64,000 nucleotides of DNA. Origin: Synechococcus sp. WH 7805. GTDB lineage: Bacteria; Cyanobacteriota; Cyanobacteriia; PCC-6307; Cyanobiaceae. Every line of letters starts with the position of its first letter. Positions within the stretch are counted from its first letter, which is position 1. The position numbers and the translations under genes were made by a program. The notes under the pieces are model-generated. The model was not told where the DNA came from. It worked only from the letters and a program-made list of their open reading frames with translations, and ran no database searches. The stretch covers positions 827,854-891,853 of the forward strand of contig NZ_CH724168.1 in the NCBI RefSeq assembly GCF_000153285.1. Direction: 5' to 3'. Shown one piece after another: positions 1 to 64,000 of the stretch.

Positions 1-770
1 CGTACGAGGCGCTTCAGAAGCCAACGCTGATACACGCGATTGCGCGGACGTTCGATCGAAGCACTGCAGGCGGCAAGATCCAAGGGACTGCTGGCGCAGA
101 ACAGACCATCCAGCAGCGGTGCATGGCCTTCCCAGCCATGCGTTGCTCTCTCCTCCACGCTGGCCATGCAGGCATTGAGCAGCATGGTGCCCCCCAGGGA
201 CACTCCAGCACCAAACAGGGGCAATGGCCTGGCTGATGCGACCAACTCAGCACACAACTGACGCGCGCGTTGAATCACCGGCAGAAGATCACTGTTGCAG
301 CGAGCTGCATAGGTGCCTCCAGCCAGATGGCGACCGGGATCCGCTCCGCGCAGATTCAGCCTGAGCACCGCGAAACCGCTGTTCTGGAGAGCGATGCCAA
401 GACGCCTCAGACCCTCACGGCGACTGGAGCCGCCAAGACCGTGCAACAGCAGCACCAGTGCTCTGGGAGGTGCGCCTCGCAAGTCGAAGCTGAGATCCGG
501 GCGATCCAGAAACGCCAGCAATTCACCAGCGGCTGCAGCACCACTCGCCAAAGCAGGGACAGCGATCGGAATCGGTTCCCCACGGTCAGGAGGAAGCGAG
601 ACCGGGCGGAGCGTGTCGCGCAGGGTCTGAAGGTCTCCACCGATCCAGGGAAAACGCTGCTGATAAGGAACAACCCCCAGCTGCTGCAACAGCTGGGGGT
701 TGTCTGGAGGATTCGCGTGTGATGCCTTCAAAAGCCGAATGGGGTCGCGCTGATCACTTTTTGCCGACAC
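1..770 (-). CDS. YheT-like alpha/beta hydrolase, 3' end outside window
   Basis: The reading frame runs off the left edge, so about 257 N-terminal residues are visible. The visible part has an HGLGG oxyanion motif near residue 110 and a GVSLGG nucleophile elbow near residue 190, in the order seen in the YheT/UPF0017 family of alpha/beta hydrolases. These are annotated as esterase-like, with unknown physiological substrates. No ATG is available. I chose GTG at 768-770, which has AAAGAG just upstream and overlaps the end of pntB by 17 nt. A TTG near 731 is the alternative. The overlap suggests it is cotranscribed with, and translationally coupled to, the transhydrogenase operon, although no functional link is known. 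Family assignment is firm; the start is inferred. Confidence 0.8.
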   Translation of the reverse strand, partial: MSAKSDQRDPIRLLKASHANPPDNPQLLQQLGVVPYQQRFPWIGGDLQTLRDTLRPVSLPPDRGEPIPIAVPALASGAAAAGELLAFLDRPDLSFDLRGAPPRALVLLLHGLGGSSRREGLRRLGIALQNSGFAVLRLNLRGADPGRHLAGGTYAARCNSDLLPVIQRARQLCAELVASARPLPLFGAGVSLGGTMLLNACMASVEERATHGWEGHAPLLDGLFCASSPLDLAACSASIERPRNRVYQRWLLKRLV

Positions 771-2172
771 CGAGCTCTTTGAGCTCGCCCAGCAAGTCGC
801 CCAGCACCTTCTTGGCATCACCAAACACCATGGAGGTGTTAGCCAAGTCGAACAAGTCGTTCTTGATGCCGGAGTAGCCGGCGCTCATGCCCCGCTTGAC
901 CACAAACACAGTGCGGGCCTGCTGCACATCGAGCACTGGCATCCCGTAAAGCGGCGAGCTGGGATCGTTCTTCGCCTGGGGATTGACCACATCGTTGGCG
1001 CCGAGCACCAACACCACATCGGTGGCAGGGAACTCGGGGTTGATCACATCCATCTCCTTGAGCTGCTCATAGGGCACATCGGCCTCAGCGAGCAGCACAT
1101 TCATGTGACCCGGCATGCGACCAGCCACCGGGTGAATGGCGTAATCCACCTGAATACCGGCAGCCTCCAGCGAGCGCGTGACCTCGCGCAGGGTGTGCTG
1201 GGCCTGAGCCACGGCAAGGCCATAACCGGGGACGATCACCACCCGCTCAGCAGCCTCCAGGGTGAGGGCACATTCCTCCACACTGCAACTGGTGATGTTG
1301 GTGTATTCACCACCACCGCCTCCAGAAGCAGCACTGGCGCCCAGAGCACCGCCAAAGAGCACCGACACCAGCGAACGGTTCATTCCATTGCACATCACCT
1401 GGGTGAGGATCAGACCGGCGGCGCCGACCATCGCACCCGCCACGATCAGCAACTGGCTCCCCACCACGAAACCGGCAGCGGCAGCCGCCACACCGGAATA
1501 GCTGTTCAACAGCGAAATCACCACGGGCATGTCTGCGCCGCCGATGGGCAGGGTGACGCCGATGCCGAGCAAACCGGAGGCCACCACCAGCAGCCACAGC
1601 CCCTGGGTGCCATTTCCATCTGTAATCAACTTGATGGCGGCAACGAGAGAAGCCACAGCAAGAGCGATGTTGACCACGTGACGGGCCTTGCTCTGCATCC
1701 AGGCGGGCGTTGACAGCCAGCCCTGGAGCTTGGCCATGGCCACGATCGATCCCGTGAAGGTGATGGCACCCACAAACACGGAAATCACAATGGACACCAC
1801 GGCGACCAGTCCCGCGGCCTCGAGTTGGAGCGGGAAGAAGGCTGCGGCAAGCGCCACAAGCAGCGATGACATGCCACCACAGCCGTTGAACAGCGCCACC
1901 GTTTCCGGCATGGAGGTCATCGGAACCCGCTGAGCCGTGATGGCACCGAGAACGCCGCCGATCACCGTGCCGATGATGATCCACGTCCAGGCCGCAGCCG
2001 AAATGCCTGATGTACCCAGATAGTTGATCAGAAGGCCCAGAACAGCCAAGGCCATCGCCACAGCGGCCAGCTGGTTGGCACTGCGGGCAGAGCGCACTTT
2101 CGACAAGCCCTTGATGCCCAGGGCGAGCAGCAGTACGGCAACGAGTTCAATGGCGTACTTGAGAAAATCCAT
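754..2172 (-). CDS. pntB: NAD(P) transhydrogenase subunit beta
   Basis: This 472-residue protein is the membrane and NADP(H)-binding subunit of proton-translocating transhydrogenase. The complex uses the proton gradient to move hydride from NADH to NADP+. The N-terminal two thirds is a series of hydrophobic helices (about residues 5-265). The last 180 residues form the soluble NADP-binding domain III, with the VVIVPGYGLAVAQAQ loop, GRMPGHMNVLLAEA and VLVLGANDVVNP signatures. Length is normal for the family. Its ATG overlaps the TGA of the preceding small subunit gene, which is classic translational coupling. The order pntA1-pntA2-pntB is the usual three-gene bacterial arrangement. Confidence 0.97.
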   Translation of the reverse strand: MDFLKYAIELVAVLLLALGIKGLSKVRSARSANQLAAVAMALAVLGLLINYLGTSGISAAAWTWIIIGTVIGGVLGAITAQRVPMTSMPETVALFNGCGGMSSLLVALAAAFFPLQLEAAGLVAVVSIVISVFVGAITFTGSIVAMAKLQGWLSTPAWMQSKARHVVNIALAVASLVAAIKLITDGNGTQGLWLLVVASGLLGIGVTLPIGGADMPVVISLLNSYSGVAAAAAGFVVGSQLLIVAGAMVGAAGLILTQVMCNGMNRSLVSVLFGGALGASAASGGGGGEYTNITSCSVEECALTLEAAERVVIVPGYGLAVAQAQHTLREVTRSLEAAGIQVDYAIHPVAGRMPGHMNVLLAEADVPYEQLKEMDVINPEFPATDVVLVLGANDVVNPQAKNDPSSPLYGMPVLDVQQARTVFVVKRGMSAGYSGIKNDLFDLANTSMVFGDAKKVLGDLLGELKELGVGKK

Positions 2173-2477
2173 CAGCGGTTCTCCTTGCGGGCGGGCTTAC
2201 GGCTGAACATGGCCAGCATGCGATCGGTGACCAGGAACCCCCCGATCACGTTGAAGAGGGCAAAACCCAGGGAAACGGCTCCGAGAATCAGCAGCACCAG
2301 GTTGTCCCCGGAGCGGATGATCGCCGTAAGCGCGGCAAGCACGGTGATGCCTGAAATGGCATTGGCCCCGCTCATCAGCGGAGTGTGCAGGGTGGGGGGG
2401 ACCTTGCCGATCAGTTCCAGTCCCAGAAGGCTGCCCAGCAGCAGCACCCAGAGGAACTCCACAAAGCTTGTTTCCAT
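2172..2477 (-). CDS. pntA2: NAD(P) transhydrogenase subunit alpha, membrane part
   Basis: This is the short membrane component of the split alpha subunit, corresponding to the C-terminal hydrophobic part of E. coli PntA. It has about 101 residues starting METSFVEFLW, with three to four transmembrane helices and the conserved VPPTLHTPLMSGANAISG segment. I placed the start at the ATG that overlaps the TGA of pntA1, because the longer in-frame extension reads back through pntA1 and is unlike the family. Its own TGA overlaps the pntB ATG. Confidence 0.95.
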   Translation of the reverse strand: METSFVEFLWVLLLGSLLGLELIGKVPPTLHTPLMSGANAISGITVLAALTAIIRSGDNLVLLILGAVSLGFALFNVIGGFLVTDRMLAMFSRKPARKENR

Positions 2478-3637
2478 CAGTTGGCTCCTGGGGTGAGAAC
2501 GTCGCTGCGGCGAATGTTGCCGTCCTGACTGATCAGGCAACCGGCAATGAGCTCATCCTCGAGGTCGAGGGTCAGCTGGCTGTCTTGAAGCATGGGCTGC
2601 AGCAGCGCCAGCAGGTTTTTGGAGTAAAGGAAGCTGGCGTGGTTCGGAACGGAGCAGGGGAGGTCATTCGCACCGATCAACTTCACACCGTTGCGATCAA
2701 CGGTTTGAGAGGGAACGGTGTCTGCGCAGTTGCCTCCCTGCGCGACGGCCAGATCCACCACCACCGCCCCGGGGCGCATGCGATCGAGCATGTCTTCACT
2801 GATTAAACGCGGTGCACGCCGACCTGGCACCTGTGCGGTGCAGATGGCCACGTCGGCCTCGGCGAGCTGATCGGACAGCTGCTGACGCTGGGCCGCAAGA
2901 AAGGCATCGGAGGCCTGTTTCGCGTAACCACCCGACTCGGCGGGTTTGTCCTCCATCTCGGGAGGATCGATGAAGCGGGCACCGAGGGATTCCACCTGCT
3001 CCTTGACCGCCGGCCGGATATCGCTGACGTAGACCACGGCACCCAGCCGGCGTGCAGTCGCCACGGCCTGAAGACCGGCCACCCCTGCACCGAGCACCAC
3101 GACCCGTGCAGGCTGGACGGTGCCCGCCGCAGTCATCAGCATCGGGAAGTAGCGATCCAGCGCCGCTGAAGCCAACAGAACAGACTTGTAACCGGCGATG
3201 TTGGCCTGTGAAGACAACGCATCAGCGGACTGGGCACGGCTGATCCGAGGCAACAGCTCAAGGGCCATGGCCGAGAGGCCGCAACGCTTCAACGCTGCAT
3301 CGAGCTCGACATTGGCGTAAGGAGCGAGCAGACCCACCACCAGCGCGCCTCGGCGCAATCGGCCGAGGTGGGCAGGAGAGGGCGACTGGACGCACAGAAG
3401 CACGTCGGCCTCTTCCCAGGCCTGACTGTCTCCTGGAGTCACCAGGTGCGCACCGGCCTCGGAATAGGCCTCATCGAGAAAACCGGACGTTCGTCCGGCT
3501 CCACGTTCGAGCACCACCCGACAACCGAGAGCGATGAACTTCTTGACTGTTTCCGGTGAGGCCGCAACGCGGGTTTCCCCCGCCGCTGTCTCCACCGGGA
3601 TCAAAAGTATGGGCAAGATCGTGATGCCGCCGACCAA
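2477..3637 (-). CDS. pntA1: NAD(P) transhydrogenase subunit alpha, NAD-binding part
   Basis: This is the soluble NAD(H)-binding domain I of proton-translocating transhydrogenase, related to alanine dehydrogenase. The protein has about 386 residues. The N-terminal part carries the PVETAAGETRVAASPETVKKF signature, and a Rossmann fold follows with VVVLGAGVAGLQAVATARRLGA (about residues 179-200). Near residue 215 is the ESLGARFIDP stretch. It lacks the membrane helices of E. coli PntA, because these are encoded by the next gene. It is first in the operon. The start at 3637 is plausible, but a TTG about nine codons downstream (LPILLIPVE) would fit the family N-terminus equally well. Confidence 0.95.
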   Translation of the reverse strand: MVGGITILPILLIPVETAAGETRVAASPETVKKFIALGCRVVLERGAGRTSGFLDEAYSEAGAHLVTPGDSQAWEEADVLLCVQSPSPAHLGRLRRGALVVGLLAPYANVELDAALKRCGLSAMALELLPRISRAQSADALSSQANIAGYKSVLLASAALDRYFPMLMTAAGTVQPARVVVLGAGVAGLQAVATARRLGAVVYVSDIRPAVKEQVESLGARFIDPPEMEDKPAESGGYAKQASDAFLAAQRQQLSDQLAEADVAICTAQVPGRRAPRLISEDMLDRMRPGAVVVDLAVAQGGNCADTVPSQTVDRNGVKLIGANDLPCSVPNHASFLYSKNLLALLQPMLQDSQLTLDLEDELIAGCLISQDGNIRRSDVLTPGAN

Positions 3638-3738
3638 ATCGAGGTTAGGCCGTCGCCGGATTCCGCCTAGATCTTTTCTGAAGAAGCAGATAAGCGAGGG
3701 CTGTTGATGGCTATGGAAAGGATCCTGTTTGCAACACC

Positions 3739-4317
3739 ATGGGACTCACAGCGATCGAATGCCCGGACGGCGTCTGTCACAGCCATCACGGCGGCCACGC
3801 CGTTGAGCGCAATGCCATGGAAAAGCTGCTGGCAGACCATGGCCGCGAATGGTGCGAACGGCTGGCCGAGCGCATCTACGAGATGTCTGTGGACACTTTC
3901 TCCCAGACCGTGATGCCCAGCCTCCATGCGGCCGGTTGGCAACGACGCCACCTGGACTGGGAGTTCAAGCTGAGTGAGCAGGATTCAGAACCTGACCGCA
4001 CCCTTGTCGACGGCATCATCAACGCCACGGAAAGCTTTCTGCGCAGCAGTGAGGTTCACCGCCTGTTCATCCAGGAGCTGGTTCAGGGCACATTTGATGA
4101 AGCCTCGGACGACCACCTGCGCAGCCAGGCTGTGCGCCAGCTGATCGACGAAGAAATTCTTGGACTGCTGAAATCACAACGAGAGCAACTCTTACAGCGA
4201 ATTAGCAGCCGTTTGGTGGAGCCTGCAGGAGGACGGATGGACCGGGCCCAACAGGCCGCTGAAGATGGACTTGTGGAAGTGGAGCGGTTGCTCTGCAACC
4301 ACACCGAATCGCTCTGA
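3739..4317 (+). CDS. conserved hypothetical protein
   Basis: This is a 192-residue soluble, mostly alpha-helical and acidic protein, with no signal peptide or membrane segment. The N-terminal region contains an unusual CPDGVCHSHHGG stretch (residues 8-19) with cysteines and histidines that could bind metal. The remainder (about 30-190) is amphipathic helix with many Glu, Gln and Arg residues. I recognise no family. It diverges from pntA1 across about 100 nt, so the two start regions probably share regulatory DNA. Codon use matches the backbone, and the gene is likely real. Confidence 0.75.
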   Translation: MGLTAIECPDGVCHSHHGGHAVERNAMEKLLADHGREWCERLAERIYEMSVDTFSQTVMPSLHAAGWQRRHLDWEFKLSEQDSEPDRTLVDGIINATESFLRSSEVHRLFIQELVQGTFDEASDDHLRSQAVRQLIDEEILGLLKSQREQLLQRISSRLVEPAGGRMDRAQQAAEDGLVEVERLLCNHTESL

Positions 4318-4355
4318 GTCCAGACGCATCGCACGAACGAGCAGGACCTGAGCCC

Positions 4356-4532
4356 TCAGAACAAAGGCATCAGTTCCTGCTCAACCGAGTGCGCCATGGG
4401 CCGGCGGCCCTGGTGATGCAGCAGACGGGCGCGAAGGATGAGCGGATCCAGATCACAATCAAGGGGCCAACACCGCTCGAGGGAGCGCCTGGATTCCGGA
4501 CCGGTCATGGGCGGATAGCGACGTCGGGCCAT
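4356..4532 (-). CDS. small hypothetical protein (58 aa)
   Basis: A short ATG-initiated frame encodes 58 residues, beginning MARRRYPPMTGPESRRSLER and ending QELMPLF. It is strongly basic at the N-terminus and contains two Cys (about residues 21 and 26) and a His-Gln-Gly-Arg-Arg stretch. It has no membrane segment. It fills an otherwise empty gap and is divergent from the helicase gene. No family is recognised. Composition and codon choice look coding, but the length alone is weak evidence. Confidence 0.5.
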   Translation of the reverse strand: MARRRYPPMTGPESRRSLERCWPLDCDLDPLILRARLLHHQGRRPMAHSVEQELMPLF

Positions 4533-4756
4533 AGAAAAAAGGGCGAAAACCCGAGGGCTGATGGTCGGAAGGTAAGGGTGGCGAAAGCGATTGGAATGGT
4601 TAGAAAGACCTATCTTTCAGATCCGCTATCACAACGCCGTCCTTTGCTCTCGGTGGACCTGCACCAGGCCACGCGATCCGGCCCCGTCAGTGGCAGCAGC
4701 AACTGATCCAGCTGCTGCGCCGACGACTGGATCCGGTTGCTTCGGGCACACGAGAT

Positions 4757-6070
4757 GTGCTGATCCATGCGGGGCCTGGGGCCGGTAAAACCCTCGGCGC
4801 CCTACTCGCCTTCCAGGCGATGAAGCAAGAAGAGCGTCTCAGTCGTGTGCTCGTGTTCTGCCACCGCACCTCGATTCTCGAACAGTGGCAACGAGCGGCC
4901 GAGCGCCTGGGACTGCAACTACAAGCCTGGAACGGTCCCGGAAGTGCCCCGTTCGAAGCCGACGGTTGGATGGTGAGTTATCAGGGGGCAGGCCGACAAA
5001 CCGAGGCACTCAAGGCCGAGCTCGCCCTATGGAGCAATGGCGAGCATCTGGCGATCGCAGACGAAGCCCACCATCTCGGCGTGGAGCCGGAAGAGCCCGA
5101 AGGACCGGTGTGGGGCCGGACGTTTTTAGACCTGAGTCAGAGCGCCAGGCTGCGGCTCGGGCTGACTGGAACGCCCTTCCGCGCCGACAACTTGGCGTTC
5201 TGTGCCGCCCGGAGAGTGCAGGTGGAGCAGGACGGTGAGCGGATGGAGCAGATCCAGCCAGATCTCAGTGTGGAGCCGCGGGAACTGATCGCCGCCGGTG
5301 ACGTGAGACCGCTGGAATTTCGATTCCAGGATGGGTGGGTGGAACACAGCCAGGACGGTCAGCCTGACCGGGAGGTGTCGCCGTTGTCGTCTGAGCAGCG
5401 GGAGAGCTGGCGGGCACGCAACCTGCGCAGGGCCATCCGCCTGGCGGACAGCAGCAGCATCGCGCTGCAACTGTTGCTTCGCGCCCGAAGCCAACTGGAG
5501 CGAGTGCGCCAGCACCATCCCCGTGCGGCAGGCCTGGTGATCGCTCGGGACATCGACCACGCCCGAACCATCTCCTCCCTTCTCAAGGAGCAAGGCGACC
5601 GGGTGGACCTGGTTCATTCCCAGGACCCGGGAGCTTCGGATCGACTGAACCGCTTTGAACGGGGGGATGCCGACTGGCTTGTGAGCATCGATATGTGCGC
5701 CGAAGGATTCGATGCCCCCCGGCTGCGGGTGGTGGCCTATCTGACAACGGTTGCCACCCGAAGCCGTTTCATCCAGGGCATTACCCGGGCCGTACGCCTC
5801 TGCGGTGAGAGGGCCAATCTTGAAGCCATTCCCCGCGATCCCTCATTTGTGTTCGCACCGGCCGACCCCCTGTTGATGCAATACGCGCGCAACTGGTCGC
5901 TTTCTGAGCCTTATCGCATTGCGGCTCCTGCCAGATCAGAAACGCCAGAGGAGTTCGCGACGGGAGGATCATGGCGAGGGCCGAGCCTGCCCCTGGAAGC
6001 CGTCGGTGACGGTGCCGGTGCGGTGATCCGTATGCGAACCCCGGAATTACCGGATTTTTTGCAGCGCTGA
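4757..6070 (+). CDS. superfamily 2 DNA/RNA helicase (DEAH)
   Basis: This is an ATP-dependent helicase or translocase of SF2, with 437 residues from the GTG start used here. Walker A is GPGAGKT (residues 6-12), the Walker B/DEAH box is ADEAHH (about 101-106), motif III is LTGTPFR, and motif VI-like sequence lies in the FIQGITRAVR stretch, preceded by DMCAEGFDAPRLR. That is the layout of RecG/RadD-like helicases. Helicases of this type normally have 40-60 residues before Walker A. The same frame stays open back to a TAG at 4601-4603 and encodes a plausible Q-motif-like RPRQWQQQLIQLL, but contains no ATG, GTG or TTG. The true start is therefore probably upstream, at a non-standard codon or across a frameshift. 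Confidence 0.9.
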   Translation: MLIHAGPGAGKTLGALLAFQAMKQEERLSRVLVFCHRTSILEQWQRAAERLGLQLQAWNGPGSAPFEADGWMVSYQGAGRQTEALKAELALWSNGEHLAIADEAHHLGVEPEEPEGPVWGRTFLDLSQSARLRLGLTGTPFRADNLAFCAARRVQVEQDGERMEQIQPDLSVEPRELIAAGDVRPLEFRFQDGWVEHSQDGQPDREVSPLSSEQRESWRARNLRRAIRLADSSSIALQLLLRARSQLERVRQHHPRAAGLVIARDIDHARTISSLLKEQGDRVDLVHSQDPGASDRLNRFERGDADWLVSIDMCAEGFDAPRLRVVAYLTTVATRSRFIQGITRAVRLCGERANLEAIPRDPSFVFAPADPLLMQYARNWSLSEPYRIAAPARSETPEEFATGGSWRGPSLPLEAVGDGAGAVIRMRTPELPDFLQR

Positions 6071-6166
6071 AAACATCTTCTTGAAAGAAAAAATGCGACG
6101 GTCTGCTAAATCAGGCCTGATGGAACGCCATCAGCATTCAGCCTGGGCACCATCTGGGAGAAAGTC

Positions 6167-6415
6167 ATGGACGCAGCTCTTGAACGTCGCGTCAGCGTTG
6201 CGACCTGCTGGGCAACAACCCGGATTGCAGTACTGGACAGTGCTGAGCGCTACGAAGACAGTTATGCCTTGACCCAGGAATTCCGGGAATGGATCCTCTG
6301 CATCGGAGAGCATCCGGAGATGCTCGAGGACTCCGTGATGTGCCTTAAACAATCGCTTGGCAAACGTCAACACTTGCGCGTGGACACCCCCTCAGAAGAC
6401 ACCCTTGAAATCTAA
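6167..6415 (+). CDS. small hypothetical protein (82 aa)
   Basis: An 82-residue soluble acidic protein starts MDAALERRVSVATCWA. It is predicted to be mostly helical and has no signal peptide. A GGGAGAAAG stretch lies about 10 nt before the ATG and supports this start. It lies between the helicase and NTRC genes with clear gaps on both sides, so it is probably monocistronic. No family is recognised. Confidence 0.6.
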   Translation: MDAALERRVSVATCWATTRIAVLDSAERYEDSYALTQEFREWILCIGEHPEMLEDSVMCLKQSLGKRQHLRVDTPSEDTLEI

Positions 6416-6542
6416 AGAAACTATTAATTAGACGAATTCCGAGTGAGTCGATTCGACAAAAACCAGGCCTTATCGCCGAAGGAACAGCTCATCAACGCCA
6501 CCCGACCGCCTACACTTAACTCATAGTCATTCCGCATTAGAC

Positions 6543-7904
6543 ATGGCGGTCGAAAACCTGGTGATCGTGGGGTCTGGCCCTGCTGGATACACCGCAGCGA
6601 TTTATGCCGCCCGCGCCAACCTCAATCCGCTTCTGATCACGGGGTTTCAGCGCGGAGGAATCCCGGGTGGTCAGTTGATGACCACCACCCATGTGGAAAA
6701 TTTCCCTGGTTTTCCTGATGGCGTGCTGGGTCCTGACCTGATGGACCTGATGAAGGCGCAGGCGGAACGCTGGGGAACGCGCCTGCTAGAGGCTGATGCA
6801 GACAGCATCGACCTGAGCCAGAGGCCTTACAGAATTGAAGCCGACGGCAACACCATCGAAACCCAGGCACTGATCATCGCCACAGGTGCAAGTGCCAATC
6901 GCCTGAGCCTCCCGAACGAAGAAAGATTCTGGAGCCATGGAATCAGCGCTTGCGCCATCTGCGATGGCGCGACGCCCCAGTTCCGCAATGAGGAGTTGGC
7001 CGTGGTGGGCGGCGGTGATTCCGCCTGCGAGGAGGCTGTGTACCTCACTAAATACGGAAGCCATGTGCACCTACTAGTGCGCTCAGACCGCTTGCGTGCC
7101 AGTGCCGCCATGGCTGACCGAGTGCAGGCCAATCCGCAGATCACCGTGCACTGGAACACTCAGGTGGCCGACGCTGAAGGAGAGGCATGGCTGAGTGGGT
7201 TGCGGCTGCAACGCCGAGATAGCGGCCTGGAAGAGCACCTGCCGGTCAAGGGCATGTTTTATGCCATCGGCCACACGCCGAACACAGAACTGGTGCGCGA
7301 TCAGCTCAACTGCGATGGCACGGGTTACCTGATCACCCAGCCTGGTCGTCCTGAAACGTCAAAAGAAGGAGTGTTTGCGGCCGGAGATGTCGCGGATGCG
7401 GAATGGCGGCAAGGGATTACCGCCGCAGGAAGCGGCTGCCAAGCAGCCCTCGCCGCTGAGCGATGGCTCAGTCACAACGATCTGGCTCAACTCGTGAAGC
7501 GCGATCAGGCCGAGCCCGCCAAGGCGGACACACCCAAAGCCACGGCGGAAACCACGGAATCCAGCTACGACCCGGACGCTCTTTGGCAGAAAGGCAGTTA
7601 CGCCCTCAGGAAGCTCTACCACGACAGCCGGCGTCCGCTCCTGGTTGTTTACACATCCCCCAGTTGCGGCCCATGCCACGTGCTCAAGCCCCAGCTCAAG
7701 CGAGTGCTCGATGAGCTCGGAGGAAGCGCTCAGGGGATCGAAATCGATATCGAAACCGACCAGGCCATTGCTGAACAGGCTGGCGTCAATGGCACACCCA
7801 CCGTGCAGCTGTTTTACGACAAGCAGCTCAAACAGCAATGGCGGGGCGTGAAGCAGCGCAGTGAATTCATGGCCTCGATCCGCTCATTGCTGCAGGAGAG
7901 TTGA
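6543..7904 (+). CDS. ntrC: NADPH-thioredoxin reductase fused to thioredoxin (NTRC)
   Basis: This bifunctional protein passes electrons from NADPH through FAD and a CAIC disulfide (residues 137-140) to a fused thioredoxin domain with a CGPC active site (375-378). The FAD-binding motif is GSGPAG (10-15), the NADPH motif is GGGDSA (156-161), and FAAGDV closes the reductase. A Glu/Thr/Lys-rich linker (about 325-345) joins the two domains. At 453 residues it has the length of NTRC from oxygenic phototrophs, where it reduces 2-Cys peroxiredoxin and supports redox control in low light. The symbol here means the NADPH-thioredoxin reductase C, not the nitrogen regulator. The start, MAVENLVIVGSGPAG, is well placed. 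Confidence 0.96.
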   Translation: MAVENLVIVGSGPAGYTAAIYAARANLNPLLITGFQRGGIPGGQLMTTTHVENFPGFPDGVLGPDLMDLMKAQAERWGTRLLEADADSIDLSQRPYRIEADGNTIETQALIIATGASANRLSLPNEERFWSHGISACAICDGATPQFRNEELAVVGGGDSACEEAVYLTKYGSHVHLLVRSDRLRASAAMADRVQANPQITVHWNTQVADAEGEAWLSGLRLQRRDSGLEEHLPVKGMFYAIGHTPNTELVRDQLNCDGTGYLITQPGRPETSKEGVFAAGDVADAEWRQGITAAGSGCQAALAAERWLSHNDLAQLVKRDQAEPAKADTPKATAETTESSYDPDALWQKGSYALRKLYHDSRRPLLVVYTSPSCGPCHVLKPQLKRVLDELGGSAQGIEIDIETDQAIAEQAGVNGTPTVQLFYDKQLKQQWRGVKQRSEFMASIRSLLQES

Positions 7905-7907
7905 TCC

Positions 7908-8177
7908 TCAACGGCGGCGTGGTCCCCCGGGGCGGTTGCCACCGGGACGACCACCTGGTGCTCCGGCATTGCGTTCCCTGTAGGTGATGCGTCCCCTGGT
8001 GAGGTCATAGGGACTGATCTCCACCAGCACCTTGTCACCAGCGAGGAGTTTGATCCTGAACTTGGTGAGCTTGCCCGCCGCACGGCAAAGGCATTGATGA
8101 CCTGCGGGCTGCTCGAGGGTGACCAGGTAGAACCCGTTGCCCTGCTCTTTTTCAATCACACCCGAGGTTTCAATCAT
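7908..8177 (-). CDS. infA: translation initiation factor IF-1, divergent with basic tail
   Basis: This 89-residue S1/OB-fold protein matches IF-1 over residues 1-70, including the near-invariant LAGDKVLVEISPYDLTRGRI stretch (about 44-63) followed by TYR. It is diverged at the N-terminal half (MIETSGVIEKEQGNGFYLVT) and has an extra C-terminal Gly/Pro/Arg-rich tail (PGGRPGGNRPGGPRRR). Standard IF-1 is about 72 residues and is usually encoded in the ribosomal protein cluster, so this may be a second, specialised copy. It converges on NTRC with a 3-nt gap. Confidence 0.9.
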   Translation of the reverse strand: MIETSGVIEKEQGNGFYLVTLEQPAGHQCLCRAAGKLTKFRIKLLAGDKVLVEISPYDLTRGRITYRERNAGAPGGRPGGNRPGGPRRR

Positions 8178-8291
8178 GCGCCGGAATAAGCCTGAATCAA
8201 GAGTGGTTCAATTTTAGAAGGCCATCGGCGCTCCCCTCAGTCGCAGCCGCTGAGCACCGTCCCTAGGGTCGACTTCCTCGAATCAAGGAGC

Positions 8292-8384
8292 ATGATTTTG
8301 CCCCCGTTGTCCATGGACCTGGGCCTGCTGATGATTTCGATCGGAGCTGTGAATCTGTGGCGGTCACGGCAGAAACCCACTTAA
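8292..8384 (+). CDS. possible tiny membrane protein (30 aa)
   Basis: A 30-codon frame, MILPPLSMDLGLLMISIGAV followed by NLWRSRQKPT, has one hydrophobic segment (about 8-21) and a basic C-terminus, typical of single-pass small proteins in cyanobacteria. AAGGAG lies only one base before the first ATG, which is too close. The second ATG (8313) may be the true start, giving about 23 residues. No family is recognised. It stands alone between infA and the Nif11-like gene. Confidence 0.4.
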   Translation: MILPPLSMDLGLLMISIGAVNLWRSRQKPT

Positions 8385-8442
8385 TCTTCGAGAACTGCAT
8401 CCATCCATGTCCGAGTGAGCCCTCGTTGCTTTCGCATCACTG

Positions 8443-8655
8443 GTGCAGTCCGATTCTCAAGTGAGAGAGCAGGTCAGACAAGCCCAAAGCCCTCAACATG
8501 TGGTGGATCTCGCCAAGAAGCAGAGTCACGAGTTCACTCAGGCAGCGATGATGAAAATGCAGGCTGAAAAGATGCAGCACTTGCATGACGACCATCTGAA
8601 CAAAGCGACGAGCTGGGGCGAAGCCCTGCTGCTCTGCTTCGGAGGTCAGTTCTGA
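8443..8655 (+). CDS. Nif11-like small protein
   Basis: A 70-residue helical protein starts at GTG. The region VREQVRQAQSPQHVVDLAKKQSHEFT resembles the Nif11 domain, with a helix, an ALA/LAKKxGHEFT-type turn and a second helix. In picocyanobacteria such domains occur both as free small proteins and as leader regions of prochlorosin-type peptides. There is no double-Gly leader cleavage site followed by a Cys-rich core here, so a lantibiotic precursor role is unlikely. Its stop codon overlaps the proposed start of the next gene (CTGA), and the GGAGG inside its last codons would serve that gene. Confidence 0.6.
   Translation: MQSDSQVREQVRQAQSPQHVVDLAKKQSHEFTQAAMMKMQAEKMQHLHDDHLNKATSWGEALLLCFGGQF
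8641..8645 (+). promoter_or_regulatory. Shine-Dalgarno GGAGG for a CTG start
   Basis: A perfect GGAGG lies six bases before CTG 8652-8654. It sits inside the last codons of the Nif11-like gene. No ATG, GTG or TTG exists in the downstream gene's frame until 8745, which would remove about 30 conserved residues. Confidence 0.6.
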
Positions 8656-9269
8656 CCCTGCTGCTGCATAAGCCGTTCGGGGTACTCAGTCAATTCACCC
8701 GAGAGCCCGGCAGCCGCTGGGGGTGCCTGGCCGACTGGGTTGATGTGCCGAATGTGTATGCAGCCGGCCGACTGGATGCCGACAGCGAGGGGCTTTTGAT
8801 CCTCACTGAGAACGGTCGCCTGCAGCAACGGCTCACCGACCCCCGCTTCGGCCACTGGCGAACTTATTGGGTGCAAGTCGAGGGTTTGGTTGAAGACTCC
8901 CAACTCACTGCCCTGGAACAAGGGGTGGTGATCAAAGGGCAGAGCACCCGTCCAGCCCAGGCGACATTCCTCGACGCCAGCCATTGGCGTGATCTACCGG
9001 AGCGGACACCCCCCATCCGTGTACGCCGCTCCATCCCCACCTCCTGGCTCAGCATCAGCCTGCGCGAAGGCCGCAACCGCCAGATCAGGAGAATGACAGC
9101 GGCTGTTGGTCTGCCGACCCTGCGTTTGATTCGCCGCAGCATCGATTTGATGGATAGTGAACCTCCTCTCAGCCTTGAGGGATTGGCCCCAGGGCAATGG
9201 AGACCAGTCAAGCCTGCAGAACAGGAGCGGCTCAAAGCCTTACTCAGGAACCAGGGAGCACGCCGGTGA
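8652..9269 (+). CDS. rluE: RluE/RsuA-family pseudouridine synthase
   Basis: This enzyme isomerises a uridine to pseudouridine in rRNA. The family signature LLHKPFGVLSQFTREPGS lies at the N-terminus. The catalytic motif AAGRLDADSEGLLILT (Asp in GRLDxDSEGL) is near residue 40, and GRNRQIRRM is near residue 145. The family's N-terminal KP.GV.S strand is encoded only if translation begins at CTG 8652, reading M-TLLLHKPFGVLS. Starting at the first conventional codon (GTG 8745) would delete the KPFG region. The CTG has an excellent GGAGG at 8641-8645 and overlaps the upstream stop by three bases. About 205 residues result, which is normal for RluE. Confidence 0.9.
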   Translation: MTLLLHKPFGVLSQFTREPGSRWGCLADWVDVPNVYAAGRLDADSEGLLILTENGRLQQRLTDPRFGHWRTYWVQVEGLVEDSQLTALEQGVVIKGQSTRPAQATFLDASHWRDLPERTPPIRVRRSIPTSWLSISLREGRNRQIRRMTAAVGLPTLRLIRRSIDLMDSEPPLSLEGLAPGQWRPVKPAEQERLKALLRNQGARR

Positions 9270-10023
9270 GGGTGACCGCCCGGAACTCAATCCCCTCCAC
9301 AACCCTCCAGGGCGTGTCGGAACGGTCGGCATAGCCCACCTGCTCAAAACCAAGGGCACGGAAGTCGGCCAGGAAGGCATCCTCAAGCCAGGCCCCGCTG
9401 ATGCAACCACTCCAGAGGTCAGGATCCTGCTGAAGACTCATCGGCACAGGCCGATCGCACACGATGTCGCTGATGGCCACGCGCCCACCCGGACGCAACA
9501 CCCGGCGGATGTTGGCCAGAAGTACAGCACGGGCCGAGGGGTTCACCAGGTTGAGCACACAGTTGCTCAACACCACATCAACACTGGCGGATTCAATCAA
9601 AGGGGAGCCTGATCCCGTCGAAGCATCCAGGGCTTCGATCGCGCCTTTCAAAAAGCGCACATTTGCGAAGCCGATGCGGTTGGCGACCACCGGCGCTGCC
9701 GCGCAGGACAGAGCCAGCATGTCGTCGTTGCGATCCACGCCGATCACCGATCCACGCTGTCCCACCACCTGAGAACAAATAAAGGCATTTTTGCCGCTGC
9801 CGCTTCCGAGATCGAGGACATCGTCGCCGGCCTGCACCCATCGGGTGGGATCACCGCATCCGTAATCGCGCTCCACAACATCAGCAGGGATCACCTTCAA
9901 CAGCGACGCATTAAATGCGACAGGGGTGCACAGGCAGGCTTCCTGTTGATGGGCCGCTGCGCCGTATCGGGATTCAACGGCCTGGGTCTGGTCTAAAGCC
10001 GGTCCACAACATTGTTCTGCCAT
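9244..10023 (-). CDS. ArsM-like SAM-dependent methyltransferase
   Basis: This class I methyltransferase has 259 residues from the ATG chosen here. It carries the SAM motif DLGSGSGKN (residues 71-79), GVDRNDDML, and the post-motif LSNCVLNL. An N-terminal CCG (5-7), CLC (30-32) and YGCGDP (about 54-59), plus Cys in SNC and WSGC, resemble the thiol set of arsenite methyltransferases. These convert As(III) to methylated arsenicals and occur in marine phytoplankton. The substrate is not proven by sequence. The ATG overlaps the stop of the upstream small gene, so the two are coupled; a 13-residue longer version would read back into that gene. Confidence 0.75.
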   Translation of the reverse strand: MAEQCCGPALDQTQAVESRYGAAAHQQEACLCTPVAFNASLLKVIPADVVERDYGCGDPTRWVQAGDDVLDLGSGSGKNAFICSQVVGQRGSVIGVDRNDDMLALSCAAAPVVANRIGFANVRFLKGAIEALDASTGSGSPLIESASVDVVLSNCVLNLVNPSARAVLLANIRRVLRPGGRVAISDIVCDRPVPMSLQQDPDLWSGCISGAWLEDAFLADFRALGFEQVGYADRSDTPWRVVEGIEFRAVTLTGVLPGS

Positions 10024-10238
10024 CACCCCAAGGCCTCCTGAAGCTCTCGTGCGGTCATCCATTGACCGTAGTAATAATTGGCGCTGGCCCGGCGGTCACT
10101 GTCATCAAGGCCATCGAAGGCATCAAATCCCAAGGTGCGCCAAAGCTCATGTCCGCACGTACGGGTGAGCTCGGTTTCGGCCTCACGGCAGAGGTTGTCG
10201 AGACGTCGCTGCAGATTCTTGACTTGAGCAACCGACAT
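10023..10238 (-). CDS. small hypothetical protein coupled to the methyltransferase
   Basis: A 71-residue helical, charged soluble protein reads MSVAQVKNLQRRLDNLCREA and ends QWMTARELQEALG. It has two Cys (about 17 and 28). Its TGA overlaps the ATG of the ArsM-like gene by four bases, implying coordinated translation. I do not recognise the family. The tight coupling makes it a candidate accessory factor, but that is inference from position only. Confidence 0.65.
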   Translation of the reverse strand: MSVAQVKNLQRRLDNLCREAETELTRTCGHELWRTLGFDAFDGLDDSDRRASANYYYGQWMTARELQEALG

Positions 10239-10311
10239 AAAACAAATCAGGCGGGACCCGACACTAACGAAAACCAGTACAAATCAACCACTCACAAGTA
10301 GGTATAGGTCT

Positions 10312-11274
10312 TCAGAACGGAAGCTTCTTCTTGGCGTCCTTGTCGAGATCCGCCTCCATGGCACGAAGGCGCTTAAGGATCGTGTCGTAGTACTCCCGGA
10401 TGTACTCCTCAAGGCCGGTCACCTCCGACGCATCGATACCGAAGTGGCTGTAGCTGGACTCCATCGGTGCGTCGAGGGCACCACCGCCACCGGTGACTTC
10501 AGCGAAGGCCAAACGCTCCGCCACATTCACGGCAGGCTCGAAAAAGGAGCAAGCACCTTCCATTAACCGCATCAGAACGGGGGGAACTCGGAACACGCGA
10601 GCTGACTTCCCGGAGGCGAGCTCACAGAGCTGAACCACCTCGCCTGTATTCCAGGCTTTCGGGCCGACGACAGGGAAACTGCCGCGCACCGTCTCCGCGT
10701 GATCCAGAGCAGCCACCGCGAAGCGGGCCATGTCCTGGGTGTTCATGTAGGCAATCGGCGTGGGACTGCCGCTCACCCAGACGGTCTGGCTCTCCAACAC
10801 CGGGATGGCGAACTGACTGATCACCCCCTGCATGAAAGCGGCACCCTGGAGGATGGTGTAGTCGAGATCTGACTCCTTGAGCAGCTTCTCGGTGCAGTAT
10901 TTGATGTCCATCAGCGGCACATCACGATGCTTCTCTGCACCCAGCAATGAGAGGAACACAAACCGCTTCACCCCCGCGCGTTCGCAGGCTCTGAGCAAGT
11001 TGAGTTTGCCGTCCCAGTCGGTGACATAAACGCTCTGGGGATCGTTAGGGCGGCTGGTGGCCGCATCGATCACGGCATCCACCCCATCGAGGGCGTAATC
11101 GAGGCTGGCTGGCTCGAGCAGATCCCCGCGGGTCAGCTCACACCCCCACTCCTGCAGAAAAGGAGCTTTGCGCGGAGAACGCACCATGCAGCGCACTTCG
11201 TGCCCTTGATCCAAGGCACGACGGGCAATCTGCCTGCCCAGGGTTCCCGTTCCACCAACCACCAGAACCTGCAT
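10312..11274 (-). CDS. ycf39: Ycf39-type NAD(P)-binding protein
   Basis: This atypical short-chain dehydrogenase has 320 residues. The N-terminal dinucleotide-binding motif VVGGTGTLGRQIARRAL (residues 5-21) begins a Rossmann fold, and VFLSLLGAEKH and DYTILQGAAFMQG follow. In cyanobacteria Ycf39 associates with high-light-inducible proteins and takes part in early photosystem II assembly and chlorophyll delivery to D1. Length and start fit the family. It lies downstream of petM on the same strand with a 54-nt gap, so the two may share a transcript. Confidence 0.95.
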   Translation of the reverse strand: MQVLVVGGTGTLGRQIARRALDQGHEVRCMVRSPRKAPFLQEWGCELTRGDLLEPASLDYALDGVDAVIDAATSRPNDPQSVYVTDWDGKLNLLRACERAGVKRFVFLSLLGAEKHRDVPLMDIKYCTEKLLKESDLDYTILQGAAFMQGVISQFAIPVLESQTVWVSGSPTPIAYMNTQDMARFAVAALDHAETVRGSFPVVGPKAWNTGEVVQLCELASGKSARVFRVPPVLMRLMEGACSFFEPAVNVAERLAFAEVTGGGGALDAPMESSYSHFGIDASEVTGLEEYIREYYDTILKRLRAMEADLDKDAKKKLPF

Positions 11275-11328
11275 GGGGCTCGCTCTTCCAAGGCAGGAGC
11301 CTAAGGGGCGTTCAACCTTCTTTGAGGG

Positions 11329-11427
11329 TCAATCCTTCTGAAGCTTCAAGAGAAGGGCACCTCCGGCCAGACCCACAGGAATCAGCACCCAGAACACCAC
11401 TGCAATGCCGAAAATCTCCGAAGCCAT
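11329..11427 (-). CDS. petM: cytochrome b6-f complex subunit PetM
   Basis: This is a 32-residue single-pass thylakoid membrane protein. It begins [20 protein letters not shown] and ends KLQKD, which is a clear match to PetM, a small subunit of the cytochrome b6-f complex that links the two photosystems. The transmembrane helix spans about residues 5-26. It lies directly upstream of ycf39 on the same strand. Confidence 0.95.
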
Positions 11428-11466
11428 GGGGATGTGTTCACGATCAGCACCTATTAAAAGCTGCCC

Positions 11467-12690
11467 TCAGGCCAGATCGGCACACCGTTGTAACAACACC
11501 TTCCATGGCGCATCCGTGCGCAGCTGCCCAGCCATCACGCCACTGACACCAGCCTGATAACCGACATCCTGCAATGACTGCACAAGCCTGTGCAGAGAAG
11601 GGGGGCCGGCGAGCCCCAAACGGTGCGCCAGTTCATCGGTGGACCAGCAACACACCGGCAGCCCCGGATCCCCCTGCAAGCGTTCGAGAAGCCGCCGGCT
11701 GGGGGCCGTCAGAGTCTGCGGCATGGCTTCGCTCAGGGTGAGCAGCTCCTGCAACAGCGCCGGGGACTGCAATGGACCCAGCCAGAGCGGCCCCGACACG
11801 GCCCATCGCCCAGTGTCAGGCAGGCAGGCACAGGCGCGTAAGCCGCTGAGCTTCAGCACAGGCTGAACGGTTTGATCGCCACAGTGTTCACAACGGGCAA
11901 GGAGGCCCAGGTTGCCTTCTTCATTAGAGGCAACACGCCTATGCAGGCGAACGGCCAGCCGGAAGGTTCGGCCATCACTGAAGCAAGCCAGCGGTTCAAG
12001 CCCTCGCCCCAACATCCAGGCCTCCCGCGCCAAAGCCGCGAGCTGCAGCCGCAAGGCCAACTCCCAGCTGGATGGATGGGCGCGTGCCGCCGCCGCAAAC
12101 CGCCGCACCGCAGCCAAGCGGTCATGGCCTGTCGGCGAGCGACCATCGGTGCTGGCCAGGATCAACACCCCTCCGAAACGCAGCACCGAAAGCACCGACT
12201 GCAGAAGCCCGTTCGGGCAACCAAAAGCATCCAGATCGATCAGATCGAAGCGGCGCTGATCGAGATAAGCCTGCCGCAGCAAACGTTCTGCAGGCTGCTG
12301 GGTGAGCATGAGGTCAACGCCGGCATGGCCAGACAGAGGCTTGAGATTCGCCTGGAGGTGGTCCATCCGCTCGGGATCGGCATCATTCAGCCAGAGCTCG
12401 AGGGGGTGCGGCGTCTGGGGCGCGCTTTCCAGCCCCCAGCGCAGGCCACGGATGCCGCAACCAGCCATCAGGTCCAGCCAGTGCTGAGGGCCCTTGGCCC
12501 TGGAGGCCTGATAGGCGGCCAGCAGCACAGACAGGTCCCTGGATGGACGGGACTCCGCCCGGAAGAAGCCTGATCCCGTCTGCAAACAGGCAGCGCCTTC
12601 GCGATAGTGAGAATCCTGGAAGTCCAGTCGCGTGTCTGCATCCACATTCCAGCCTGCCTCCACCGGTGCTGACTGGGGCGATGCGGCCAC
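11467..12690 (-). CDS. trm1: tRNA (guanine-N2)-dimethyltransferase, Trm1-like
   Basis: A 407-residue protein of the Trm1 family, which dimethylates N2 of guanosine (typically G26) in tRNA. It shows the SAM-binding DLMAGCGIRGLRW (about 73-85), NDADPERM, and the catalytic-type DLIDLDAFGCP (about 153-163). A C-terminal zinc-like set, CEHC (about 271-274) with CAC (about 292-294), is followed by a substrate-recognition domain. Trm1 is common in archaea and eukaryotes and rare in bacteria, but is known from cyanobacteria and Aquifex. It is divergent from the neighbouring hydrolase gene, and the two 5' ends overlap by 59 nt, so one start may really lie further inside. Confidence 0.88.
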   Translation of the reverse strand: MAASPQSAPVEAGWNVDADTRLDFQDSHYREGAACLQTGSGFFRAESRPSRDLSVLLAAYQASRAKGPQHWLDLMAGCGIRGLRWGLESAPQTPHPLELWLNDADPERMDHLQANLKPLSGHAGVDLMLTQQPAERLLRQAYLDQRRFDLIDLDAFGCPNGLLQSVLSVLRFGGVLILASTDGRSPTGHDRLAAVRRFAAAARAHPSSWELALRLQLAALAREAWMLGRGLEPLACFSDGRTFRLAVRLHRRVASNEEGNLGLLARCEHCGDQTVQPVLKLSGLRACACLPDTGRWAVSGPLWLGPLQSPALLQELLTLSEAMPQTLTAPSRRLLERLQGDPGLPVCCWSTDELAHRLGLAGPPSLHRLVQSLQDVGYQAGVSGVMAGQLRTDAPWKVLLQRCADLA

Positions 12691-13612
12691 CTGGACATGG
12701 AAAGGATTCCAATGTCACTGGCGCGTCCTCGGCGCCAGAAGCGCCCCCGCCGTTGTCCTGCTGCATGGCTTTGGCGCTAGCAGCAGCCACTGGCGCCACA
12801 ACGCCGGTCCACTCGCAGACGCTGGGTACCGCGTTTATGGCTTGGATCTGATCGGCTTCGGCCGCTCCGATCAGCCCGGCTTACAGCGCCGGATGGCCCT
12901 CGACAACCGCCTATGGGGACGGCAACTGACCGCCTTTCTCGAACAGGTGGTGCAGTCGCCAGCGGTGCTGGTGGGCAACTCTCTGGGCGGTCTAACCGCT
13001 CTCACCACCGCAGTGCTGGCCCCGCGACTGGTGGCTGCGGTGGTCGCCGCCCCACTGCCGGACCCAGCCCTGCTCAACCCGGTTGCCATGCGGCAGAAGC
13101 GAGAAGCGAGGCGACTCAAGCGCGCCATCGTGACGGTGCTGTGCAGGTTGCTGCCACTGGAGCTGTTGGTGCCACTGATCAGTCGCACGCCACTGCTCAA
13201 GGCAGGACTGCAGGGGGCGTATCACCGGCCGATCGGCATGGACAGGGAACTGCAGCGCCTGATCGCTTTGCCGGCGCGACGCCTCACGGCACCCAGAGCA
13301 CTGCGGGCGATGAGCGTCGGCATGGCCCTTCGTCCGAAAGGTGCCACGGCACCGGCTCTGCTGCAGCAGCTGCGCCAGAGCCCGCAGCCCCCACCGATGC
13401 TGTTGCTCTGGGGGCGTGAAGACCGCTTTGTGCCATTGCCCATTGGTGAGCGTGTGCAGAACGAACACCCCTGGATCGAGCTCAAGGTGGTGGAGAACAG
13501 CGGCCACTGCCCCCATGACGAAACCCCCGAACTGTTTCATCAGGAGCTGCTGCACTGGCTGGACCGTAATTTGGGATACGAACACGCATCTGGGATCGAG
13601 CAACAGGCATGA
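12632..13612 (+). CDS. alpha/beta hydrolase
   Basis: A 326-residue alpha/beta-hydrolase fold protein. The oxyanion loop is [12 protein letters not shown] (about 43-54), the nucleophile elbow is GNSLGG with Ser117, the acid is in [11 protein letters not shown] and the His is in [10 protein letters not shown] near the C-terminus, giving a complete triad. It resembles the haloperoxidase/epoxide-hydrolase-like group widespread in cyanobacteria; the substrate is unknown. The GTG start overlaps the divergent trm1 gene by 59 nt. Its stop overlaps the ilvH ATG (ATGA), so the two are translationally coupled. Confidence 0.88.
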
Positions 13613-14139
13613 AGCACACCCTGTCGGTTCTGGTGGAAGACGAATCCGGTGCCCTCAGCCGCATTGCCGGTTTGTTCGCCCGCAGGGGCTTCAATATCGA
13701 CAGCCTGGCCGTGGGACCCGCGGAAGCAGACGGACGTTCGCGGCTGACGATGGTGGTGGAGGGTGATCAGCAGACCCTCCAGCAGATGACCAAACAGCTG
13801 GACAAGCTGGTGAATGTTCTGCAAGTGCTTGATCTGTCCCAGCGACCAGCGGTGGAACGGGAGCTGATGCTGATGAAGGTGACAGCGCCGGCCAGCCAAC
13901 GCAGTGCCATCCTTGAGCTGGTGCAGGTCTTCCGGGCCAAGGTGGTGGACGTGGCGGACGACGCGCTCACCCTGGAGGTTGTTGGCGATCCAGGGAAACT
14001 GGTTGCCCTGGAGCGATTGATGGGTCCCTACGGCATTCAGGAAATCGCTCGCACCGGCAAGGTCGCCTTGGAGCGAGCCTCGGGGGTGAACACTGAACTG
14101 CTGAAAGCGTCGATCTCAGGAGGGCGAGTTCCCGCCTGA
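13609..14139 (+). CDS. ilvH: acetolactate synthase small (regulatory) subunit
   Basis: This is the regulatory subunit of acetohydroxyacid synthase, the first common enzyme of valine, leucine and isoleucine synthesis. The 176-residue protein opens with an ACT domain ([20 protein letters not shown] then [15 protein letters not shown], residues 3-42), which mediates valine feedback. A second ACT-like domain follows ([10 protein letters not shown]..., about 85-165). Length is typical. The catalytic subunit is not in this window. The start overlaps the hydrolase stop by four bases. Confidence 0.96.
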
Positions 14140-14156
14140 GAGGCACTGGATGCTGG

Positions 14157-14843
14157 TCAAAGACCAGGTGTTAGCAGGGTGGCTTTGATGATCGTGTCAT
14201 CTTGACGAATGGCATCCACCACCTCCATGCCATCGGTGACCCGGCCAAAGACGGCGTAACGACCATCCAGCTCAGGCAAGGGTTTCAAGGCGATATAGAA
14301 CTGAGCACTGGCCGAATCTGGAGACTGGGATCGGGCCATGGCCAGGGCACCGCGGTCATGACTGAGCTTCAGCTGCAGCAGTTCACTGGGGTTGCTCACC
14401 ACCCGCCCATAGCGAGGTTGATCCTCCCCCTCAAACGCCACTTCCAGGGGAATGAATCGGGCCTGCCCGCTCTCAGGATCGATAAAGCTGCCGGTGCCGT
14501 ACTGAGCCTTTGGCGTTTGGGGATTGCTCGAGGCAGGATCGCCGCCTTGAACCACGAACGGAACAGGATCCCTGACGACCCGATGGAACACGGTGCCGTT
14601 GTAAATGCCGCGTTTGACAAGATCAGCGAAATTACCGGCGGTGACTGGCGCCGCATCGCCATCCAGCTCAAACGTGATCGTGCCGCGGCTGGTCTCCATC
14701 GCAACGCTGGCCTTGCCCTGAAGACAGGGACTTGAAGCCTGCACACAGCCATCTGGAACGGAGGCGGTGGTGGTGGCACAACTCACCAATAGAGGAACGC
14801 AGAGCGCCAGGGTGATCAGAGCGCGCAATGAACGGTGGAACAT
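14157..14843 (-). CDS. cyclophilin-type peptidyl-prolyl isomerase, lipoprotein
   Basis: A 228-residue exported peptidyl-prolyl cis-trans isomerase. The N-terminus is a lipoprotein signal with a lipobox ending at Cys22 (LLVSC). The cyclophilin domain covers about 45-225, with the TVFHRVVRDPVPFVVQGGDP and SAQFYIAL motifs. It is expected to be anchored to a membrane and to help fold extracytoplasmic proteins. It converges on ilvH; a perfect 6-bp hairpin (CTGGTC-AAA-GACCAG, 14153-14167) spans its stop codon but lacks a T tract. Confidence 0.92.
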   Translation of the reverse strand: MFHRSLRALITLALCVPLLVSCATTTASVPDGCVQASSPCLQGKASVAMETSRGTITFELDGDAAPVTAGNFADLVKRGIYNGTVFHRVVRDPVPFVVQGGDPASSNPQTPKAQYGTGSFIDPESGQARFIPLEVAFEGEDQPRYGRVVSNPSELLQLKLSHDRGALAMARSQSPDSASAQFYIALKPLPELDGRYAVFGRVTDGMEVVDAIRQDDTIIKATLLTPGL

Positions 14844-14850
14844 GGTGAGA

Positions 14851-15387
14851 TCAGAGTCCCTCGAGATTCACGCCCAGAAACCGGGCGAGTTCGGCTCCAT
14901 CCTGCTCCAACTGGGCGAGGGGAAGGGGTTCACCCACGCGGGTGAGGGGCATGTCACGCCGGCCCTGAACGCGTAATGAAACGCGCCTGCGCGTGTTGAA
15001 ACCATCGCGCACTTCCACCTTCACAGCCTGAACATCCTTCAGCGGAATTTCCACACTGATCGGCTTGCGAAACCCGCGACGGGAGATGGTGATCACTCCG
15101 GCCTGCTTATCGAAGCGATTGGAACCTGAGCCCACATCAATGGCAATCACGGCCCACAGATAGGTCGCTAGAAGAGCAGCAGCAATGCTGTAAAGCCCCA
15201 TCACCAATCCCTGAGGGACGAACACCAATCCAGCCGGATGCCCAAGGGGCAGCAGGTCCCTGCCGAGATAGCTGGACAGGGAAGCGAACAGAAAGCCAAC
15301 GCCGCCGATGGTGACCATCACGGCGACCAAAACGTTGGACAGACGGCGCGAGCCCAGCACCGGCTGTTCGAGCAGTTCAGCGGCCAT
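14851..15387 (-). CDS. ycf4: photosystem I assembly protein Ycf4
   Basis: A 178-residue thylakoid protein needed for, or promoting, photosystem I assembly. Two transmembrane helices (about 18-40 and 62-85) are followed by a stromal domain with [12 protein letters not shown] and [13 protein letters not shown], matching Ycf4. Length is close to the usual 180-185 residues. It lies 7 nt upstream of the cyclophilin gene on the same strand, and the two are probably cotranscribed. It diverges from psbD across 221 nt. Confidence 0.94.
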
Positions 15388-15608
15388 CGAAGCCTGGAAA
15401 CAGTGCTTATTGTGAACGGTCGGGCCTCAGTGTTGACGAGACGCCCTAGCACTGCCACGAAAGGCCCTGAAAAATCGAAAGAAAGCCCGAAGAAACGCTC
15501 CGATACAACGGATTTCAGCTGCAAGCAATCATCCCCGCAGAGCCCGTTGAGATTGTTAAGGTCGCCAGGTATCCCACAGCCTGCGGTTAACCGCACCGTT
15601 CTCCTCTC
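15388..15608 (+). promoter_or_regulatory. divergent ycf4/psbD upstream region with 12-bp palindrome
   Basis: This 221-nt gap separates the ycf4 and psbD starts and must hold both promoters. I see no coding sequence. A perfect palindrome GCGGTTAACCGC lies at 15583-15594, ending 14 nt before the psbD ATG. There is no clear Shine-Dalgarno before psbD. The palindrome could be a protein-binding site or an RNA hairpin over the leader; this is inference. Confidence 0.5.
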
Positions 15609-16664
15609 ATGACGATCGCTGTAGGACGCGCGCCTCAGCGGGGATGGTTCGACGTCCTCGATGACTGGCTCAAGCGCGACCGCTTCGTTTTTGTCGGCTG
15701 GTCCGGCATTCTTCTCTTTCCCACGGCCTACCTGGCCATCGGTGGCTGGCTCACAGGCACCACTTTTGTTACCTCCTGGTACACCCACGGCATTGCCTCC
15801 TCGTACCTGGAAGGTTGCAACTTCCTGACCGCTGCTGTCTCCACCCCCGCTGATGCGATGGGACACAGCCTGCTGCTGCTCTGGGGCCCTGAAGCCCAAG
15901 GCGACTTCGTTCGCTGGTGTCAGCTCGGCGGTCTCTGGGCCTTCGTGGCTCTGCACGGTGCCTTCGCTCTGATCGGCTTCATGCTGCGTCAGTTCGAGAT
16001 TGCTCGTCTCGTCGGCATCCGTCCTTACAACGCCATCGCCTTCTCCGGCCCGATTGCGGTGTTCGTCAGTGTTTTCCTGATGTACCCCCTCGGTCAGAGC
16101 AGCTGGTTCTTTGCGCCCTCCTTCGGTGTGGCCGCAATCTTCCGCTTCCTCCTCTTCCTCCAGGGCTTCCACAACTGGACCCTGAATCCCTTCCACATGA
16201 TGGGCGTAGCCGGCATCCTCGGCGGCGCACTGCTTTGCGCCATTCACGGCGCCACCGTGGAAAACACCCTGTTTGAGGACGGTGAGCAGGCCAACACCTT
16301 CAAGGCGTTCGAGCCCACCCAGGAAGAAGAGACCTATTCGATGGTCACCGCCAACCGCTTCTGGAGCCAGATCTTCGGAATCGCTTTCTCCAACAAGCGC
16401 TGGCTGCACTTCTTCATGCTGTTTGTGCCTGTGATGGGCCTGTGGACCAGCTCCATCGGCATCATCGGCCTAGCCCTCAACCTGCGTGCCTACGACTTCG
16501 TGTCGCAGGAGATCCGCGCTGCAGAAGATCCCGAATTCGAGACCTTCTACACCAAGAACATCCTTCTCAATGAAGGTCTGCGTGCCTGGATGGCACCGGC
16601 TGACCAGCCGCACGAAAACTTCGTCTTCCCTGAAGAGGTTCTGCCCCGTGGAAACGCCCTTTAA
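15609..16664 (+). CDS. psbD: photosystem II D2 protein
   Basis: This is the D2 reaction-centre protein, which with D1 binds P680, the pheophytins, QA and non-heme iron. The 351-residue sequence is almost invariant in the family: five transmembrane helices, the redox-active tyrosine region, [20 protein letters not shown], the QA-side [20 protein letters not shown], and the C-terminal EVLPRGNAL. Its 3' end overlaps psbC by 17 nt, the conserved psbDC arrangement. A second psbD copy is common elsewhere in these genomes. Confidence 0.99.
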
Positions 16665-18036
16665 TTCCGGTCTTATCGCCACTGGCGGTAAAGACCTCGA
16701 CTCCACCGGCTACGCCTGGTGGTCTGGAAACGCCCGTCTCATCAACCTGTCCGGCCGTCTGCTGGGTGCCCACGTGGCCCACGCTGGTCTGATGGTGTTC
16801 TGGGCCGGCGCCATGATGCTGTTCGAGGTGAGCCACTTCACCTTTGATAAGCCCATGTATGAACAGGGTCTGATCCTGTTCCCCCACGTCGCAACCCTTG
16901 GTTACGGCGTTGGTCCTGGTGGTGAGGTCACCGATCTCTACCCCTTCTTCGTGGTGGGTGTGCTGCACCTGATCAGCTCCGCCGTGCTCGGCCTCGGCGG
17001 TCTTTATCACGCCCTGCGTGGCCCCGAGATCCTCGAGAACTACTCCTCGTTCTTCTCACAGGACTGGCGTGACAAGAACCAGATGACCAACATCATTGGT
17101 TATCACTTGATCCTTCTGGGTGTCGGTTGCCTGCTGCTGGTCTTCAAGGCCATGTTCTTCGGCGGCGTTTACGACACCTGGGCTCCGGGCGGTGGTGATG
17201 TACGTCTGATCACCAACCCAACGCTTGATCCCGGTGTGATCTTCGGTTATCTGTTCCGCGCCCCCTTCGGTGGCGAGGGCTGGATCATCGGTGTGAACTC
17301 CATGGAGGACATCATCGGTGGCCACATCTGGTTGGGTCTGACCCTGATCTTCGGTGGCATCTGGCACGTGATCACCAAGCCTTTCGGCTGGGTGCGTCGC
17401 GCCTTCATCTGGAACGGTGAGGCCTACCTGAGCTACAGCCTTGGAGCTCTGAGCTTCATGAGCTTCATTGCCTCGGCTTACATCTGGTTCAACAACACCG
17501 CTTACCCCTCCGAGTTCTACGGCCCCACCAACGCTGAGTCCTCCCAGGCCCAGAGCTTCACCTTCCTCGTGCGTGACCAACGCCTGGGCGCCAATATCGG
17601 TTCGGCCATGGGCCCCACCGGTCTTGGTAAGTACCTGATGCGCTCCCCAACCGGTGAGATCATCTTCGGTGGTGAAACCATGCGTTTCTGGGACTTCCGT
17701 GGTCCTTGGCTGGAGCCCCTGCGTGGCCCCAATGGCCTGAGCCTCGACAAGCTGCAGAACGACATCCAGCCTTGGCAGGTGCGTCGTGCCGCTGAGTACA
17801 TGACTCACGCTCCCAATGCTTCCCTCAACTCTGTGGGTGGCATCATCACCGAGCCCAACTCGGTGAACTTCGTGAACATCCGCCAATGGCTGGCTGCCAC
17901 GCAGTTCATCCTCGCCTTCTTCTTCTTGATCGGTCACCTCTGGCATGCGGGCCGCGCCCGCGCTGCCGCTGCTGGCTTCGAAAAAGGTATTGACCGTCAG
18001 GCCGAGCCCACACTGGCTATGCCCGACCTCGACTGA
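16648..18036 (+). CDS. psbC: photosystem II CP43 protein
   Basis: This is the CP43 core antenna, a chlorophyll-binding protein that also supplies ligands to the manganese cluster. It has 462 residues and six transmembrane helices. The large lumenal loop carries [20 protein letters not shown], which includes the Glu and Arg of the Mn4CaO5 environment. I chose GTG at 16648 because psbC characteristically starts at GTG inside psbD; it yields [20 protein letters not shown]. The frame remains open further back into psbD but those residues are not CP43. Confidence 0.99.
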
Positions 18037-18069
18037 TCCACGGATTGATCCCCAACGATCGTCAACCCA

Positions 18070-18096
18070 CCCTCGCCGCAAGGCGGGGGTTTTTTT
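18070..18096 (+). terminator. intrinsic terminator of psbDC
   Basis: An eight-base stem (CCCTCGCC / GGCGGGGG with one G-T pair) with a GCAA loop is followed by seven T residues, 33 nt after the psbC stop. Confidence 0.9.
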
Positions 18097-18162
18097 ATTG
18101 CACCGATCGGGCCAGGATCCCGGGGGCTGAGCAAGGGTGCGTCAGCGCAATGGAAAAAACTG

Positions 18163-18573
18163 TTGGGTCCTAACTCCGTTGATCTCGGCATCGGCTTCCG
18201 TGACGGACAGCAGCGGAAATGCGCGCTCGCGATCAGACAGCCGGGCCTCAAGACCCTGGTTGCCCTTGCCGTCGGAGACGATCTCCTGCCTGACTGGACG
18301 ATCACTGAACGCCATCCCGGGGCCAAGACCAGCGATGCAGACATTCGCTCAAACGTTCCCCTTGACCACAGAGCTGGCTGGGGTCGTCAAGACGTTGAAG
18401 GCACGCCAAAGATCTTGACCTGGGCCAATTCGGACTTACCAACGGAAAGCGTCCATCCCTTTTTGGACGCCTTGAGCATGTCGACGTTGAATCCGGGCAT
18501 GCCATACCCGGATAATTTGTTGGAGGCTGCTGCCAACGAAGGGTTCACAACGGTCAACAGCAACGCCAGTTAA
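18163..18573 (+). CDS. hypothetical protein, start uncertain
   Basis: A frame of 136 codons begins at TTG and reads GPNSVDLGIGFRDGQQRK through LPDWTITERHPGAKTSDADI to NEGFTTVNSNAS. No ATG or GTG is available, although the frame is open back to the psbC terminator. The residue composition looks protein-like, with few rare residues and no long low-complexity stretches. I recognise no family. It could be a real gene with a TTG start, or the 3' remainder of a decayed gene. Confidence 0.4.
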   Translation: MGPNSVDLGIGFRDGQQRKCALAIRQPGLKTLVALAVGDDLLPDWTITERHPGAKTSDADIRSNVPLDHRAGWGRQDVEGTPKILTWANSDLPTESVHPFLDALSMSTLNPGMPYPDNLLEAAANEGFTTVNSNAS

Positions 18574-18627
18574 GCCACCAGCGCTGCTTTGAACGATCGG
18601 CGAAAACAACGCAACATGGACGAGCGA

Positions 18628-18894
18628 TCAGAAACTCATGTCCAGCAGGCCATACCCCTTGGGCGGCTGATCCCGCTGCACCGCCGGGTCTGGCAGGCGG
18701 AATCCCTCCGCTGAGCGACTCCAGTCGTCACTGGATTCAGTGAAATAAGCCTGTTCAGCATCCAGCACCATGGACTCATCAGCCTGATCCGTGGCGCTGA
18801 TGGCGAGTGGCTCCATGGCGGAAGCACTCAGGGTGAGGGAGCCAGACAGGAGCAGCACGCCGAGTCCGGGGAGCAAAAAACGATGCATGGCCAA
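18628..18894 (-). CDS. small exported protein (88 aa)
   Basis: The N-terminus is a clear signal peptide (MHRFLLPGLGVLLLSGSLTL, cleavage probably after SASA), followed by about 60 acidic residues ending PPKGYGLLDMSF. It is predicted to be periplasmic or lumenal. No family is recognised. The first or the third codon (both ATG) may be the start. It lies downstream of maf on the same strand, with a 69-nt gap. Confidence 0.65.
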   Translation of the reverse strand: MAMHRFLLPGLGVLLLSGSLTLSASAMEPLAISATDQADESMVLDAEQAYFTESSDDWSRSAEGFRLPDPAVQRDQPPKGYGLLDMSF

Positions 18895-18963
18895 AGGTGT
18901 GAGGAGGGCCTGCTTTTGCTTTAGCTACGGCAAAAGAAAAATGGCAACGCAGCCCATTGACGG

Positions 18964-19539
18964 TCAAGATCCCTGCGGTAACCAACAACGCAACAGCGGC
19001 AAACTGAGGCCGATCACGTTGGAGTAACAGCCGTCGAGGCGCTCAATCACGCAGCCACCCCGCCCTTCCAACGCAAATCCTCCGGCGCATTGCAACGGTT
19101 CACCACTGCCCACGTAGGCGTCGATCTCCGCATCACTCAGATCAGCAAACAACACCCGCGTGGTCACGCATTGGCATTGGCTGGAAATCTCGCTCGCTTG
19201 CGACATCGCGATCAAACAGTGCCCGGTGTGCAAGTCGCCCCAATGGCCCCGCATCCTTTGCCACCGAGCTTTGGCTTCCTCGGCATCGGCGGGTTTGCCG
19301 AACACCTCGCCTTCAAAGGCCAGCACGGAATCACACCCCAACACGGCATGGATCGTTGGATCCGTCAGCTGGGCATGCACCGCTGCGGCCTTGGCCTCAG
19401 CCAACAGGCACACGAGGTGAGCTGGCTGGGGATGCTGGATGCCGTCTTCATCCACCCCACTCACCTGCACACGATGGGGGATGCAAGCCTGCTCCAGCAG
19501 ACGACGGCGGGCCGGGGACGCGGAAGCCAGCAGAAGCAT
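18964..19539 (-). CDS. maf: Maf-like nucleoside triphosphate pyrophosphatase
   Basis: A 191-residue Maf/HAM1-fold enzyme that hydrolyses non-canonical or modified nucleoside triphosphates to the monophosphate. The substrate-binding [16 protein letters not shown] (residues 2-17), [18 protein letters not shown] (about 66-83) and the late [10 protein letters not shown] match the family. Length and start are normal. It diverges from the next gene by 48 nt. Confidence 0.92.
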
Positions 19540-19587
19540 GGGGCCTCAGAGAACGCTGCAGACCCCGAGAATGACAGCGTCAGCAGC

Positions 19588-19974
19588 ATGCGCGTGATCG
19601 CCCAGGACCCCAGCGAACTCACCCAGCACGCCCTGCGGCGAGCCCGGCAGGCCGTGCGCTGCCTGCCATTTCGGCGCAGCTTCTACCGGCTCCTGGAAGA
19701 GAGCGCCCAAAGCAGCAAGGAGCTGGCCAATCGCCCCGACTGGCGTGTGAACACCTCGCAGCGGCTGGGAGCAGGAGAAACCGAAACGTTGCTCATCTGG
19801 CTGATCCAGCTGGGCGTGCTGCGGCGTGAAGTGGATGGTCAGGGGCTCACCGAGCGGGTGAGAATCACGCCGCTGGGCAGGGATGTTCTGGCTGACTGGC
19901 CTGAGGTGATTCCTGCTGCCGACCCGCTGAGTCGGGTGATGCACTGGTGCCGGCGTCGCCGCCCGCGCTGGTGA
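19588..19974 (+). CDS. conserved hypothetical protein, possible winged helix
   Basis: A 128-residue basic soluble protein begins [20 protein letters not shown]. The middle part, [21 protein letters not shown] then [13 protein letters not shown], reads like a winged-helix segment with a beta wing and the TPLGRxVL ending common in such domains. The C-terminus is very basic (CRRRRPRW). I chose the ATG 49 nt after the divergent maf start; longer in-frame extensions read antisense to maf. Function is unknown; DNA or RNA binding is a guess from fold impression and charge. Confidence 0.6.
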
Positions 19975-20002
19975 GAGTCGCTCGATCCCCAGACGCGCTG
20001 CG

Positions 20003-21547
20003 ATGCTTCGCTGCAGCACCCTCCTCGAGGCAGCCGTGAGCCAAGCGCGAACCCACACCCCGCTGATGGTGCTCGGCACCAGCAGTGGAGCAGGGAAATC
20101 GCTGATGACTGCAGCCCTATGCCGGGTGCTGAAACGGCGCGGAGAAACCCCACTTCCCTTCAAAGGGCAGAACATGAGCAACAACGCCTGGGTGGACCCA
20201 GGTGGCGGAGAAATGGCCTACTCCCAGGCACTGCAGGCCTGGGCCGCAGGAAGAGAACCCGAATGCGCCATGAATCCGGTGTTGCTCAAACCCCAGGGCG
20301 ACAGCACAAGCGAGGTGATCCACCTGGGCCGTTCGGTGGGCACCTGCCGCGCCGAGCACTACTACCGCGACTGGTTCCGTCCGGGCTGGGCTGCCATCCG
20401 ACAGGGATTACACACCCTGCAAGACCAGCGCCCCGAGGGGCGGCTGGTGCTCGAGGGAGCCGGCAGTCCCGTGGAAGTGAACCTTCAGGCGCGCGACCTC
20501 ACGAACCTGCGCCTGGCTCAATACCTGCGGGCCCGTTGCCTCCTGGTGGCCGACATCGAACGCGGCGGGGTGTTCGCCCAGATCGTGGGGACCCTGGCTT
20601 TGCTCAGGCCCGTGGAGCGTCCCCTGATTGGCGGCTTACTGATCAACCGCTTCCGCGGTCGCCGTGAACTGTTCGATGAAGGTCGGCGCTGGCTCGAGCA
20701 ACACTCCGGCATCCCCGTGCTGGGGGTGATGCCTTGGCTGGATGAACTGTTTCCACCGGAAGATTCCCTCGACCTGCTCGAGCGCCGCGGCCGTAAACGC
20801 GGTGCCGAGCTGGAGATCGCTGTGCTGAAGCTGCCATCGCTCAGCAATTTCTCCGACCTCGATCCCCTGGAAGCAGAGCCAACGGTGCAGCTGCGCTGGG
20901 TGGAACCTGGCGAGCCCCTGGGAACACCCGATGCGGTGGTGATTCCCGGCAGCAAGCAGACCCTTCGTGATCTGGATCGCCTACACAGCAGCGGACTGGG
21001 CAGCGCCGTGCAGCGCTTTGCCCGTTCAGGCGGTGCCGTCTTCGGAGTCTGCGGCGGCATGCAGATGCTCGGCAGGGAACTGGAGGATCCCGATGGACTG
21101 GAAGGCCAGGGTCCGGCCAGCAGCAGCGCTGTGGCTGGCCTCGGACTCCTGCCCTTGCGAACACGCTTCGGTGGCGAGAAAGCCCTACGCCATCGGCAGA
21201 GCAACGTGCACTGGCCCGTTCACCAACCCAATCTCAGCGTGGAGGGATTCGAGCTCCATCGCGGCCACACGCAAGCACTCGAACCCTGCAGCCCCCTTTG
21301 CGAGGACCCAGCACTCGGTTGGGTGGCCGACTGCGGAGACCAGGGAGGCATCGCCGCTGGCACCTATCTCCATGGCATTTTCGACAACGGCCCCTGGCGG
21401 CGCCGCTGGCTGAATCAGCTGCGCATCCGACGGGGCCTCGAGCTGCTCAGTGAACAGCAGCCGCACCACAGCCGCCAACGGGATGCCCTTCTCGATCGCC
21501 TCGCCGATGCCTTTGAAACCCATGTGAACCTGGAGCCGCTGCTGTGA
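20003..21547 (+). CDS. cobQ: cobyric acid synthase
   Basis: This enzyme amidates four side chains of adenosylcobyrinic acid diamide, using glutamine and ATP, in cobalamin synthesis. The 514-residue protein has a P-loop-like GTSSGAGKS (25-33), [11 protein letters not shown], and a GATase1-like domain near the C-terminus with [12 protein letters not shown] (nucleophile Cys, about residue 351) and YLHGIFDN. Length is typical of CobQ/CbiP. The GTG of the following ferredoxin-like gene overlaps its stop (GTGA). Confidence 0.96.
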
Positions 21548-21807
21548 AATCCGGTATGCCCTCGGAATCGTTGATGGTGTCCATTCAGTGGCCGGACGGA
21601 CGGCGTAGCCATTGCCCAAAGGGCGAGGACTGGCTTGCCGCCGCCAGGAGCGCAGGCGTTCACATCCCCACCGGCTGCCTTGGCGGAAGTTGCGGCGCCT
21701 GCGAAATCGAAGTGAACGGCACCGTGGTGAGGGCCTGCATCAGCACCGTGCCGGCCCCGGCCACTGGTCAACTCACGGTGGAACTGGCCACTGACCCCCA
21801 CTGGTGA
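21544..21807 (+). CDS. 2Fe-2S ferredoxin-like protein
   Basis: An 87-residue protein contains [17 protein letters not shown] and a following Cys: Cys45, Cys50, Cys53 and Cys65, spaced C-x4-C-x2-C-x11-C. That spacing is closer to the 2Fe-2S domains of SdhB and molybdenum hydroxylases than to photosynthetic PetF. It is probably a small electron carrier. The start is GTG, overlapping the cobQ stop; the ATG five codons downstream is possible. The next gene overlaps its stop by four bases. Confidence 0.88.
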
Positions 21808-23006
21808 CAGACCCTCCACACTCACCCCGCCACACCCTTCTGCGGGGCAGCTTGAGGGCCATGCTGGCAGGAGCGGCCGGCGGAGCCCTGGCGGCTGTTG
21901 TGGTGAAAGTTGTCCTGTCCCTACAGGAATGGGTCTGGGGTTCAGCAGTGCTTGAGGGTCTGCCCTCGGAGCGTTCCCTGTGCTGGTGCCTGCTCTGGTG
22001 CAGTAGAATCGGCCTGGCCATCAGCCTGCTGCAACGGCACCGGCCCTCCAGCGCCCTGCCTGAACTGGCGCAGACCCTGACGGAGCTGCGCCGGCCCGAT
22101 GGCCTTCAGACCAGCGAGGGGTCACGCCAGCTGCTCGGAGGAGGTCTGGCGTTAATCGGCGGCGGCACCCTCGGTCCGGAAGCGCTGATGACCCGCTTGA
22201 TTGCTGTGGCCAGCCATCGCGTCTGGAGGGGCACCGACCGTGACCTGGTGGCTGCGGCGATGGCAGGAACGTTGGGCTTGTTCCACTCCCCCCTCGTGGG
22301 AGGGGCAGCGCTGGCTGGCAAGCGCTGGCAGCTGCTCTGGCGCTGGTTGCCAGGCACCCTCGGCGGAGTGGCTGGCTTCGTGGTGTTCAGAGGATTGAGC
22401 GACCTGGGCGGCGGCCTGCGCGGCGTGCCCTACGACTGGCCAGTGGATCAAGAGCAGTGGTTCGGGGCACTGGTCGCTGCAGTTCTGGCAGGTCTCGTGG
22501 GCTGCTGCATCGGTGTGCTGCTGGGCCATTGGCGCCATTGGCTGCGGTCGCTGTCCCTGCAGGAACGCTTCTGGTTCACCCCGGTGCTAACCGGTCTGAT
22601 CCTTGGCTTCAGCCTCTGGGCCCTGCCGCTGTCTGTGTTCTCTGGAGAGAACCAGCTCAAGCCCCTGGTGCTCGGCGCCTGGTCGCTGAGCACTGGCGTG
22701 CTGCTGCTGTCAGCGCTCTTCAAGCTGCTGTTGGTGGGCCTCTGCCTGGAAACTGGCTGGAAAGGGGGGCAATTCTTCCCTGTGATCCTGGCCAGCAGTG
22801 CCCTGGGCATGGGGCTGCATGAATGCCTGCCTTGTCTCGGAGGCCTGCAGAGCTGGAGTTCCGGCGTTGTGGGCGGCAGCTTGTCCGTTCTGCTCAACTC
22901 ACCAGTCCTGGGATTGATGCTTGGCCTCACACTCCTTCAAGGCCATGGAGCCGGAGCACTTGTGATCGGCCTTCTCGTAGGCCAGCTGATCCAACGCAAA
23001 CGCTGA
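21804..23006 (+). CDS. ClC-family chloride channel/transporter, divergent
   Basis: A 400-residue integral membrane protein with about ten hydrophobic segments. It keeps the GGxxxP-type element GWKGGQFFPVI near residue 315 and LGPEALMTRLIAVA near residue 125, where ClC proteins have GREGPxxQ. The gating Glu of GREGP appears replaced (GTLGPEA). GTG start, overlapping the ferredoxin stop. It likely moves chloride or another anion. Assignment rests on these motifs and topology. Confidence 0.75.
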   Translation: MTDPPHSPRHTLLRGSLRAMLAGAAGGALAAVVVKVVLSLQEWVWGSAVLEGLPSERSLCWCLLWCSRIGLAISLLQRHRPSSALPELAQTLTELRRPDGLQTSEGSRQLLGGGLALIGGGTLGPEALMTRLIAVASHRVWRGTDRDLVAAAMAGTLGLFHSPLVGGAALAGKRWQLLWRWLPGTLGGVAGFVVFRGLSDLGGGLRGVPYDWPVDQEQWFGALVAAVLAGLVGCCIGVLLGHWRHWLRSLSLQERFWFTPVLTGLILGFSLWALPLSVFSGENQLKPLVLGAWSLSTGVLLLSALFKLLLVGLCLETGWKGGQFFPVILASSALGMGLHECLPCLGGLQSWSSGVVGGSLSVLLNSPVLGLMLGLTLLQGHGAGALVIGLLVGQLIQRKR

Positions 23007-23879
23007 ATGGGTGTTCTTGCTGGACTCTTCGCAGCATTGGCCTGGACCCTGGCCAGCAGCCTCTGGCGCGGACTGGTGACCTCCCTGAGCGCACTGCAGC
23101 TCAATGGCCTCAAAAACGCCATCGCCTGCATGGCGCTGCTGCCCGTGCTGATCAGCCTCCCCTGGACACACGAAGTCCCCGGATTGTTGCTGCTGCTGCT
23201 CAGTGGCGGCATCGGGATCTCGCTGGGGGACAGCTTTTACCTGGCTGCATTGCGGCGTTTGGGAACACGCCGCACCCTCACTCTCGAATCACTCTCTCCT
23301 CTGGCAGCGGCCAGCGGTGGTCTACTGGTGATGGGGGAACGGCTCTCAAGCCAGGCTTGGCTCGGCACTGTCATGGTCACTGTGTCAGTGGTGTTGGTGG
23401 CCCGGCAACAACCGCCGGATGACACCAGCCGAAACGACCGGAGCACTCGCGAACAGATCATCGGGCTGACGTTGGCCCTGGCGGCGGTGATCTGCGGTGT
23501 GACAGGAGCGGCGGTCTCCCGCAACGTTCTGATGACCACGGATCTGAGCCCGATCCAAAGCGCCTCCGCCAGGCTGCTCGGCGGCTTGCTGCTGCTGCTT
23601 CCCTGGTTGCGTTTCCATACGGCGTTTCCGCAGCCCCGACCAAAGATCGCCCGTTGGCCTCGGGTGCTGCTGGCCACCGGGCTGGGCACCGTTCTGGGGA
23701 TCCTTCTGCAGCAGGTGGTACTGCAACAGCTGCCTCTTGGTGTTGGCATCACAGTGCTCAGCACCGCACCGGTGATGGCGCTGTTGGTGGCCCGTGCAGA
23801 AGGCGATCATCCGCTCGCCGCTGGATGGCTGGCCTCGGCGCTGGCGGTGGTAGGGGTGGCTCTCGCCGTTAGGGGTTAA
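23007..23879 (+). CDS. EamA/DMT-family transporter
   Basis: A 290-residue protein with ten predicted transmembrane helices arranged as two EamA repeats (about 1-135 and 150-290). The drug/metabolite transporter signature is visible in LESLSPLAAASGGLLVMGERLS and its C-terminal counterpart. The substrate is unknown. The ATG immediately follows the TGA of the ClC-like gene, so cobQ, the ferredoxin, ClC-like gene and this gene look like one operon, closed by the terminator overlapping its stop. Confidence 0.9.
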   Translation: MGVLAGLFAALAWTLASSLWRGLVTSLSALQLNGLKNAIACMALLPVLISLPWTHEVPGLLLLLLSGGIGISLGDSFYLAALRRLGTRRTLTLESLSPLAAASGGLLVMGERLSSQAWLGTVMVTVSVVLVARQQPPDDTSRNDRSTREQIIGLTLALAAVICGVTGAAVSRNVLMTTDLSPIQSASARLLGGLLLLLPWLRFHTAFPQPRPKIARWPRVLLATGLGTVLGILLQQVVLQQLPLGVGITVLSTAPVMALLVARAEGDHPLAAGWLASALAVVGVALAVRG

Positions 23880-23897
23880 GCCCCTACGGTTTTTGCA
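23856..23897 (+). repeat. direct repeat, copy 1 (3' end of EamA gene)
   Basis: A 42-nt segment covering the last seven codons, stop and terminator of the EamA gene aligns without gaps to 25390-25431, with 36 of 42 identical. The final 17 bases, CCCCTACGGTTTTTGCA, are exact. The two copies bracket the DUF3764 and oxygenase genes. Confidence 0.85.
23870..23894 (+). terminator. intrinsic terminator of the cobQ-EamA operon
   Basis: A six-base stem TAGGGG/CCCCTA with loop TTAAG, which contains the TAA stop, is followed by CGGTTTTT. Confidence 0.8.
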
Positions 23898-23976
23898 CCA
23901 GACGATTGAGTAGTGAAGCCGATTTAAGGATTGCTAATTCTGGTGATAGTTTCCGCCAGCACCTTGATCCTGGTCG

Positions 23977-24243
23977 ATGGAAACCCACGTCCTTACTTTC
24001 ACAATCACCAAGTCATTCAGCGATTGGGCCAAGGTCTACGACGAGTCACTGCCATTCCAGAAAACGCTTGGAATCACCTCCCTGTTCCGCGGTGTCAGCA
24101 AGGATGATCCCTCCAAGGTGTGTGCGGTGATGCAGGCAATGCCGGGTGTGCTGGAGCAGTTCATCGCCGACAACACAGACATGATTGCCTCCTCAGGGCA
24201 TGTCCTAGAGAGCACGTTGACTCAAGTTTTCATCGATTCCTGA
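23977..24243 (+). CDS. DUF3764 family protein
   Basis: An 88-residue protein: METHVLTFTITKSFSDWAKV, then ITSLFRGVSKDDPSKVCAVMQA and a C-terminal helix. It matches the DUF3764 proteins of marine cyanobacteria, which look like small ferredoxin-fold (dimeric alpha-beta barrel-like) proteins. Function is unknown. It lies between the two copies of the 42-bp repeat, so it may have arrived with the oxygenase gene. Confidence 0.85.
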   Translation: METHVLTFTITKSFSDWAKVYDESLPFQKTLGITSLFRGVSKDDPSKVCAVMQAMPGVLEQFIADNTDMIASSGHVLESTLTQVFIDS

Positions 24244-24320
24244 TGGCCTGACGTCCAGCACGGGCCTGGACCACCCAGAACACGGGGGGCGCGGTCAGCA
24301 ACGATGGGTCGAGTTGACAG

Positions 24321-24515
24321 CTGTGTTGGATCCTTCACATCGAGAGCAGCGGCTGGCAGTCCATCCCTGAGACCGCGGCGGAACGGAACCTGCAACTCAA
24401 TGTTCAGCATCTGATGGCGGATGATCAGCTGATCGAGATTCCTCTGTCCGTCCTGATCCGGTCTCGCTGCGCGCATTACTTGCTGCAACAGCTCTGTTTG
24501 TTCGATGAATCTTGA
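24321..24515 (+). pseudogene. possible gene remnant lacking a normal start
   Basis: A frame of 64 codons opens right after a TGA at 24315-24317. It reads WILHIESSGWQSIPETAAER, then NLQLNVQHLMADDQLIEIPL and ends LLQQLCLFDES. It looks protein-like but has no ATG, GTG or TTG near its 5' end. It may be a decayed small gene or one starting at CTG. This is the only thing I see in the 303-nt gap between the DUF3764 and oxygenase genes. Confidence 0.3.
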
Positions 24516-24546
24516 ATCAATGCAACCAATGAACTCTGACGGGTCT

Positions 24547-25335
24547 CTAAAACCCTTTGGCCGTGGGGCGCTGACTCGAGAGAGAAATGTTGCCGAGGGG
24601 TTGCTGCTTTGAGGGTTGCTGCATCGCGGCTGGCGCAACACCAGGTATTGCCACGGCATTGAAGGCAAGAGACCAGCGTTCCCCGTCTCCACGGAAGGGC
24701 ATCACCGAATGGGGTTGCCAGGCCGGGAACACATAGAACTCTCCGGGGATGGGAAGCACGTAATGCGCCATTCCGGTACGGAACGATTGCAGATGCCAGT
24801 CTTCCGGGCCGTGGAAGCAGAGTTGGCCATCAAAACTGTTGGCATTGATCTGGGGTGGCACCTTCAGAAAGATCACCCCGGAAAAGCTGCCGCCGTGGGT
24901 ATGGGTGGGGTTGTAGTCACCTGCGGTCTGGCAATTGAGCCAGAGATCAATCATCTGCAAGCGGTAGCGACCGGGAACCCAGGGGCCCCGACCTTGGGGA
25001 GGCTGACGGTCCATCACGTGGCGGATCCAACGCTCGCAAGCAGGCAGAAGGTGGTTGTTGCTGAGGTCCTGCACTCCGGGTTGCTCAGGCCGCAGTTCGC
25101 GTTGCTGACGCAGTTGACCCGCCAGCTTCGCGGATGCATCGGGGCTCGAATCTGGATTGGCCAGAATGCTCTCACTCAGTGCAATCAGTTGCTGGAGCAG
25201 AGGATCCGGCAGGGTGCCCCGCAGGATGGAGCGGGGAAACAGATCGAGAACGTCCACCAATGGCTGGTCTTCTCCTGGCATTTTGGCAGCCCAAAAGAGG
25301 GTGGGCTGCTCATCCCGATCGTGATGCTGCGTCAC
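24547..25335 (-). CDS. putative 2-oxoglutarate/Fe(II) oxygenase
   Basis: A 262-residue protein matching the 2OG-FeII_Oxy_5 group often seen near phage-like or stress genes in marine cyanobacteria. The jelly-roll core carries NPTHTHGGSFSGVIFLKVP (about 142-160) with candidate iron-binding His, and a distal WQPHSVMPFRG then RWSLAFN with His and the Arg that would hold 2-oxoglutarate. The C-terminal 30 residues are Gln/Ser-rich and probably disordered. It lies inside the block bracketed by the 42-bp repeat. Confidence 0.75.
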   Translation of the reverse strand: MTQHHDRDEQPTLFWAAKMPGEDQPLVDVLDLFPRSILRGTLPDPLLQQLIALSESILANPDSSPDASAKLAGQLRQQRELRPEQPGVQDLSNNHLLPACERWIRHVMDRQPPQGRGPWVPGRYRLQMIDLWLNCQTAGDYNPTHTHGGSFSGVIFLKVPPQINANSFDGQLCFHGPEDWHLQSFRTGMAHYVLPIPGEFYVFPAWQPHSVMPFRGDGERWSLAFNAVAIPGVAPAAMQQPSKQQPLGNISLSSQRPTAKGF

Positions 25336-25413
25336 GCACTCCTTGTGCAGTTACTGCTTGTGATCACCGTTGCCGCAGCGGGAACAGTCGTAGCTCTCGT
25401 CGTCAGAGGTTGA
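25324..25413 (+). CDS. possible tiny membrane protein or duplicated EamA tail
   Basis: A 29-codon frame, MLRHALLVQLLLVITVAAAG then TVVALVVRG, is a single hydrophobic helix. Its last residues (VALVVRG-stop) match the EamA end (VALAVRG-stop), and the DNA is the second copy of the 42-bp repeat. It could be a short membrane protein, or just a remnant of an EamA-like gene end. Confidence 0.35.
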   Translation: MLRHALLVQLLLVITVAAAGTVVALVVRG

Positions 25414-25431
25414 ACCCCTACGGTTTTTGCA
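25390..25431 (+). repeat. direct repeat, copy 2 (EamA-like 3' end)
   Basis: This is the second copy of the 42-nt segment at 23856-23897 (36/42 identical, no gaps). The terminator stem is weakened here (AGGTTGAACCCCT), but the CGGTTTTT run is retained. It is followed within 20 nt by the next gene. Confidence 0.85.
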
Positions 25432-25449
25432 TTGAAAAAAGATGCACCC

Positions 25450-26193
25450 ATGACCGCAACTGCCACTTACCTCGGCGCCAATGGTTGGTTTCTCGAGGTT
25501 GCGGATCTGCGCGTGCTGTTGGACCCCTGGCTGTTTGGCCCCCTGGTGTTTCCCCCTGGCCCCTGGCTGCTGAAAGGAGAGATGCCCTCGCTGCAGCCTG
25601 TGCCTGAGTCAATTGATCTGCTGCTGCTCACCCAGGGCCTTCAGGATCACGCCCACCCTGAAACCCTCATGATGTTGAGCAAAGATCTGCCCGTGGTGGG
25701 ATCTGCCGCAGCGGCCAAGGTGGCGAAGCGGCTGGGCTTCACCTCCGTTCAGACGCTTAACCCTGGTGAAAGCACAGAGCGTGGCCCTTTGCAGATTCGC
25801 GCCACCGCTGGTGCTGCCGTTCCGGCCGTGGAGAACGGGTACCTGCTCGACTGGCCTGGTGGATCTCTCTACTTAGAACCCCATGGGGTGCTGGATCCCT
25901 CCCTAGAGGAGCGCCCCGTGCAGACGGTGATCACACCTGTGGTGGATTTAGGCCTGCCCCTGGTGGGCAACTTCATCACCGGCGCCAGCGTGATGCCGGA
26001 TCTGATCAGCCGCTTTCAGCCCCAACAGGTGCTGGCAAGCACCACAGGCGGAGACGTGCGCTTCAGCGGCCTGATCAGCAAAGTGCTGGAAGCTGGCGGT
26101 CAGTCGGAAGCCAGCCCTGAGGCCACCGAGAGATGCATGCTGATCACCCCCACCGTGGGTGAAGCCATTCCCCTCGCAGCGAGCCCTAGCTAA
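25450..26193 (+). CDS. metallo-beta-lactamase-fold hydrolase, degenerate metal site
   Basis: A 247-residue protein (start MTATATYLGANGWFLE) with the metallo-beta-lactamase superfamily scaffold: an LLDPWLFGP strand, then LLLLTQGLQDHAHPETL where active members have THxHxDH. Here the motif reads TQGLQDHAHP, so part of the canonical set is lost. Similar proteins occur in plants and cyanobacteria. The frame extends six codons upstream, but this ATG fits the fold better. It may be structural or bind a single metal. Function is unknown. Confidence 0.8.
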   Translation: MTATATYLGANGWFLEVADLRVLLDPWLFGPLVFPPGPWLLKGEMPSLQPVPESIDLLLLTQGLQDHAHPETLMMLSKDLPVVGSAAAAKVAKRLGFTSVQTLNPGESTERGPLQIRATAGAAVPAVENGYLLDWPGGSLYLEPHGVLDPSLEERPVQTVITPVVDLGLPLVGNFITGASVMPDLISRFQPQQVLASTTGGDVRFSGLISKVLEAGGQSEASPEATERCMLITPTVGEAIPLAASPS

Positions 26194-26220
26194 AGCGATA
26201 AGAATCGGAACAGAACGTCA

Positions 26221-26859
26221 ATGGCGCTGGATCAAGCGCTCAGCCGACTGGAGATACAGACCAAGGGTTCAGGCTTCAATCGCATCGATGGTTCCCTGAA
26301 CAATTGGATCCGCAGCACCCAGATGCAGTGCGGCGTTGTACATCTCACCTGCCTGCACACCAGTTGCAGCCTCACCATCAATGAAAACGCCGACCCGCGG
26401 GTGCTGCTGGATCTCGCGGCCTGGATGGACGCGATCGTTCCGCAGGATGGCGCCGGTCCACTGGCAGCCAACGGACAGCGGCGGCGTTACCTGCATGACG
26501 ACGAAGGCAACGACGACATGCCGGCCCACATCCGCACCGCGCTCACCCATCAAACCCTGAGCCTGAGTGTCGAGAACGGCCAACTGCTTCTCGGGACCTG
26601 GCAAGCCGTGTATCTCTGGGAACACCGCTCGGCGCCTCACCGGCGCACGATCGCTTGTCACCTGATCGGTGAAACACGAACAAACAAGAAAGCCGTTGCC
26701 GACACCAGCACCAACCTGCAACGCCGCAATGGCGAAAAACTGAATGAACTGGTGCAGGCAAAACACATCCCGGAAGCCTGGGCCGAGGATGGCGGCGTGG
26801 ACACCGAGGTGGATCTACTCATCGACCGCCTGCATGAAATCGCAGACGACCCACGATGA
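26221..26859 (+). CDS. YjbQ-family protein with C-terminal extension
   Basis: The first ~140 residues match YjbQ/UPF0047 (LHTSCSLTINENADPRVLLDL, DDMPAHIRTAL, LLLGTWQAVYLWEHR), a family with reported secondary thiamine-phosphate synthase activity in some members. Typical YjbQ proteins are 130-150 residues. This one continues to 212 with a charged helical tail (about 145-212) that I do not recognise. Its end overlaps the MFS transporter ATG (ATGA), suggesting coupling. Confidence 0.88.
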   Translation: MALDQALSRLEIQTKGSGFNRIDGSLNNWIRSTQMQCGVVHLTCLHTSCSLTINENADPRVLLDLAAWMDAIVPQDGAGPLAANGQRRRYLHDDEGNDDMPAHIRTALTHQTLSLSVENGQLLLGTWQAVYLWEHRSAPHRRTIACHLIGETRTNKKAVADTSTNLQRRNGEKLNELVQAKHIPEAWAEDGGVDTEVDLLIDRLHEIADDPR

Positions 26860-28127
26860 CCCCGACGAAACCGACAGCCAGCACCACCAGGGTTCTGCTG
26901 GCCGGCCTGATCGGCAACGTGATGGAGTGGTACGACTTCGCGGTGTATGGCTACTTCGCCACGGTGATCGGCCGTGAGTTCTTCCCATCGAGCGACCCTG
27001 CCAGCTCCCTGATCGGAGCCTTCGGAGCCTTTGCCGCAGGCTTTCTGGTGCGGCCCTTGGGCGGTGTGGTGTTCGGCCGCATCGGCGACCTATTCGGTCG
27101 TCGCCGTGCCCTCAGCCTCTCGGTGATGGCGATGGCAATCCCAACCGTGCTGATGGGAGTGCTGCCAACCCATCAACAAATCGGTGTAGCGGCTCCGATC
27201 GCCGTGGTGGTGCTGCGGTTGATCCAGGGGCTGTCCGTAGGCGGCGAGTACACCAGCTCGATCATTTTTCTGAGCGAACATGCCCCCCAGCGCCAGCGAG
27301 GGTTCTACGCGATCTGGGGGCTATGGGGCTCCGTGCTGGGCATGCTGTTGGGATCCGGCTTCGGGGATTTACTCGCCCACACCCTGACGCCCGATCAGTT
27401 GGGGAGCTGGGGTTGGCGTTTGCCCTTCGTCTTGGGAGCTCTTGTTGCCTTCACTGGCATTGTCATTCGCCAGGGGATCGGCGCGGAGGTAATCGAACCG
27501 AAGGTGCGAGCACCGGTACGGGAGACGTTCGGACGTTACCGGCTGCAGGTGCTGCAGGTGATGGCCCTGAACATCGCCAGCAGCGTCGGCTACTACGCCA
27601 CCTTTGTGTATGCCGTGAGCTATTTGGAAGACATCGACAACTTCCGCGACACCACAGCGCTGAGCCTGAACACCGGCATCCTCGCGGTGCTCTTGCTGTT
27701 GTATCCGATTGCGGCCTGGCTATCGGATCGCATCGGACGCAAACCGATGCTGATCAGCGGGTCTGCCTTGATGTGTTTCGGTGCGCTGTCGTTTTTTGAT
27801 CTGATGCACAGCACTGACCCGCAGCTGGTGCTGCGCGGAGAACTCGGACTCACCATTGCGGTCGCCCTGCTCGCTGGCGGTAAGAATCCAGCCAATGTGG
27901 AGCTGATGCCCGCAGCTGTGCGATGCACCGGTCTGGCCGTGGCCTTCAACATCGCCGAGGGTTATTTCGGAGGGACCACCCCCTTGATTGCCACCTGGTT
28001 GATCAGCCGCACAGGCAATCCAATGCTTCCAGGAGCCTGGGTGGCTCTGGCAGGGCTGATCACTTTGATCACGGCGGTTTTCTTTACCCGCGAAACAGCA
28101 TTCCGGCCCTTGGAGGAGTCACCCTGA
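26856..28127 (+). CDS. MFS transporter, MHS (proline/betaine-like) family
   Basis: A 423-residue protein with 12 transmembrane helices. The N-terminal GLIGNVMEWYDFAVYGYFA (about 15-33), the FGRIGDLFGRRRALSLSV loop (about 70-87) and RLIQGLSVGGEYTSS place it in the metabolite:H+ symporter group, which includes proline, betaine and dicarboxylate transporters. The substrate is not evident. It overlaps the YjbQ-like gene by four bases. Confidence 0.92.
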   Translation: MTPTKPTASTTRVLLAGLIGNVMEWYDFAVYGYFATVIGREFFPSSDPASSLIGAFGAFAAGFLVRPLGGVVFGRIGDLFGRRRALSLSVMAMAIPTVLMGVLPTHQQIGVAAPIAVVVLRLIQGLSVGGEYTSSIIFLSEHAPQRQRGFYAIWGLWGSVLGMLLGSGFGDLLAHTLTPDQLGSWGWRLPFVLGALVAFTGIVIRQGIGAEVIEPKVRAPVRETFGRYRLQVLQVMALNIASSVGYYATFVYAVSYLEDIDNFRDTTALSLNTGILAVLLLLYPIAAWLSDRIGRKPMLISGSALMCFGALSFFDLMHSTDPQLVLRGELGLTIAVALLAGGKNPANVELMPAAVRCTGLAVAFNIAEGYFGGTTPLIATWLISRTGNPMLPGAWVALAGLITLITAVFFTRETAFRPLEESP

Positions 28128-28166
28128 AAGAGGGTTGCTACAAGGAAACCATCCGCATTTTTGGCC

Positions 28167-28271
28167 ATGAACGCCGAGCGTGAGATCTGGCCAATGGTGC
28201 TGGTGGCCGCCAGCGTGGTGATGCTCTTGATCACCAGCAGCGGTACGTTTGAGGTGGTGGGAGCTGGCTGA
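28167..28271 (+). CDS. tiny membrane protein (34 aa)
   Basis: MNAEREIWPMVLVAASVVML followed by LITSSGTFEVVGAG: one transmembrane helix (about 8-24) with an acidic N-terminus. Its TGA shares a base with the ATG of the next gene, which is strong evidence that it is translated. Confidence 0.6.
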   Translation: MNAEREIWPMVLVAASVVMLLITSSGTFEVVGAG

Positions 28272-28558
28272 TGTGTCTTTTTGCTGCGCTCGGGCTGATC
28301 GCACCGCGAATCATCCTGATCCTGTTGTGGATTTTCAGTCCAGCCTTCGTTCTGGAACCATTCATGGGTCTGCCGATCCCCAACCCAATTCTTCCTCTGC
28401 TGGGAGTGGTGCTTCTCCCCACCACCACCTTGGGTCTGTGCTTCGCCCAATCCTCTTTCGGGGGGTTGAGCAGTTTCAGCGGTCTGCTGGTGGTAGCCAT
28501 CGGCCTGGTGATTGATGCCGGTTTGATCGGTAACGGCCGAGGACTGGCGAAGCGCTAA
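28271..28558 (+). CDS. small conserved membrane protein (95 aa)
   Basis: Three predicted transmembrane helices: MCLFAALGLIAPRIILILLW, a middle PNPILPLLGVVLLPTTTLGL segment, and a C-terminal helix ending LIGNGRGLAKR. The phrase LGLIAPRIILILLW resembles small superinfection-immunity/DUF-type membrane proteins found across cyanobacteria. No function is known. It is coupled to the preceding 34-residue gene. Confidence 0.75.
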   Translation: MCLFAALGLIAPRIILILLWIFSPAFVLEPFMGLPIPNPILPLLGVVLLPTTTLGLCFAQSSFGGLSSFSGLLVVAIGLVIDAGLIGNGRGLAKR

Positions 28559-28564
28559 CTGAGC

Positions 28565-28663
28565 TCAGTTGGAGCTCTGTCCATCATCCATCGACCTTCG
28601 CACCAGAAACTGGGTCAGTGACAGCAGGGCAATCAAGGCACCAGCAGCAATCAGAAGGGTCAT
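28565..28663 (-). CDS. tiny membrane protein (32 aa)
   Basis: MTLLIAAGALIALLSLTQFL then VRRSMDDGQSSN: one transmembrane helix with a positively charged inner flank. It starts three bases after the stop of the gene at 28667-28855, so the two form a pair that converges on the preceding two-gene unit. Confidence 0.55.
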   Translation of the reverse strand: MTLLIAAGALIALLSLTQFLVRRSMDDGQSSN

Positions 28664-28666
28664 GGC

Positions 28667-28855
28667 TCAGGAACGCTCACGCATCAGCTGATCCAAGCGT
28701 GAACGCATGCGCATGAACTGGGAGCGCTCCCGCTCATTCAAGTCCACTCGACGTGAGGACACCCACAGCACCAAGACAGTTGACGCCAGCCCTACAGCAA
28801 ACAGTGCCAGAGAGATGGCATCAGGATGATCGAGCACCAATCGTTCAGACATCAA
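28667..28855 (-). CDS. small membrane protein (62 aa)
   Basis: One transmembrane helix (about residues 12-33, ISLALFAVGLASTVLVLWVS) followed by a highly charged cytoplasmic helix (RVDLNERERSQFMRMRSRLD). Either of two adjacent ATGs could start it. It is the first gene of a minus-strand pair of small membrane proteins. Confidence 0.6.
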   Translation of the reverse strand: MMSERLVLDHPDAISLALFAVGLASTVLVLWVSSRRVDLNERERSQFMRMRSRLDQLMRERS

Positions 28856-28952
28856 GGCATCAGCCTTGCATGAACTGTTGGGAATGGCTGTGAATACTCA
28901 TTGACGAAAAGCCTGCAGATTTCAACGGTGTAGACAGTGAAGATGATCAGCC

Positions 28953-29105
28953 ATGACAACACCTACTGCAGGGCAGCGAACGACCACCTTGAAACCGGGT
29001 AGCAAGCCGGATCGAAGAGCTCAACAGGAGTACATCGAAGCCTGGATGCGCGACGACGACATCAACCGACGGGAACGCCTCAATCACATCGAGTACGACT
29101 GCTGA
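28953..29105 (+). CDS. small charged hypothetical protein (50 aa)
   Basis: A 50-residue basic then acidic protein starts MTTPTAGQRTTTLKPGSKPD and ends with an amphipathic helix, INRRERLNHIEYDC. It has no signal or membrane segment. It lies alone, and the composition looks coding. Confidence 0.5.
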   Translation: MTTPTAGQRTTTLKPGSKPDRRAQQEYIEAWMRDDDINRRERLNHIEYDC

Positions 29106-29205
29106 AAAACGGCTACAGGACGTCGCCGATCAGACCAGTCATCATCATCTCTGCAAGCAAAGAATCAACTGAGATGAGAACGACTCAATCAACAAAAGAA
29201 ATCTC

Positions 29206-29445
29206 ATGAACAACCTGCTCAGAATCGCTCCGCTATCAATTGCGCTTTTCTTAATCGGAACAAGCGGTCTCAGCTCCAAAGCGGGTTCAGCCTCGTTTCA
29301 GTCGGTCGATCAGGACGTGGCCACAAATCGTGCTTTGGGCAAAGTTCCTGCAGGAAAAACGGTCACCGACACATCCTGCGAAGAAAAACAAGCCGGAGGG
29401 ATCGGGGGTGAAACTCTCTACCGCTGCACCGTGACTTGGGATTAA
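29206..29445 (+). CDS. small exported protein (79 aa)
   Basis: It has a signal peptide (MNNLLRIAPLSIALFLIGTS; cleavage probably near SSKAG) and a mature part of about 50 residues with two Cys (about 58 and 73) that could form a disulfide. No family is recognised. Confidence 0.65.
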   Translation: MNNLLRIAPLSIALFLIGTSGLSSKAGSASFQSVDQDVATNRALGKVPAGKTVTDTSCEEKQAGGIGGETLYRCTVTWD

Positions 29446-29451
29446 GTGGGA

Positions 29452-29994
29452 TCAAATTGCAACTGTTGTGGAGACGTCATTTAGCGATGGCGTGAAGCAA
29501 ATCCAGTGCAACCGATGTTGCTCATTGCTCCCCCTCCGAGCCAGAACAAGCATCGGGACAACAACATCACCGCGTTCAATCCGCTCTCTATAAGCGATCA
29601 CGAGTTGGCGATATCGACAGGCAGTCCAACCATGGTGTTCGACCATACAGCTTTGCCAGTAATCACGAAGAGATCGTTGACAGTCATCCATGCCGAAGTG
29701 TTGCCAGCAAACTTGCTGAGCAACCAGCGGCTCCACTCCATCGGCGATCAGCATGCGGTAATGCACAAGTTCAGGAGATTCCTCACGCCCCTCAGGCGGA
29801 AGGTAACAACGGAGCTGACTGAGCTGAATACGGTCAAGGCGCATCCAGCAACGATCTCTCAATAAAACAGGTAGCGACCAAGACCAAACACCGGCATGAT
29901 GAACATCAATGAGAACTTGGCGGAGACCTTCACGCTGCTTGATCGTGAGACCTGTCAACAGCGCATTTGCATTATCCCTCCATCCCATGCGCAA
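29452..29994 (-). CDS. hypothetical protein (180 aa)
   Basis: A Trp-, Arg- and Cys-rich 180-residue soluble protein reads LTIKQREGLRQVLIDVHHAG, LLRDRCWMRLDRIQLSQLRC, then WQHFGMDDCQRSLRDYWQSC. No signal peptide, membrane helix or known motif is seen. It converges on the small exported protein gene with a 6-nt gap. Function is unknown. GC content is lower than in the backbone, marking the start of the accessory region. Confidence 0.55.
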   Translation of the reverse strand: MRMGWRDNANALLTGLTIKQREGLRQVLIDVHHAGVWSWSLPVLLRDRCWMRLDRIQLSQLRCYLPPEGREESPELVHYRMLIADGVEPLVAQQVCWQHFGMDDCQRSLRDYWQSCMVEHHGWTACRYRQLVIAYRERIERGDVVVPMLVLARRGSNEQHRLHWICFTPSLNDVSTTVAI

Positions 29995-30604
29995 TCATCA
30001 TCTGAAAATCAGTCTAATACCAAGCACGAAGAGGCCCAGGAGTCGAGTTACCACCAAAGGGCAGGCGACAAGGCCTAACAGCACAAACAGATTGAACGAC
30101 AGCAAAGGCCACCCTGAAGAGGCAAATCATTCCGCAATAATCAAAACAACCAGGCCATCATTCATTCAACAAAATCATTAATCAGTCAGATTCAACACAT
30201 CCAAACGGACACAGGAACGGCAAATTATTTGGCAGCTGCGTTAGGTGCCATACCCCCCATCGCCGCCAGCATGCCCACAAAAGCGACCAATGAGTCGATG
30301 CAAACAAGCTCACAGAACTCCACTACAGTCCCAATCTGTACATCAAAGCAACAGCCGCATTGGATGGCCACGAAATAGGGCCAAAAACATCGCTTCGCGA
30401 TCGAAAAGCATCCGACCGTTGACTCAATAGAGCAAATCAAGTGAGCCAATAATCAAACAATAGCAAGAGAATACCCACCATTAAACCCAAACAAGCGCGC
30501 CACAAGAACCGAAGGAAGACCTTCAACCCCCAACAAAAAGAGACAAACGAATCCATCAGTTACAGAAGGAAACAAGTTACTCATCTTCTGGAAACGATTT
30601 GAAC
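29995..30604. other. AT-rich intergenic stretch, no gene supported
   Basis: About 610 nt with clearly lower GC than the flanks. The short frames present (for example on the minus strand, 30225-30449) lack a convincing start or protein-like composition. No tRNA, terminator or inverted repeat stands out. Confidence 0.6.
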
Positions 30605-31261
30605 ATGATCAGCAGTAGGATGGCGCGAGATCAATTCACCATGATGAGATTCACGCTTGCTGCTCTTGCTCTTATTTATGGCGCAACCGCGTACAGCATC
30701 AACGCTGACGAACTCAACGTGACTTATCAGTGCTTTGATCGCAAAACCAAGAGACCCATCGCAGCCAGCAGTGTCGACTTGAGCACAGAAGAAATAGGTT
30801 GTGAGTTGATAACGCCCGAAAGGAATTCACAAGTACCCGAAGAAACAGACAAAAACACATCAACGCCTGAAAACCCTTCTGCAAACGAAGAAGCTTCAAC
30901 CTTCAAGACTACGATCAATTTTGAAAAACAAGCGTGGGAATCATTAGCGACTCAAACACAAGATCAAGTCAACGTCTATCCGCGAAGCTTCCCACTCGCA
31001 GCTCGACGCGCTATTAATCTAGCAAGAGGATCAGTCGTAACATTCAACGGAGGCCTAAGGATTTACCGGCCAGGATCATGCATGTTTACGAGTGCCGTGA
31101 ACAATCCATGCCTCATTCACGCGAGTCGGGACGGCTTCCAGTTTCTAGTCCCAGGCGGCAAGCCAGGGTGGGAACAGTCGAATGCTCAACCAGAAACAAC
31201 AACCAGAGTATGGATCTCGGGTGATGGAAGAACACTCTTGAACGCTAGCAGCGCAGACTAA
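30605..31261 (+). CDS. exported hypothetical protein
   Basis: About 218 residues. A signal peptide (MMRFTLAALALIYGATAYSI, ending near INA) is preceded by a short stretch if the ATG at 30605 is used; ATG 30641 would start directly at the signal. The mature protein has a Thr/Pro/Glu-rich, probably disordered region (about 70-105) and a C-terminal folded part. That part contains PLAARRAINLARGSVVTFNG, CMFTSAVNNPCLIHASRDGF and a Trp-Ile-Ser-Gly-Asp ending. No family is recognised. Confidence 0.65.
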   Translation: MISSRMARDQFTMMRFTLAALALIYGATAYSINADELNVTYQCFDRKTKRPIAASSVDLSTEEIGCELITPERNSQVPEETDKNTSTPENPSANEEASTFKTTINFEKQAWESLATQTQDQVNVYPRSFPLAARRAINLARGSVVTFNGGLRIYRPGSCMFTSAVNNPCLIHASRDGFQFLVPGGKPGWEQSNAQPETTTRVWISGDGRTLLNASSAD

Positions 31262-31337
31262 AAGCGCTTAAGCCTCTAATCCCCCTCTTAATACTGAGGG
31301 CCTCAGCACAAAACAAGGAAAACGCTAAATAGATCAC

Positions 31338-31757
31338 CTAAAAGATAAATTCATTCTCCTCACATGAGAAAAAGTGGTCTTCGTAATCATCACGTTCTTG
31401 CTTGAGCAAAGGCCAAACCCAGTCTCGCGCGATCTCGCGTTCTAACCAATCAATCATCTCCTTTTCAGAATGAGATTGTGGTGACCATAAAGGAGAATCT
31501 TGGCATTTCATCTGACTACTAGTAAGCAGGTCGTCATCGTTAAAGTAACGAGCGACAATCGCCTGATGCGACTCAAACCCATCAATTCGCTTTACGCATA
31601 AATCCATTCCATCCGCAGACAACGCCGAGTAATGCCGTTTACATTGATCCCACCTGAGAATTGCCAACCTGAACATCGCCACAAAACAATCCGAAACCTT
31701 GAGACAAGTTGAGGCAAGAACCAACGCCCTCTGAAGAGGCACAAACCCCAAACTCAC
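31338..31757 (-). CDS. hypothetical protein (139 aa)
   Basis: A 139-residue soluble protein rich in Cys and Trp, with an acidic C-terminus (LKQERDDYEDHFFSCEENEF). The middle reads DLCVKRIDGFESHQAIVARY. No family is recognised. It lies in AT-rich DNA just outside the island end. Confidence 0.45.
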   Translation of the reverse strand: MSLGFVPLQRALVLASTCLKVSDCFVAMFRLAILRWDQCKRHYSALSADGMDLCVKRIDGFESHQAIVARYFNDDDLLTSSQMKCQDSPLWSPQSHSEKEMIDWLEREIARDWVWPLLKQERDDYEDHFFSCEENEFIF

Positions 31758-31968
31758 TGCAGCATTGAGAACGACTCATAACCAGGGAGGCAGGCTTTCC
31801 TTAACCACCTCAAGAAAATCAAACCCCAAAATGCAATCAATCAAAAACTAGTATCAACCACCGAGAAGCGAGAAAGATAAACGATGCAAATACATCCAAC
31901 ACAAACTAAACACTTAATTTGAATCTCTAAAAAGAGCCACAATCACTCACTTTTCGTCCTTACATTCA

Positions 31969-32007
31969 ATGGAGCCAAGGAGACTCGAACTCCTGACCCC
32001 CTGCATG
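31969..32007 (-). repeat. attL: duplicated 3' part of tRNA-Ala(GGC)
   Basis: A 39-bp exact copy of 45146-45184. It reproduces the 3' end of tRNA-Ala on the minus strand: discriminator, acceptor strand, T arm, variable loop and the 3' side of the anticodon stem. The 5' half of a tRNA is absent. This is the signature left when a tyrosine recombinase integrates into a tRNA gene and duplicates the crossover segment. Confidence 0.93.
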
Positions 32008-32138
32008 GTATCTGCCGGGTCAAAATCCAAACCTGCGGGGTCAAACCATCGCATAAAACTGTCATAAAGCCAATTTCTCACTGGAATTCAGGCTGAGCAT
32101 GGGCACGCTTATTGCAACCCGATATGGCTTGTTACAGC

Positions 32139-32163
32139 ATTTTTGGGCACATTTTTGGGTACA
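32139..32163 (+). repeat. left 25-bp tandem motif, candidate recombinase arm site
   Basis: Two tandem copies of a TTTTTGGGCAC/TTTTTGGGTAC-type half-site, 13 nt apart. The block matches 45040-45064 at 24 of 25 positions in the same orientation. Confidence 0.6.
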
Positions 32164-32192
32164 TTTCCAGCAGTGTTCCCTGCTGAGACGAG

Positions 32193-32919
32193 GTGCCCAG
32201 GAAGACGCAGGAAACGCCATGGGAGAAGCGGTTAAGGCAATCGCTCAAGGATGAACATGGTCTGGGTTGGTCTCTAAAGAACCGATGGGGAAAAGCGCAA
32301 CTGATCCGCAGGCTTGAGAACTTTGAACAGTCGGTGGTGTTCGACATCGAATGGGCCCCGGCCAACAGAACCGCAATCTTGAACAGCGTCAGCGGAATCC
32401 GAACAAGGCTCGAAGAGCATCCCGAACTCACCGTTAAAGAATCTCGCGATGGTTACCGGGCTTCAACTGCCCACCCCCTGGGGAGTGATGCAACAGGTGC
32501 ATCAGGCGGCTGGATCACATTCGAAACGGATTTCTCAATGCCCATAGCGGCCTACGGGACAACACCAGTGCCTAGCTCAAGCGGATCGTCATCGTGATGG
32601 AAGAGACGAAACCCAAGCCACAAACGGGGCTGGCGGTGATGAAGGCATACGCTGACCGCCACTTTCCGGAGATGACGACGGGTGGCGTGGGGCGTAAACG
32701 CAATCTCGATGGCGTCAGCCGCTTTCTGAAATTTGGCGTTGAGCGCTACGAAGTCGCCAGATGTTATCTCCCCCCTGCTGATGCCGCTCTGGAAGCCAGT
32801 CGGGAGGATTTATGACTGGCGTCGGGTTGGTGGGATACATGGGGCTGCGTCCATCGGCACTGGCGACATTGACGGTCAATGACGCAGGCAAGGCGTATGT
32901 CGGTGCGATCCAGCGATGA
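32193..32919 (+). pseudogene. decayed tyrosine recombinase (integrase)
   Basis: Three fragments in different frames read like a picocyanobacterial tRNA-associated integrase. 32193-32430 (frame of the GTG at 32193) gives TPWEKRLRQSLKDEHGLGWS, the family N-terminus. 32594-32815 gives EMTTGGVGRKRNLDGVSRFL then VERYEVARCYLPP, a core-domain segment. 32815-32919 gives VGYMGLRPSALATLTVNDAG then a stop, containing the Arg of the catalytic LRPxEL-type box. The remaining catalytic residues (HxxR and Tyr) are absent. The region between the first two pieces has no recognisable match. Gene death is clear; family assignment is from motif memory. Confidence 0.75.
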
Positions 32920-33080
32920 ACTGGTCAGCGCTGAGGTGATGGAGGTGGCCATGGCGGTTGTCGATCAGCTGATCAACGAAACCAAGACTTTTCACACTGC
33001 TCTACCCCTGGAATCCACCGTGTTGATGCAGCACATCCTCTCGATCAACGGAGATCTGAGCTGGATCCGACCTCATACGT

Positions 33081-33140
33081 GGCGGTGATGGCAACGACAA
33101 TCTCCAGGGCAACTTCGGCAACGACAGCATTGGAGGATGT
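33081..33140 (+). pseudogene. relic of RTX calcium-binding repeats
   Basis: One frame reads GGDGNDNLQGNFGNDSIGG, which is two consecutive RTX nonapeptide repeats (GGxGxDxLx). It is not part of any intact gene. It looks like a leftover of an RTX/hemolysin-type exported protein, consistent with the cell-surface cargo of the island. Confidence 0.7.
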
Positions 33141-33459
33141 GGAAGGTCACTGATTTCAAGAGGCAGTCGGAAGCAGACAAAAGTCCTCTATGGGCAAATT
33201 TTCTTCACCCAACTTGCAGAAAATTCATTTGCGGTACCCATCACCAGAGCATCCATCACGCCGAAGATGGAATCGTTGTGGAGTTAGGACATAAGCTGCG
33301 CTTATCAGCAGGGTCCAACCCGTGAACTCGGCTGCTGCGTTGCACAAACGGAACAGGTGTTGCAGGTATTTATCACTAAGCAATCTCCGAGAGGATGAAC
33401 AGCTCACCAGAGCAAATGAACTCTAAAAAGCATTTCTTTTACTCCAGAAAGACGAAAAC

Positions 33460-33495
33460 CCAGGGACTTAAGCTTTTCTCAAGACCCTGGCTTTT
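33460..33495 (+). terminator. possible terminator hairpin upstream of the giant gene
   Basis: CCAGGGACTT pairs with AAGACCCTGG with one A-A mismatch around an 11-nt loop, followed by CTTTT. It could end transcription from the left before the giant gene's own promoter, or lie in that gene's leader. Confidence 0.4.
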
Positions 33496-33580
33496 GGCTA
33501 AGTAATAGTGCCTAACAGTCACTCACCGAGGAGCAAGCAAACCCAAGAGTCTCTTCGAAAACCACCCAAGACAAAAAGCA

Positions 33581-36500
33581 ATGAGCACAATTACCGAAGC
33601 CGAAACCATGGAGACCAACACAGGCAGCAATGACGGCACCCATGCCATACCGGATGCAGCGACCCTAGAAAATGACCTAATTGAAGTCGCAAATTCTGTA
33701 ACAGAATTTTCAGCAACTCAAGGAGAAAACAACTGGTATTATGGATATTACAATGGCGGGGAGCTCAACCAAAACAATTTCCATCAGTTTCAGAACTACA
33801 ATAACAACGGAACTTTTTGGGATATTGACTCAACATATTACACACGCCTAAGGCCTGACGGTGGTCATCCGCATGGTCCTATCAGCACAAAGCCAACCTC
33901 GGGTATTGTGCACTGGACTGTTAGACGATGGATTGCAGAGTCTTCAGGTGAATTTCAGATAACCGGAATTTTTGATGATACAAACAAAGGGGGCGGAGGC
34001 GATGGCGTCGAAGGATTTATCACCGTTAATGGCGAAATTGTATATTCACAGATTGCGACTAATTCAACTGCTGCATACAACTACAATGTACACATCCAGC
34101 TTTCTCAGGGAGATGTCGTTGATTTTGTCACTTCTCCGCGAACATGGGATGGAGACGACGACTTCAAATTCACGGCATCAATAGCAAAATCAGTCAATAC
34201 AAACACTGCCCCAGCTTTAACTAGAACTGTTGCAACACTACCTGACGGGAAAGAAGATGTCCCTTACATACTCAAAACCTCCGATCTTCTGCAAGGCTAC
34301 ACCGATGCTGATGGTGACACGCTCTCAGTCACTGAACTGAGGACATCTGTTGGCTACTTCACCAACAATGACGACGGCACCTGGACACTCACGACTCCTC
34401 AAAACTTCAACGGCTCCGTTGAATTCTCCTACTCCGTTACTGATGGAAATGGTGCATACACTCCCGCTTACCAGACTTTCTCACTAACTCCTGTTAACGA
34501 TGCTCCGATCGTCCCCGGAGCTGTTGATCTTGGCTCAACACCAGAAGACACAAGCTTCCTCATCACTTCTGAGCAACTCCTCGCGAATGCCTCCGATCCC
34601 GATGGGGATGCCCTCTCCATCTCCAACCTCAAGCTCATTGAGGGCCAAGGTTCCATCACGGAAAACGCCGATGGCACCTGGACCTTCTCACCAGCAGGAA
34701 ACTTCAACGGTGATGTTTCCTTCTCATACACCGTCAGTGATGGTGAAAGCACGCCTGTCAGCGAGCAATGGCTGCGATACGGCGGCACTAGCGGTAATGA
34801 TTACTCCGGTGGTCTTGCGATCTTCAGCAATGGAGATCTCGCCCACGCCGTCAGCAGCCAAAATGACAACGGCTCATCCACCGTCACCGTTCAACGAGTG
34901 ACCACCAGTGGACAGGTTGTCTGGTCACTTGACATCAATGCTGATTACGCACCTAGTGCCGGTCAAATTTTGGTTAATGGTGATGACACCGTATTCATCA
35001 CAGGCGGAACCAAGACAGGTGCCTCCGGTGAATCGGGCAAAAACGACTCTGATGTCTATGCCACCGCGATCAGTACCAATGGCAACCAGCTCTGGTACAA
35101 GAACTACGGTATTGGCATTCATGAAATCGGCGCAACCGCTGCACTCGATGCCAACGGCAATCTACTGATCAATGGACGCATCAGTGAAGTCAATGATGCC
35201 TACACCTTCATCAAAGACGTCCCAAATTTCTATGGAGCTGACTTCACAGGTGGATGGAAGGGCTTTCAACTGAAACTCAACCCCGAAAACGGGACTATCA
35301 GACAGGCCTACACCACCGGTTCATATAACTCCGGCGGAAACCAAATCGTCAGTGATCAGTCCCGCAACATTGCCTACATCAACGGGTACACCTTTGGCTC
35401 AGTGAATGGCGTGGGGACAATCGGAAATGGTGATACTGCTGGCGCCAACAACTACCTGATTGCGCGCGATGAAACAACCGGCGCCACGATATGGACGCGG
35501 ATGGAGAATTGGATCCGCTCCAACATCGTTGTCATAGAAGAAGAGGATGGTCTTTATTTTATCGACAAGGGCAACCTAGAGAAGATCCAAGGAAGCACTG
35601 GTAAGTCCCTGTGGAGCAAGCCTATCGCGAACAACCACTATCGACTCGGTAAAGCGGCAAATGGCGGAATTCTATTGAGTCAAGCCAGCAGCAACGGAAC
35701 CTTAGAAATACAAGCTGTCAGTTCAGATGGCAACTTCGGTATAACGCAGGTTATTGATCACCAAGGCACCCTCTATCCCCGAGAAATACTCGAGACCAAC
35801 AATGGTCAGCTGATCATCTCTGGATCAACGACTGGTGCTCTCCAGGTTGGTGAGGATGTGAAAGTACTGACAAGCCAAATCGGCTCCAATGACGCTTTCA
35901 CGCTGAAGATCAAGAGCAACTTCTCAGCAGGCACCTCTGCAGCCACTGTTCAAACGGGCGAGGTGACAACAGCTATGGCTGATCTCACCGTCACTCCAGT
36001 GAACGACGCCCCAGAACTGACCGGTACTCCAGCATCGCTGCCTAACGGAAAAGAAGATATCCCTTACACCCTCAAAGCTTCTGATCTTCTGCAGGGCTAC
36101 ACCGATGTTGATGGAGACACTCTCTCAGTCACTAACCTCACGACATCTGTTGGCTACTTCACCAACAATGACGATGGCACCTGGACGCTCACGACTCCTC
36201 AAAACTTCAATGGCACCGTTGACATCTCCTACTCCGTCTCTGATGGGAATGGTGCATACACTTCCGCTTACCAAAGCTTCTCGCTCACTCCTGTTAACGA
36301 TGCTCCTGAACTAACCGGTACGCCAGCATCACTTTCTAACGGAAAAGAAGATGTCCCTTACATCCTCAAAGCCTCTGATCTTCTGCAGGGCTACACCGAT
36401 GCTGATGATGACACGCTCTCAGTCACTGACCTCACGACCTCTGTTGGGTACTTCACCAACAATGACGACGGCACCTGGACGCTCACGACTCCTCAAAACT

Positions 36501-39500
36501 TCAATGGCACCGTTGACATCTCCTACTCCGTCTCTGATGGGAATGGTGCATACACTTCCGCTTACCAAAGCTTCTCGCTCACTCCTGTTAACGATGCTCC
36601 GATCGTCTCCGGAGCTGTTGATCTTGGCTCAACACCAGAAGACACCAACTTCCTCATCACTTCTGAGCAACTCCTCGCGAATGCCTCAGATATAGACGGA
36701 GATGAGCTATTCATCACCGATCTCGATCTCAGCAAGGGTGCCGGAGAACTGATTACTAATCCAAACGGAGGATGGGTATTTACCCCAACCAAAGACTGGA
36801 ATGGTGAGGTTGAATTCAGCTACAGCATTAGCGACAGCGGAGGCGGAGAAAGCTACAAGATCAATGACAAAGTATTTTTGCGAGGAAGCAGTCTGTATAC
36901 AATCGTAGACGGGCCCTCATGGACAAGTGCGGAAACCAATGCAAAAAAGCTGGGCGGTCACTTAACACAAATCAACGACCAGTACGAGAATGATTGGATA
37001 TATTCAAACCTGATCTTAGCAACAAATATTCAAGACACGTATGAAGGTGCATATATTGGTCTCACGAAGTCGGATGAAACAAGAACCTGGGGGTGGTCTA
37101 ACGGGGTTCCTAGCAATTACTTCAACTGGGCAGAAGGCACACCGAATGGTGAATACGTGCCAGAAAACTATGGGGTAATAAATATTGAAGGCTTCTGGGA
37201 TGACTGGACCAATCAACAAGGAAATATCTCAAAGGGGATCGCTGAAATACCCTTCATTCGACGTGGTGATTCTGCATATGTTGTTGTTCAAGGGCCAACC
37301 TGGGAGGAAGCAGAAGCAAATGCTCAGAAGTTAGGCGGCCATCTCGTAACCATCAATGACGCTGAGGAGAATGATTGGATCCTGAATACGTTCCGTAAAG
37401 ACTTTACAAACGGTGCTGGATTTATTGGGTATAGTGATACAAAAATCGAAGGCCAGTGGATCTGGTCAAGTGGAGAAGCAACCACATACACAAATTGGGA
37501 TGCAGGCAATCCAAGCAACAGCGGCGGGTTAGAAAATGTCGGAACAATTCAGTTTGGCGATGGGAGCTGGAATGATGTTGCTACTAACTACTGGAATTGG
37601 TTTGGGCAAAAGGGAGAAATCAAGGGGATTGCTGAAATCAAACTTGGTTCTGACTTTGGCGTCAAAACAAGCGCGTCACTCACGGTTACTCAGGTCAATG
37701 ATGCGCCTGAACTAACCGGAACTCCAGCATCACTGCCTAACGGAAAAGAAGATATCCCTTACATCCTCAAAGTATCTGATCTGCTGCAGGGCTACACCGA
37801 TGCCGATAGTGACATGCTCTCAGTCACTGACCTAACGACATCTGTTGGATACTTCACCAACAATGTCGACGGTACCTGGACGCTCACGACTCCTCAGAAC
37901 TTCAACGGCACCGTAGACCTGACCTACTTCGTCTCTGATGGGAATGGTGCATACACTCCCGCTTACCAAAGCTTCTCGCTAACTCCTGTTAACGATGCTC
38001 CGATCGTCTCCGGAGCTGTTGATCTTGGCTCAACACCAGAAGACACAAGCTTCCTCATCACTTCTGAGCAACTCCTCGCGAATGCCTCCGATCCCGATGG
38101 CGATTCCCTCTCCATCTCCAACCTCAAGCTCATTGAGGGCCAAGGTTCCATCACGGACAACGGCGATGGCACCTGGACCTTCTCACCCGATGCCAACTGG
38201 AACGGCGACGCCTCTTTCTCCTATGGCGTCAGTGATGGTAAAAGCACGCCTGTCAGCGAGCAATGGCTGCGATACGACGGCACTAGCGGTAATGATTACT
38301 CCGGTGGCCTGGCGACCTTCAGCAATGGAGATCTCGCCCACGCCGTCAGCAGCCAAAATGGCAACGGCTCCTCCACCGTCACCGTTCAACGATTGACCAA
38401 CAGTGGACAGGTCGTCTGGTCACTTGACATCAATGCTGATTACGCACCTGGTGCCGGACAGATTTTGGTTAATGGTGATGACACCGTATTCATCGCAGGC
38501 GGAACCAAGACAGGTGCCTCCGGTGAATCGGGCAAAAACGACTCTGATGTCTATGCCACCGCGATCAGTGCCAATGGCAACCAGCTCTGGTACAAGAACT
38601 ACGGAATTGGCATTCATGAAATCGGCGCAACCGCTGCACTCGATGCCAACGGCAATCTGCTGATCCATGGACGCGTCAGTGAAGTCAATGATGCCTACAC
38701 CTTCATCAAAGACGTCCCAAATTTCTATGGAGCTGACTTCACAGGTGGATGGAAGGGCTTTCAACTGAAACTCAATCCCGAGGACGGGACTATCAGACAG
38801 GCTTACACCACCGGTTCAGGTAACTCCGGCGGAAACCAAATCGTCAGTGATCAGTCCCGCAACATTGCTTACATCGACGGGTACACCTTTGGCTCAGTGA
38901 ATGGTGTGGGGACAATCGGAAATGGTGATACTGCTGGCGCCAACAACTACCTGATTGCGCGCGATGAAACAACCGGAGCCACGATATGGACGCGGATGGA
39001 GAATTGGATCCGCTCCAACATCATTGTCGATGAAGAAGAAGATGCTCTTTATTTTATCGACAAAGGCAACCTAGAGAAAATTCAAGGAAGCACCGGTAAG
39101 TCCCTGTGGAGCAAGCCTGTCGCGAACAAACACTATCGACTCGGTAGAGCGGCAAATGGAGGAATCCTACTGAGTCAAGCCAGCAGCAACGGAACCTTAG
39201 AAATACAAGCTGTCAGCTCAGATGGCAACTTCGGTATAACGCAGGTTATTGATCACCAAGGCACTCTCTATCCCCGAGAAATTCTCGAGAACAACAATGG
39301 TCAGCTGATCATCTCAGGATCAACGACTGGTGCTCTCCAGGTTGGTGAGGATGTGAAAGTACTGACTAGCCAAATCGGCTCCAATGACGCTTTCACGCTG
39401 AAGATAAAGAGCAACTTATCAACAGGAAACTCTGCAGCAACTGTGCAAACGGGCACGGTGATAACAGCTCTGGCTGGTCTCACCGTCACCCCGGTGAACA

Positions 39501-42500
39501 ATGCTCCTGAACTAACCGGTACTCCAGCATCACTTTCTAACGGAAAAGAAGATGTCCCTTACATCCTCAAAGCTTCTGATCTTCTGCAGGGCTACACCGA
39601 TGTTGATGGAGACACTCTCTCAGTCACTAACCTCACGACCTCTGTTGGTTACTTCACCAACAATGACGACGGTACCTGGACGCTCACGACTCCTCAAAAC
39701 TTCAACGGCAACGTTGACCTCTCCTACTCCGTTACTGACGGAAATGGTGCATACACTCCTGCTTACCAAAGCTTCTCGCTAACTCCTATTAACGATGCTC
39801 CTGAACTAACCGGTACGCCAGCATCACTTTCTAACGGAAAAGAAGATGTCCCTTACATCCTCAAAGCCTCTAATCTTCTGCAGGGCTACACCGATGCTGA
39901 TGATGACACGCTCTCAGTCACTGACCTCACGACCTCTGTTGGGTACTTCACCAACAATGACGACGGCACATGGACGCTCACGACTCCTCAAAACTTCAAT
40001 GGCACCGTTGACATCTCCTACTCCGTCTCTGATGGGAATGGTGCATACACTTCCGCTTACCAAAGCTTCTCGCTCACTCCTGTTAACGATGCTCCTGAAC
40101 TAACCGGTACGCCAGCATCACTTTCTAACGGAAAAGAAGATGTCCCTTACATCCTCAAAGCCTCTGATCTTCTGCAGGGCTACACCGATGCTGATGATGA
40201 CACGCTCTCAGTCACTGACCTCACGACCTCTGTTGGGTACTTCACCAACAATGACGACGGCACATGGACGCTCACGACTCCTCAAAACTTCAATGGCACC
40301 GTTGACATCTCCTACTCCGTCTCTGATGGGAATGGTGCATACACTTCCGCTTACCAAAGCTTCTCGCTCACTCCTGTTAACGATGCTCCGATCGTCTCCG
40401 GAGCTGTTGATCTTGGCTCAACACCAGAAGACACAAGCTTCCTCATCACTTCTGAGCAACTCCTCGCGAATGCCTCAGATGTAGACGGAGATGAGCTATT
40501 CATCACCGATCTCGATCTCAGCAAGGGTGCTGGAGAACTGAATGCTAATCCAGACAAAAGCTGGATATTTACACCAACCAAAGACTGGAATGGTGAGGTT
40601 GAATTCAGCTACAGCATTAGCGACAACGGAGGCGGAGAAAACTACAAGATCAATGACAAAGTATTTTTGCGAGGAAACAGTCTGTATACAATCGTAGACG
40701 GGCCCTCATGGACAAGTGCGGAAACCAATGCAAAAAAGCTGGGCGGTCACTTAACACAAATCAACGACCAGTACGAGAATGATTGGATATATTCAAACCT
40801 GATCTTAGCAACAAATATTCAAGACACGTATGAAGGTGCATATATTGGCCTCACGAAGTCGGATGAAGCAAGAACCTGGGGGTGGTCTAACGGGGTTCCT
40901 AGCAATTACTTCAACTGGGCAGAAGGCACACCGAATGGTGAATACGTGCCAGAAAACTATGGGGTAATAAATATTGAAGGCTTCTGGGATGACTGGACCA
41001 ATCAACAAGGAAATATCTCAAAGGGAATCGCTGAAATACCCTTCATTCGACGTGGTGATTCTGCATATGTGATTGTCGAAGGGCCTACATGGAAAGACGC
41101 TCAGGAAAATGCTGAAAAGCTAGGCGGAAACCTCGTAACCATCAATGATGCCGAAGAAAACTATTGGCTAGCAACAAATAGCTATTTTGAATCACCTGGA
41201 AATTTTGTGTTCTATGGAATAGGGTTAACGGATGAAGAAAAGGAGGGTGACTGGGCATGGAAGGATGCAAGTAAATCAACTTTTAGGTCATGGGATCAAT
41301 CCAACGGAGATGGACTGCCAGAGCCTAATAGCCCTAACGATGGAATATCAAATTATGCGTATATTGGAAGAGGATTTAATAACGATTCGCTCTATAAAAC
41401 TGAAACAAGTGGATTAGAAGAAGGGAGCTGGTATGACGATGGCAATAGGCCATCACCAGCATTCAATGGTATAAAAGTATTTGGAATTGCCGAAATCAAA
41501 CTTGGCTCTGACTTTGGGGTCAAAACCAGCGCCTCACTATCGATTAATCCGATCAACGATGCCCCCGTCTTATCCGGAACTGCTGCAACACTTCCCAATG
41601 GGAAAGAAGATATCCCCTACACCCTCAAAGCCTCTGATCTGCTGCAGGGCTACACCGATGTTGATGGTGACACGCTCTCAGTCAATGACCTAACGACATC
41701 TATTGGATACTTCACCAACAATGACGACGGTACCCGGACGCTCACGACTCCTCAAAACTTCAACGGCAACGTTGACCTCTCCTACTCCGTTACTGACGGA
41801 AATGGTGCATACACTCCTGCTTACCAAAGCTTCTCGCTAACCCCTGTTAACGATGCTCCTGAACTAACCGGTACTCCAGCATCGCTACCTAACGGAAAAG
41901 AAGATATCCCCTACATCCTCAAAGCTTCTGATCTTCTGCAGGGCTACACCGATGTTGATGGAGACACTCTCTCAGTCACTGACATCACGGCATCTGTTGG
42001 CTACTTCACCAACAATAACGATGGCAACTGGACCTTCACACCAGGAGCGAACTTCAACGGTGAAGTCTCCTTCAGCTACACCGTCAGTGATGGCTCTCTC
42101 ACCACTGATGCCACCGCATCCCTCAATGTTGCTGCCGTCAACGATGCACCAGTTCTGAGCGGCACTCCTGTTGAGCTGCCCAATGGAACAGAAGATGTGG
42201 CCTATGTGCTGAAGGCGTCTGATCTGCTGAAGGGCTATTCCGACATTGAAGGCGATGCCCTGTCGATCACCAGCGTCAGCACCGCATCAGCCAATGGAAC
42301 CATCACTGACAACGGTGATGGCACCTGGACCTACACCCCAACACAAGATCTCAATGGTGAAGTGGTCTTCAGTTTTGTAGTCAGTGATGGAAATGGGGGA
42401 ACCGCCAATGGCAGCACATCACTCACACTCGATCCAGTTGAAGATGAAGTGCTTCTCGATGAAGACAACAACGGCATTGTTGATGGCACCGAACTCACCG

Positions 42501-44530
42501 CTTATCAGCTCTTCTCAGAAGCTGGTGCTATCACACTCAAAAACAATGCTGGCCAAACTTATAACAACAGCTCATCTGGCAACTCCGATGTAGTTGCTGC
42601 TATCGAAACCGATAACGGCTTCCAGGTCCTACTGGAAGGTACAGGTTCTCGAAACGATACGTTCTACGTCTGGAATACGAATTCAAATGGAGTGATCATA
42701 GGCGGTAGTGGCTGGAAGTCTGGTGATATCGCAACTCGTCTTGGATGGGAAGAAACTTTCAACTTTGATACCAATCGTGATGGAACCATTGGCGCTTTGA
42801 TCCTTGATGACGACAACAACGGCATTGTCGATGGCACCGAACTCACCGCTTATCAGCTCTTCTCAGAAGCTGGTGCTATCACACTCAAAAACAATGCTGG
42901 CCAAACTTATAACAACAGCTCATCTGGCAACTCCGATGTAGTTGCTGCTATCGAAACCGATAACGGCTTCCAGGTCCTACTGGAAGGTACAGGTTCTCGA
43001 AACGATACGTTCTACGTCTGGAATACGAATTCAAATGGAGTGATCATAGGCGGTAGTGGCTGGAAGTCTGGTGATATCGCAACTCGTCTTGGATGGGAAG
43101 AAACTTTCAACTTTGATACCAATCGTGATGGAACCATTGGCGCTTTGATCCTTGATGACGACAACAACGGCATTGTCGATGGCACCGAACTCACCGCTTA
43201 TCAGCTCTTCTCAGAAGCTGGTGCTATCACACTCAAAAACAATGCTGGCCAAACTTATAACAACAGCTCATCTGGCAACTCCGATGTAGTTGCTGCTATC
43301 GAAACCGATAACGGCTTCCAGGTCCTACTGGAAGGTACAGGTTCTCGAAACGACACGTTCTACGTCTGGGATACGAATTCAAATGGAGTGATTACAGGCG
43401 GTAGTGGCTGGAAGTCTGGCAATATCGCAACTCGTCTCGGTTGGGAAGAAACTTTCAACTTTGATACCAATCGTGATGGAACCATTGGCGCTTTGATCCT
43501 TGATGACGACAACAACGGCATTGTCGATGGCACCGAACTCACCGCTTATCAGCTCTTCTCAGAAGCTGGTGCTATCACACTCAAAAACAATGCTGGCCAA
43601 ACTTATAACAACAGCTCATCTGGCAACTCCGATGTAGTTGCTGCTATCGAAACCGATAACGGCTTCCAGGTCCTACTGGAAGGTACAGGTTCTCGAAACG
43701 ACACGTTCTACGTCTGGGATACGAATTCAAATGGAGTGATTACAGGCGGTAGTGGCTGGAAGTCTGGCAATATCGCAACTCGTCTCGGTTGGGAAGAAAC
43801 TTTCAACTTTGATACCAATCGTGATGGAACCATTGGCGCTTTGATCCTTGATGACGACAACAACGGCATTGTCGATGGCACCGAACTCACCGCTTATCAG
43901 CTCTTCTCAGAAGCTGGTGCTATCACACTCAAAAACAATGCTGGCCAAACTTATAACAACAGCTCATCTGGCAACTCCGATGTAGTTGCTGCTATCGAAA
44001 CCGATAACGGCTTCCAGGTCCTACTGGAAGGTACAGGTTCTCGAAACGACACGTTCTACGTCTGGAATACGAATTCAAATGGAGTGATTACAGGCGGTAG
44101 TGGCTGGAAGTCTGGTGATATCGCAACTCGTCTTGGATGGGAAGAAACTTTCAACTTCGATACCAATGCTGATGGAATCATCGGCAATGAAATCAAAGAT
44201 GAAGATCAGAACGGGCTTGTAGACAATGTGACCAATTACCAATTGTTCAGTGAAAGTGGCGCCATCACACTCCAGAACAACAAAGGAGGCACATACTCCG
44301 ATTCAACCACAAACAGGTGGGATGCCATCGCTGCCGCTCAAGTTGATGGCGGATTCAAGGTCTTATTGGAAGGCACCAATGATGCACTCCGTGACCAATA
44401 TCTCGTTTGGACAACTGACTTCAATGGCACCATCATCGATAGCACTGGTTTTCAACCAGGGGACGAACTTGCCGATCAAGGCTTTGAGGAACTCTTTGCC
44501 GTTGACCTCAATGCTGATGGTTTTATCTGA
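33581..44530 (+). CDS. giant multidomain cell-surface repeat protein (3649 aa)
   Basis: Layout by residue: 1-45 hydrophilic; 45-205 a beta-rich, Trp/Tyr/Asp-rich domain; 210-390 cadherin-like repeats (98 residues, DxDGDTLSV). 395-790 is a beta-propeller-like block; 790-1090 cadherin-like repeats; 1093-1360 two C-type-lectin-like domains (LGGHLVTINDAEENDW, then G.W.W and WAEGTPNG motifs). 1365-1555 is more cadherin-like; 1560-1955 a second propeller; 1955-2355 cadherin-like; 2356-2640 two more lectin-like domains; 2640-2955 cadherin-like. 2960-3649 holds six W_rich_C-like repeats with calcium-loop DxNxDGxIG ends. There is no N-terminal signal peptide, so type I secretion by a C-terminal signal is likely, but no transporter genes are present. 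It is probably a surface adhesin, sugar-binding or motility-type protein, comparable in style to SwmB of swimming Synechococcus. Its role is inferred. Confidence 0.9.
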   Translation: MSTITEAETMETNTGSNDGTHAIPDAATLENDLIEVANSVTEFSATQGENNWYYGYYNGGELNQNNFHQFQNYNNNGTFWDIDSTYYTRLRPDGGHPHGPISTKPTSGIVHWTVRRWIAESSGEFQITGIFDDTNKGGGGDGVEGFITVNGEIVYSQIATNSTAAYNYNVHIQLSQGDVVDFVTSPRTWDGDDDFKFTASIAKSVNTNTAPALTRTVATLPDGKEDVPYILKTSDLLQGYTDADGDTLSVTELRTSVGYFTNNDDGTWTLTTPQNFNGSVEFSYSVTDGNGAYTPAYQTFSLTPVNDAPIVPGAVDLGSTPEDTSFLITSEQLLANASDPDGDALSISNLKLIEGQGSITENADGTWTFSPAGNFNGDVSFSYTVSDGESTPVSEQWLRYGGTSGNDYSGGLAIFSNGDLAHAVSSQNDNGSSTVTVQRVTTSGQVVWSLDINADYAPSAGQILVNGDDTVFITGGTKTGASGESGKNDSDVYATAISTNGNQLWYKNYGIGIHEIGATAALDANGNLLINGRISEVNDAYTFIKDVPNFYGADFTGGWKGFQLKLNPENGTIRQAYTTGSYNSGGNQIVSDQSRNIAYINGYTFGSVNGVGTIGNGDTAGANNYLIARDETTGATIWTRMENWIRSNIVVIEEEDGLYFIDKGNLEKIQGSTGKSLWSKPIANNHYRLGKAANGGILLSQASSNGTLEIQAVSSDGNFGITQVIDHQGTLYPREILETNNGQLIISGSTTGALQVGEDVKVLTSQIGSNDAFTLKIKSNFSAGTSAATVQTGEVTTAMADLTVTPVNDAPELTGTPASLPNGKEDIPYTLKASDLLQGYTDVDGDTLSVTNLTTSVGYFTNNDDGTWTLTTPQNFNGTVDISYSVSDGNGAYTSAYQSFSLTPVNDAPELTGTPASLSNGKEDVPYILKASDLLQGYTDADDDTLSVTDLTTSVGYFTNNDDGTWTLTTPQNFNGTVDISYSVSDGNGAYTSAYQSFSLTPVNDAPIVSGAVDLGSTPEDTNFLITSEQLLANASDIDGDELFITDLDLSKGAGELITNPNGGWVFTPTKDWNGEVEFSYSISDSGGGESYKINDKVFLRGSSLYTIVDGPSWTSAETNAKKLGGHLTQINDQYENDWIYSNLILATNIQDTYEGAYIGLTKSDETRTWGWSNGVPSNYFNWAEGTPNGEYVPENYGVINIEGFWDDWTNQQGNISKGIAEIPFIRRGDSAYVVVQGPTWEEAEANAQKLGGHLVTINDAEENDWILNTFRKDFTNGAGFIGYSDTKIEGQWIWSSGEATTYTNWDAGNPSNSGGLENVGTIQFGDGSWNDVATNYWNWFGQKGEIKGIAEIKLGSDFGVKTSASLTVTQVNDAPELTGTPASLPNGKEDIPYILKVSDLLQGYTDADSDMLSVTDLTTSVGYFTNNVDGTWTLTTPQNFNGTVDLTYFVSDGNGAYTPAYQSFSLTPVNDAPIVSGAVDLGSTPEDTSFLITSEQLLANASDPDGDSLSISNLKLIEGQGSITDNGDGTWTFSPDANWNGDASFSYGVSDGKSTPVSEQWLRYDGTSGNDYSGGLATFSNGDLAHAVSSQNGNGSSTVTVQRLTNSGQVVWSLDINADYAPGAGQILVNGDDTVFIAGGTKTGASGESGKNDSDVYATAISANGNQLWYKNYGIGIHEIGATAALDANGNLLIHGRVSEVNDAYTFIKDVPNFYGADFTGGWKGFQLKLNPEDGTIRQAYTTGSGNSGGNQIVSDQSRNIAYIDGYTFGSVNGVGTIGNGDTAGANNYLIARDETTGATIWTRMENWIRSNIIVDEEEDALYFIDKGNLEKIQGSTGKSLWSKPVANKHYRLGRAANGGILLSQASSNGTLEIQAVSSDGNFGITQVIDHQGTLYPREILENNNGQLIISGSTTGALQVGEDVKVLTSQIGSNDAFTLKIKSNLSTGNSAATVQTGTVITALAGLTVTPVNNAPELTGTPASLSNGKEDVPYILKASDLLQGYTDVDGDTLSVTNLTTSVGYFTNNDDGTWTLTTPQNFNGNVDLSYSVTDGNGAYTPAYQSFSLTPINDAPELTGTPASLSNGKEDVPYILKASNLLQGYTDADDDTLSVTDLTTSVGYFTNNDDGTWTLTTPQNFNGTVDISYSVSDGNGAYTSAYQSFSLTPVNDAPELTGTPASLSNGKEDVPYILKASDLLQGYTDADDDTLSVTDLTTSVGYFTNNDDGTWTLTTPQNFNGTVDISYSVSDGNGAYTSAYQSFSLTPVNDAPIVSGAVDLGSTPEDTSFLITSEQLLANASDVDGDELFITDLDLSKGAGELNANPDKSWIFTPTKDWNGEVEFSYSISDNGGGENYKINDKVFLRGNSLYTIVDGPSWTSAETNAKKLGGHLTQINDQYENDWIYSNLILATNIQDTYEGAYIGLTKSDEARTWGWSNGVPSNYFNWAEGTPNGEYVPENYGVINIEGFWDDWTNQQGNISKGIAEIPFIRRGDSAYVIVEGPTWKDAQENAEKLGGNLVTINDAEENYWLATNSYFESPGNFVFYGIGLTDEEKEGDWAWKDASKSTFRSWDQSNGDGLPEPNSPNDGISNYAYIGRGFNNDSLYKTETSGLEEGSWYDDGNRPSPAFNGIKVFGIAEIKLGSDFGVKTSASLSINPINDAPVLSGTAATLPNGKEDIPYTLKASDLLQGYTDVDGDTLSVNDLTTSIGYFTNNDDGTRTLTTPQNFNGNVDLSYSVTDGNGAYTPAYQSFSLTPVNDAPELTGTPASLPNGKEDIPYILKASDLLQGYTDVDGDTLSVTDITASVGYFTNNNDGNWTFTPGANFNGEVSFSYTVSDGSLTTDATASLNVAAVNDAPVLSGTPVELPNGTEDVAYVLKASDLLKGYSDIEGDALSITSVSTASANGTITDNGDGTWTYTPTQDLNGEVVFSFVVSDGNGGTANGSTSLTLDPVEDEVLLDEDNNGIVDGTELTAYQLFSEAGAITLKNNAGQTYNNSSSGNSDVVAAIETDNGFQVLLEGTGSRNDTFYVWNTNSNGVIIGGSGWKSGDIATRLGWEETFNFDTNRDGTIGALILDDDNNGIVDGTELTAYQLFSEAGAITLKNNAGQTYNNSSSGNSDVVAAIETDNGFQVLLEGTGSRNDTFYVWNTNSNGVIIGGSGWKSGDIATRLGWEETFNFDTNRDGTIGALILDDDNNGIVDGTELTAYQLFSEAGAITLKNNAGQTYNNSSSGNSDVVAAIETDNGFQVLLEGTGSRNDTFYVWDTNSNGVITGGSGWKSGNIATRLGWEETFNFDTNRDGTIGALILDDDNNGIVDGTELTAYQLFSEAGAITLKNNAGQTYNNSSSGNSDVVAAIETDNGFQVLLEGTGSRNDTFYVWDTNSNGVITGGSGWKSGNIATRLGWEETFNFDTNRDGTIGALILDDDNNGIVDGTELTAYQLFSEAGAITLKNNAGQTYNNSSSGNSDVVAAIETDNGFQVLLEGTGSRNDTFYVWNTNSNGVITGGSGWKSGDIATRLGWEETFNFDTNADGIIGNEIKDEDQNGLVDNVTNYQLFSESGAITLQNNKGGTYSDSTTNRWDAIAAAQVDGGFKVLLEGTNDALRDQYLVWTTDFNGTIIDSTGFQPGDELADQGFEELFAVDLNADGFI
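34763..41515 (+). repeat. tandem duplicated module inside the giant gene
   Basis: The order propeller, cadherin repeats, two lectin-like domains occurs twice. The propeller copies are offset by 3495 bp (GAGCAATGGCTGCGATAC at 34763 and 38258). The lectin copies are offset by 3789 bp (36862 and 40651). The difference, 294 bp, is exactly one cadherin-like unit, so the second copy gained one unit. Nucleotide identity is very high over long runs. Confidence 0.88.
42464..44530 (+). repeat. 348-bp tandem repeats (W_rich_C-like, 116 aa)
   Basis: Five near-identical 348-bp units begin at about 42464, 42812, 43160, 43508 and 43856, with a diverged sixth to the stop. Each encodes DNNGIVDGTELTAYQLFSEA, a YVWxTNSNGV loop, and ETFNFDTNRDGTIG. 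Units 1-2 and 3-4 form two identical pairs; unit 5 mixes features of both. Confidence 0.92.
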
Positions 44531-44555
44531 TCTGAACATTTAATCACACGAGTAA

Positions 44556-44579
44556 CCCCGTCAAAAGGCGGGGTTTTTT
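44556..44579 (+). terminator. intrinsic terminator of the giant gene
   Basis: A seven-base stem CCCCGTC/GGCGGGG (one T-G pair) with an AAAA loop and six T residues, 25 nt after the stop. Confidence 0.9.
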
Positions 44580-44610
44580 CATGCCTAACAACGCCACATA
44601 GACTGACCCT

Positions 44611-44928
44611 ATGGCGAGAATTACAAACGCAGAAAAGCTCAGGCGGGTGAATCAAATTCGCCTACTTCTTGCCCGCGGAGGAACACGCTCAGAGTGCCTT
44701 GAGCTTGCAGCAACCGAATGGGGCCTCAAACCTCGCTCAGCTGACTTCTACATCCATGAAGCCAACCAACAGATCGTTCAAGACTTCGAAATCGACCGCA
44801 AGGAGTACACCGCACAGCTGCTGCAGGTATTGCATCGGGTGATGGAGAAAGGCACCCAGACCAACCAAATGGGCGCTGTCACAGCAGCGGTGGCACAGGC
44901 GATGAAGCTGGCTCGCCTCGACGGCTGA
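44611..44928 (+). CDS. small HTH protein, phage terminase-small-subunit-like
   Basis: A 105-residue helical protein: MARITNAEKLRRVNQIRLLL, then ECLELAATEWGLKPRSADFY and a coiled second half. The spacing helix-turn-helix (SECLELAATEWGLKPRSADFYI) followed by a long helix resembles small terminase subunits or phage-type DNA-binding proteins. It is a mobile-element-type gene near the right end of the island. Family assignment is tentative. Confidence 0.6.
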   Translation: MARITNAEKLRRVNQIRLLLARGGTRSECLELAATEWGLKPRSADFYIHEANQQIVQDFEIDRKEYTAQLLQVLHRVMEKGTQTNQMGAVTAAVAQAMKLARLDG

Positions 44929-45039
44929 CCACTCTGCGATTCTTAAGCCCACCCCCTCTTTGAACAAGCCGCTGGGTGAACTAGCCACTGTTTGACCGAG
45001 TCACTGCACGAGCTCCTTCGGGCAACTTCAACAGCACCA

Positions 45040-45064
45040 ATTTTTGGGCACTTTTTTGGGTACA
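45040..45064 (+). repeat. right 25-bp tandem motif, candidate recombinase arm site
   Basis: Matches 32139-32163 at 24 of 25 bases in the same orientation, 81 bp inside the right-hand tRNA repeat. The same double TTTTTGGG(C/T)AC structure is present. Confidence 0.6.
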
Positions 45065-45146
45065 GCGGCGACTATTTAGGCAAAAACAAGAAAAAAGCGA
45101 TCCCCACGGATCGCAACAACCCTGTCACTGACAGAATTTTGAGACA

Positions 45147-45219
45147 TGGAGCCAAGGAGACTCGAACTCCTGACCCCCTGCATGCCATGCAGGTGCTCTA
45201 CCAGCTGAGCTATGGCCCC
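45147..45219 (-). tRNA. tRNA-Ala (anticodon GGC)
   Basis: A 73-nt cloverleaf: acceptor GGGGCCA pairs with TGGCTCC (one G-T), then D arm GCTC...GAGC, anticodon stem CCTGC/GCAGG around loop ATGGCAT with anticodon GGC, and T arm with GTTCGAGTC. CCA is not encoded. It reads GCC codons. Its 3' half supplies the island's attachment site (45146-45184). Confidence 0.96.
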
Positions 45220-45295
45220 AATGCGTCAAGAAGGCCTTGGCCGTCTCTCCGTCGTGTCGAAGCTTACAACGTCACGCCGCCCATGGCATTGCCAC

Positions 45296-45919
45296 TCACA
45301 CCTGCCGCCACACAGCAGCCAATTTTCCTTGCACCTGCACCTGATCGGCAGGCACCTCGATCGGGTCATACGCAGGGTTAGCGGCTTCGAGTCGGATGAC
45401 AGCGCCATCCCGATGGAAATACTTGAGAGTGGTTCCGCTCCCCGGCACCAACGCACTCACAATCGTTCCCTCACGCAAACGCGATGGCTCGATCACTGGC
45501 TCCATCAGCACCACATCCCCGTCGGCAATGTGAGCATCCACCATCGAATCGCCATTCACCGTAAGAGCAAACAAACCACGAGTTTCCAGCACAGGAGCCA
45601 GGTCCAACCGCTCTTGCACATCATCAAAGGTCTCGACCAATCCACCGGCAGCGACAGCCCCCAGCACGGGAATCCCTGATGACACTCCGCCGAGCAGCTG
45701 AAGCGTACGCGCCTGGCCCTCCTGCCAGGTAATCCATCCCTTCTGCTGGAGGTGGCGCAGCCGACTCTGAACCGGCGCAGGCGATCGCAGGCCCATGGCC
45801 TGCATCATCTGGCGAATCGAGGGGCTGTGATGATGACTGCCGATGTAATCAGCAAGCCATTCGTACAATTCCTGCTGAGCAGAAGTCAGTGGCTCGGGGG
45901 ATCCAGCGGGCACCAGCAA
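45296..45919 (-). CDS. lexA: LexA repressor
   Basis: The SOS-type repressor protein, 207 residues. An N-terminal winged helix (LTSAQQELYEWLADYIGSHH, about 11-30) is followed by the autocleavage site Ala91-Gly92 in VAAGG. The protease dyad is Ser125 (NGDSM) and Lys166 (TTLKYF), so self-cleavage is expected. The start is TTG at 45919 or GTG at 45913; no ATG fits. A near-consensus LexA box lies 15 nt upstream, consistent with autoregulation. In cyanobacteria LexA also controls non-SOS genes. Confidence 0.95.
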   Translation of the reverse strand: MLVPAGSPEPLTSAQQELYEWLADYIGSHHHSPSIRQMMQAMGLRSPAPVQSRLRHLQQKGWITWQEGQARTLQLLGGVSSGIPVLGAVAAGGLVETFDDVQERLDLAPVLETRGLFALTVNGDSMVDAHIADGDVVLMEPVIEPSRLREGTIVSALVPGSGTTLKYFHRDGAVIRLEAANPAYDPIEVPADQVQVQGKLAAVWRQV

Positions 45920-45933
45920 TGCACATGTTCGTC

Positions 45934-45947
45934 AATACATGTGTACC
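45934..45947. promoter_or_regulatory. LexA box upstream of lexA
   Basis: AATACATGTGTACC matches the cyanobacterial LexA consensus RGTACNNNDGTWCB with one mismatch (second base). It sits 14 nt before the lexA start codon. Confidence 0.7.
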
Positions 45948-45972
45948 GGTGACAAGCAAATCGCGCAAGGGC

Positions 45973-46413
45973 TCAACCAGCCCCCCCTAGCCCGCAGATC
46001 CACTTGGCCTTCGCTGGTGTGTCGTCACGACCGATGTAATCGAGCCACTCTCCCTTGGCAGACTGGCGTTGCAACCGCATCTGGTTGCAGAGGGCCCGCA
46101 TTCGCAGCAAGCGCACCTGCCAATCCACTGCCTCCTTTTTCTGCAGGAGAAGCACACCATCGAATTCGACTCCAGCAGGAGTGCGAATTGGATCACTGAG
46201 ATATTCAGCGGCGCGCAGTGCTGGGGTGTGAAGTCCCTCCATAAACAGCCAAGGCCGAACAGGCAGATCGCCGGAACGCGTGAGCGTCTCGCGAATTTTC
46301 ACCCATGTCGGCGGTTCCATTTGCGGCTGCCAGGTGTCAGCCGTCGCTGGACCACCGAAAACGGCAGCAGCAACGAGGCACGCTCCGCCTGCGGACATCA
46401 TGCGCATCATCAC
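45973..46413 (-). CDS. exported hypothetical protein
   Basis: A 146-residue protein with a signal peptide (MMSAGGACLVAAAVFGGPAT, cleavage near TADTW). The mature part has Trp-Pro-rich patches (PPTWVKIRETL, VRPWLFMEG) and paired Cys near the end. No family is recognised. It is the last gene of a three-gene unit with ATGA overlaps. Confidence 0.7.
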   Translation of the reverse strand: MMMRMMSAGGACLVAAAVFGGPATADTWQPQMEPPTWVKIRETLTRSGDLPVRPWLFMEGLHTPALRAAEYLSDPIRTPAGVEFDGVLLLQKKEAVDWQVRLLRMRALCNQMRLQRQSAKGEWLDYIGRDDTPAKAKWICGLGGAG

Positions 46414-46667
46414 GACACCTCCTGGTCCGGAGCGGACTCGGTCCGTTGACGGATCAACTCTGCCAACATTTTGAGTTTGGCGTTTTCCGATTCCGAAGCC
46501 CGCGACGCCATCCAGGAACTGGCAGCCTTGAGCTGGGCGAGCTGCTGCAGCAGTGATAGCGAGGTTTCGCGCAGGGTTTCGAGGTCATCACACTCTCGAA
46601 TGAAGCGGCCCCATTTCTCAGTTTCAAACGACTGCTCCAGACCGCGCTCGAGGGGATCGATGCTCAT
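46410..46667 (-). CDS. conserved small hypothetical protein (85 aa)
   Basis: A helical, highly charged protein: MSIDPLERGLEQSFETEKWG then LLQQLAQLKAASSWMASRAS. It overlaps the genes on both sides by four bases, so three small genes are translationally coupled. No family function is known. Confidence 0.7.
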   Translation of the reverse strand: MSIDPLERGLEQSFETEKWGRFIRECDDLETLRETSLSLLQQLAQLKAASSWMASRASESENAKLKMLAELIRQRTESAPDQEVS

Positions 46668-46810
46668 GACTCCGACTCCATCTCAAGCATGGGATCGGGC
46701 TCTCCATCGGAGATGGCTTTCGCCCGGCGGTAGAAGGCACTATCCGTGTCACCGGATGCCTCCATCGATTCCATGATGCGCATCCAGTTGTCCCGCTCCT
46801 GCTGATCCAT
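46664..46810 (-). CDS. small acidic hypothetical protein (48 aa)
   Basis: MDQQERDNWMRIMESMEASG then DTDSAFYRRAKAISDGEPDP and a short acidic end. Overlap with the next gene (ATGA) strongly supports translation. It is the first gene of the three-gene unit. Confidence 0.6.
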   Translation of the reverse strand: MDQQERDNWMRIMESMEASGDTDSAFYRRAKAISDGEPDPMLEMESES

Positions 46811-46902
46811 CAAAACGCAGAGATTAGGCAAACCTTAAGCCGGTTCAGCATGGCCACCGATGCGTAGGCCATGGCTATCAAGACCTTGAAAGCACAATCC
46901 TT

Positions 46903-47244
46903 ATGCTGATCACCTCAACTCCCAGCATTGAAGGGCGGAAGATCCTTCACTATCGGGGTCTGGTTACTGGAGAAACGATCATTGGTGCCAATATTTTCCG
47001 CGACATCCTGGCTAGCATCACTGACGTAATCGGCGGAAGATCGAAGGCTTACGAAGACGCCTTAATGACGGCTCGTGAAAATGCGATCGAAGAGATGAAA
47101 AGTCGAGCATCACTGATGCAAGCCAATGCAATCGTTGGCGTTGACTTGGATTACGAGGTGTTTGGTGAAGGAGGCATGATGATGGTCTCTGTGAGCGGAA
47201 CCGCAGTTCTTCTCGAAGGCGGCACAGGTGTACCCATAATTTGA
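46903..47244 (+). CDS. YbjQ-family (UPF0145) protein
   Basis: A 113-residue protein matching Ybj[21 protein letters not shown], then [20 protein letters not shown] and [20 protein letters not shown]. Members form pentamers and have been proposed to bind metals or play a role in stress; function is unproven. Length is normal. Confidence 0.92.
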
Positions 47245-47349
47245 GTTGGCTCTTTGAAACTGACGATGCATCGCCTCTAATCCTCCCTGGGGGATGAATC
47301 CATCACTACCCCTAAGTGCCATGCCCTCCAAAGCATCCGGCTATTGTGA

Positions 47350-47823
47350 ATGAAAAGCATTGTCTTCATGGACCTCCGAACCGCAGGAGTTGTGATTCAG
47401 ATCCTGAAATTGATGGCCCTGTCAGATGGGAATGTGGCAGCGGAAGAAGAAGAGCTGTTGGAGTCGCTAGGCAAACGTTATTTAAAAGAAGCCTCCATCC
47501 CATCATGGACAGCGGCCTTCAATCACCCCAATGATTTAGAGGTGCTAGCGGAGGAAATCCCTGAAATGCACAGAGCTCTAACCGCCAAACTGGCCTACAT
47601 GGTGATAGCAGCCTCGCGAGATGCCTATCAATTCACTGTCAATTCAGATGAACAGAAGGCTTTTGATCGGCTTTGCGATCAGCTTGCCCTCGATCAAAAC
47701 ACACGAGATGAGTTAGCAGCAGAAGCCAAAAACGACCTGTCTGAGCGCCCAGGACTCTGGGAAATTTTATATTCAAATTTTTCATCTCAGTTCAGCATGG
47801 GAAACACTCCCGGTATTTTTTAA
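47350..47823 (+). CDS. TerB-like helical protein
   Basis: A 157-residue protein with the TerB-type pattern: KLMALSDGNVAAEEEELLES (acidic, DGxVxxEE), and a second metal-site-like helical segment with FDRLCDQLALD. TerB proteins bind metals and are linked to tellurite resistance or general stress. The start may be the seventh codon (ATG). It stands alone, and no other ter genes are near. Confidence 0.6.
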   Translation: MKSIVFMDLRTAGVVIQILKLMALSDGNVAAEEEELLESLGKRYLKEASIPSWTAAFNHPNDLEVLAEEIPEMHRALTAKLAYMVIAASRDAYQFTVNSDEQKAFDRLCDQLALDQNTRDELAAEAKNDLSERPGLWEILYSNFSSQFSMGNTPGIF

Positions 47824-47969
47824 GAGCGTCACCGAGCAATGCAGATACAAACGATCAACCCTCTTCAATACAAGCCCTTTTATTCATGAAAAAATCACAG
47901 AAAAATCTTTACGCAGACACTACATAGATATACCTTCTGAGCTATATTTTTCAAACTTCCAAAAACCCA

Positions 47970-49457
47970 TCACCCCCACAACCGCAGAGATTGAACTAGA
48001 GGAAATGCTAACAATGCAAGAACGATAATGCTTAAGCAATTCAACCAGAATCCTGCTCGAATCATGTCGCTGATCTTGATTTGACCAGTGCCGTAAACAA
48101 TCGCATTGGGTGCTGTCGCTGTGGGCAACATGAATGCAAAACTACCCGCCAATGCAGCCGGAAGCACCAAAACCGGAGCATCGAGACCAATGGCGCCCGC
48201 AACAAGCACGAGGATGGGCACAGCTGTGGTGACCGTTGCCGTATTGCTTGTAATTTCCGTGAGGAAGACAATCACACTGATCACCAAGGCAACTGCCAGC
48301 CAAATTGGAACCAACTGAAGACCTGAAAACATCGAGCCCAGATAGCGGCTTAATCCGCTGCTTTCAATCGACGATGCAAGACTAAGACCACCTCCAAAGA
48401 GGAGAAAGATTCCCCAGGGTGCTTGAGATGCGCAATCCCAATCCATAGCAAAACGTTCACAGCGTCGATCCATCGGAATCACAAACAGAATGAGCGCTGC
48501 TGTGATGGCAATCCCCGCATCTGTCAGCCCAGAGAATGGCTGCCATCCTTCGATCATCACACCCTTAAGAGGTAAACGAATCATCCACATCAAAGCAGTG
48601 CCAGCACAAATCAGCAGAACGGCCCACTCGCCAAAACGCATTGGAGCAGCCGGTTCCAATTCACATTGAACATCGAGAGCACGTAGGGAATCAGAAGAAT
48701 CCTGAAGAGGGAACAAAACCCAAGCGAGCAAGGCCCATGTCAGTGGCACCATCACCAGAACAATCGGAACCCCAAGACGCATCCATTCTAAAAATGTCAC
48801 CTCCAGGCCAAGACTGGCCTGGAGGTAAGCAGCTGCTACTGCATTCGGCGGTGATCCAACGATGGTTCCAATCCCACCAATTGACGCTGCATAAGCCACT
48901 CCCAGCAAAAATACTGTTGATCCATGACGCCGGTTGACACCATCCTCGTTCAGCCGATTGGCAATACTTTCTGCAATCGGCACCATCATCAAGGTTGTGG
49001 AGGTGTTCGACATCCACAAACTCAAAAAGGCTGCAACTGCCATCAAGGCTCCAAGGATTCGGCGGGGGGTCCCTCCAATGTGGCGCAACGCCAAAGTGGC
49101 GATTCGCTTGTGCAAACCCCATCGCTGCAGGGCCAAAGCCAGGATGAATCCTCCAAGAAACAACACCAAAAGAGTGCTCGTGTAGTGGCTGACGATCTCT
49201 GCTAAAGGAGCCACCCCAACGATCGGCAGCACGACCAATGGCAGAAGAGCTGTTGCATAAATAGGAATGGGCTCAAGCATCCACCAGAGGGCCATCCAAA
49301 TCACAAGAGCAGCAACAACACGAGCAGAAAATAAAAGCGGCTGAGTCGCGCCGTCTGCATCCACGAATGAGACAGGAATAGCAATCGCAACGGCAGCCCC
49401 AATCAATGGGGCCAGCAAGAGAGCTAGACGGCGCATCTCAAAAATCCGAGGAATCAT
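47970..49457 (-). CDS. SLC13/DASS-family anion transporter
   Basis: A 495-residue protein with about 12 transmembrane helices and a duplicated SNT-type motif: SLWMSNTSTTLMMVPIAESI (about 170-190) and TEITSNTATVTTAVPILVLV (about 400-420). These bind sodium and the dicarboxylate or sulfate ion. The substrate could be sulfate or a dicarboxylate. The start may be the eighth codon (MRRLALLL). Confidence 0.93.
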   Translation of the reverse strand: MIPRIFEMRRLALLLAPLIGAAVAIAIPVSFVDADGATQPLLFSARVVAALVIWMALWWMLEPIPIYATALLPLVVLPIVGVAPLAEIVSHYTSTLLVLFLGGFILALALQRWGLHKRIATLALRHIGGTPRRILGALMAVAAFLSLWMSNTSTTLMMVPIAESIANRLNEDGVNRRHGSTVFLLGVAYAASIGGIGTIVGSPPNAVAAAYLQASLGLEVTFLEWMRLGVPIVLVMVPLTWALLAWVLFPLQDSSDSLRALDVQCELEPAAPMRFGEWAVLLICAGTALMWMIRLPLKGVMIEGWQPFSGLTDAGIAITAALILFVIPMDRRCERFAMDWDCASQAPWGIFLLFGGGLSLASSIESSGLSRYLGSMFSGLQLVPIWLAVALVISVIVFLTEITSNTATVTTAVPILVLVAGAIGLDAPVLVLPAALAGSFAFMLPTATAPNAIVYGTGQIKISDMIRAGFWLNCLSIIVLALLAFPLVQSLRLWG

Positions 49458-49676
49458 TCGCTCAGTCCTTTTAAGTGACCACGATCAGTGACGCTGCATC
49501 TATGTACTCCTATGACCAGTCGCAATCGGCGCGCAGCCTCTGATCACCACGCTGATCAAGGTGCCACAGAACGACTCGCTTGCTGCTCATCAAAATCAAG
49601 TGAATCTGGCTGAAGCGGCAAACGTCGGGTGGGAGCAAATGAATCCCTGATCACAAGCCAAGTCCTCAGAAACCAA

Positions 49677-50420
49677 TCACCCACATAAACGCCTGATGAA
49701 CTCTGCTGTTACATCCGCCACGGTGCGCCATTCAGCATCCGTGGTGATCAGGTGGCCGCTGTTCTCTAACCATTGCAGTTCCACAGAAGGAGAGCTGACC
49801 CGCTGGCGCAGACGGTTCACCCCGCGCGCAGTGATCACTCGATCAAGGCGACTGGCCATCACCAGCAGTGGCTGCGTCACCTCCGCCAAATGGTGGCGAG
49901 TGTCAGCGATCAGCTCCAACACCTTCACGCTGCAGCGAGATGGCCAGCGGTTGTAGGTCCAGATGCGCTCAGCGGTCGTGGGATCAACGAAGTCATCAGC
50001 TGGCCGTGGGACCGATGTCAACAACCTGGACAGAAGCGGGGCGATCAGAGCGCGTGGATCACCGCTGATGATCGGTGGTGAATAGGTAATCACCCCTTGG
50101 ATGCAGGGCCGCCGCCGCGCCACCTGCAACGCCAGGATCGCCCCCAATGACAAACCACCCACCACCACGCTCTGGCCTTGATGTTGCAAGCGATCAACAA
50201 CTGCATCGAGCTGATTGAGCCATTGATCGGGCTCCACCGGCATCAGATCCTCTAGGCAGGTGCCATGCCCATCGAGCAAAGGGCACTCCACCCCATAGCC
50301 CTCGCGCTGCAAAGAGTCGGCAAGAAGACCGAGCTCAGCAGGCGACCCGGTGTAACCGTGAATCAACACCACGGTGGTAGACCCACCGGGCAGAACAACC
50401 GGATCGGGTGAGACGCTCAC
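49677..50420 (-). CDS. carboxylesterase-like alpha/beta hydrolase
   Basis: A 247-residue hydrolase with VVLIHGYTGSPAELG near residue 20, the nucleophile elbow GGLSLGAILAL, the acid in ASRLDRVI and His in NSGHLITTD, a full triad. It resembles the Est30/monoglyceride-lipase group. A longer frame runs back over argF; I chose GTG at 50420 because it lies 7 nt after the argF stop and matches the family length. Confidence 0.88.
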   Translation of the reverse strand: MSVSPDPVVLPGGSTTVVLIHGYTGSPAELGLLADSLQREGYGVECPLLDGHGTCLEDLMPVEPDQWLNQLDAVVDRLQHQGQSVVVGGLSLGAILALQVARRRPCIQGVITYSPPIISGDPRALIAPLLSRLLTSVPRPADDFVDPTTAERIWTYNRWPSRCSVKVLELIADTRHHLAEVTQPLLVMASRLDRVITARGVNRLRQRVSSPSVELQWLENSGHLITTDAEWRTVADVTAEFIRRLCG

Positions 50421-50427
50421 AACAACA

Positions 50428-51384
50428 TCAGAGTCCGCCCAGCAGGGCTGCCAGCAGCGCCTGCTGGGCATGCAAACGGTTCTCGGCCTGATCAAAGATC
50501 CGACTTGAGGGTCCCTCCATCACACCGGCACTGATCTCCTCGCCGCGGTGCGCCGGCAGGCAATGCAACACGATGGCGCGGGAATCAGCCTCCGCCAACA
50601 GATCCTCGTTGAGGCAGAAGCCCTGAAAGGCTCGCTCTCGCTCGGCCTGTTCCTGCTCCTGGCCCATGGAAGCCCACACATCGGTGTAAAGAGCTTGGGC
50701 TCCACGCACAGCCTCAACAGGATCAGTGATCACGCTGATCTGCGCACCTTCTACTGACAAAGCGCGCGCTTGATCAACAACACCTGGGAGTGGCTCAAAT
50801 CCCTCCGGGCAACCGATGCGCACATTCACGCCGAGCAGCGCACCACAGAGCATCAGCGAGTGCGCCACATTGTTGCCATCACCCACATAGGCCAGCGTCT
50901 GACCCTGAAGATCGCCGAAGGCCTCCTGCATCGTGAGGAAATCAGCGAGGGCTTGGCAGGGGTGCTCCAGATCGGTGAGGGCATTGATAACTGGAATGGA
51001 GGCCCAGTGGGCGTAATCCGCCAACTCCTGCTGGGCGAAGGTACGAATTGCCAGAACATCGCAGAAGCGGCTCAGCACGCGGGCGGTGTCTTCGAGGGGC
51101 TCGCCCCGACCGAGTTGGGTGAGCTGAGGATTGAGGTCAACGGTCTGCCCCCCGAGACGGGCCATCGCCACCTGAAAGCTGACCCGGGTTCGCGTGGACG
51201 CTTTAGTGAAGATCAGACCGAGGACTCTGTTACCCAGATCAATCCGACGTTCGCCACGTTTGAGCTGAGTGGCCAGCTGCAGCAATGCCGCAGTCTGTTG
51301 AGCAGTGGTATCGGCCGACGAGAGGAAGTCGCTGCCGCTCAACCCAGTGAGAACGGCGGCGACACTGGTGGTAGCGGACGCCAT
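50428..51384 (-). CDS. argF: ornithine carbamoyltransferase
   Basis: Condenses ornithine with carbamoyl phosphate to citrulline in arginine synthesis. The 318-residue protein has the carbamoyl-phosphate motif STRTRVSFQ (about 63-71), HPCQALADFLT (about 143-153), the SMG-like loop replaced by WASMGQE, and HCLPAHRGEE (about 272-281). Length is normal. The esterase gene follows 7 nt downstream. Confidence 0.97.
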   Translation of the reverse strand: MASATTSVAAVLTGLSGSDFLSSADTTAQQTAALLQLATQLKRGERRIDLGNRVLGLIFTKASTRTRVSFQVAMARLGGQTVDLNPQLTQLGRGEPLEDTARVLSRFCDVLAIRTFAQQELADYAHWASIPVINALTDLEHPCQALADFLTMQEAFGDLQGQTLAYVGDGNNVAHSLMLCGALLGVNVRIGCPEGFEPLPGVVDQARALSVEGAQISVITDPVEAVRGAQALYTDVWASMGQEQEQAERERAFQGFCLNEDLLAEADSRAIVLHCLPAHRGEEISAGVMEGPSSRIFDQAENRLHAQQALLAALLGGL

Positions 51385-51436
51385 GGCAGGACTTCAAACA
51401 GCTGTTATCGGGGACAAGTGGTGGATCCGTCAAGCC

Positions 51437-53314
51437 TCAGGCCGCAACGGCCTCAGGCAACACGCTGGCAGCCAGCATCTCCTTGAGGTCGTCGCCTTCG
51501 ATCACTTCTTTCTCAAGGATCTTCTGAGCGATGGTTTCAAGAAGAGCCATGTTCTGGCGAAGGATTGCCAGGGCCTGCTCATGAGCGTTATCCACCAGGG
51601 CACGCACTTCCCGATCGATCGCCTGGGCGGTGGCATCGCTCACCGTGCGGCGTGGATTGTTGCCACCGCCGAGGAAACGCCCACCACCTTGCTTGTCGTA
51701 AGCCAACGGTCCGAGGGTGTCACTCATTCCGTAGGTACCCACCATCTGCTCGGCGATATCCGTGGCCCGCTGAAGGTCGTTGGCCGCTCCGGTGGTGATT
51801 TTGCCGAACACAATTTCCTCGGCTGATCGGCCGCCGAGCAAGGTGGCGATCTGTCCTTCCAGGTCTTCGCGGGAATTAAGGAATCGCTCTTCGGTGGGGA
51901 GTTGAAGGGTGTAGCCCAAGGCACTCATGCCGCGGGGAACGATGGAGATTTTCGCCACCTTGCTGCCCCCTGGCATGAGGTGACCGACAATGGCGTGACC
52001 GACTTCGTGGTAAGCCACAACTTTCTTCTCATCGTCCTGCATCACCCGGCTCTTCTTCTCAAGACCAGCGACAACGCGCTCGATCGCCTCATTGAGATCC
52101 CCTTGCTGCACGGACGTCTGCTTGTTGCGAGCTGCCAACAGGGCCGCCTCATTCACCAGGTTGGCCAGATCAGCACCTGCGAAGCCACTCGTGGCCTGGG
52201 CGATGCGATCGAGATCCACACCCTCAGCCAACTTCACTTTTTTGGCGTAGATCTCGAGGATGGTTTTACGACCGGAGAGATCCGGGCGATCTACCAGCAC
52301 TTGGCGGTCAAAACGTCCGGGACGCAGCAACGCAGCATCAAGGACCTCCGGCTGGTTGGTGGCAGCAAGAACAATCACAGGCTTGTCTTTCGAAGCAAAG
52401 CCATCCATTTCAGTGAGCAGCTGGTTGAGGGTCTGCTCCCGCTCGTCGTTGCCGCCGACAACGCCCATCGAGCCTGAGCGACTCTTACCGATCGCATCCA
52501 GCTCATCGATGAAAATGATGCAGGGGGCATTCTTTTTGGCCTGTTCAAACAAGTCACGCACCCTGGCTGCACCGGCGCCTACAAACAGCTCAACGAATTC
52601 CGAGCCACTGATGATGAAGAACGGCACACCGGCTTCGCCGGCGACAGCTTTGGAGAGCAAAGTCTTGCCTGTTCCAGGAGGGCCAACCAACAGCACACCC
52701 TTCGGGATCCGAGCCCCGATCTCCGTATAACGCTCGGGGGTCTTGAGGAAGTCGACGATTTCGGTGAGTTCATCCTTGGCCTCATCCACACCAGCGACGT
52801 CAGCAAAGGTCACCCGAGACTGCTCATCAGGCACATAAACCTTGGCCTTGCTCTTGGTGAAATTGAGTGCTCCCTGGGCACCACCCGCTCCCATAGAACG
52901 GCGGGCGAAGAACTGAAGCACCAGGATGAAGATCAGCGGGGGGACTACCCAGCTGAGGATTGTGGTGAAGATATTGGGTTTCTTGGGCGGTGCTGCTGCA
53001 AATTCCACGCCCTTGGACTCCAGGCGCTGGGGGAGATCCATGTCGAAGATCGGCGTGGTCGCCAACACAGAAGGTGCACCTTCTTCGGCTTCCGAAAGCT
53101 CATAGCGAATCTGATCTTGCGTGATGTATGCGCGCTTCACAGCGCCGTCGTTCACCTGATCGATGAAAAGGGAATAAGGAACCCGAGGCACCTGCTGCAT
53201 GCCCTGGTTAGGCAGGAAACTGCTGACCAGCAGAAGTACCCCGAAGCCGATCAACACGAGGTTGATGATTCCAAAGCGACGGTTGGGGCGATTGTCGTCC
53301 TCGCGGATCGGCAT
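51437..53314 (-). CDS. ftsH: ATP-dependent zinc metalloprotease FtsH
   Basis: This membrane-anchored AAA protease degrades damaged membrane proteins; cyanobacterial FtsH is needed for D1 turnover in photosystem II repair. The 625-residue protein has two N-terminal transmembrane helices (about 16-33 and 113-138), Walker [14 protein letters not shown] (about 209-221), the second region of homology, and zinc motif HEVGH. Length suggests the FtsH2/FtsH3-like class. It lies upstream of argF on the same strand with a 52-nt gap. Confidence 0.97.
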
Positions 53315-53460
53315 GTTTCGGGTCCCGATGATGCTCCCAAACTAAAGCTCGCAACTGATGGGCGTTCGTCCGGCGGGGGGGGAGAACCGTACGGGGATGG
53401 GCGACAGAGGCTCGCCCTTGCGCGCGATTCGAGCCATCCTCGGCCTGAGCAATCCCAGAA

Positions 53461-54210
53461 ATGATGCGATCGGAGTGGCGGCGCAAGCGATGGAGGGAAC
53501 TGATTTATGAACTGCTGCTGGGCCTCTGTCTGATAGTGCTGGCCAGCTTCGCCTTTCCAAGGCTCACCTGGCTGGGAAGCCTCGGCTATGCCCTGATCGC
53601 CCTGCTGCTCACCCAGTTGGTGATGATCCGCAAGCCAGTGCTCACCCTGCAGGATCGTTTGTACCAAGCACTGGGACTCGTGGCGCTGTCGGCTTTGCTG
53701 CTGTGGCTGCTCACCCCGGTGCGCTGGGAGACCAGCGGCGTGCCGCTGGTGTTGAGCTGGGGTGTGCTGGTGGGGTGGAGCGTGATCCGCCTGATGGAAC
53801 GCTTGGCCACCGAACGGCATGTGACCTCCGCCATGCTGATGGGTGCTGCCGCGGGCTATCTGTTGCTGGGACTCACAGCCGGGCTGGTCATGAGCGCAGT
53901 GGAAACCATTCAGCCAGGCAGCTTCGAACCCCTCGACATCCCGATCACGGATGCAGCAGGCCAGAACTACACGGTGATCGGGTCAGCGGCGGTGTTCGCT
54001 CAGATCAATTACTTCGCCTTCATCTGCCTCACCACCGTTGGCTTTGGAGACATCAACCCCGAGCTTCCCCTCGCCAGGATCCTGGCCGTCAGCACAGGCA
54101 TTGCCGGACCTCTCTACCTGGCCGTGGTGATGGGGGTGCTGATCGGGCGTTACGCCGGTGACCGTGAGATCGAAGACCGCCTGGAGCAACACGATCCCAA
54201 TCGACGTTGA
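53461..54210 (+). CDS. potassium-channel-like protein
   Basis: A 249-residue protein with several hydrophobic segments and a pore loop containing the selectivity filter TTVGFGD near residue 195, the signature of K+ channels. N-terminal helices extend the usual two-helix core, and the end is short and charged. It probably carries potassium. It is divergent from ftsH. A decayed partial copy follows directly downstream. Confidence 0.88.
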   Translation: MMRSEWRRKRWRELIYELLLGLCLIVLASFAFPRLTWLGSLGYALIALLLTQLVMIRKPVLTLQDRLYQALGLVALSALLLWLLTPVRWETSGVPLVLSWGVLVGWSVIRLMERLATERHVTSAMLMGAAAGYLLLGLTAGLVMSAVETIQPGSFEPLDIPITDAAGQNYTVIGSAAVFAQINYFAFICLTTVGFGDINPELPLARILAVSTGIAGPLYLAVVMGVLIGRYAGDREIEDRLEQHDPNRR

Positions 54211-54297
54211 AGACAAACAGCCTCGCTTTGGTGAGACTTCCAGTAGACCGACGCCGAACTCGCCGAGCTTTCCGTCTCTATCTACTGCAACAACGCA

Positions 54298-54570
54298 ATG
54301 GTCCCGGCAAGCGGGATTACAGGGTATTGCTGGCTCGGCGCTCCCTGCTACTCGCTGATCGCTCTCTGGTTCACTCGGGTTCTGGGGCTGTTCGCGGTGG
54401 TGTCGCAGTGGATGTGGCTGATCACACCGGTGAAGCGGGTGGGCTGGAGTGTGATCCGGCTGGTGCGGGCCCTGGCCAGCGAAACTAAAGTGAACGAACG
54501 CATCCTGATGGGGGCCGTGGTGATGGGCGTGCTGATCGGCCGCTTCAGCACGGATCTGAAAGGGAACTGA
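54298..54570 (+). pseudogene. decayed tandem copy of the potassium channel
   Basis: A 90-codon frame corresponds to the channel in shortened form: YSLIALWFTRVLG matches YALIALLLTQLVM, VGWSVIRLVRALASETKV matches VGWSVIRLMERLATERHV, and ILMGAVVMGVLIGR joins MLMGA directly to VVMGVLIGR. The pore loop and filter (about 80 residues) are missing, so it cannot form a channel. Its end overlaps ribD. Confidence 0.8.
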
Positions 54571-55663
54571 GAGTCACCTGCAGCAACAGATCGTCGGTGA
54601 GGCGCTGCTGACGCAGCCCCTGCAGAACCACCACCTCCTCCATGGCCTGGAAGCCCAGATGCCCAAGAGGTGTGCGCGCCGGCTCACCGCCAAGCAGCTT
54701 GGGGGCTATCACCGCAGCCAGCTCCTGCACGCACGCCTGCTGCAGGGCAGCGGCAGCCAGCTCCGGGCCACACTCCCAGAGCACCCGGTTGCAGCCCCGC
54801 TGGGCCAGGACCGCCATCAAAGACTCAGGCCCACAGGCCGGTAGCACCTCCCGTTGCAACCCCAGCGCCTCCAACCGGTCCCGCGCTTCCGCCGGCGCGT
54901 CCTGGCCATGCACCACGAGGGTGGGCGCAACGGATTGGTCCCAGATCTGAGCCTGATCAGGCAGATCCAGCCTGCGGCTCAGCACCACCCGCAGCGGTTC
55001 AGGGCTGCGCAAGCCCCGGCTGGTAAGCAGCGGATCATCAGCGCGCACGGTGCCGCCTCCCACGATCACGGCATCACACTGGGCCCGCAGACGATGCACC
55101 CAGGTGCGTGCGGTGGATCCGCTGATCCACTGACTGGCGCCATTGGGCAAGGCCGTTCGGCCATCCAGGCTCATCGCCCACTTGAGAAGGCCCCAGGGCC
55201 GACCGGTGCGCACGCGATGCACGAAGGCGTAATTCTGTTGGGCAGCTTCTGCCTCCAGCACACCGGAGATCACCTCCACGCCGGCATCGCGCAGCCGTTG
55301 CAAACCACCACCGGCAACACGGGGATCGGGATCGGTGAGTGCCACCACCACCCGAGCGATCCCTGCCTTGATCAAGGCGTCCGTGCAGGGCGGGGTGCGG
55401 CCGTGATGGCAGCAAGGCTCCAGGGTGACGATGATCGTGCCGCCACGGGCGGCATCACCGGCCTGGGCTAAGGCCCCCACTTCGGCATGGGGTTCACCAG
55501 CCCTGGCATGAAATCCCTCCCCCACCAGCGTGCCGGAGGGATCGAGCACCACCGCACCCACTAGGGGATTAGGACTCGTGTAGCCATCGGCCAAGGCCGC
55601 CAGTTCCAAGGCCCGACGCATCCAGGGAATCCAGCGCTGATCAGCGTCAGCGACCGCCCTCAT
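54545..55663 (-). CDS. ribD: riboflavin biosynthesis deaminase/reductase
   Basis: Bifunctional enzyme of riboflavin synthesis: an N-terminal pyrimidine deaminase with zinc motif HAEVGAL (about 59-65) and EPCCHHGRTPPC (about 87-98), and a C-terminal reductase with SLDGRTALPNG and GGGTVRADDPLLTSR (about 200-214). It has 372 residues, normal length. Its start overlaps the DUF3122 gene stop, and its end overlaps the channel pseudogene by 26 nt. Confidence 0.96.
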   Translation of the reverse strand: MRAVADADQRWIPWMRRALELAALADGYTSPNPLVGAVVLDPSGTLVGEGFHARAGEPHAEVGALAQAGDAARGGTIIVTLEPCCHHGRTPPCTDALIKAGIARVVVALTDPDPRVAGGGLQRLRDAGVEVISGVLEAEAAQQNYAFVHRVRTGRPWGLLKWAMSLDGRTALPNGASQWISGSTARTWVHRLRAQCDAVIVGGGTVRADDPLLTSRGLRSPEPLRVVLSRRLDLPDQAQIWDQSVAPTLVVHGQDAPAEARDRLEALGLQREVLPACGPESLMAVLAQRGCNRVLWECGPELAAAALQQACVQELAAVIAPKLLGGEPARTPLGHLGFQAMEEVVVLQGLRQQRLTDDLLLQVTLSSLSDPC

Positions 55664-56160
55664 GAACTGAGAGGCTCCGTTTGCACCTCACGCCACTCCC
55701 CCACCACATAAGGGGGAACAGGCATTTCGTTGAACACACCGGGAAGGAACAAACGCAGAGGGCGGTTGTTGATGAGGTCGTTGAGCAGTGGATCGAGGGC
55801 GAACTCAGCGGCCGCCTCCCGGCCATCACTGACAAGAACGGGATTCTCAAGAGTGATGTCGTCGAGTTGCCACTCCTTCACGCCGGCCTGCACGAGCAGG
55901 GGGGAGGGGTGTTCGAGGCGCAGCTTGCCGGGGTAACCCACGATGCGCAACACCACGGGATTACCAGGCTGACCGGTGCGATAGGCCACTGCCTGCCAAC
56001 TCTGGTAATCCAGATCGCGCAGGCTTTCGAGGCTGCGCAGCATCGGTGCCCCATTTTCATCCTGGTGTTCATGCACCTGCGCGCTCACGGCCATGGGGGT
56101 GAGCAGCAAAAGCGTTACGGCAACCAGCAGTGTGCAAAGCAGACGACGCAACGCGAGCAT
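55660..56160 (-). CDS. DUF3122 family exported protein
   Basis: A 166-residue cyanobacterial protein with a signal peptide (MLALRRLLCTLLVAVTLLLL, ending near VSA). The mature domain contains LRDLDYQSWQAVAYRTGQPG and LVLRIVGYPGKLRLEHPSPL-type strands and matches DUF3122. It is predicted to be in the periplasm or thylakoid lumen. Function is unknown. It overlaps ribD by four bases. Confidence 0.88.
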   Translation of the reverse strand: MLALRRLLCTLLVAVTLLLLTPMAVSAQVHEHQDENGAPMLRSLESLRDLDYQSWQAVAYRTGQPGNPVVLRIVGYPGKLRLEHPSPLLVQAGVKEWQLDDITLENPVLVSDGREAAAEFALDPLLNDLINNRPLRLFLPGVFNEMPVPPYVVGEWREVQTEPLSS

Positions 56161-56184
56161 GAATCAAGCGCGAACAGTGCTCCC

Positions 56185-56664
56185 ATGATCGAGCATCAGC
56201 CACTGCAAGCGGGGTCCCTACTGGACCCACGTCTTGAAGCCTGCGGCACCGCCTTGCGCGAGGTGGACGACATGACCTTGCCCGGGGAGCATGACGCGGA
56301 GCTGAGCTTCGGACCAGGGACACTGCGGTATTACGTGATGCGCATCCCCCGCAGACCCCTGCGGATCGCGGCGATGACCCGCCACCTGAACGCCACCCAA
56401 TGCCTGAGTTCCGCCGAAGCACGTTCCTTCTGGCTGCTGCTGGCACCGCCAGACACAAAGGGGCCAGTGCTGGATGCTTCCGCAGCCTGGTTGCTGCGCA
56501 TCGAAGCCGGCGAAGGCATCAAATTGCATCTGGGCACCTGGCATGCTGGACCATTGTTTGATGCCGACTCCGCCTCCTTTTTCAATCTGGAGCTGAGCGA
56601 CACCAACCAGAACGATCACGAAACCTTGAAACTCAATCGCAGCATCGCCGTGGAGCTGAATTGA
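56185..56664 (+). CDS. ureidoglycolate lyase-like cupin protein
   Basis: A 159-residue protein with the AllA-type cupin signature: a C-terminal LGTWHAGPLFDADSASFFNL then ELSDTNQNDHET matches the ureidoglycolate lyase/hydrolase family. That enzyme breaks ureidoglycolate to glyoxylate and urea in purine degradation. Other purine-breakdown genes are not in this window, so the substrate is uncertain. I chose ATG 56185; longer frames read antisense to the DUF3122 gene. Its 3' end has a second copy after the MAPEG gene. Confidence 0.82.
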   Translation: MIEHQPLQAGSLLDPRLEACGTALREVDDMTLPGEHDAELSFGPGTLRYYVMRIPRRPLRIAAMTRHLNATQCLSSAEARSFWLLLAPPDTKGPVLDASAAWLLRIEAGEGIKLHLGTWHAGPLFDADSASFFNLELSDTNQNDHETLKLNRSIAVELN

Positions 56665-56680
56665 ACGTCAGAACTGCTAG
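56644..56680 (+). repeat. direct repeat, copy 1 (3' end of ureidoglycolate-lyase-like gene)
   Basis: The last codons, stop and 21 following bases align with 57434-57470, 33 of 37 identical. The encoded ends are IAVELN-stop and IAMELN-stop. Confidence 0.8.
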
Positions 56681-56834
56681 GTGATACTGCCACTGGCGTG
56701 TGCGCACACACCCCGTCAAATCCGCTGTGACAACAAAAAACCGGGAGGCTATGCCAACAACCCAAAGAGCAGGCCTACAAAACAGACAGCAATCATTCAC
56801 TTCAATCATCGAATAGAGACTGCAACTTTCATCG

Positions 56835-57281
56835 CTACACAAGGGCTTCTAGTCCCACGCCATAAAGGATCCCACTGCAGAGCAGGCCTAAGAACCAAGC
56901 CACGGAGCGAGCGATCGGAACGTTCAAGAGATAAGCGCTGATATAGGCAACACGAAGCACTGGATGCGCCAATGCAACCGCGACAGCGATGCCTGGAAGG
57001 GCGTGACCATTCAACACCGCAACAACAGCAAGTAATGCCGCAGGAGCATGCATAGCGAAGGCTTCAAAACTGTTTTGCTGTGCCCAACTTGCACGCTTAC
57101 CCCAGGCCGGAAAGCGATCAAACATCGAACGCAACGCAGCCAAGTCCTTGACTTCAAGCCTTGCACTAAATCGAGCGGCATAGAGCAGGATGATGCTGAT
57201 CAGCAACGCAGCGAATGACAGGATCAGCGACCACACATAAGGCGTGGCACTCGAAGCCATCGATGGCGACAATTCCGACAC
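56835..57281 (-). CDS. MAPEG-family membrane protein
   Basis: A 148-residue protein with four transmembrane helices and the MAPEG pattern WAQQNSFEAFAMHAPAALLA near the middle, followed by AHPVLRVAYISAYLLNV. MAPEG members include glutathione transferases and eicosanoid-metabolism enzymes; cyanobacterial members are of unknown role. The start may be the eighth codon. It sits inside the block bracketed by the ureidoglycolate-lyase gene end repeats and in lower-GC DNA than the neighbours. Confidence 0.85.
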   Translation of the reverse strand: MSELSPSMASSATPYVWSLILSFAALLISIILLYAARFSARLEVKDLAALRSMFDRFPAWGKRASWAQQNSFEAFAMHAPAALLAVVAVLNGHALPGIAVAVALAHPVLRVAYISAYLLNVPIARSVAWFLGLLCSGILYGVGLEALV

Positions 57282-57433
57282 TGAAAATCACAAAAAGGCG
57301 CCTTTACAAGCTAACGACGTCAGACGCGTATGCACAAAAAGTAAAGCATTTCACTTTTTAATCGAATTGATTCATGCAATCAAGCAAGCCAAGTTCATGC
57401 GATTTGAACAAGCAATAACCGCAACAACACAGG

Positions 57434-57470
57434 ATCGCCATGGAGCTGAACTGAGCGTCAGAACTGCCAG
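57434..57470 (+). repeat. direct repeat, copy 2 (3' end of ureidoglycolate-lyase-like gene)
   Basis: Second copy of 56644-56680 (33/37). It lies in noncoding DNA 55 nt before the end of the GH116 gene. Confidence 0.8.
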
Positions 57471-57525
57471 ATCATGGCCAGTTTCGTCTGTAGGAAGTTG
57501 GTGGTGGGGCTGCAATAGCGCAGGT

Positions 57526-60030
57526 TCAGCTGATGCGCTCCGCCCCAGGAATCCGTTGCCAATCGGTGTGCGTCGCCCACAGCCCCCAGATCGCCATCGC
57601 CCGCAGGTAATGACAAGCCCTGAAGGTGTTCACCGCCGTGATCGCCTCCGGTGTGCGGAACTGCAGACCACCGCTGTACACCTGATGCACTACCGCTGAA
57701 CAGATTGCTTCCGCAGTCTGCCCTTCACCCATCAACTGGTAGTAGCTGGCGATGCCGAAGTTGATGCCTGTCCACACCTCCAGCGGATGAGTGCCATTGG
57801 GATCCAAGGGTGTGCCATCACGGCGCAGTCCATTGGCCACCCCAAGGCTGCCGCCCTGGAACTTCTCAAAGCAACTCTCCTTCACGGCCTTGAGCGTGCT
57901 GCGGCTGTTGGCGTCACTCACCACCGGCTCCAGGCCCAGCAGGCGCGCATAAAAATCACCGCAGAGCTGATCGGCCATCACCACTGGCGTGCCGCTTTCG
58001 GCATCAATGTCGTAGTACTCGCCGTTCCAGAGCAGAGCATCGAAATTGGCCCGGGATTGCTCCAGCCAGTTGCTGAAGGTGTGCTGTTCACTGCCGGTAT
58101 CCAGCCCCAGCTCCTGCTGCAGCCTTTGGGCCATAGCCAAAGCAGCTTCAAGCGCAGCGATCCACAACGCGCCGCAATAGGCACTCACCCCCTTCAGCGG
58201 CCAGTCGTCGAAGGTCTGATCAGGAGCACCCCCGTTATCCGGTAAGCCGTCGTTGTTGACGTCAAAACGCTTCAGATAGTGCAAGGCCTGCACGGCCGCT
58301 GGCCAGCAATCCGCCAGAAACGTGAGGTCTTCGCCGGTGGGTGCGAGCTTGAAGGTGCGCCACACTTGCAGCACAAAATCGCTGGCGAGGTCTTTCCAGA
58401 GATTGCAATCCTGATACGCCGTGTAATTGGTGGCATCAAAAGGGACCTCATTGGGAGCCCCCAGGTCGTGCGGCGTGGCCCCCTCCACCTTGCGATCCGC
58501 TTCCACCCGGCCGCGTCCTTGGGTGAAATACCAACCGATCGGCCGCTGGGTGGCATCCGCCGCCGGGATCGCTCTGGCGAAGCTGCGCAGCACCGCCTTG
58601 TCGAGTTCCGGCCAGAGCTGCAGCAAACCCAGGGATCCGTAGAGCCGCACATCCAGGCTTTCGTACCAGGCATAGTCGAGACACTCGAGCACGCCAAAGC
58701 GACCGTGGGGATCCTTACCCGACGCCGCGGTCCAGAGGCTTCCGCCACTGGCCAGGTCGTAGAGCTCATTGAATAAGGCCATGCGCAGAGCTTCCGGCAG
58801 CTCCTTGCGCGCCAGCACCGGTGCCTGCCAGGCATCGATCTGATCACGCCAATGGCGCCAGTCCCGCAGGGCCTCCGTTGCCATCGCCGCGGCATTGCGA
58901 CCATCGGCTCCAAAGAAATCGGTGTAGCGGCGCAAATCACGAACACCGGACGCGAAGGCGGTGACCGGCAGATCCCAGCTGATCGCAATCGGGATTTCGC
59001 GGGATTCCCCGGGAGCCAGGGTGAACGTCAGGGCAATCGCTGCACTGGCGTGCTCGCCGGCACGACTGGCCCGATCGTTGTTGCTGTTGGGAATGCGGCC
59101 CTCCGCAGCAAACGGTTGCCAGAGCTCCTGGCCATCACCCGTGGGATCCCAGCGGCTGCAGCGCAGCACCTCAACACCATCAAGCGTGTCAGGAACCGCC
59201 AGACACCACTGCCCTTGCCCCTCGCCGATGGGCTCGCTGCGCTGGCCTTCCAGCACGATGCCGCGAATGCCTTCCTGATCCAACCAACGGTTGCGTTGCC
59301 CCTCGCCGTGGCCGATCGCTGGGGCGTAGTTGTGTTCCGGGCTGCCGTCATCCCGGAAATGCACCTCTGCCGAGGGGTCGGTGTTGAAGAACCAACCCAC
59401 CGTGTTGCGCCAACTGAGGAGCAACGACAGATCCAGCGGTTGATCGGTGGGATTGCGCAAGGTCCAGCGGAACACGGCCACTGGATAACTGGTGCGTTGA
59501 TAGTCGCCAGGGAGGATCGGGCTGAAGGCCTCGCATTGCACCTCGGCGTCGAATACACCCTCGTAATGGGTCCAGCTCAGGGGATAGCGGGCGGCATAGG
59601 TTCCGGTGCTCTGCTCACCCGTGCTGGCGGGATACCAATTCCAGGCAGCCAGAGGCTCACCGCTGTTGGAACGTGAGGCGTCAGCCTCGGGCTTCAAGGC
59701 CAAAGCGTGGGCCCGTTTGCTGCTGCCGTTGTTTTCAAACAGGGAGAACTGACAGTCGGGGATCGTTCCATACCAATGCTCTCCACCATCGAGATGCCAG
59801 AGGTTGAAGTCACCGCGGGAGCTGCGGCCGATGCAACCAGCACCAAATCCCCCAAGGGGCATGCCATGCCATGGGCCGTCATCGAGATTGCTGGCATAGC
59901 GGACCGTATAGGGCTGATCCCAGCCCAGGCCGAAGGGCCGGCTCCAACTGGCCTCGGGTGGCGTCCAGGCCTGCGGCCGGGGACTGCGGCGCAGAAGCGA
60001 ACGCAGGGCAGACAGACCGAGGGGAGCCAT
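57526..60030 (-). CDS. GH116 family glucosidase (GBA2-like)
   Basis: A large protein (834 residues from the ATG chosen) matching non-lysosomal glucosylceramidase/GH116 beta-glucosidases. An N-terminal beta-sandwich begins YASNLDDGPWHGMPLGGFGA with GDFNLWHLDGGEH. The C-terminal alpha/alpha barrel has the nucleophile-region LECLDYAWYESLDVRLYGS and the acid/base-region GAPDQTFDDWPLKGVSAYCG, with EVWTGINFGIASYY further on. Its role in cyanobacteria is not established; glycolipid or glucoside cleavage is a reasonable inference. A longer frame begins 63 nt upstream, but MAPLGLSALRSLL is the likelier start. Confidence 0.9.
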   Translation of the reverse strand: MAPLGLSALRSLLRRSPRPQAWTPPEASWSRPFGLGWDQPYTVRYASNLDDGPWHGMPLGGFGAGCIGRSSRGDFNLWHLDGGEHWYGTIPDCQFSLFENNGSSKRAHALALKPEADASRSNSGEPLAAWNWYPASTGEQSTGTYAARYPLSWTHYEGVFDAEVQCEAFSPILPGDYQRTSYPVAVFRWTLRNPTDQPLDLSLLLSWRNTVGWFFNTDPSAEVHFRDDGSPEHNYAPAIGHGEGQRNRWLDQEGIRGIVLEGQRSEPIGEGQGQWCLAVPDTLDGVEVLRCSRWDPTGDGQELWQPFAAEGRIPNSNNDRASRAGEHASAAIALTFTLAPGESREIPIAISWDLPVTAFASGVRDLRRYTDFFGADGRNAAAMATEALRDWRHWRDQIDAWQAPVLARKELPEALRMALFNELYDLASGGSLWTAASGKDPHGRFGVLECLDYAWYESLDVRLYGSLGLLQLWPELDKAVLRSFARAIPAADATQRPIGWYFTQGRGRVEADRKVEGATPHDLGAPNEVPFDATNYTAYQDCNLWKDLASDFVLQVWRTFKLAPTGEDLTFLADCWPAAVQALHYLKRFDVNNDGLPDNGGAPDQTFDDWPLKGVSAYCGALWIAALEAALAMAQRLQQELGLDTGSEQHTFSNWLEQSRANFDALLWNGEYYDIDAESGTPVVMADQLCGDFYARLLGLEPVVSDANSRSTLKAVKESCFEKFQGGSLGVANGLRRDGTPLDPNGTHPLEVWTGINFGIASYYQLMGEGQTAEAICSAVVHQVYSGGLQFRTPEAITAVNTFRACHYLRAMAIWGLWATHTDWQRIPGAERIS

Positions 60031-60122
60031 GGGACGGCGGAAAGTCGCCCCAGATTGCCAGACCTTGCCGGACAAACCAGTGGATGGCCTCAAGCAGATC
60101 AGCAGGCCAAGCCCTCCCTCCC

Positions 60123-60389
60123 TTACGAGTCAGAGGGTTCCTCACCATCGAGCAGAGCGTCGAGAGTCACCGCCGTGCGCACCAGAGCTTGATACTTCTG
60201 AAACACTCGCTGGTTGCGCTCCAACCAGCGGGCCGCCACAACGGCCCCTTCTCCACTAGCCGAGCCAGCCAATCCTGCAGGACCGTCGCCATCCATAAGT
60301 TCAAGGTCGTCTTCCCTTGCAATCAAAGCCAGCAGCAATTCATGCAGACGCTGACGTCGCAAGGGCTGGCTTGAATCAATCCCAGTCAT
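60123..60389 (-). CDS. small hypothetical protein (88 aa)
   Basis: MTGIDSSQPLRRQRLHELLL followed by acidic and helical sequence to DGEEPSDS. It overlaps the preceding gene's stop by 14 nt in another frame, which supports this internal ATG over longer upstream starts. No family is recognised. Confidence 0.65.
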   Translation of the reverse strand: MTGIDSSQPLRRQRLHELLLALIAREDDLELMDGDGPAGLAGSASGEGAVVAARWLERNQRVFQKYQALVRTAVTLDALLDGEEPSDS

Positions 60390-60693
60390 CTCCACATCGA
60401 TTTCGCACGTAATCCTCCCGCAGCTCGCGAAAGTCCTTGGATTGGCGCGCGAGAAGTGCACTTGCCTCCTCGGCCTGCTGCACATTGTCACCAGAGGCCT
60501 GAGACGATGCGATCAGCATGCGGTTGCGCGCCATCGAAGCTCCGAGGGTGTTCATCAGCCGCTTAATCAATCCGCAATCATCCACCGCTCGCGCTGACAT
60601 CGGCACCAGCAGAGACACCATCACGACAAGGGCAAAAGAGCGGACCACAACCACGTTGACGTCTTCGAGCCAACGTATCGTCAAAGAGGTCAT
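60376..60693 (-). CDS. exported small protein (105 aa)
   Basis: It has a signal peptide (hydrophobic VVVVRSFALVVMVSLLVPMS, cleavage near ARAVDD) and a mature helical part with two Cys (about 41 and 101). The C-terminus reads RELREDYVRNRCGDDWD. No family is recognised. It is upstream of and overlaps the 88-residue gene. Confidence 0.7.
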   Translation of the reverse strand: MTSLTIRWLEDVNVVVVRSFALVVMVSLLVPMSARAVDDCGLIKRLMNTLGASMARNRMLIASSQASGDNVQQAEEASALLARQSKDFRELREDYVRNRCGDDWD

Positions 60694-60785
60694 TGATCCC
60701 TACTGGGCAATAAAGCTGCCAACTGCGGAATTGCTGGTCATGGTGACCACATGGAGGCTTTCCACCTCCGCCACCCGCAACACCC

Positions 60786-61283
60786 ATGCTCAATCAGCGT
60801 CGCGGTGGGGTGCTAGCAGGCCTAACAGTCCTGCTTGGCAGTCTCAGCGCACCCGTGGTGATAGCCCAGGAGCTTTACAACCTGAACACCACCTGTAGGA
60901 CAGGTGATCGATCTTTTTCCTGTCGAGTTCAGGCTGTGGACGTCGACGACACCACCGAGTATCGCCATCAGTTCGGCTCCCGCACCGTGAGCTATCGCGT
61001 GATCGAAGATCCCTACGTTCGTATCGAAGGCCGGGGCAGTAACTCCAAGCCATGGATCTCGGTGAAGAACGCATTGATCAATTTCAAGACGGAAGAACTT
61101 TGTTTCAACGATGAGGCCTTCTGCGTCAAGAATCCCTCATTCCTGGCCGACGTTCTCATCAACAGCGGAGATGCCATGCAGGGCCGCACCCGAGTAGGCA
61201 TGGCCTTCGGTCCCAACGGACGCGTGGATGTGGCCTGTTTTGACAACGGTTGTGACCGCCTCATGGAGGCCATCAAGCAATGA
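60786..61283 (+). CDS. exported hypothetical protein (165 aa)
   Basis: It has a signal peptide (MLNQRRGGVLAGLTVLLGSL, cleavage near VIAQE) and a mature beta-rich domain with six Cys (in TTCRTGDRSFSCRVQ, ELCFNDEAFCVKNP and VACFDNGCDRL), likely three disulfides. No family is recognised. Its end overlaps the next gene's ATG by four bases, so they form a coupled pair. It diverges from the exported gene at 60376-60693. Confidence 0.75.
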   Translation: MLNQRRGGVLAGLTVLLGSLSAPVVIAQELYNLNTTCRTGDRSFSCRVQAVDVDDTTEYRHQFGSRTVSYRVIEDPYVRIEGRGSNSKPWISVKNALINFKTEELCFNDEAFCVKNPSFLADVLINSGDAMQGRTRVGMAFGPNGRVDVACFDNGCDRLMEAIKQ

Positions 61284-62299
61284 CGCAAGCCATAAAGAAC
61301 GGCTGCACACGACGGATCGCAGGATGCCTCGGCCTGCTCCTGAGTCTGCAGCCCGCGGCCGGGCTGGCCGCTCTCTCCAGCCACGAAGCCATCCGCCAGG
61401 AGTCCTCGCAGGAACAGCTCCTAGCCCAGCGCCGCGGCGGTAGCTCCCGAGGCGGTGGTTCCAGAGGCGGTGGTTCCAGAGGCGGTGGATCACGCAGCAG
61501 CGGCTCACGCAGTAGTGGCTCACGCAGCAGCGGTCGAACAGGCTTTAGCTCCTACAGCGGCAGTGGTTCTCGTAGCAGTTCCCGCCAATCCAATCAGGGA
61601 TCGCGACAGACCAACCGCCAATCCAATCAGGGATCGCGACAGACCAGCCGCCAAACCAACCAAAGCAGCCGTCAGGGCACCCGCGACACCCGGCAAACCA
61701 ATCGCAACGATGCCGTCAACAGCCGGCAAGACGGACGTCAGGGCACCCGCGACACCAGGCAAACCAATCGCAACGACGCCATCAACAGTCGGCAGGACGG
61801 ACGCACCGATCGCACCGACATTCGCCAGAGCAACCGGACGGATCGGACAAACATTCGCAACGACACCTACCGCAAGGCGATCAACAACTGGGATCGCTAC
61901 GGAAAAGGCTGGTACAGCGGAGGTAATTGGTACAACAACCGTCCATGGTCTTACGGCTGGTATGGCGGGTCTTATTGGAACAACTGGGGCTGGTACCCCG
62001 GCCAAGCAGCCGCTTGGGGGTTGGCAGGTCTGGCCACGTTTAGTGTGATCAACAGCCTGGTTAATTCAGCGCAAAACCAACAGGTCAGCTACATCGTGGT
62101 ACCCAGCTCTGATTACTCGCTCTATTACCCGAGTATCACAGCCACTGGCGATGTGGTCACCTTTGAAGCCGACGACGGTTATGAGACGGTGCGTTACTCA
62201 GCCAACTGCAGGCAGGGGACCCTCAACGGCAGCACACCAAGGAATGCCAACGAAGCGCAGCTGCTGAACGCCGCATGCCAGGTGGCCTTTGGCCAATAA
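61280..62299 (+). CDS. exported Ser/Arg/Gly/Gln-rich low-complexity protein
   Basis: A 339-residue protein. The N-terminus includes a signal-like helix (GCLGLLLSLQPAAGLAAL). Residues 50-185 are low-complexity: RGGGS repeats, SRSSG repeats, then QSNQGSRQT- and TRDTRQTNRND-type repeats of about 22 residues. A Trp/Tyr/Gly-rich stretch (YGKGWYSGGNWYNNRPWSYG) precedes a hydrophobic segment and a C-terminal 80-residue domain with two Cys. This layout suggests a disordered or cell-wall/surface polymer-interacting region on a folded C-terminal domain. No family is recognised. Confidence 0.75.
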   Translation: MTQAIKNGCTRRIAGCLGLLLSLQPAAGLAALSSHEAIRQESSQEQLLAQRRGGSSRGGGSRGGGSRGGGSRSSGSRSSGSRSSGRTGFSSYSGSGSRSSSRQSNQGSRQTNRQSNQGSRQTSRQTNQSSRQGTRDTRQTNRNDAVNSRQDGRQGTRDTRQTNRNDAINSRQDGRTDRTDIRQSNRTDRTNIRNDTYRKAINNWDRYGKGWYSGGNWYNNRPWSYGWYGGSYWNNWGWYPGQAAAWGLAGLATFSVINSLVNSAQNQQVSYIVVPSSDYSLYYPSITATGDVVTFEADDGYETVRYSANCRQGTLNGSTPRNANEAQLLNAACQVAFGQ

Positions 62300-62303
62300 C
62301 GGC

Positions 62304-63389
62304 TTAGGGGTGCGGCGGTTGTTGGGCCATCAGCTCCTGCAACCGCTGCTCCGCGGCGGGATTCAACTTCACTGGAGAGGGGTGATAGTTCTCCGCCTGA
62401 GTCGCGCGCGCCTGCACTGAGGATCGGGCCCGTTGCCAGCCACCGATTCCGAGGTCTCGATAAATCCTTTCCACCGTTGTGATGGGTGATGCCATCAGAT
62501 CGGTGTAGGCCACCTCCACCAACTGTCCTGGAGGAATCTGAGCTCGGGACGCCTCAAAGGCTCCCATCAGCTCAGCGTGGGCGGCCACGGTTTCCTCAAC
62601 CTGTCGCACCTGATCAGGCACAGCCTGAAACCCCATCAGCCCCCCCAAAAGCTGCTTCACCTGCACCAGAGAGCGAATCGAAGCGATTGGATCACGCTTG
62701 AGCAAAACAAAACGAGCATTGGGATACAACTGCAAGAGCAAGAGAACACGTGCTGTATGGGCTGAATTTTTGATCACGAGATGGCTCTTACCAACCCCGT
62801 CATGCAGCCAGGTGAGCTTGGTGAACCTCACAAGCTCACGCCGGAAGGATGCCGTAGAGGCCAGCACATAACGGCGAAAACACCTGGGATAACAACGAGG
62901 GAATGCCACTCCGGCCATGTTGGTGTCGAACGTGAGTCGGACGAGACCGATTTCGTCCTCCTGAGGATCCAGGGCAGACCAAGGCACAGCATCGATTGGA
63001 CGATGCACGCTCATGATCCGATTCAAGAAGCCGACGATCAAAGGCTTCAAGATAAGGGCCACCTGCGGAGCCACAGTGAACGCATTCCTTGCCGTGGCTG
63101 CAGCTGGATCCGACGCCAACAGCTGATGCAGATAGGTGGTGCCACTGCGCCAATGTCCGATCACAACAACTGGATCATCTGGTGGCTGAATCTGCGCTAA
63201 GCGCTTGGAATACAGAGCAGTCTGGAGCCAAGCCAAAGGCTCGAGCACCAATCCAGAGAGAAGGGGAATCACACCATTCAACCCGCAACGCCAGTGGGGC
63301 TTGTAGAGGCGGAGCGCCTGGATCAGGACCGAAGGCCTGATGCATCCCCCGGCGACAAACTGATCGGAAGAACGCCGGAAAGGGTGCAT
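62304..63389 (-). CDS. sulfotransferase
   Basis: A 361-residue protein with PAPS-binding motifs: VVVIGHWRSGTTYLHQLL (about 74-91, the 5'-phosphosulfate loop) and RFVLLKRDPIASIRSLV (about 229-245, the 3'-phosphate motif). It transfers sulfate from PAPS to a hydroxyl on a sugar, lipid or other acceptor. The acceptor is unknown. It converges on the low-complexity gene with a 4-nt gap. Confidence 0.9.
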   Translation of the reverse strand: MHPFRRSSDQFVAGGCIRPSVLIQALRLYKPHWRCGLNGVIPLLSGLVLEPLAWLQTALYSKRLAQIQPPDDPVVVIGHWRSGTTYLHQLLASDPAAATARNAFTVAPQVALILKPLIVGFLNRIMSVHRPIDAVPWSALDPQEDEIGLVRLTFDTNMAGVAFPRCYPRCFRRYVLASTASFRRELVRFTKLTWLHDGVGKSHLVIKNSAHTARVLLLLQLYPNARFVLLKRDPIASIRSLVQVKQLLGGLMGFQAVPDQVRQVEETVAAHAELMGAFEASRAQIPPGQLVEVAYTDLMASPITTVERIYRDLGIGGWQRARSSVQARATQAENYHPSPVKLNPAAEQRLQELMAQQPPHP

Positions 63390-63461
63390 TCAAAAAATTG
63401 ACACTCAGCAGGCCTGCGAAGGCCACTAAAGAAATTAACTTATAACTGAAGGCTATGAGCA

Positions 63462-64000
63462 ATGAAGAGAGACCACTATTACGGGAGACATTCCGACAAA
63501 ACCATAAGGTTTCCTAAAGATCAGCCTCTTCCCTGGTCTGCCTCCTTCGGATCAGCAAGCGAACTGGCTTACTACTTGAAGCGTCTCGGCAAACCCTATG
63601 AGGCAATTCAACTGAGCCAAGGACGATTAGCGGGCAGATTCACTTGCGCCAATTTCAATTCGATCACCATTCTTGAAATCAGCAGCAATCAATGCTTGCT
63701 CCTGAATGGAGATCGCGGACCCGATTTCATGAGCTTTTGCCTGGAATCATCAGGAGTGGCCGACGATCACAAAACACACACTCTAGCCGTACCCAAATAC
63801 TCAATCAACGGATTCAAATCAAACCTAAAGGAGTCACATTTTCAACTTACAGCAAATTCAACAACTTACTTCGCAATCACGTCAGCCAACAGAATTAATT
63901 CCATTCTGAAGCATTGCAAGGCAGAGCAACTAAAAGAAAAATTCCTAACTTGCAATAGTGCACAGATCACTCCAAGCCAACACAATAAACTCAAAACCCT
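63462..64000 (+). CDS. AraC-like regulator, N-terminal part (3' end outside window)
   Basis: The frame is open to the right edge (179 residues seen) and begins MKRDHYYGRHSDKTIRFPKD. The stretch YEAIQLSQGRLAGRFTCANF then SNQCLLLNGDRGPDFMSFCL matches the N-terminal sensory region seen in AraC-family regulators of marine cyanobacteria; the DNA-binding C-terminus would lie beyond the window. GAAGG about ten bases upstream supports the start. The codon composition is AT-richer than the backbone. Confidence 0.6.
   Translation, partial: MKRDHYYGRHSDKTIRFPKDQPLPWSASFGSASELAYYLKRLGKPYEAIQLSQGRLAGRFTCANFNSITILEISSNQCLLLNGDRGPDFMSFCLESSGVADDHKTHTLAVPKYSINGFKSNLKESHFQLTANSTTYFAITSANRINSILKHCKAEQLKEKFLTCNSAQITPSQHNKLKT

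Follow-up and report, generated by a model that had tools for sequence, protein, structure and literature searches.

A MAPEG gene between diverged gene-end repeats in Synechococcus sp. WH 7805: most likely a recombination scar of gene turnover at one spot

The locus and its direct repeat

The window is a 64,000-nt stretch of DNA from Synechococcus sp. WH 7805, positions 827854-891853 of contig C2 of the genome denoted G000, which comprises 2.6 Mb in 3 contigs. At the locus of interest a gene that we take to be ribD-like and a DUF3122 gene, both on the minus strand, are followed by a plus-strand ureidoglycolate-lyase-like gene (lyase in what follows), a MAPEG gene and a GH116 family gene, the last two again on the minus strand (Table 1). 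The lyase name, from a preliminary description of this DNA, stands in weakened form: the Pfam family PF04115 is matched at 24.0 bits with a cut-off of 23, and the score is far under both NCBIfam cut-offs. The same description termed the MAPEG gene low in G+C, which is true but mild, its 54.4% comparing with 57.2% for the window (lyase 60.8%, GH116 62.7%, the insert 56665-57457 50.6%). Its relatives in named genome contigs number two, at 59 and 61% identity, and both are Synechococcus records.

Table 1. Features of the MAPEG site and of companion site A, in window coordinates
Feature	Position	Strand	Remarks
Site A copy 1, EamA gene 3' end	23856..23897	+	42/42 to single-copy site in G010
Site A insert	23907..25389	.	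DUF3764 23977-24243 (+), 2OG-Fe(II) oxygenase 24547-25335 (-)
Site A copy 2, diverged EamA 3' end	25390..25431	+	36/42
Ureidoglycolate-lyase-like gene, 159 aa	56185..56664	+	Tail ...NRSIAVELN-stop; Pfam PF04115 E 3.4e-5, barely over cut-off
Repeat copy 1	56640..56685	+	Lyase 3' end (56640-56664) and antisense autotransporter 3' end
Autotransporter 3'-end fossil, 34 nt, after lyase stop at copy 1	56665..56698	-	82% to G023 copy (L058 1885-1852)
MAPEG gene, 148 aa	56835..57281	-	Pfam PF01124 E 2.7e-16; convergent with lyase
Repeat copy 2	57430..57475	+	Lyase 3' end fossil and antisense autotransporter 3' end
Internal autotransporter fossil, 71 nt, directly after copy 2	57472..57542	-	59/71 (83%) to L058 1571-1501
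GH116 family gene	57526..60093	-	Similarity to insert-free relatives restarts 57536-57538, 91% to G002/G022/G010

A single MAPEG gene stands between two copies of a direct repeat with a spacing of 790. The 37-bp pair from which the analysis started (56644-56680 and 57434-57470) is identical at 33 of 37 positions, the 4 mismatches having been counted on the strings, and the full ungapped repeat is 46 nt long with 39 identities. Chance similarity as its source is ruled out: in 200 dinucleotide shuffles of 55200-58700 (3.5 kb), with the best local direct repeat scored in each, the maximum was 33.7 bits and none reached the 52.7 bits found here. A tandem lyase paralogue is ruled out by there being a single lyase match in the genome at E<=0.001, and a shared terminator by the location of terminator-like sites, of which 56500-57700 has 3 (2.0 being expected by shuffling), none of them at either copy. 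A phage source was also rejected, there being no relative of the lyase or MAPEG gene in viral contigs in a search that reaches close relatives only. At the DNA level a search with the lyase end matched, at E<=1e-4, two of 201 family genomes (in a sample with only part of the genus), namely its own genome and G012.

Fossils of an autotransporter gene

The preliminary description took the repeat for the last codons and stop of the lyase gene, which fits its first 25 nt; the remainder matches, in antisense, the 3' end of an autotransporter-type gene. A genus search with the DNA around copy 2 led to a place in G023 some 110 kb away from the lyase of that genome, where a stretch of 599 aa bears an autotransporter beta-domain (PF03797, E 4.8e-31). 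At copy 2, 57458-57476 matches the reversed autotransporter 3' end of G023 (95% over 19 nt), and the longer internal piece adjoins this 3'-end piece at TCATG, which is common to both. As both copies match the autotransporter 3' end after the lyase tail, each joins a lyase end to an autotransporter end, and the MAPEG gene is flanked by two diverged fossils of one lyase/autotransporter junction.

Matches to the autotransporter protein are present in 16 of 31 genus genomes, with none in this genome at E<=0.001 in a search for which pieces of fossil size are below reach. By coordinates, lyase and autotransporter are tail-to-tail neighbours in G008, G016 and G025, where the end of the autotransporter match is 205, 26 and 30 bp, respectively, from the lyase match. 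The lyase-like gene facing the autotransporter in G016 and G025 (L022, L023) has internal stop codons, and so may be decaying there.

The same slot in relatives

In G002, G022, G010 and G020 nothing separates the lyase stop from the adjoining GH116 end. The order lyase-MAPEG-GH116 recurs in G023, with 82-83% amino acid identity for MAPEG and with copy 2 absent, while its sister, G012, has 0.5 kb of other sequence in which no autotransporter or MAPEG traces were found; in G008, G016 and G025 the slot holds the autotransporter. Since different genes are present between lyase and GH116 among relatives, the slot turns over, and the MAPEG site is most likely a recombination scar from genes being swapped in and out of one spot.

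The lyase body is 78-95% DNA-identical, per 60 nt, to that of G002, G022 and G010; its last 25 nt are 44-56% identical to these versus 88% to G023. In alignments of the neighbourhood, similarity ends at 56640 (G022, G002) or 56625 (G010) and restarts at the position entered for GH116 in Table 1. What is present at the site is two junction fossils, no detectable autotransporter gene and a break in similarity at the lyase end. Flank trees group the window with the four insert-free genomes, and leave the order inside that group unsettled. DNA identity to G023 is 78.8% in the MAPEG region and 80.0 and 81.6% in the flanks; upstream of MAPEG, the match to G023 fades near 57398, which leaves the right junction without a fixed position. 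A clean empty site with a single repeat copy was found at the MAPEG locus in no relative compared. With G023 having MAPEG in the absence of copy 2, the repeat is evidently not needed for MAPEG insertion and may not date from it. The idea of MAPEG as a travelling cassette was tried and rejected: G007, G008, G013, G017 and G028 have a 61-64% relative in another setting, and no direct repeat above 28 bits is present in 3.4 kb around these relatives.

Origin of the two copies

The reading that we prefer, and to which we attach roughly even chances, is that the lyase/GH116 slot is a turnover site into which MAPEG was brought by homology-anchored recombination from a related lineage, leaving the resident tail as copy 2. 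An ancestor would have had the lyase/autotransporter pair in the slot, with the autotransporter subsequently decaying by deletions and TCATG marking the break between its fossil pieces. The incoming DNA, from a related lineage, would have comprised a lyase tail, an autotransporter stub and MAPEG; its entry may have involved a homology anchor in lyase, with the resident lyase tail as the place of illegitimate joining on the other side, or else a circle via one crossover, and the resident tail would have remained downstream as copy 2. No site-specific enzyme would be needed. Lyase would remain intact, its 3' end being replaced by that of the incoming piece, and selection for an undamaged gene end would presumably explain the occurrence of scars at stop codons. 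The MAPEG-site sequence fits one-sided joining and a circle alike; given that the lyase tails of the insert-free relatives are different ones, neither copy is clearly native.

The extent to which the copies have diverged is pertinent. Over the 25 sites of the lyase part, 3 separate the two copies, and G023 differs from copy 1 at 3 and from copy 2 at 4; over the 21 autotransporter sites, 4 separate the copies, and each differs from the G023 gene at 3. The lyase tail of G012 has 9 differences in 25 from both copies, and the tails of the four insert-free genomes have 11-15 in 25. The copies being about as far from each other as from G023, the comparison would favour two lineages meeting over a recent duplication, with just 46 aligned sites behind that preference and the distance of the G012 tail weighing against it. 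High copy identity is expected of a recent tandem duplication, and 39 of 46 falls short of it; a tandem duplication could have occurred here as an old event.

A more local origin would be duplication of the lyase/autotransporter junction within this lineage, e.g. by unequal exchange during autotransporter loss, with MAPEG in place beforehand or coming in afterwards, and the copies drifting apart. Both copies come from the same two genes at one locus, the autotransporter pieces point to loss by deletion here, and a nearby ion-channel-like gene has likewise decayed by deletions. However, the copies are as far apart as they are from the sequence of another lineage, and the companion sites A and C, dealt with below, likewise have repeats on both sides of extra genes and single-copy counterparts in other genomes; such a local duplication is possible though somewhat unlikely.

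With divergence of the MAPEG region from G023 near the flank values, MAPEG could also be vertical and have been lost in four relatives. The order lyase-MAPEG-GH116 would then be ancestral in the clade of G023 and the window, and copy 2 with the autotransporter pieces would be a later, separate import. The identical gene order in G023 is in accord with this, as is the flank-like divergence itself, but the autotransporter stub at 56665-56698 is between lyase and MAPEG, by which MAPEG seems later than the autotransporter, and the sister of G023, G012, has its other 0.5-kb sequence where MAPEG was not found. Ancestral presence of MAPEG is therefore rated unlikely.

For homology-anchored arrival of MAPEG, the preferred reading, the G023 arrangement is also a difficulty, as copy 2 may have arisen later than MAPEG here or have disappeared from G023, and donor and recipient states were not seen among the relatives. 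In its favor are two more insertions with diverged repeats of 50-156 bp and single-copy sites in relatives.

Companion sites and frequency of the arrangement

The first of these, site A, is at 23.9-25.4 kb in the window, where the preliminary description had correctly seen a like arrangement. Its 42-nt repeat (Table 1) scores 50.0 bits, a value that 0 of 200 shuffles reached (maximum 32.8), and contains, as read from the sequence, a hairpin and then T. Window segments 23000-23906 and 25390-26300 align to stretches of G010 that overlap by 51 bp (50 bp in G022), the site being single-copy and insert-free in both genomes. Comparison extended to 21 relatives' loci, drawn from 28 other genomes with a match: in 19 of the 21, EamA ends within about 200 bp of a metallo-beta-lactamase-fold gene with no insert of such size, and in the other two, G002 and G020, there is no EamA in the 1.5 kb compared. 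Site A, judged by these alignments, is a 1.48-kb insertion into an otherwise intact EamA/metallo-beta-lactamase-fold junction, and cleaner than the MAPEG site. Relatives of its oxygenase (E<=0.001, some being fragments) are in 18 of 30 other genus genomes and absent from G002, G010, G020 and G022; the EamA-end flank was matched at none of the oxygenase loci compared.

Site C is outside the window, at 978.7-980.0 kb of G000:C2 (within L189 1715-3535, about 978.7-980.5 kb). There a HupE/UreJ-like gene (PF04955, E 4.1e-14) is between 156-bp repeats that are 90% identical and contain the last part of a 60-aa ORF along with the beginning of the ORF that follows. G022 has a single-copy site C, to which the two halves align with an overlap of 154 bp, the alignment stopping soon on both sides. 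We read the repeats at the MAPEG site, site A and site C as scars of homology-anchored recombination.

Integrative elements create attachment-site duplications at gene 3' ends, tRNA ends included, with tycheposons as an example, and as with these a gene 3' end is duplicated here on the far side of an insert. On such a model a mobile element or recombinase targeting gene 3' ends would have inserted MAPEG, the repeats being attachment sites. Direct repeats are at a stop codon at three sites, and a gene with an integrase-arm domain (PF13356) adjoins site C, which makes a mobile-element origin possible at that site. In contrast to such elements, no recombinase turned up when genes of the MAPEG and site A inserts were scanned (MAPEG being the one gene so covered in its insert, where the other ORFs of at least 60 aa overlap MAPEG, the lyase end or GH116). 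The copies, of lengths 46, 51 and 156, have diverged to about 85-90% identity, copy 2 is absent in G023, and no shared motif was found among the three sites, whose longest common strings are 6-8 nt, so that a site-specific 'mode' is not supported. Insertion of MAPEG by such an element is very improbable.

Frequency was approached by scanning for direct repeats of 20-400 nt, at least 33 bits and 0.3-4.5 kb apart, in 40 stretches of 20 kb from G000 (800 kb, 30.5% of the main contig) plus the window, the gene calls being from a simple script that may have overlooked some gene ends. Beyond the window 37 pairs were found: 24 within genes, 2 touching a gene stop, and 11 at a start or between genes, 5 of the latter having one side within a gene or at a gene start. 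The two that touch a stop are site C and a terminator-like intergenic pair in L160. That stretch (G000:C2 2378001-2398000) is repeat-rich and gave 15 of the 37 pairs. A repeat in L182 was rejected as an insertion scar since it looks like a terminator. The window itself yielded 25 pairs, 22 within genes (those listed fall in a giant repetitive gene) and 3 at a stop, i.e. site A, the MAPEG site and a decayed ion-channel-like paralogue at 54120/54513. The last was discounted as an insertion, its repeat joining the decayed paralogue to its neighbour instead. For G010 the scan covered 20 stretches and returned 500 pairs; a single repetitive stretch accounts for 493, and of the 7 others 0 are at a stop. 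Convincing cases number 3 in 864 kb of G000 and 0 in 380 kb of G010, too few for a rate difference to be called, and since two of the three are those that drew attention to the window initially, their density within it is selected. The suggestion of a general mode of gene insertion behind stop codons is thus partly retained as regards a recurrent outcome (site A with single-copy counterparts in G010 and G022, site C with one in G022) and dropped as regards a special mechanism. The genome scan with empty-site comparison proposed alongside it did produce one further convincing case, site C, in 800 kb, with stops involved in only 2 of 37 pairs, one being terminator-like.

Relation to known systems and significance

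Several known systems are relevant. For arrays of type VI secretion system (T6SS) effector/immunity genes in V. cholerae, homology-facilitated illegitimate recombination (HFIR) has been proposed, which corresponds to the one-sided joining considered above, and its authors describe it as rare in experiments (PMC5361080). The likeness is in a new gene beside a conserved anchor and displaced old sequence left downstream, with no integrase known in the account given of those arrays (PMC5361080). In the present case, unlike those arrays, what is left over consists of two gene ends, 46 nt in all, together with autotransporter pieces, in a picocyanobacterium-like genome; the case is known from sequence, and the non-homologous junction is not placed to the base. 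In Haloquadratum walsbyi there are repeat-bounded indels and also deletion-coupled insertions, and for the latter the sections describing them report no targeting motif (PMC3119063). Different sequences in the same syntenic slot, and one repeat copy in the other strain, are features in common; the H. walsbyi repeats, as described in that study, are usually <20 bp and read as deletions, whereas those here are 46-156 nt and diverged (PMC3119063). Small variable segments in bacterial species are at many loci and largely ascribed to illegitimate recombination, with 10-18% flanked by direct repeats; as presented there they are of 20-500 bp and within species, in contrast to whole genes between species here (PMC2884548).

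As a trace of gene turnover the MAPEG site is genuine and legible, though traces of its kind have been described before; on the evidence at hand it constitutes a well-resolved local case with two companions, not a new mechanism. From such gene-end fossils the order of gene arrivals and losses at one spot can be read, and they provide signatures in sequence, open to testing, of the way in which non-mobile genes are gained. A broader proposition is that single-gene gains in this lineage are often via integrase-free, homology-primed capture that needs no more than some 50-150 bp of homology at the 3' ends of genes (e.g. from circles by one crossover), leaving diverged gene-end duplicates. We consider this decidedly unlikely; if true, however, diverged gene-end duplicates would be a dated record of gene acquisition across picocyanobacteria, and were such scars common they would offer a simple genome-wide meter of homology-anchored gene capture.

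Other variable places in the window

An ion-channel-like gene remnant (90-aa frame; its identity read from the sequence) is at 54298-54570. It is longer in G022, G010 and G002, lacks several pieces here, the largest being 268-273 bp, and is tied to its neighbour at 54120-54149 by a 30-nt repeat. At 18095-18160, about 0.8 kb from an IsrR RNA match, there is a slot of 57-64 bp; the additional sequence in it amounts to 22 kb for G022, 4.4 kb for G002 and 2.3 kb for G010. A slot beside tRNA-Ala, 29.9-45.1 kb, is occupied by a giant repetitive gene of 3649 aa, and its size differs in all three relatives compared.
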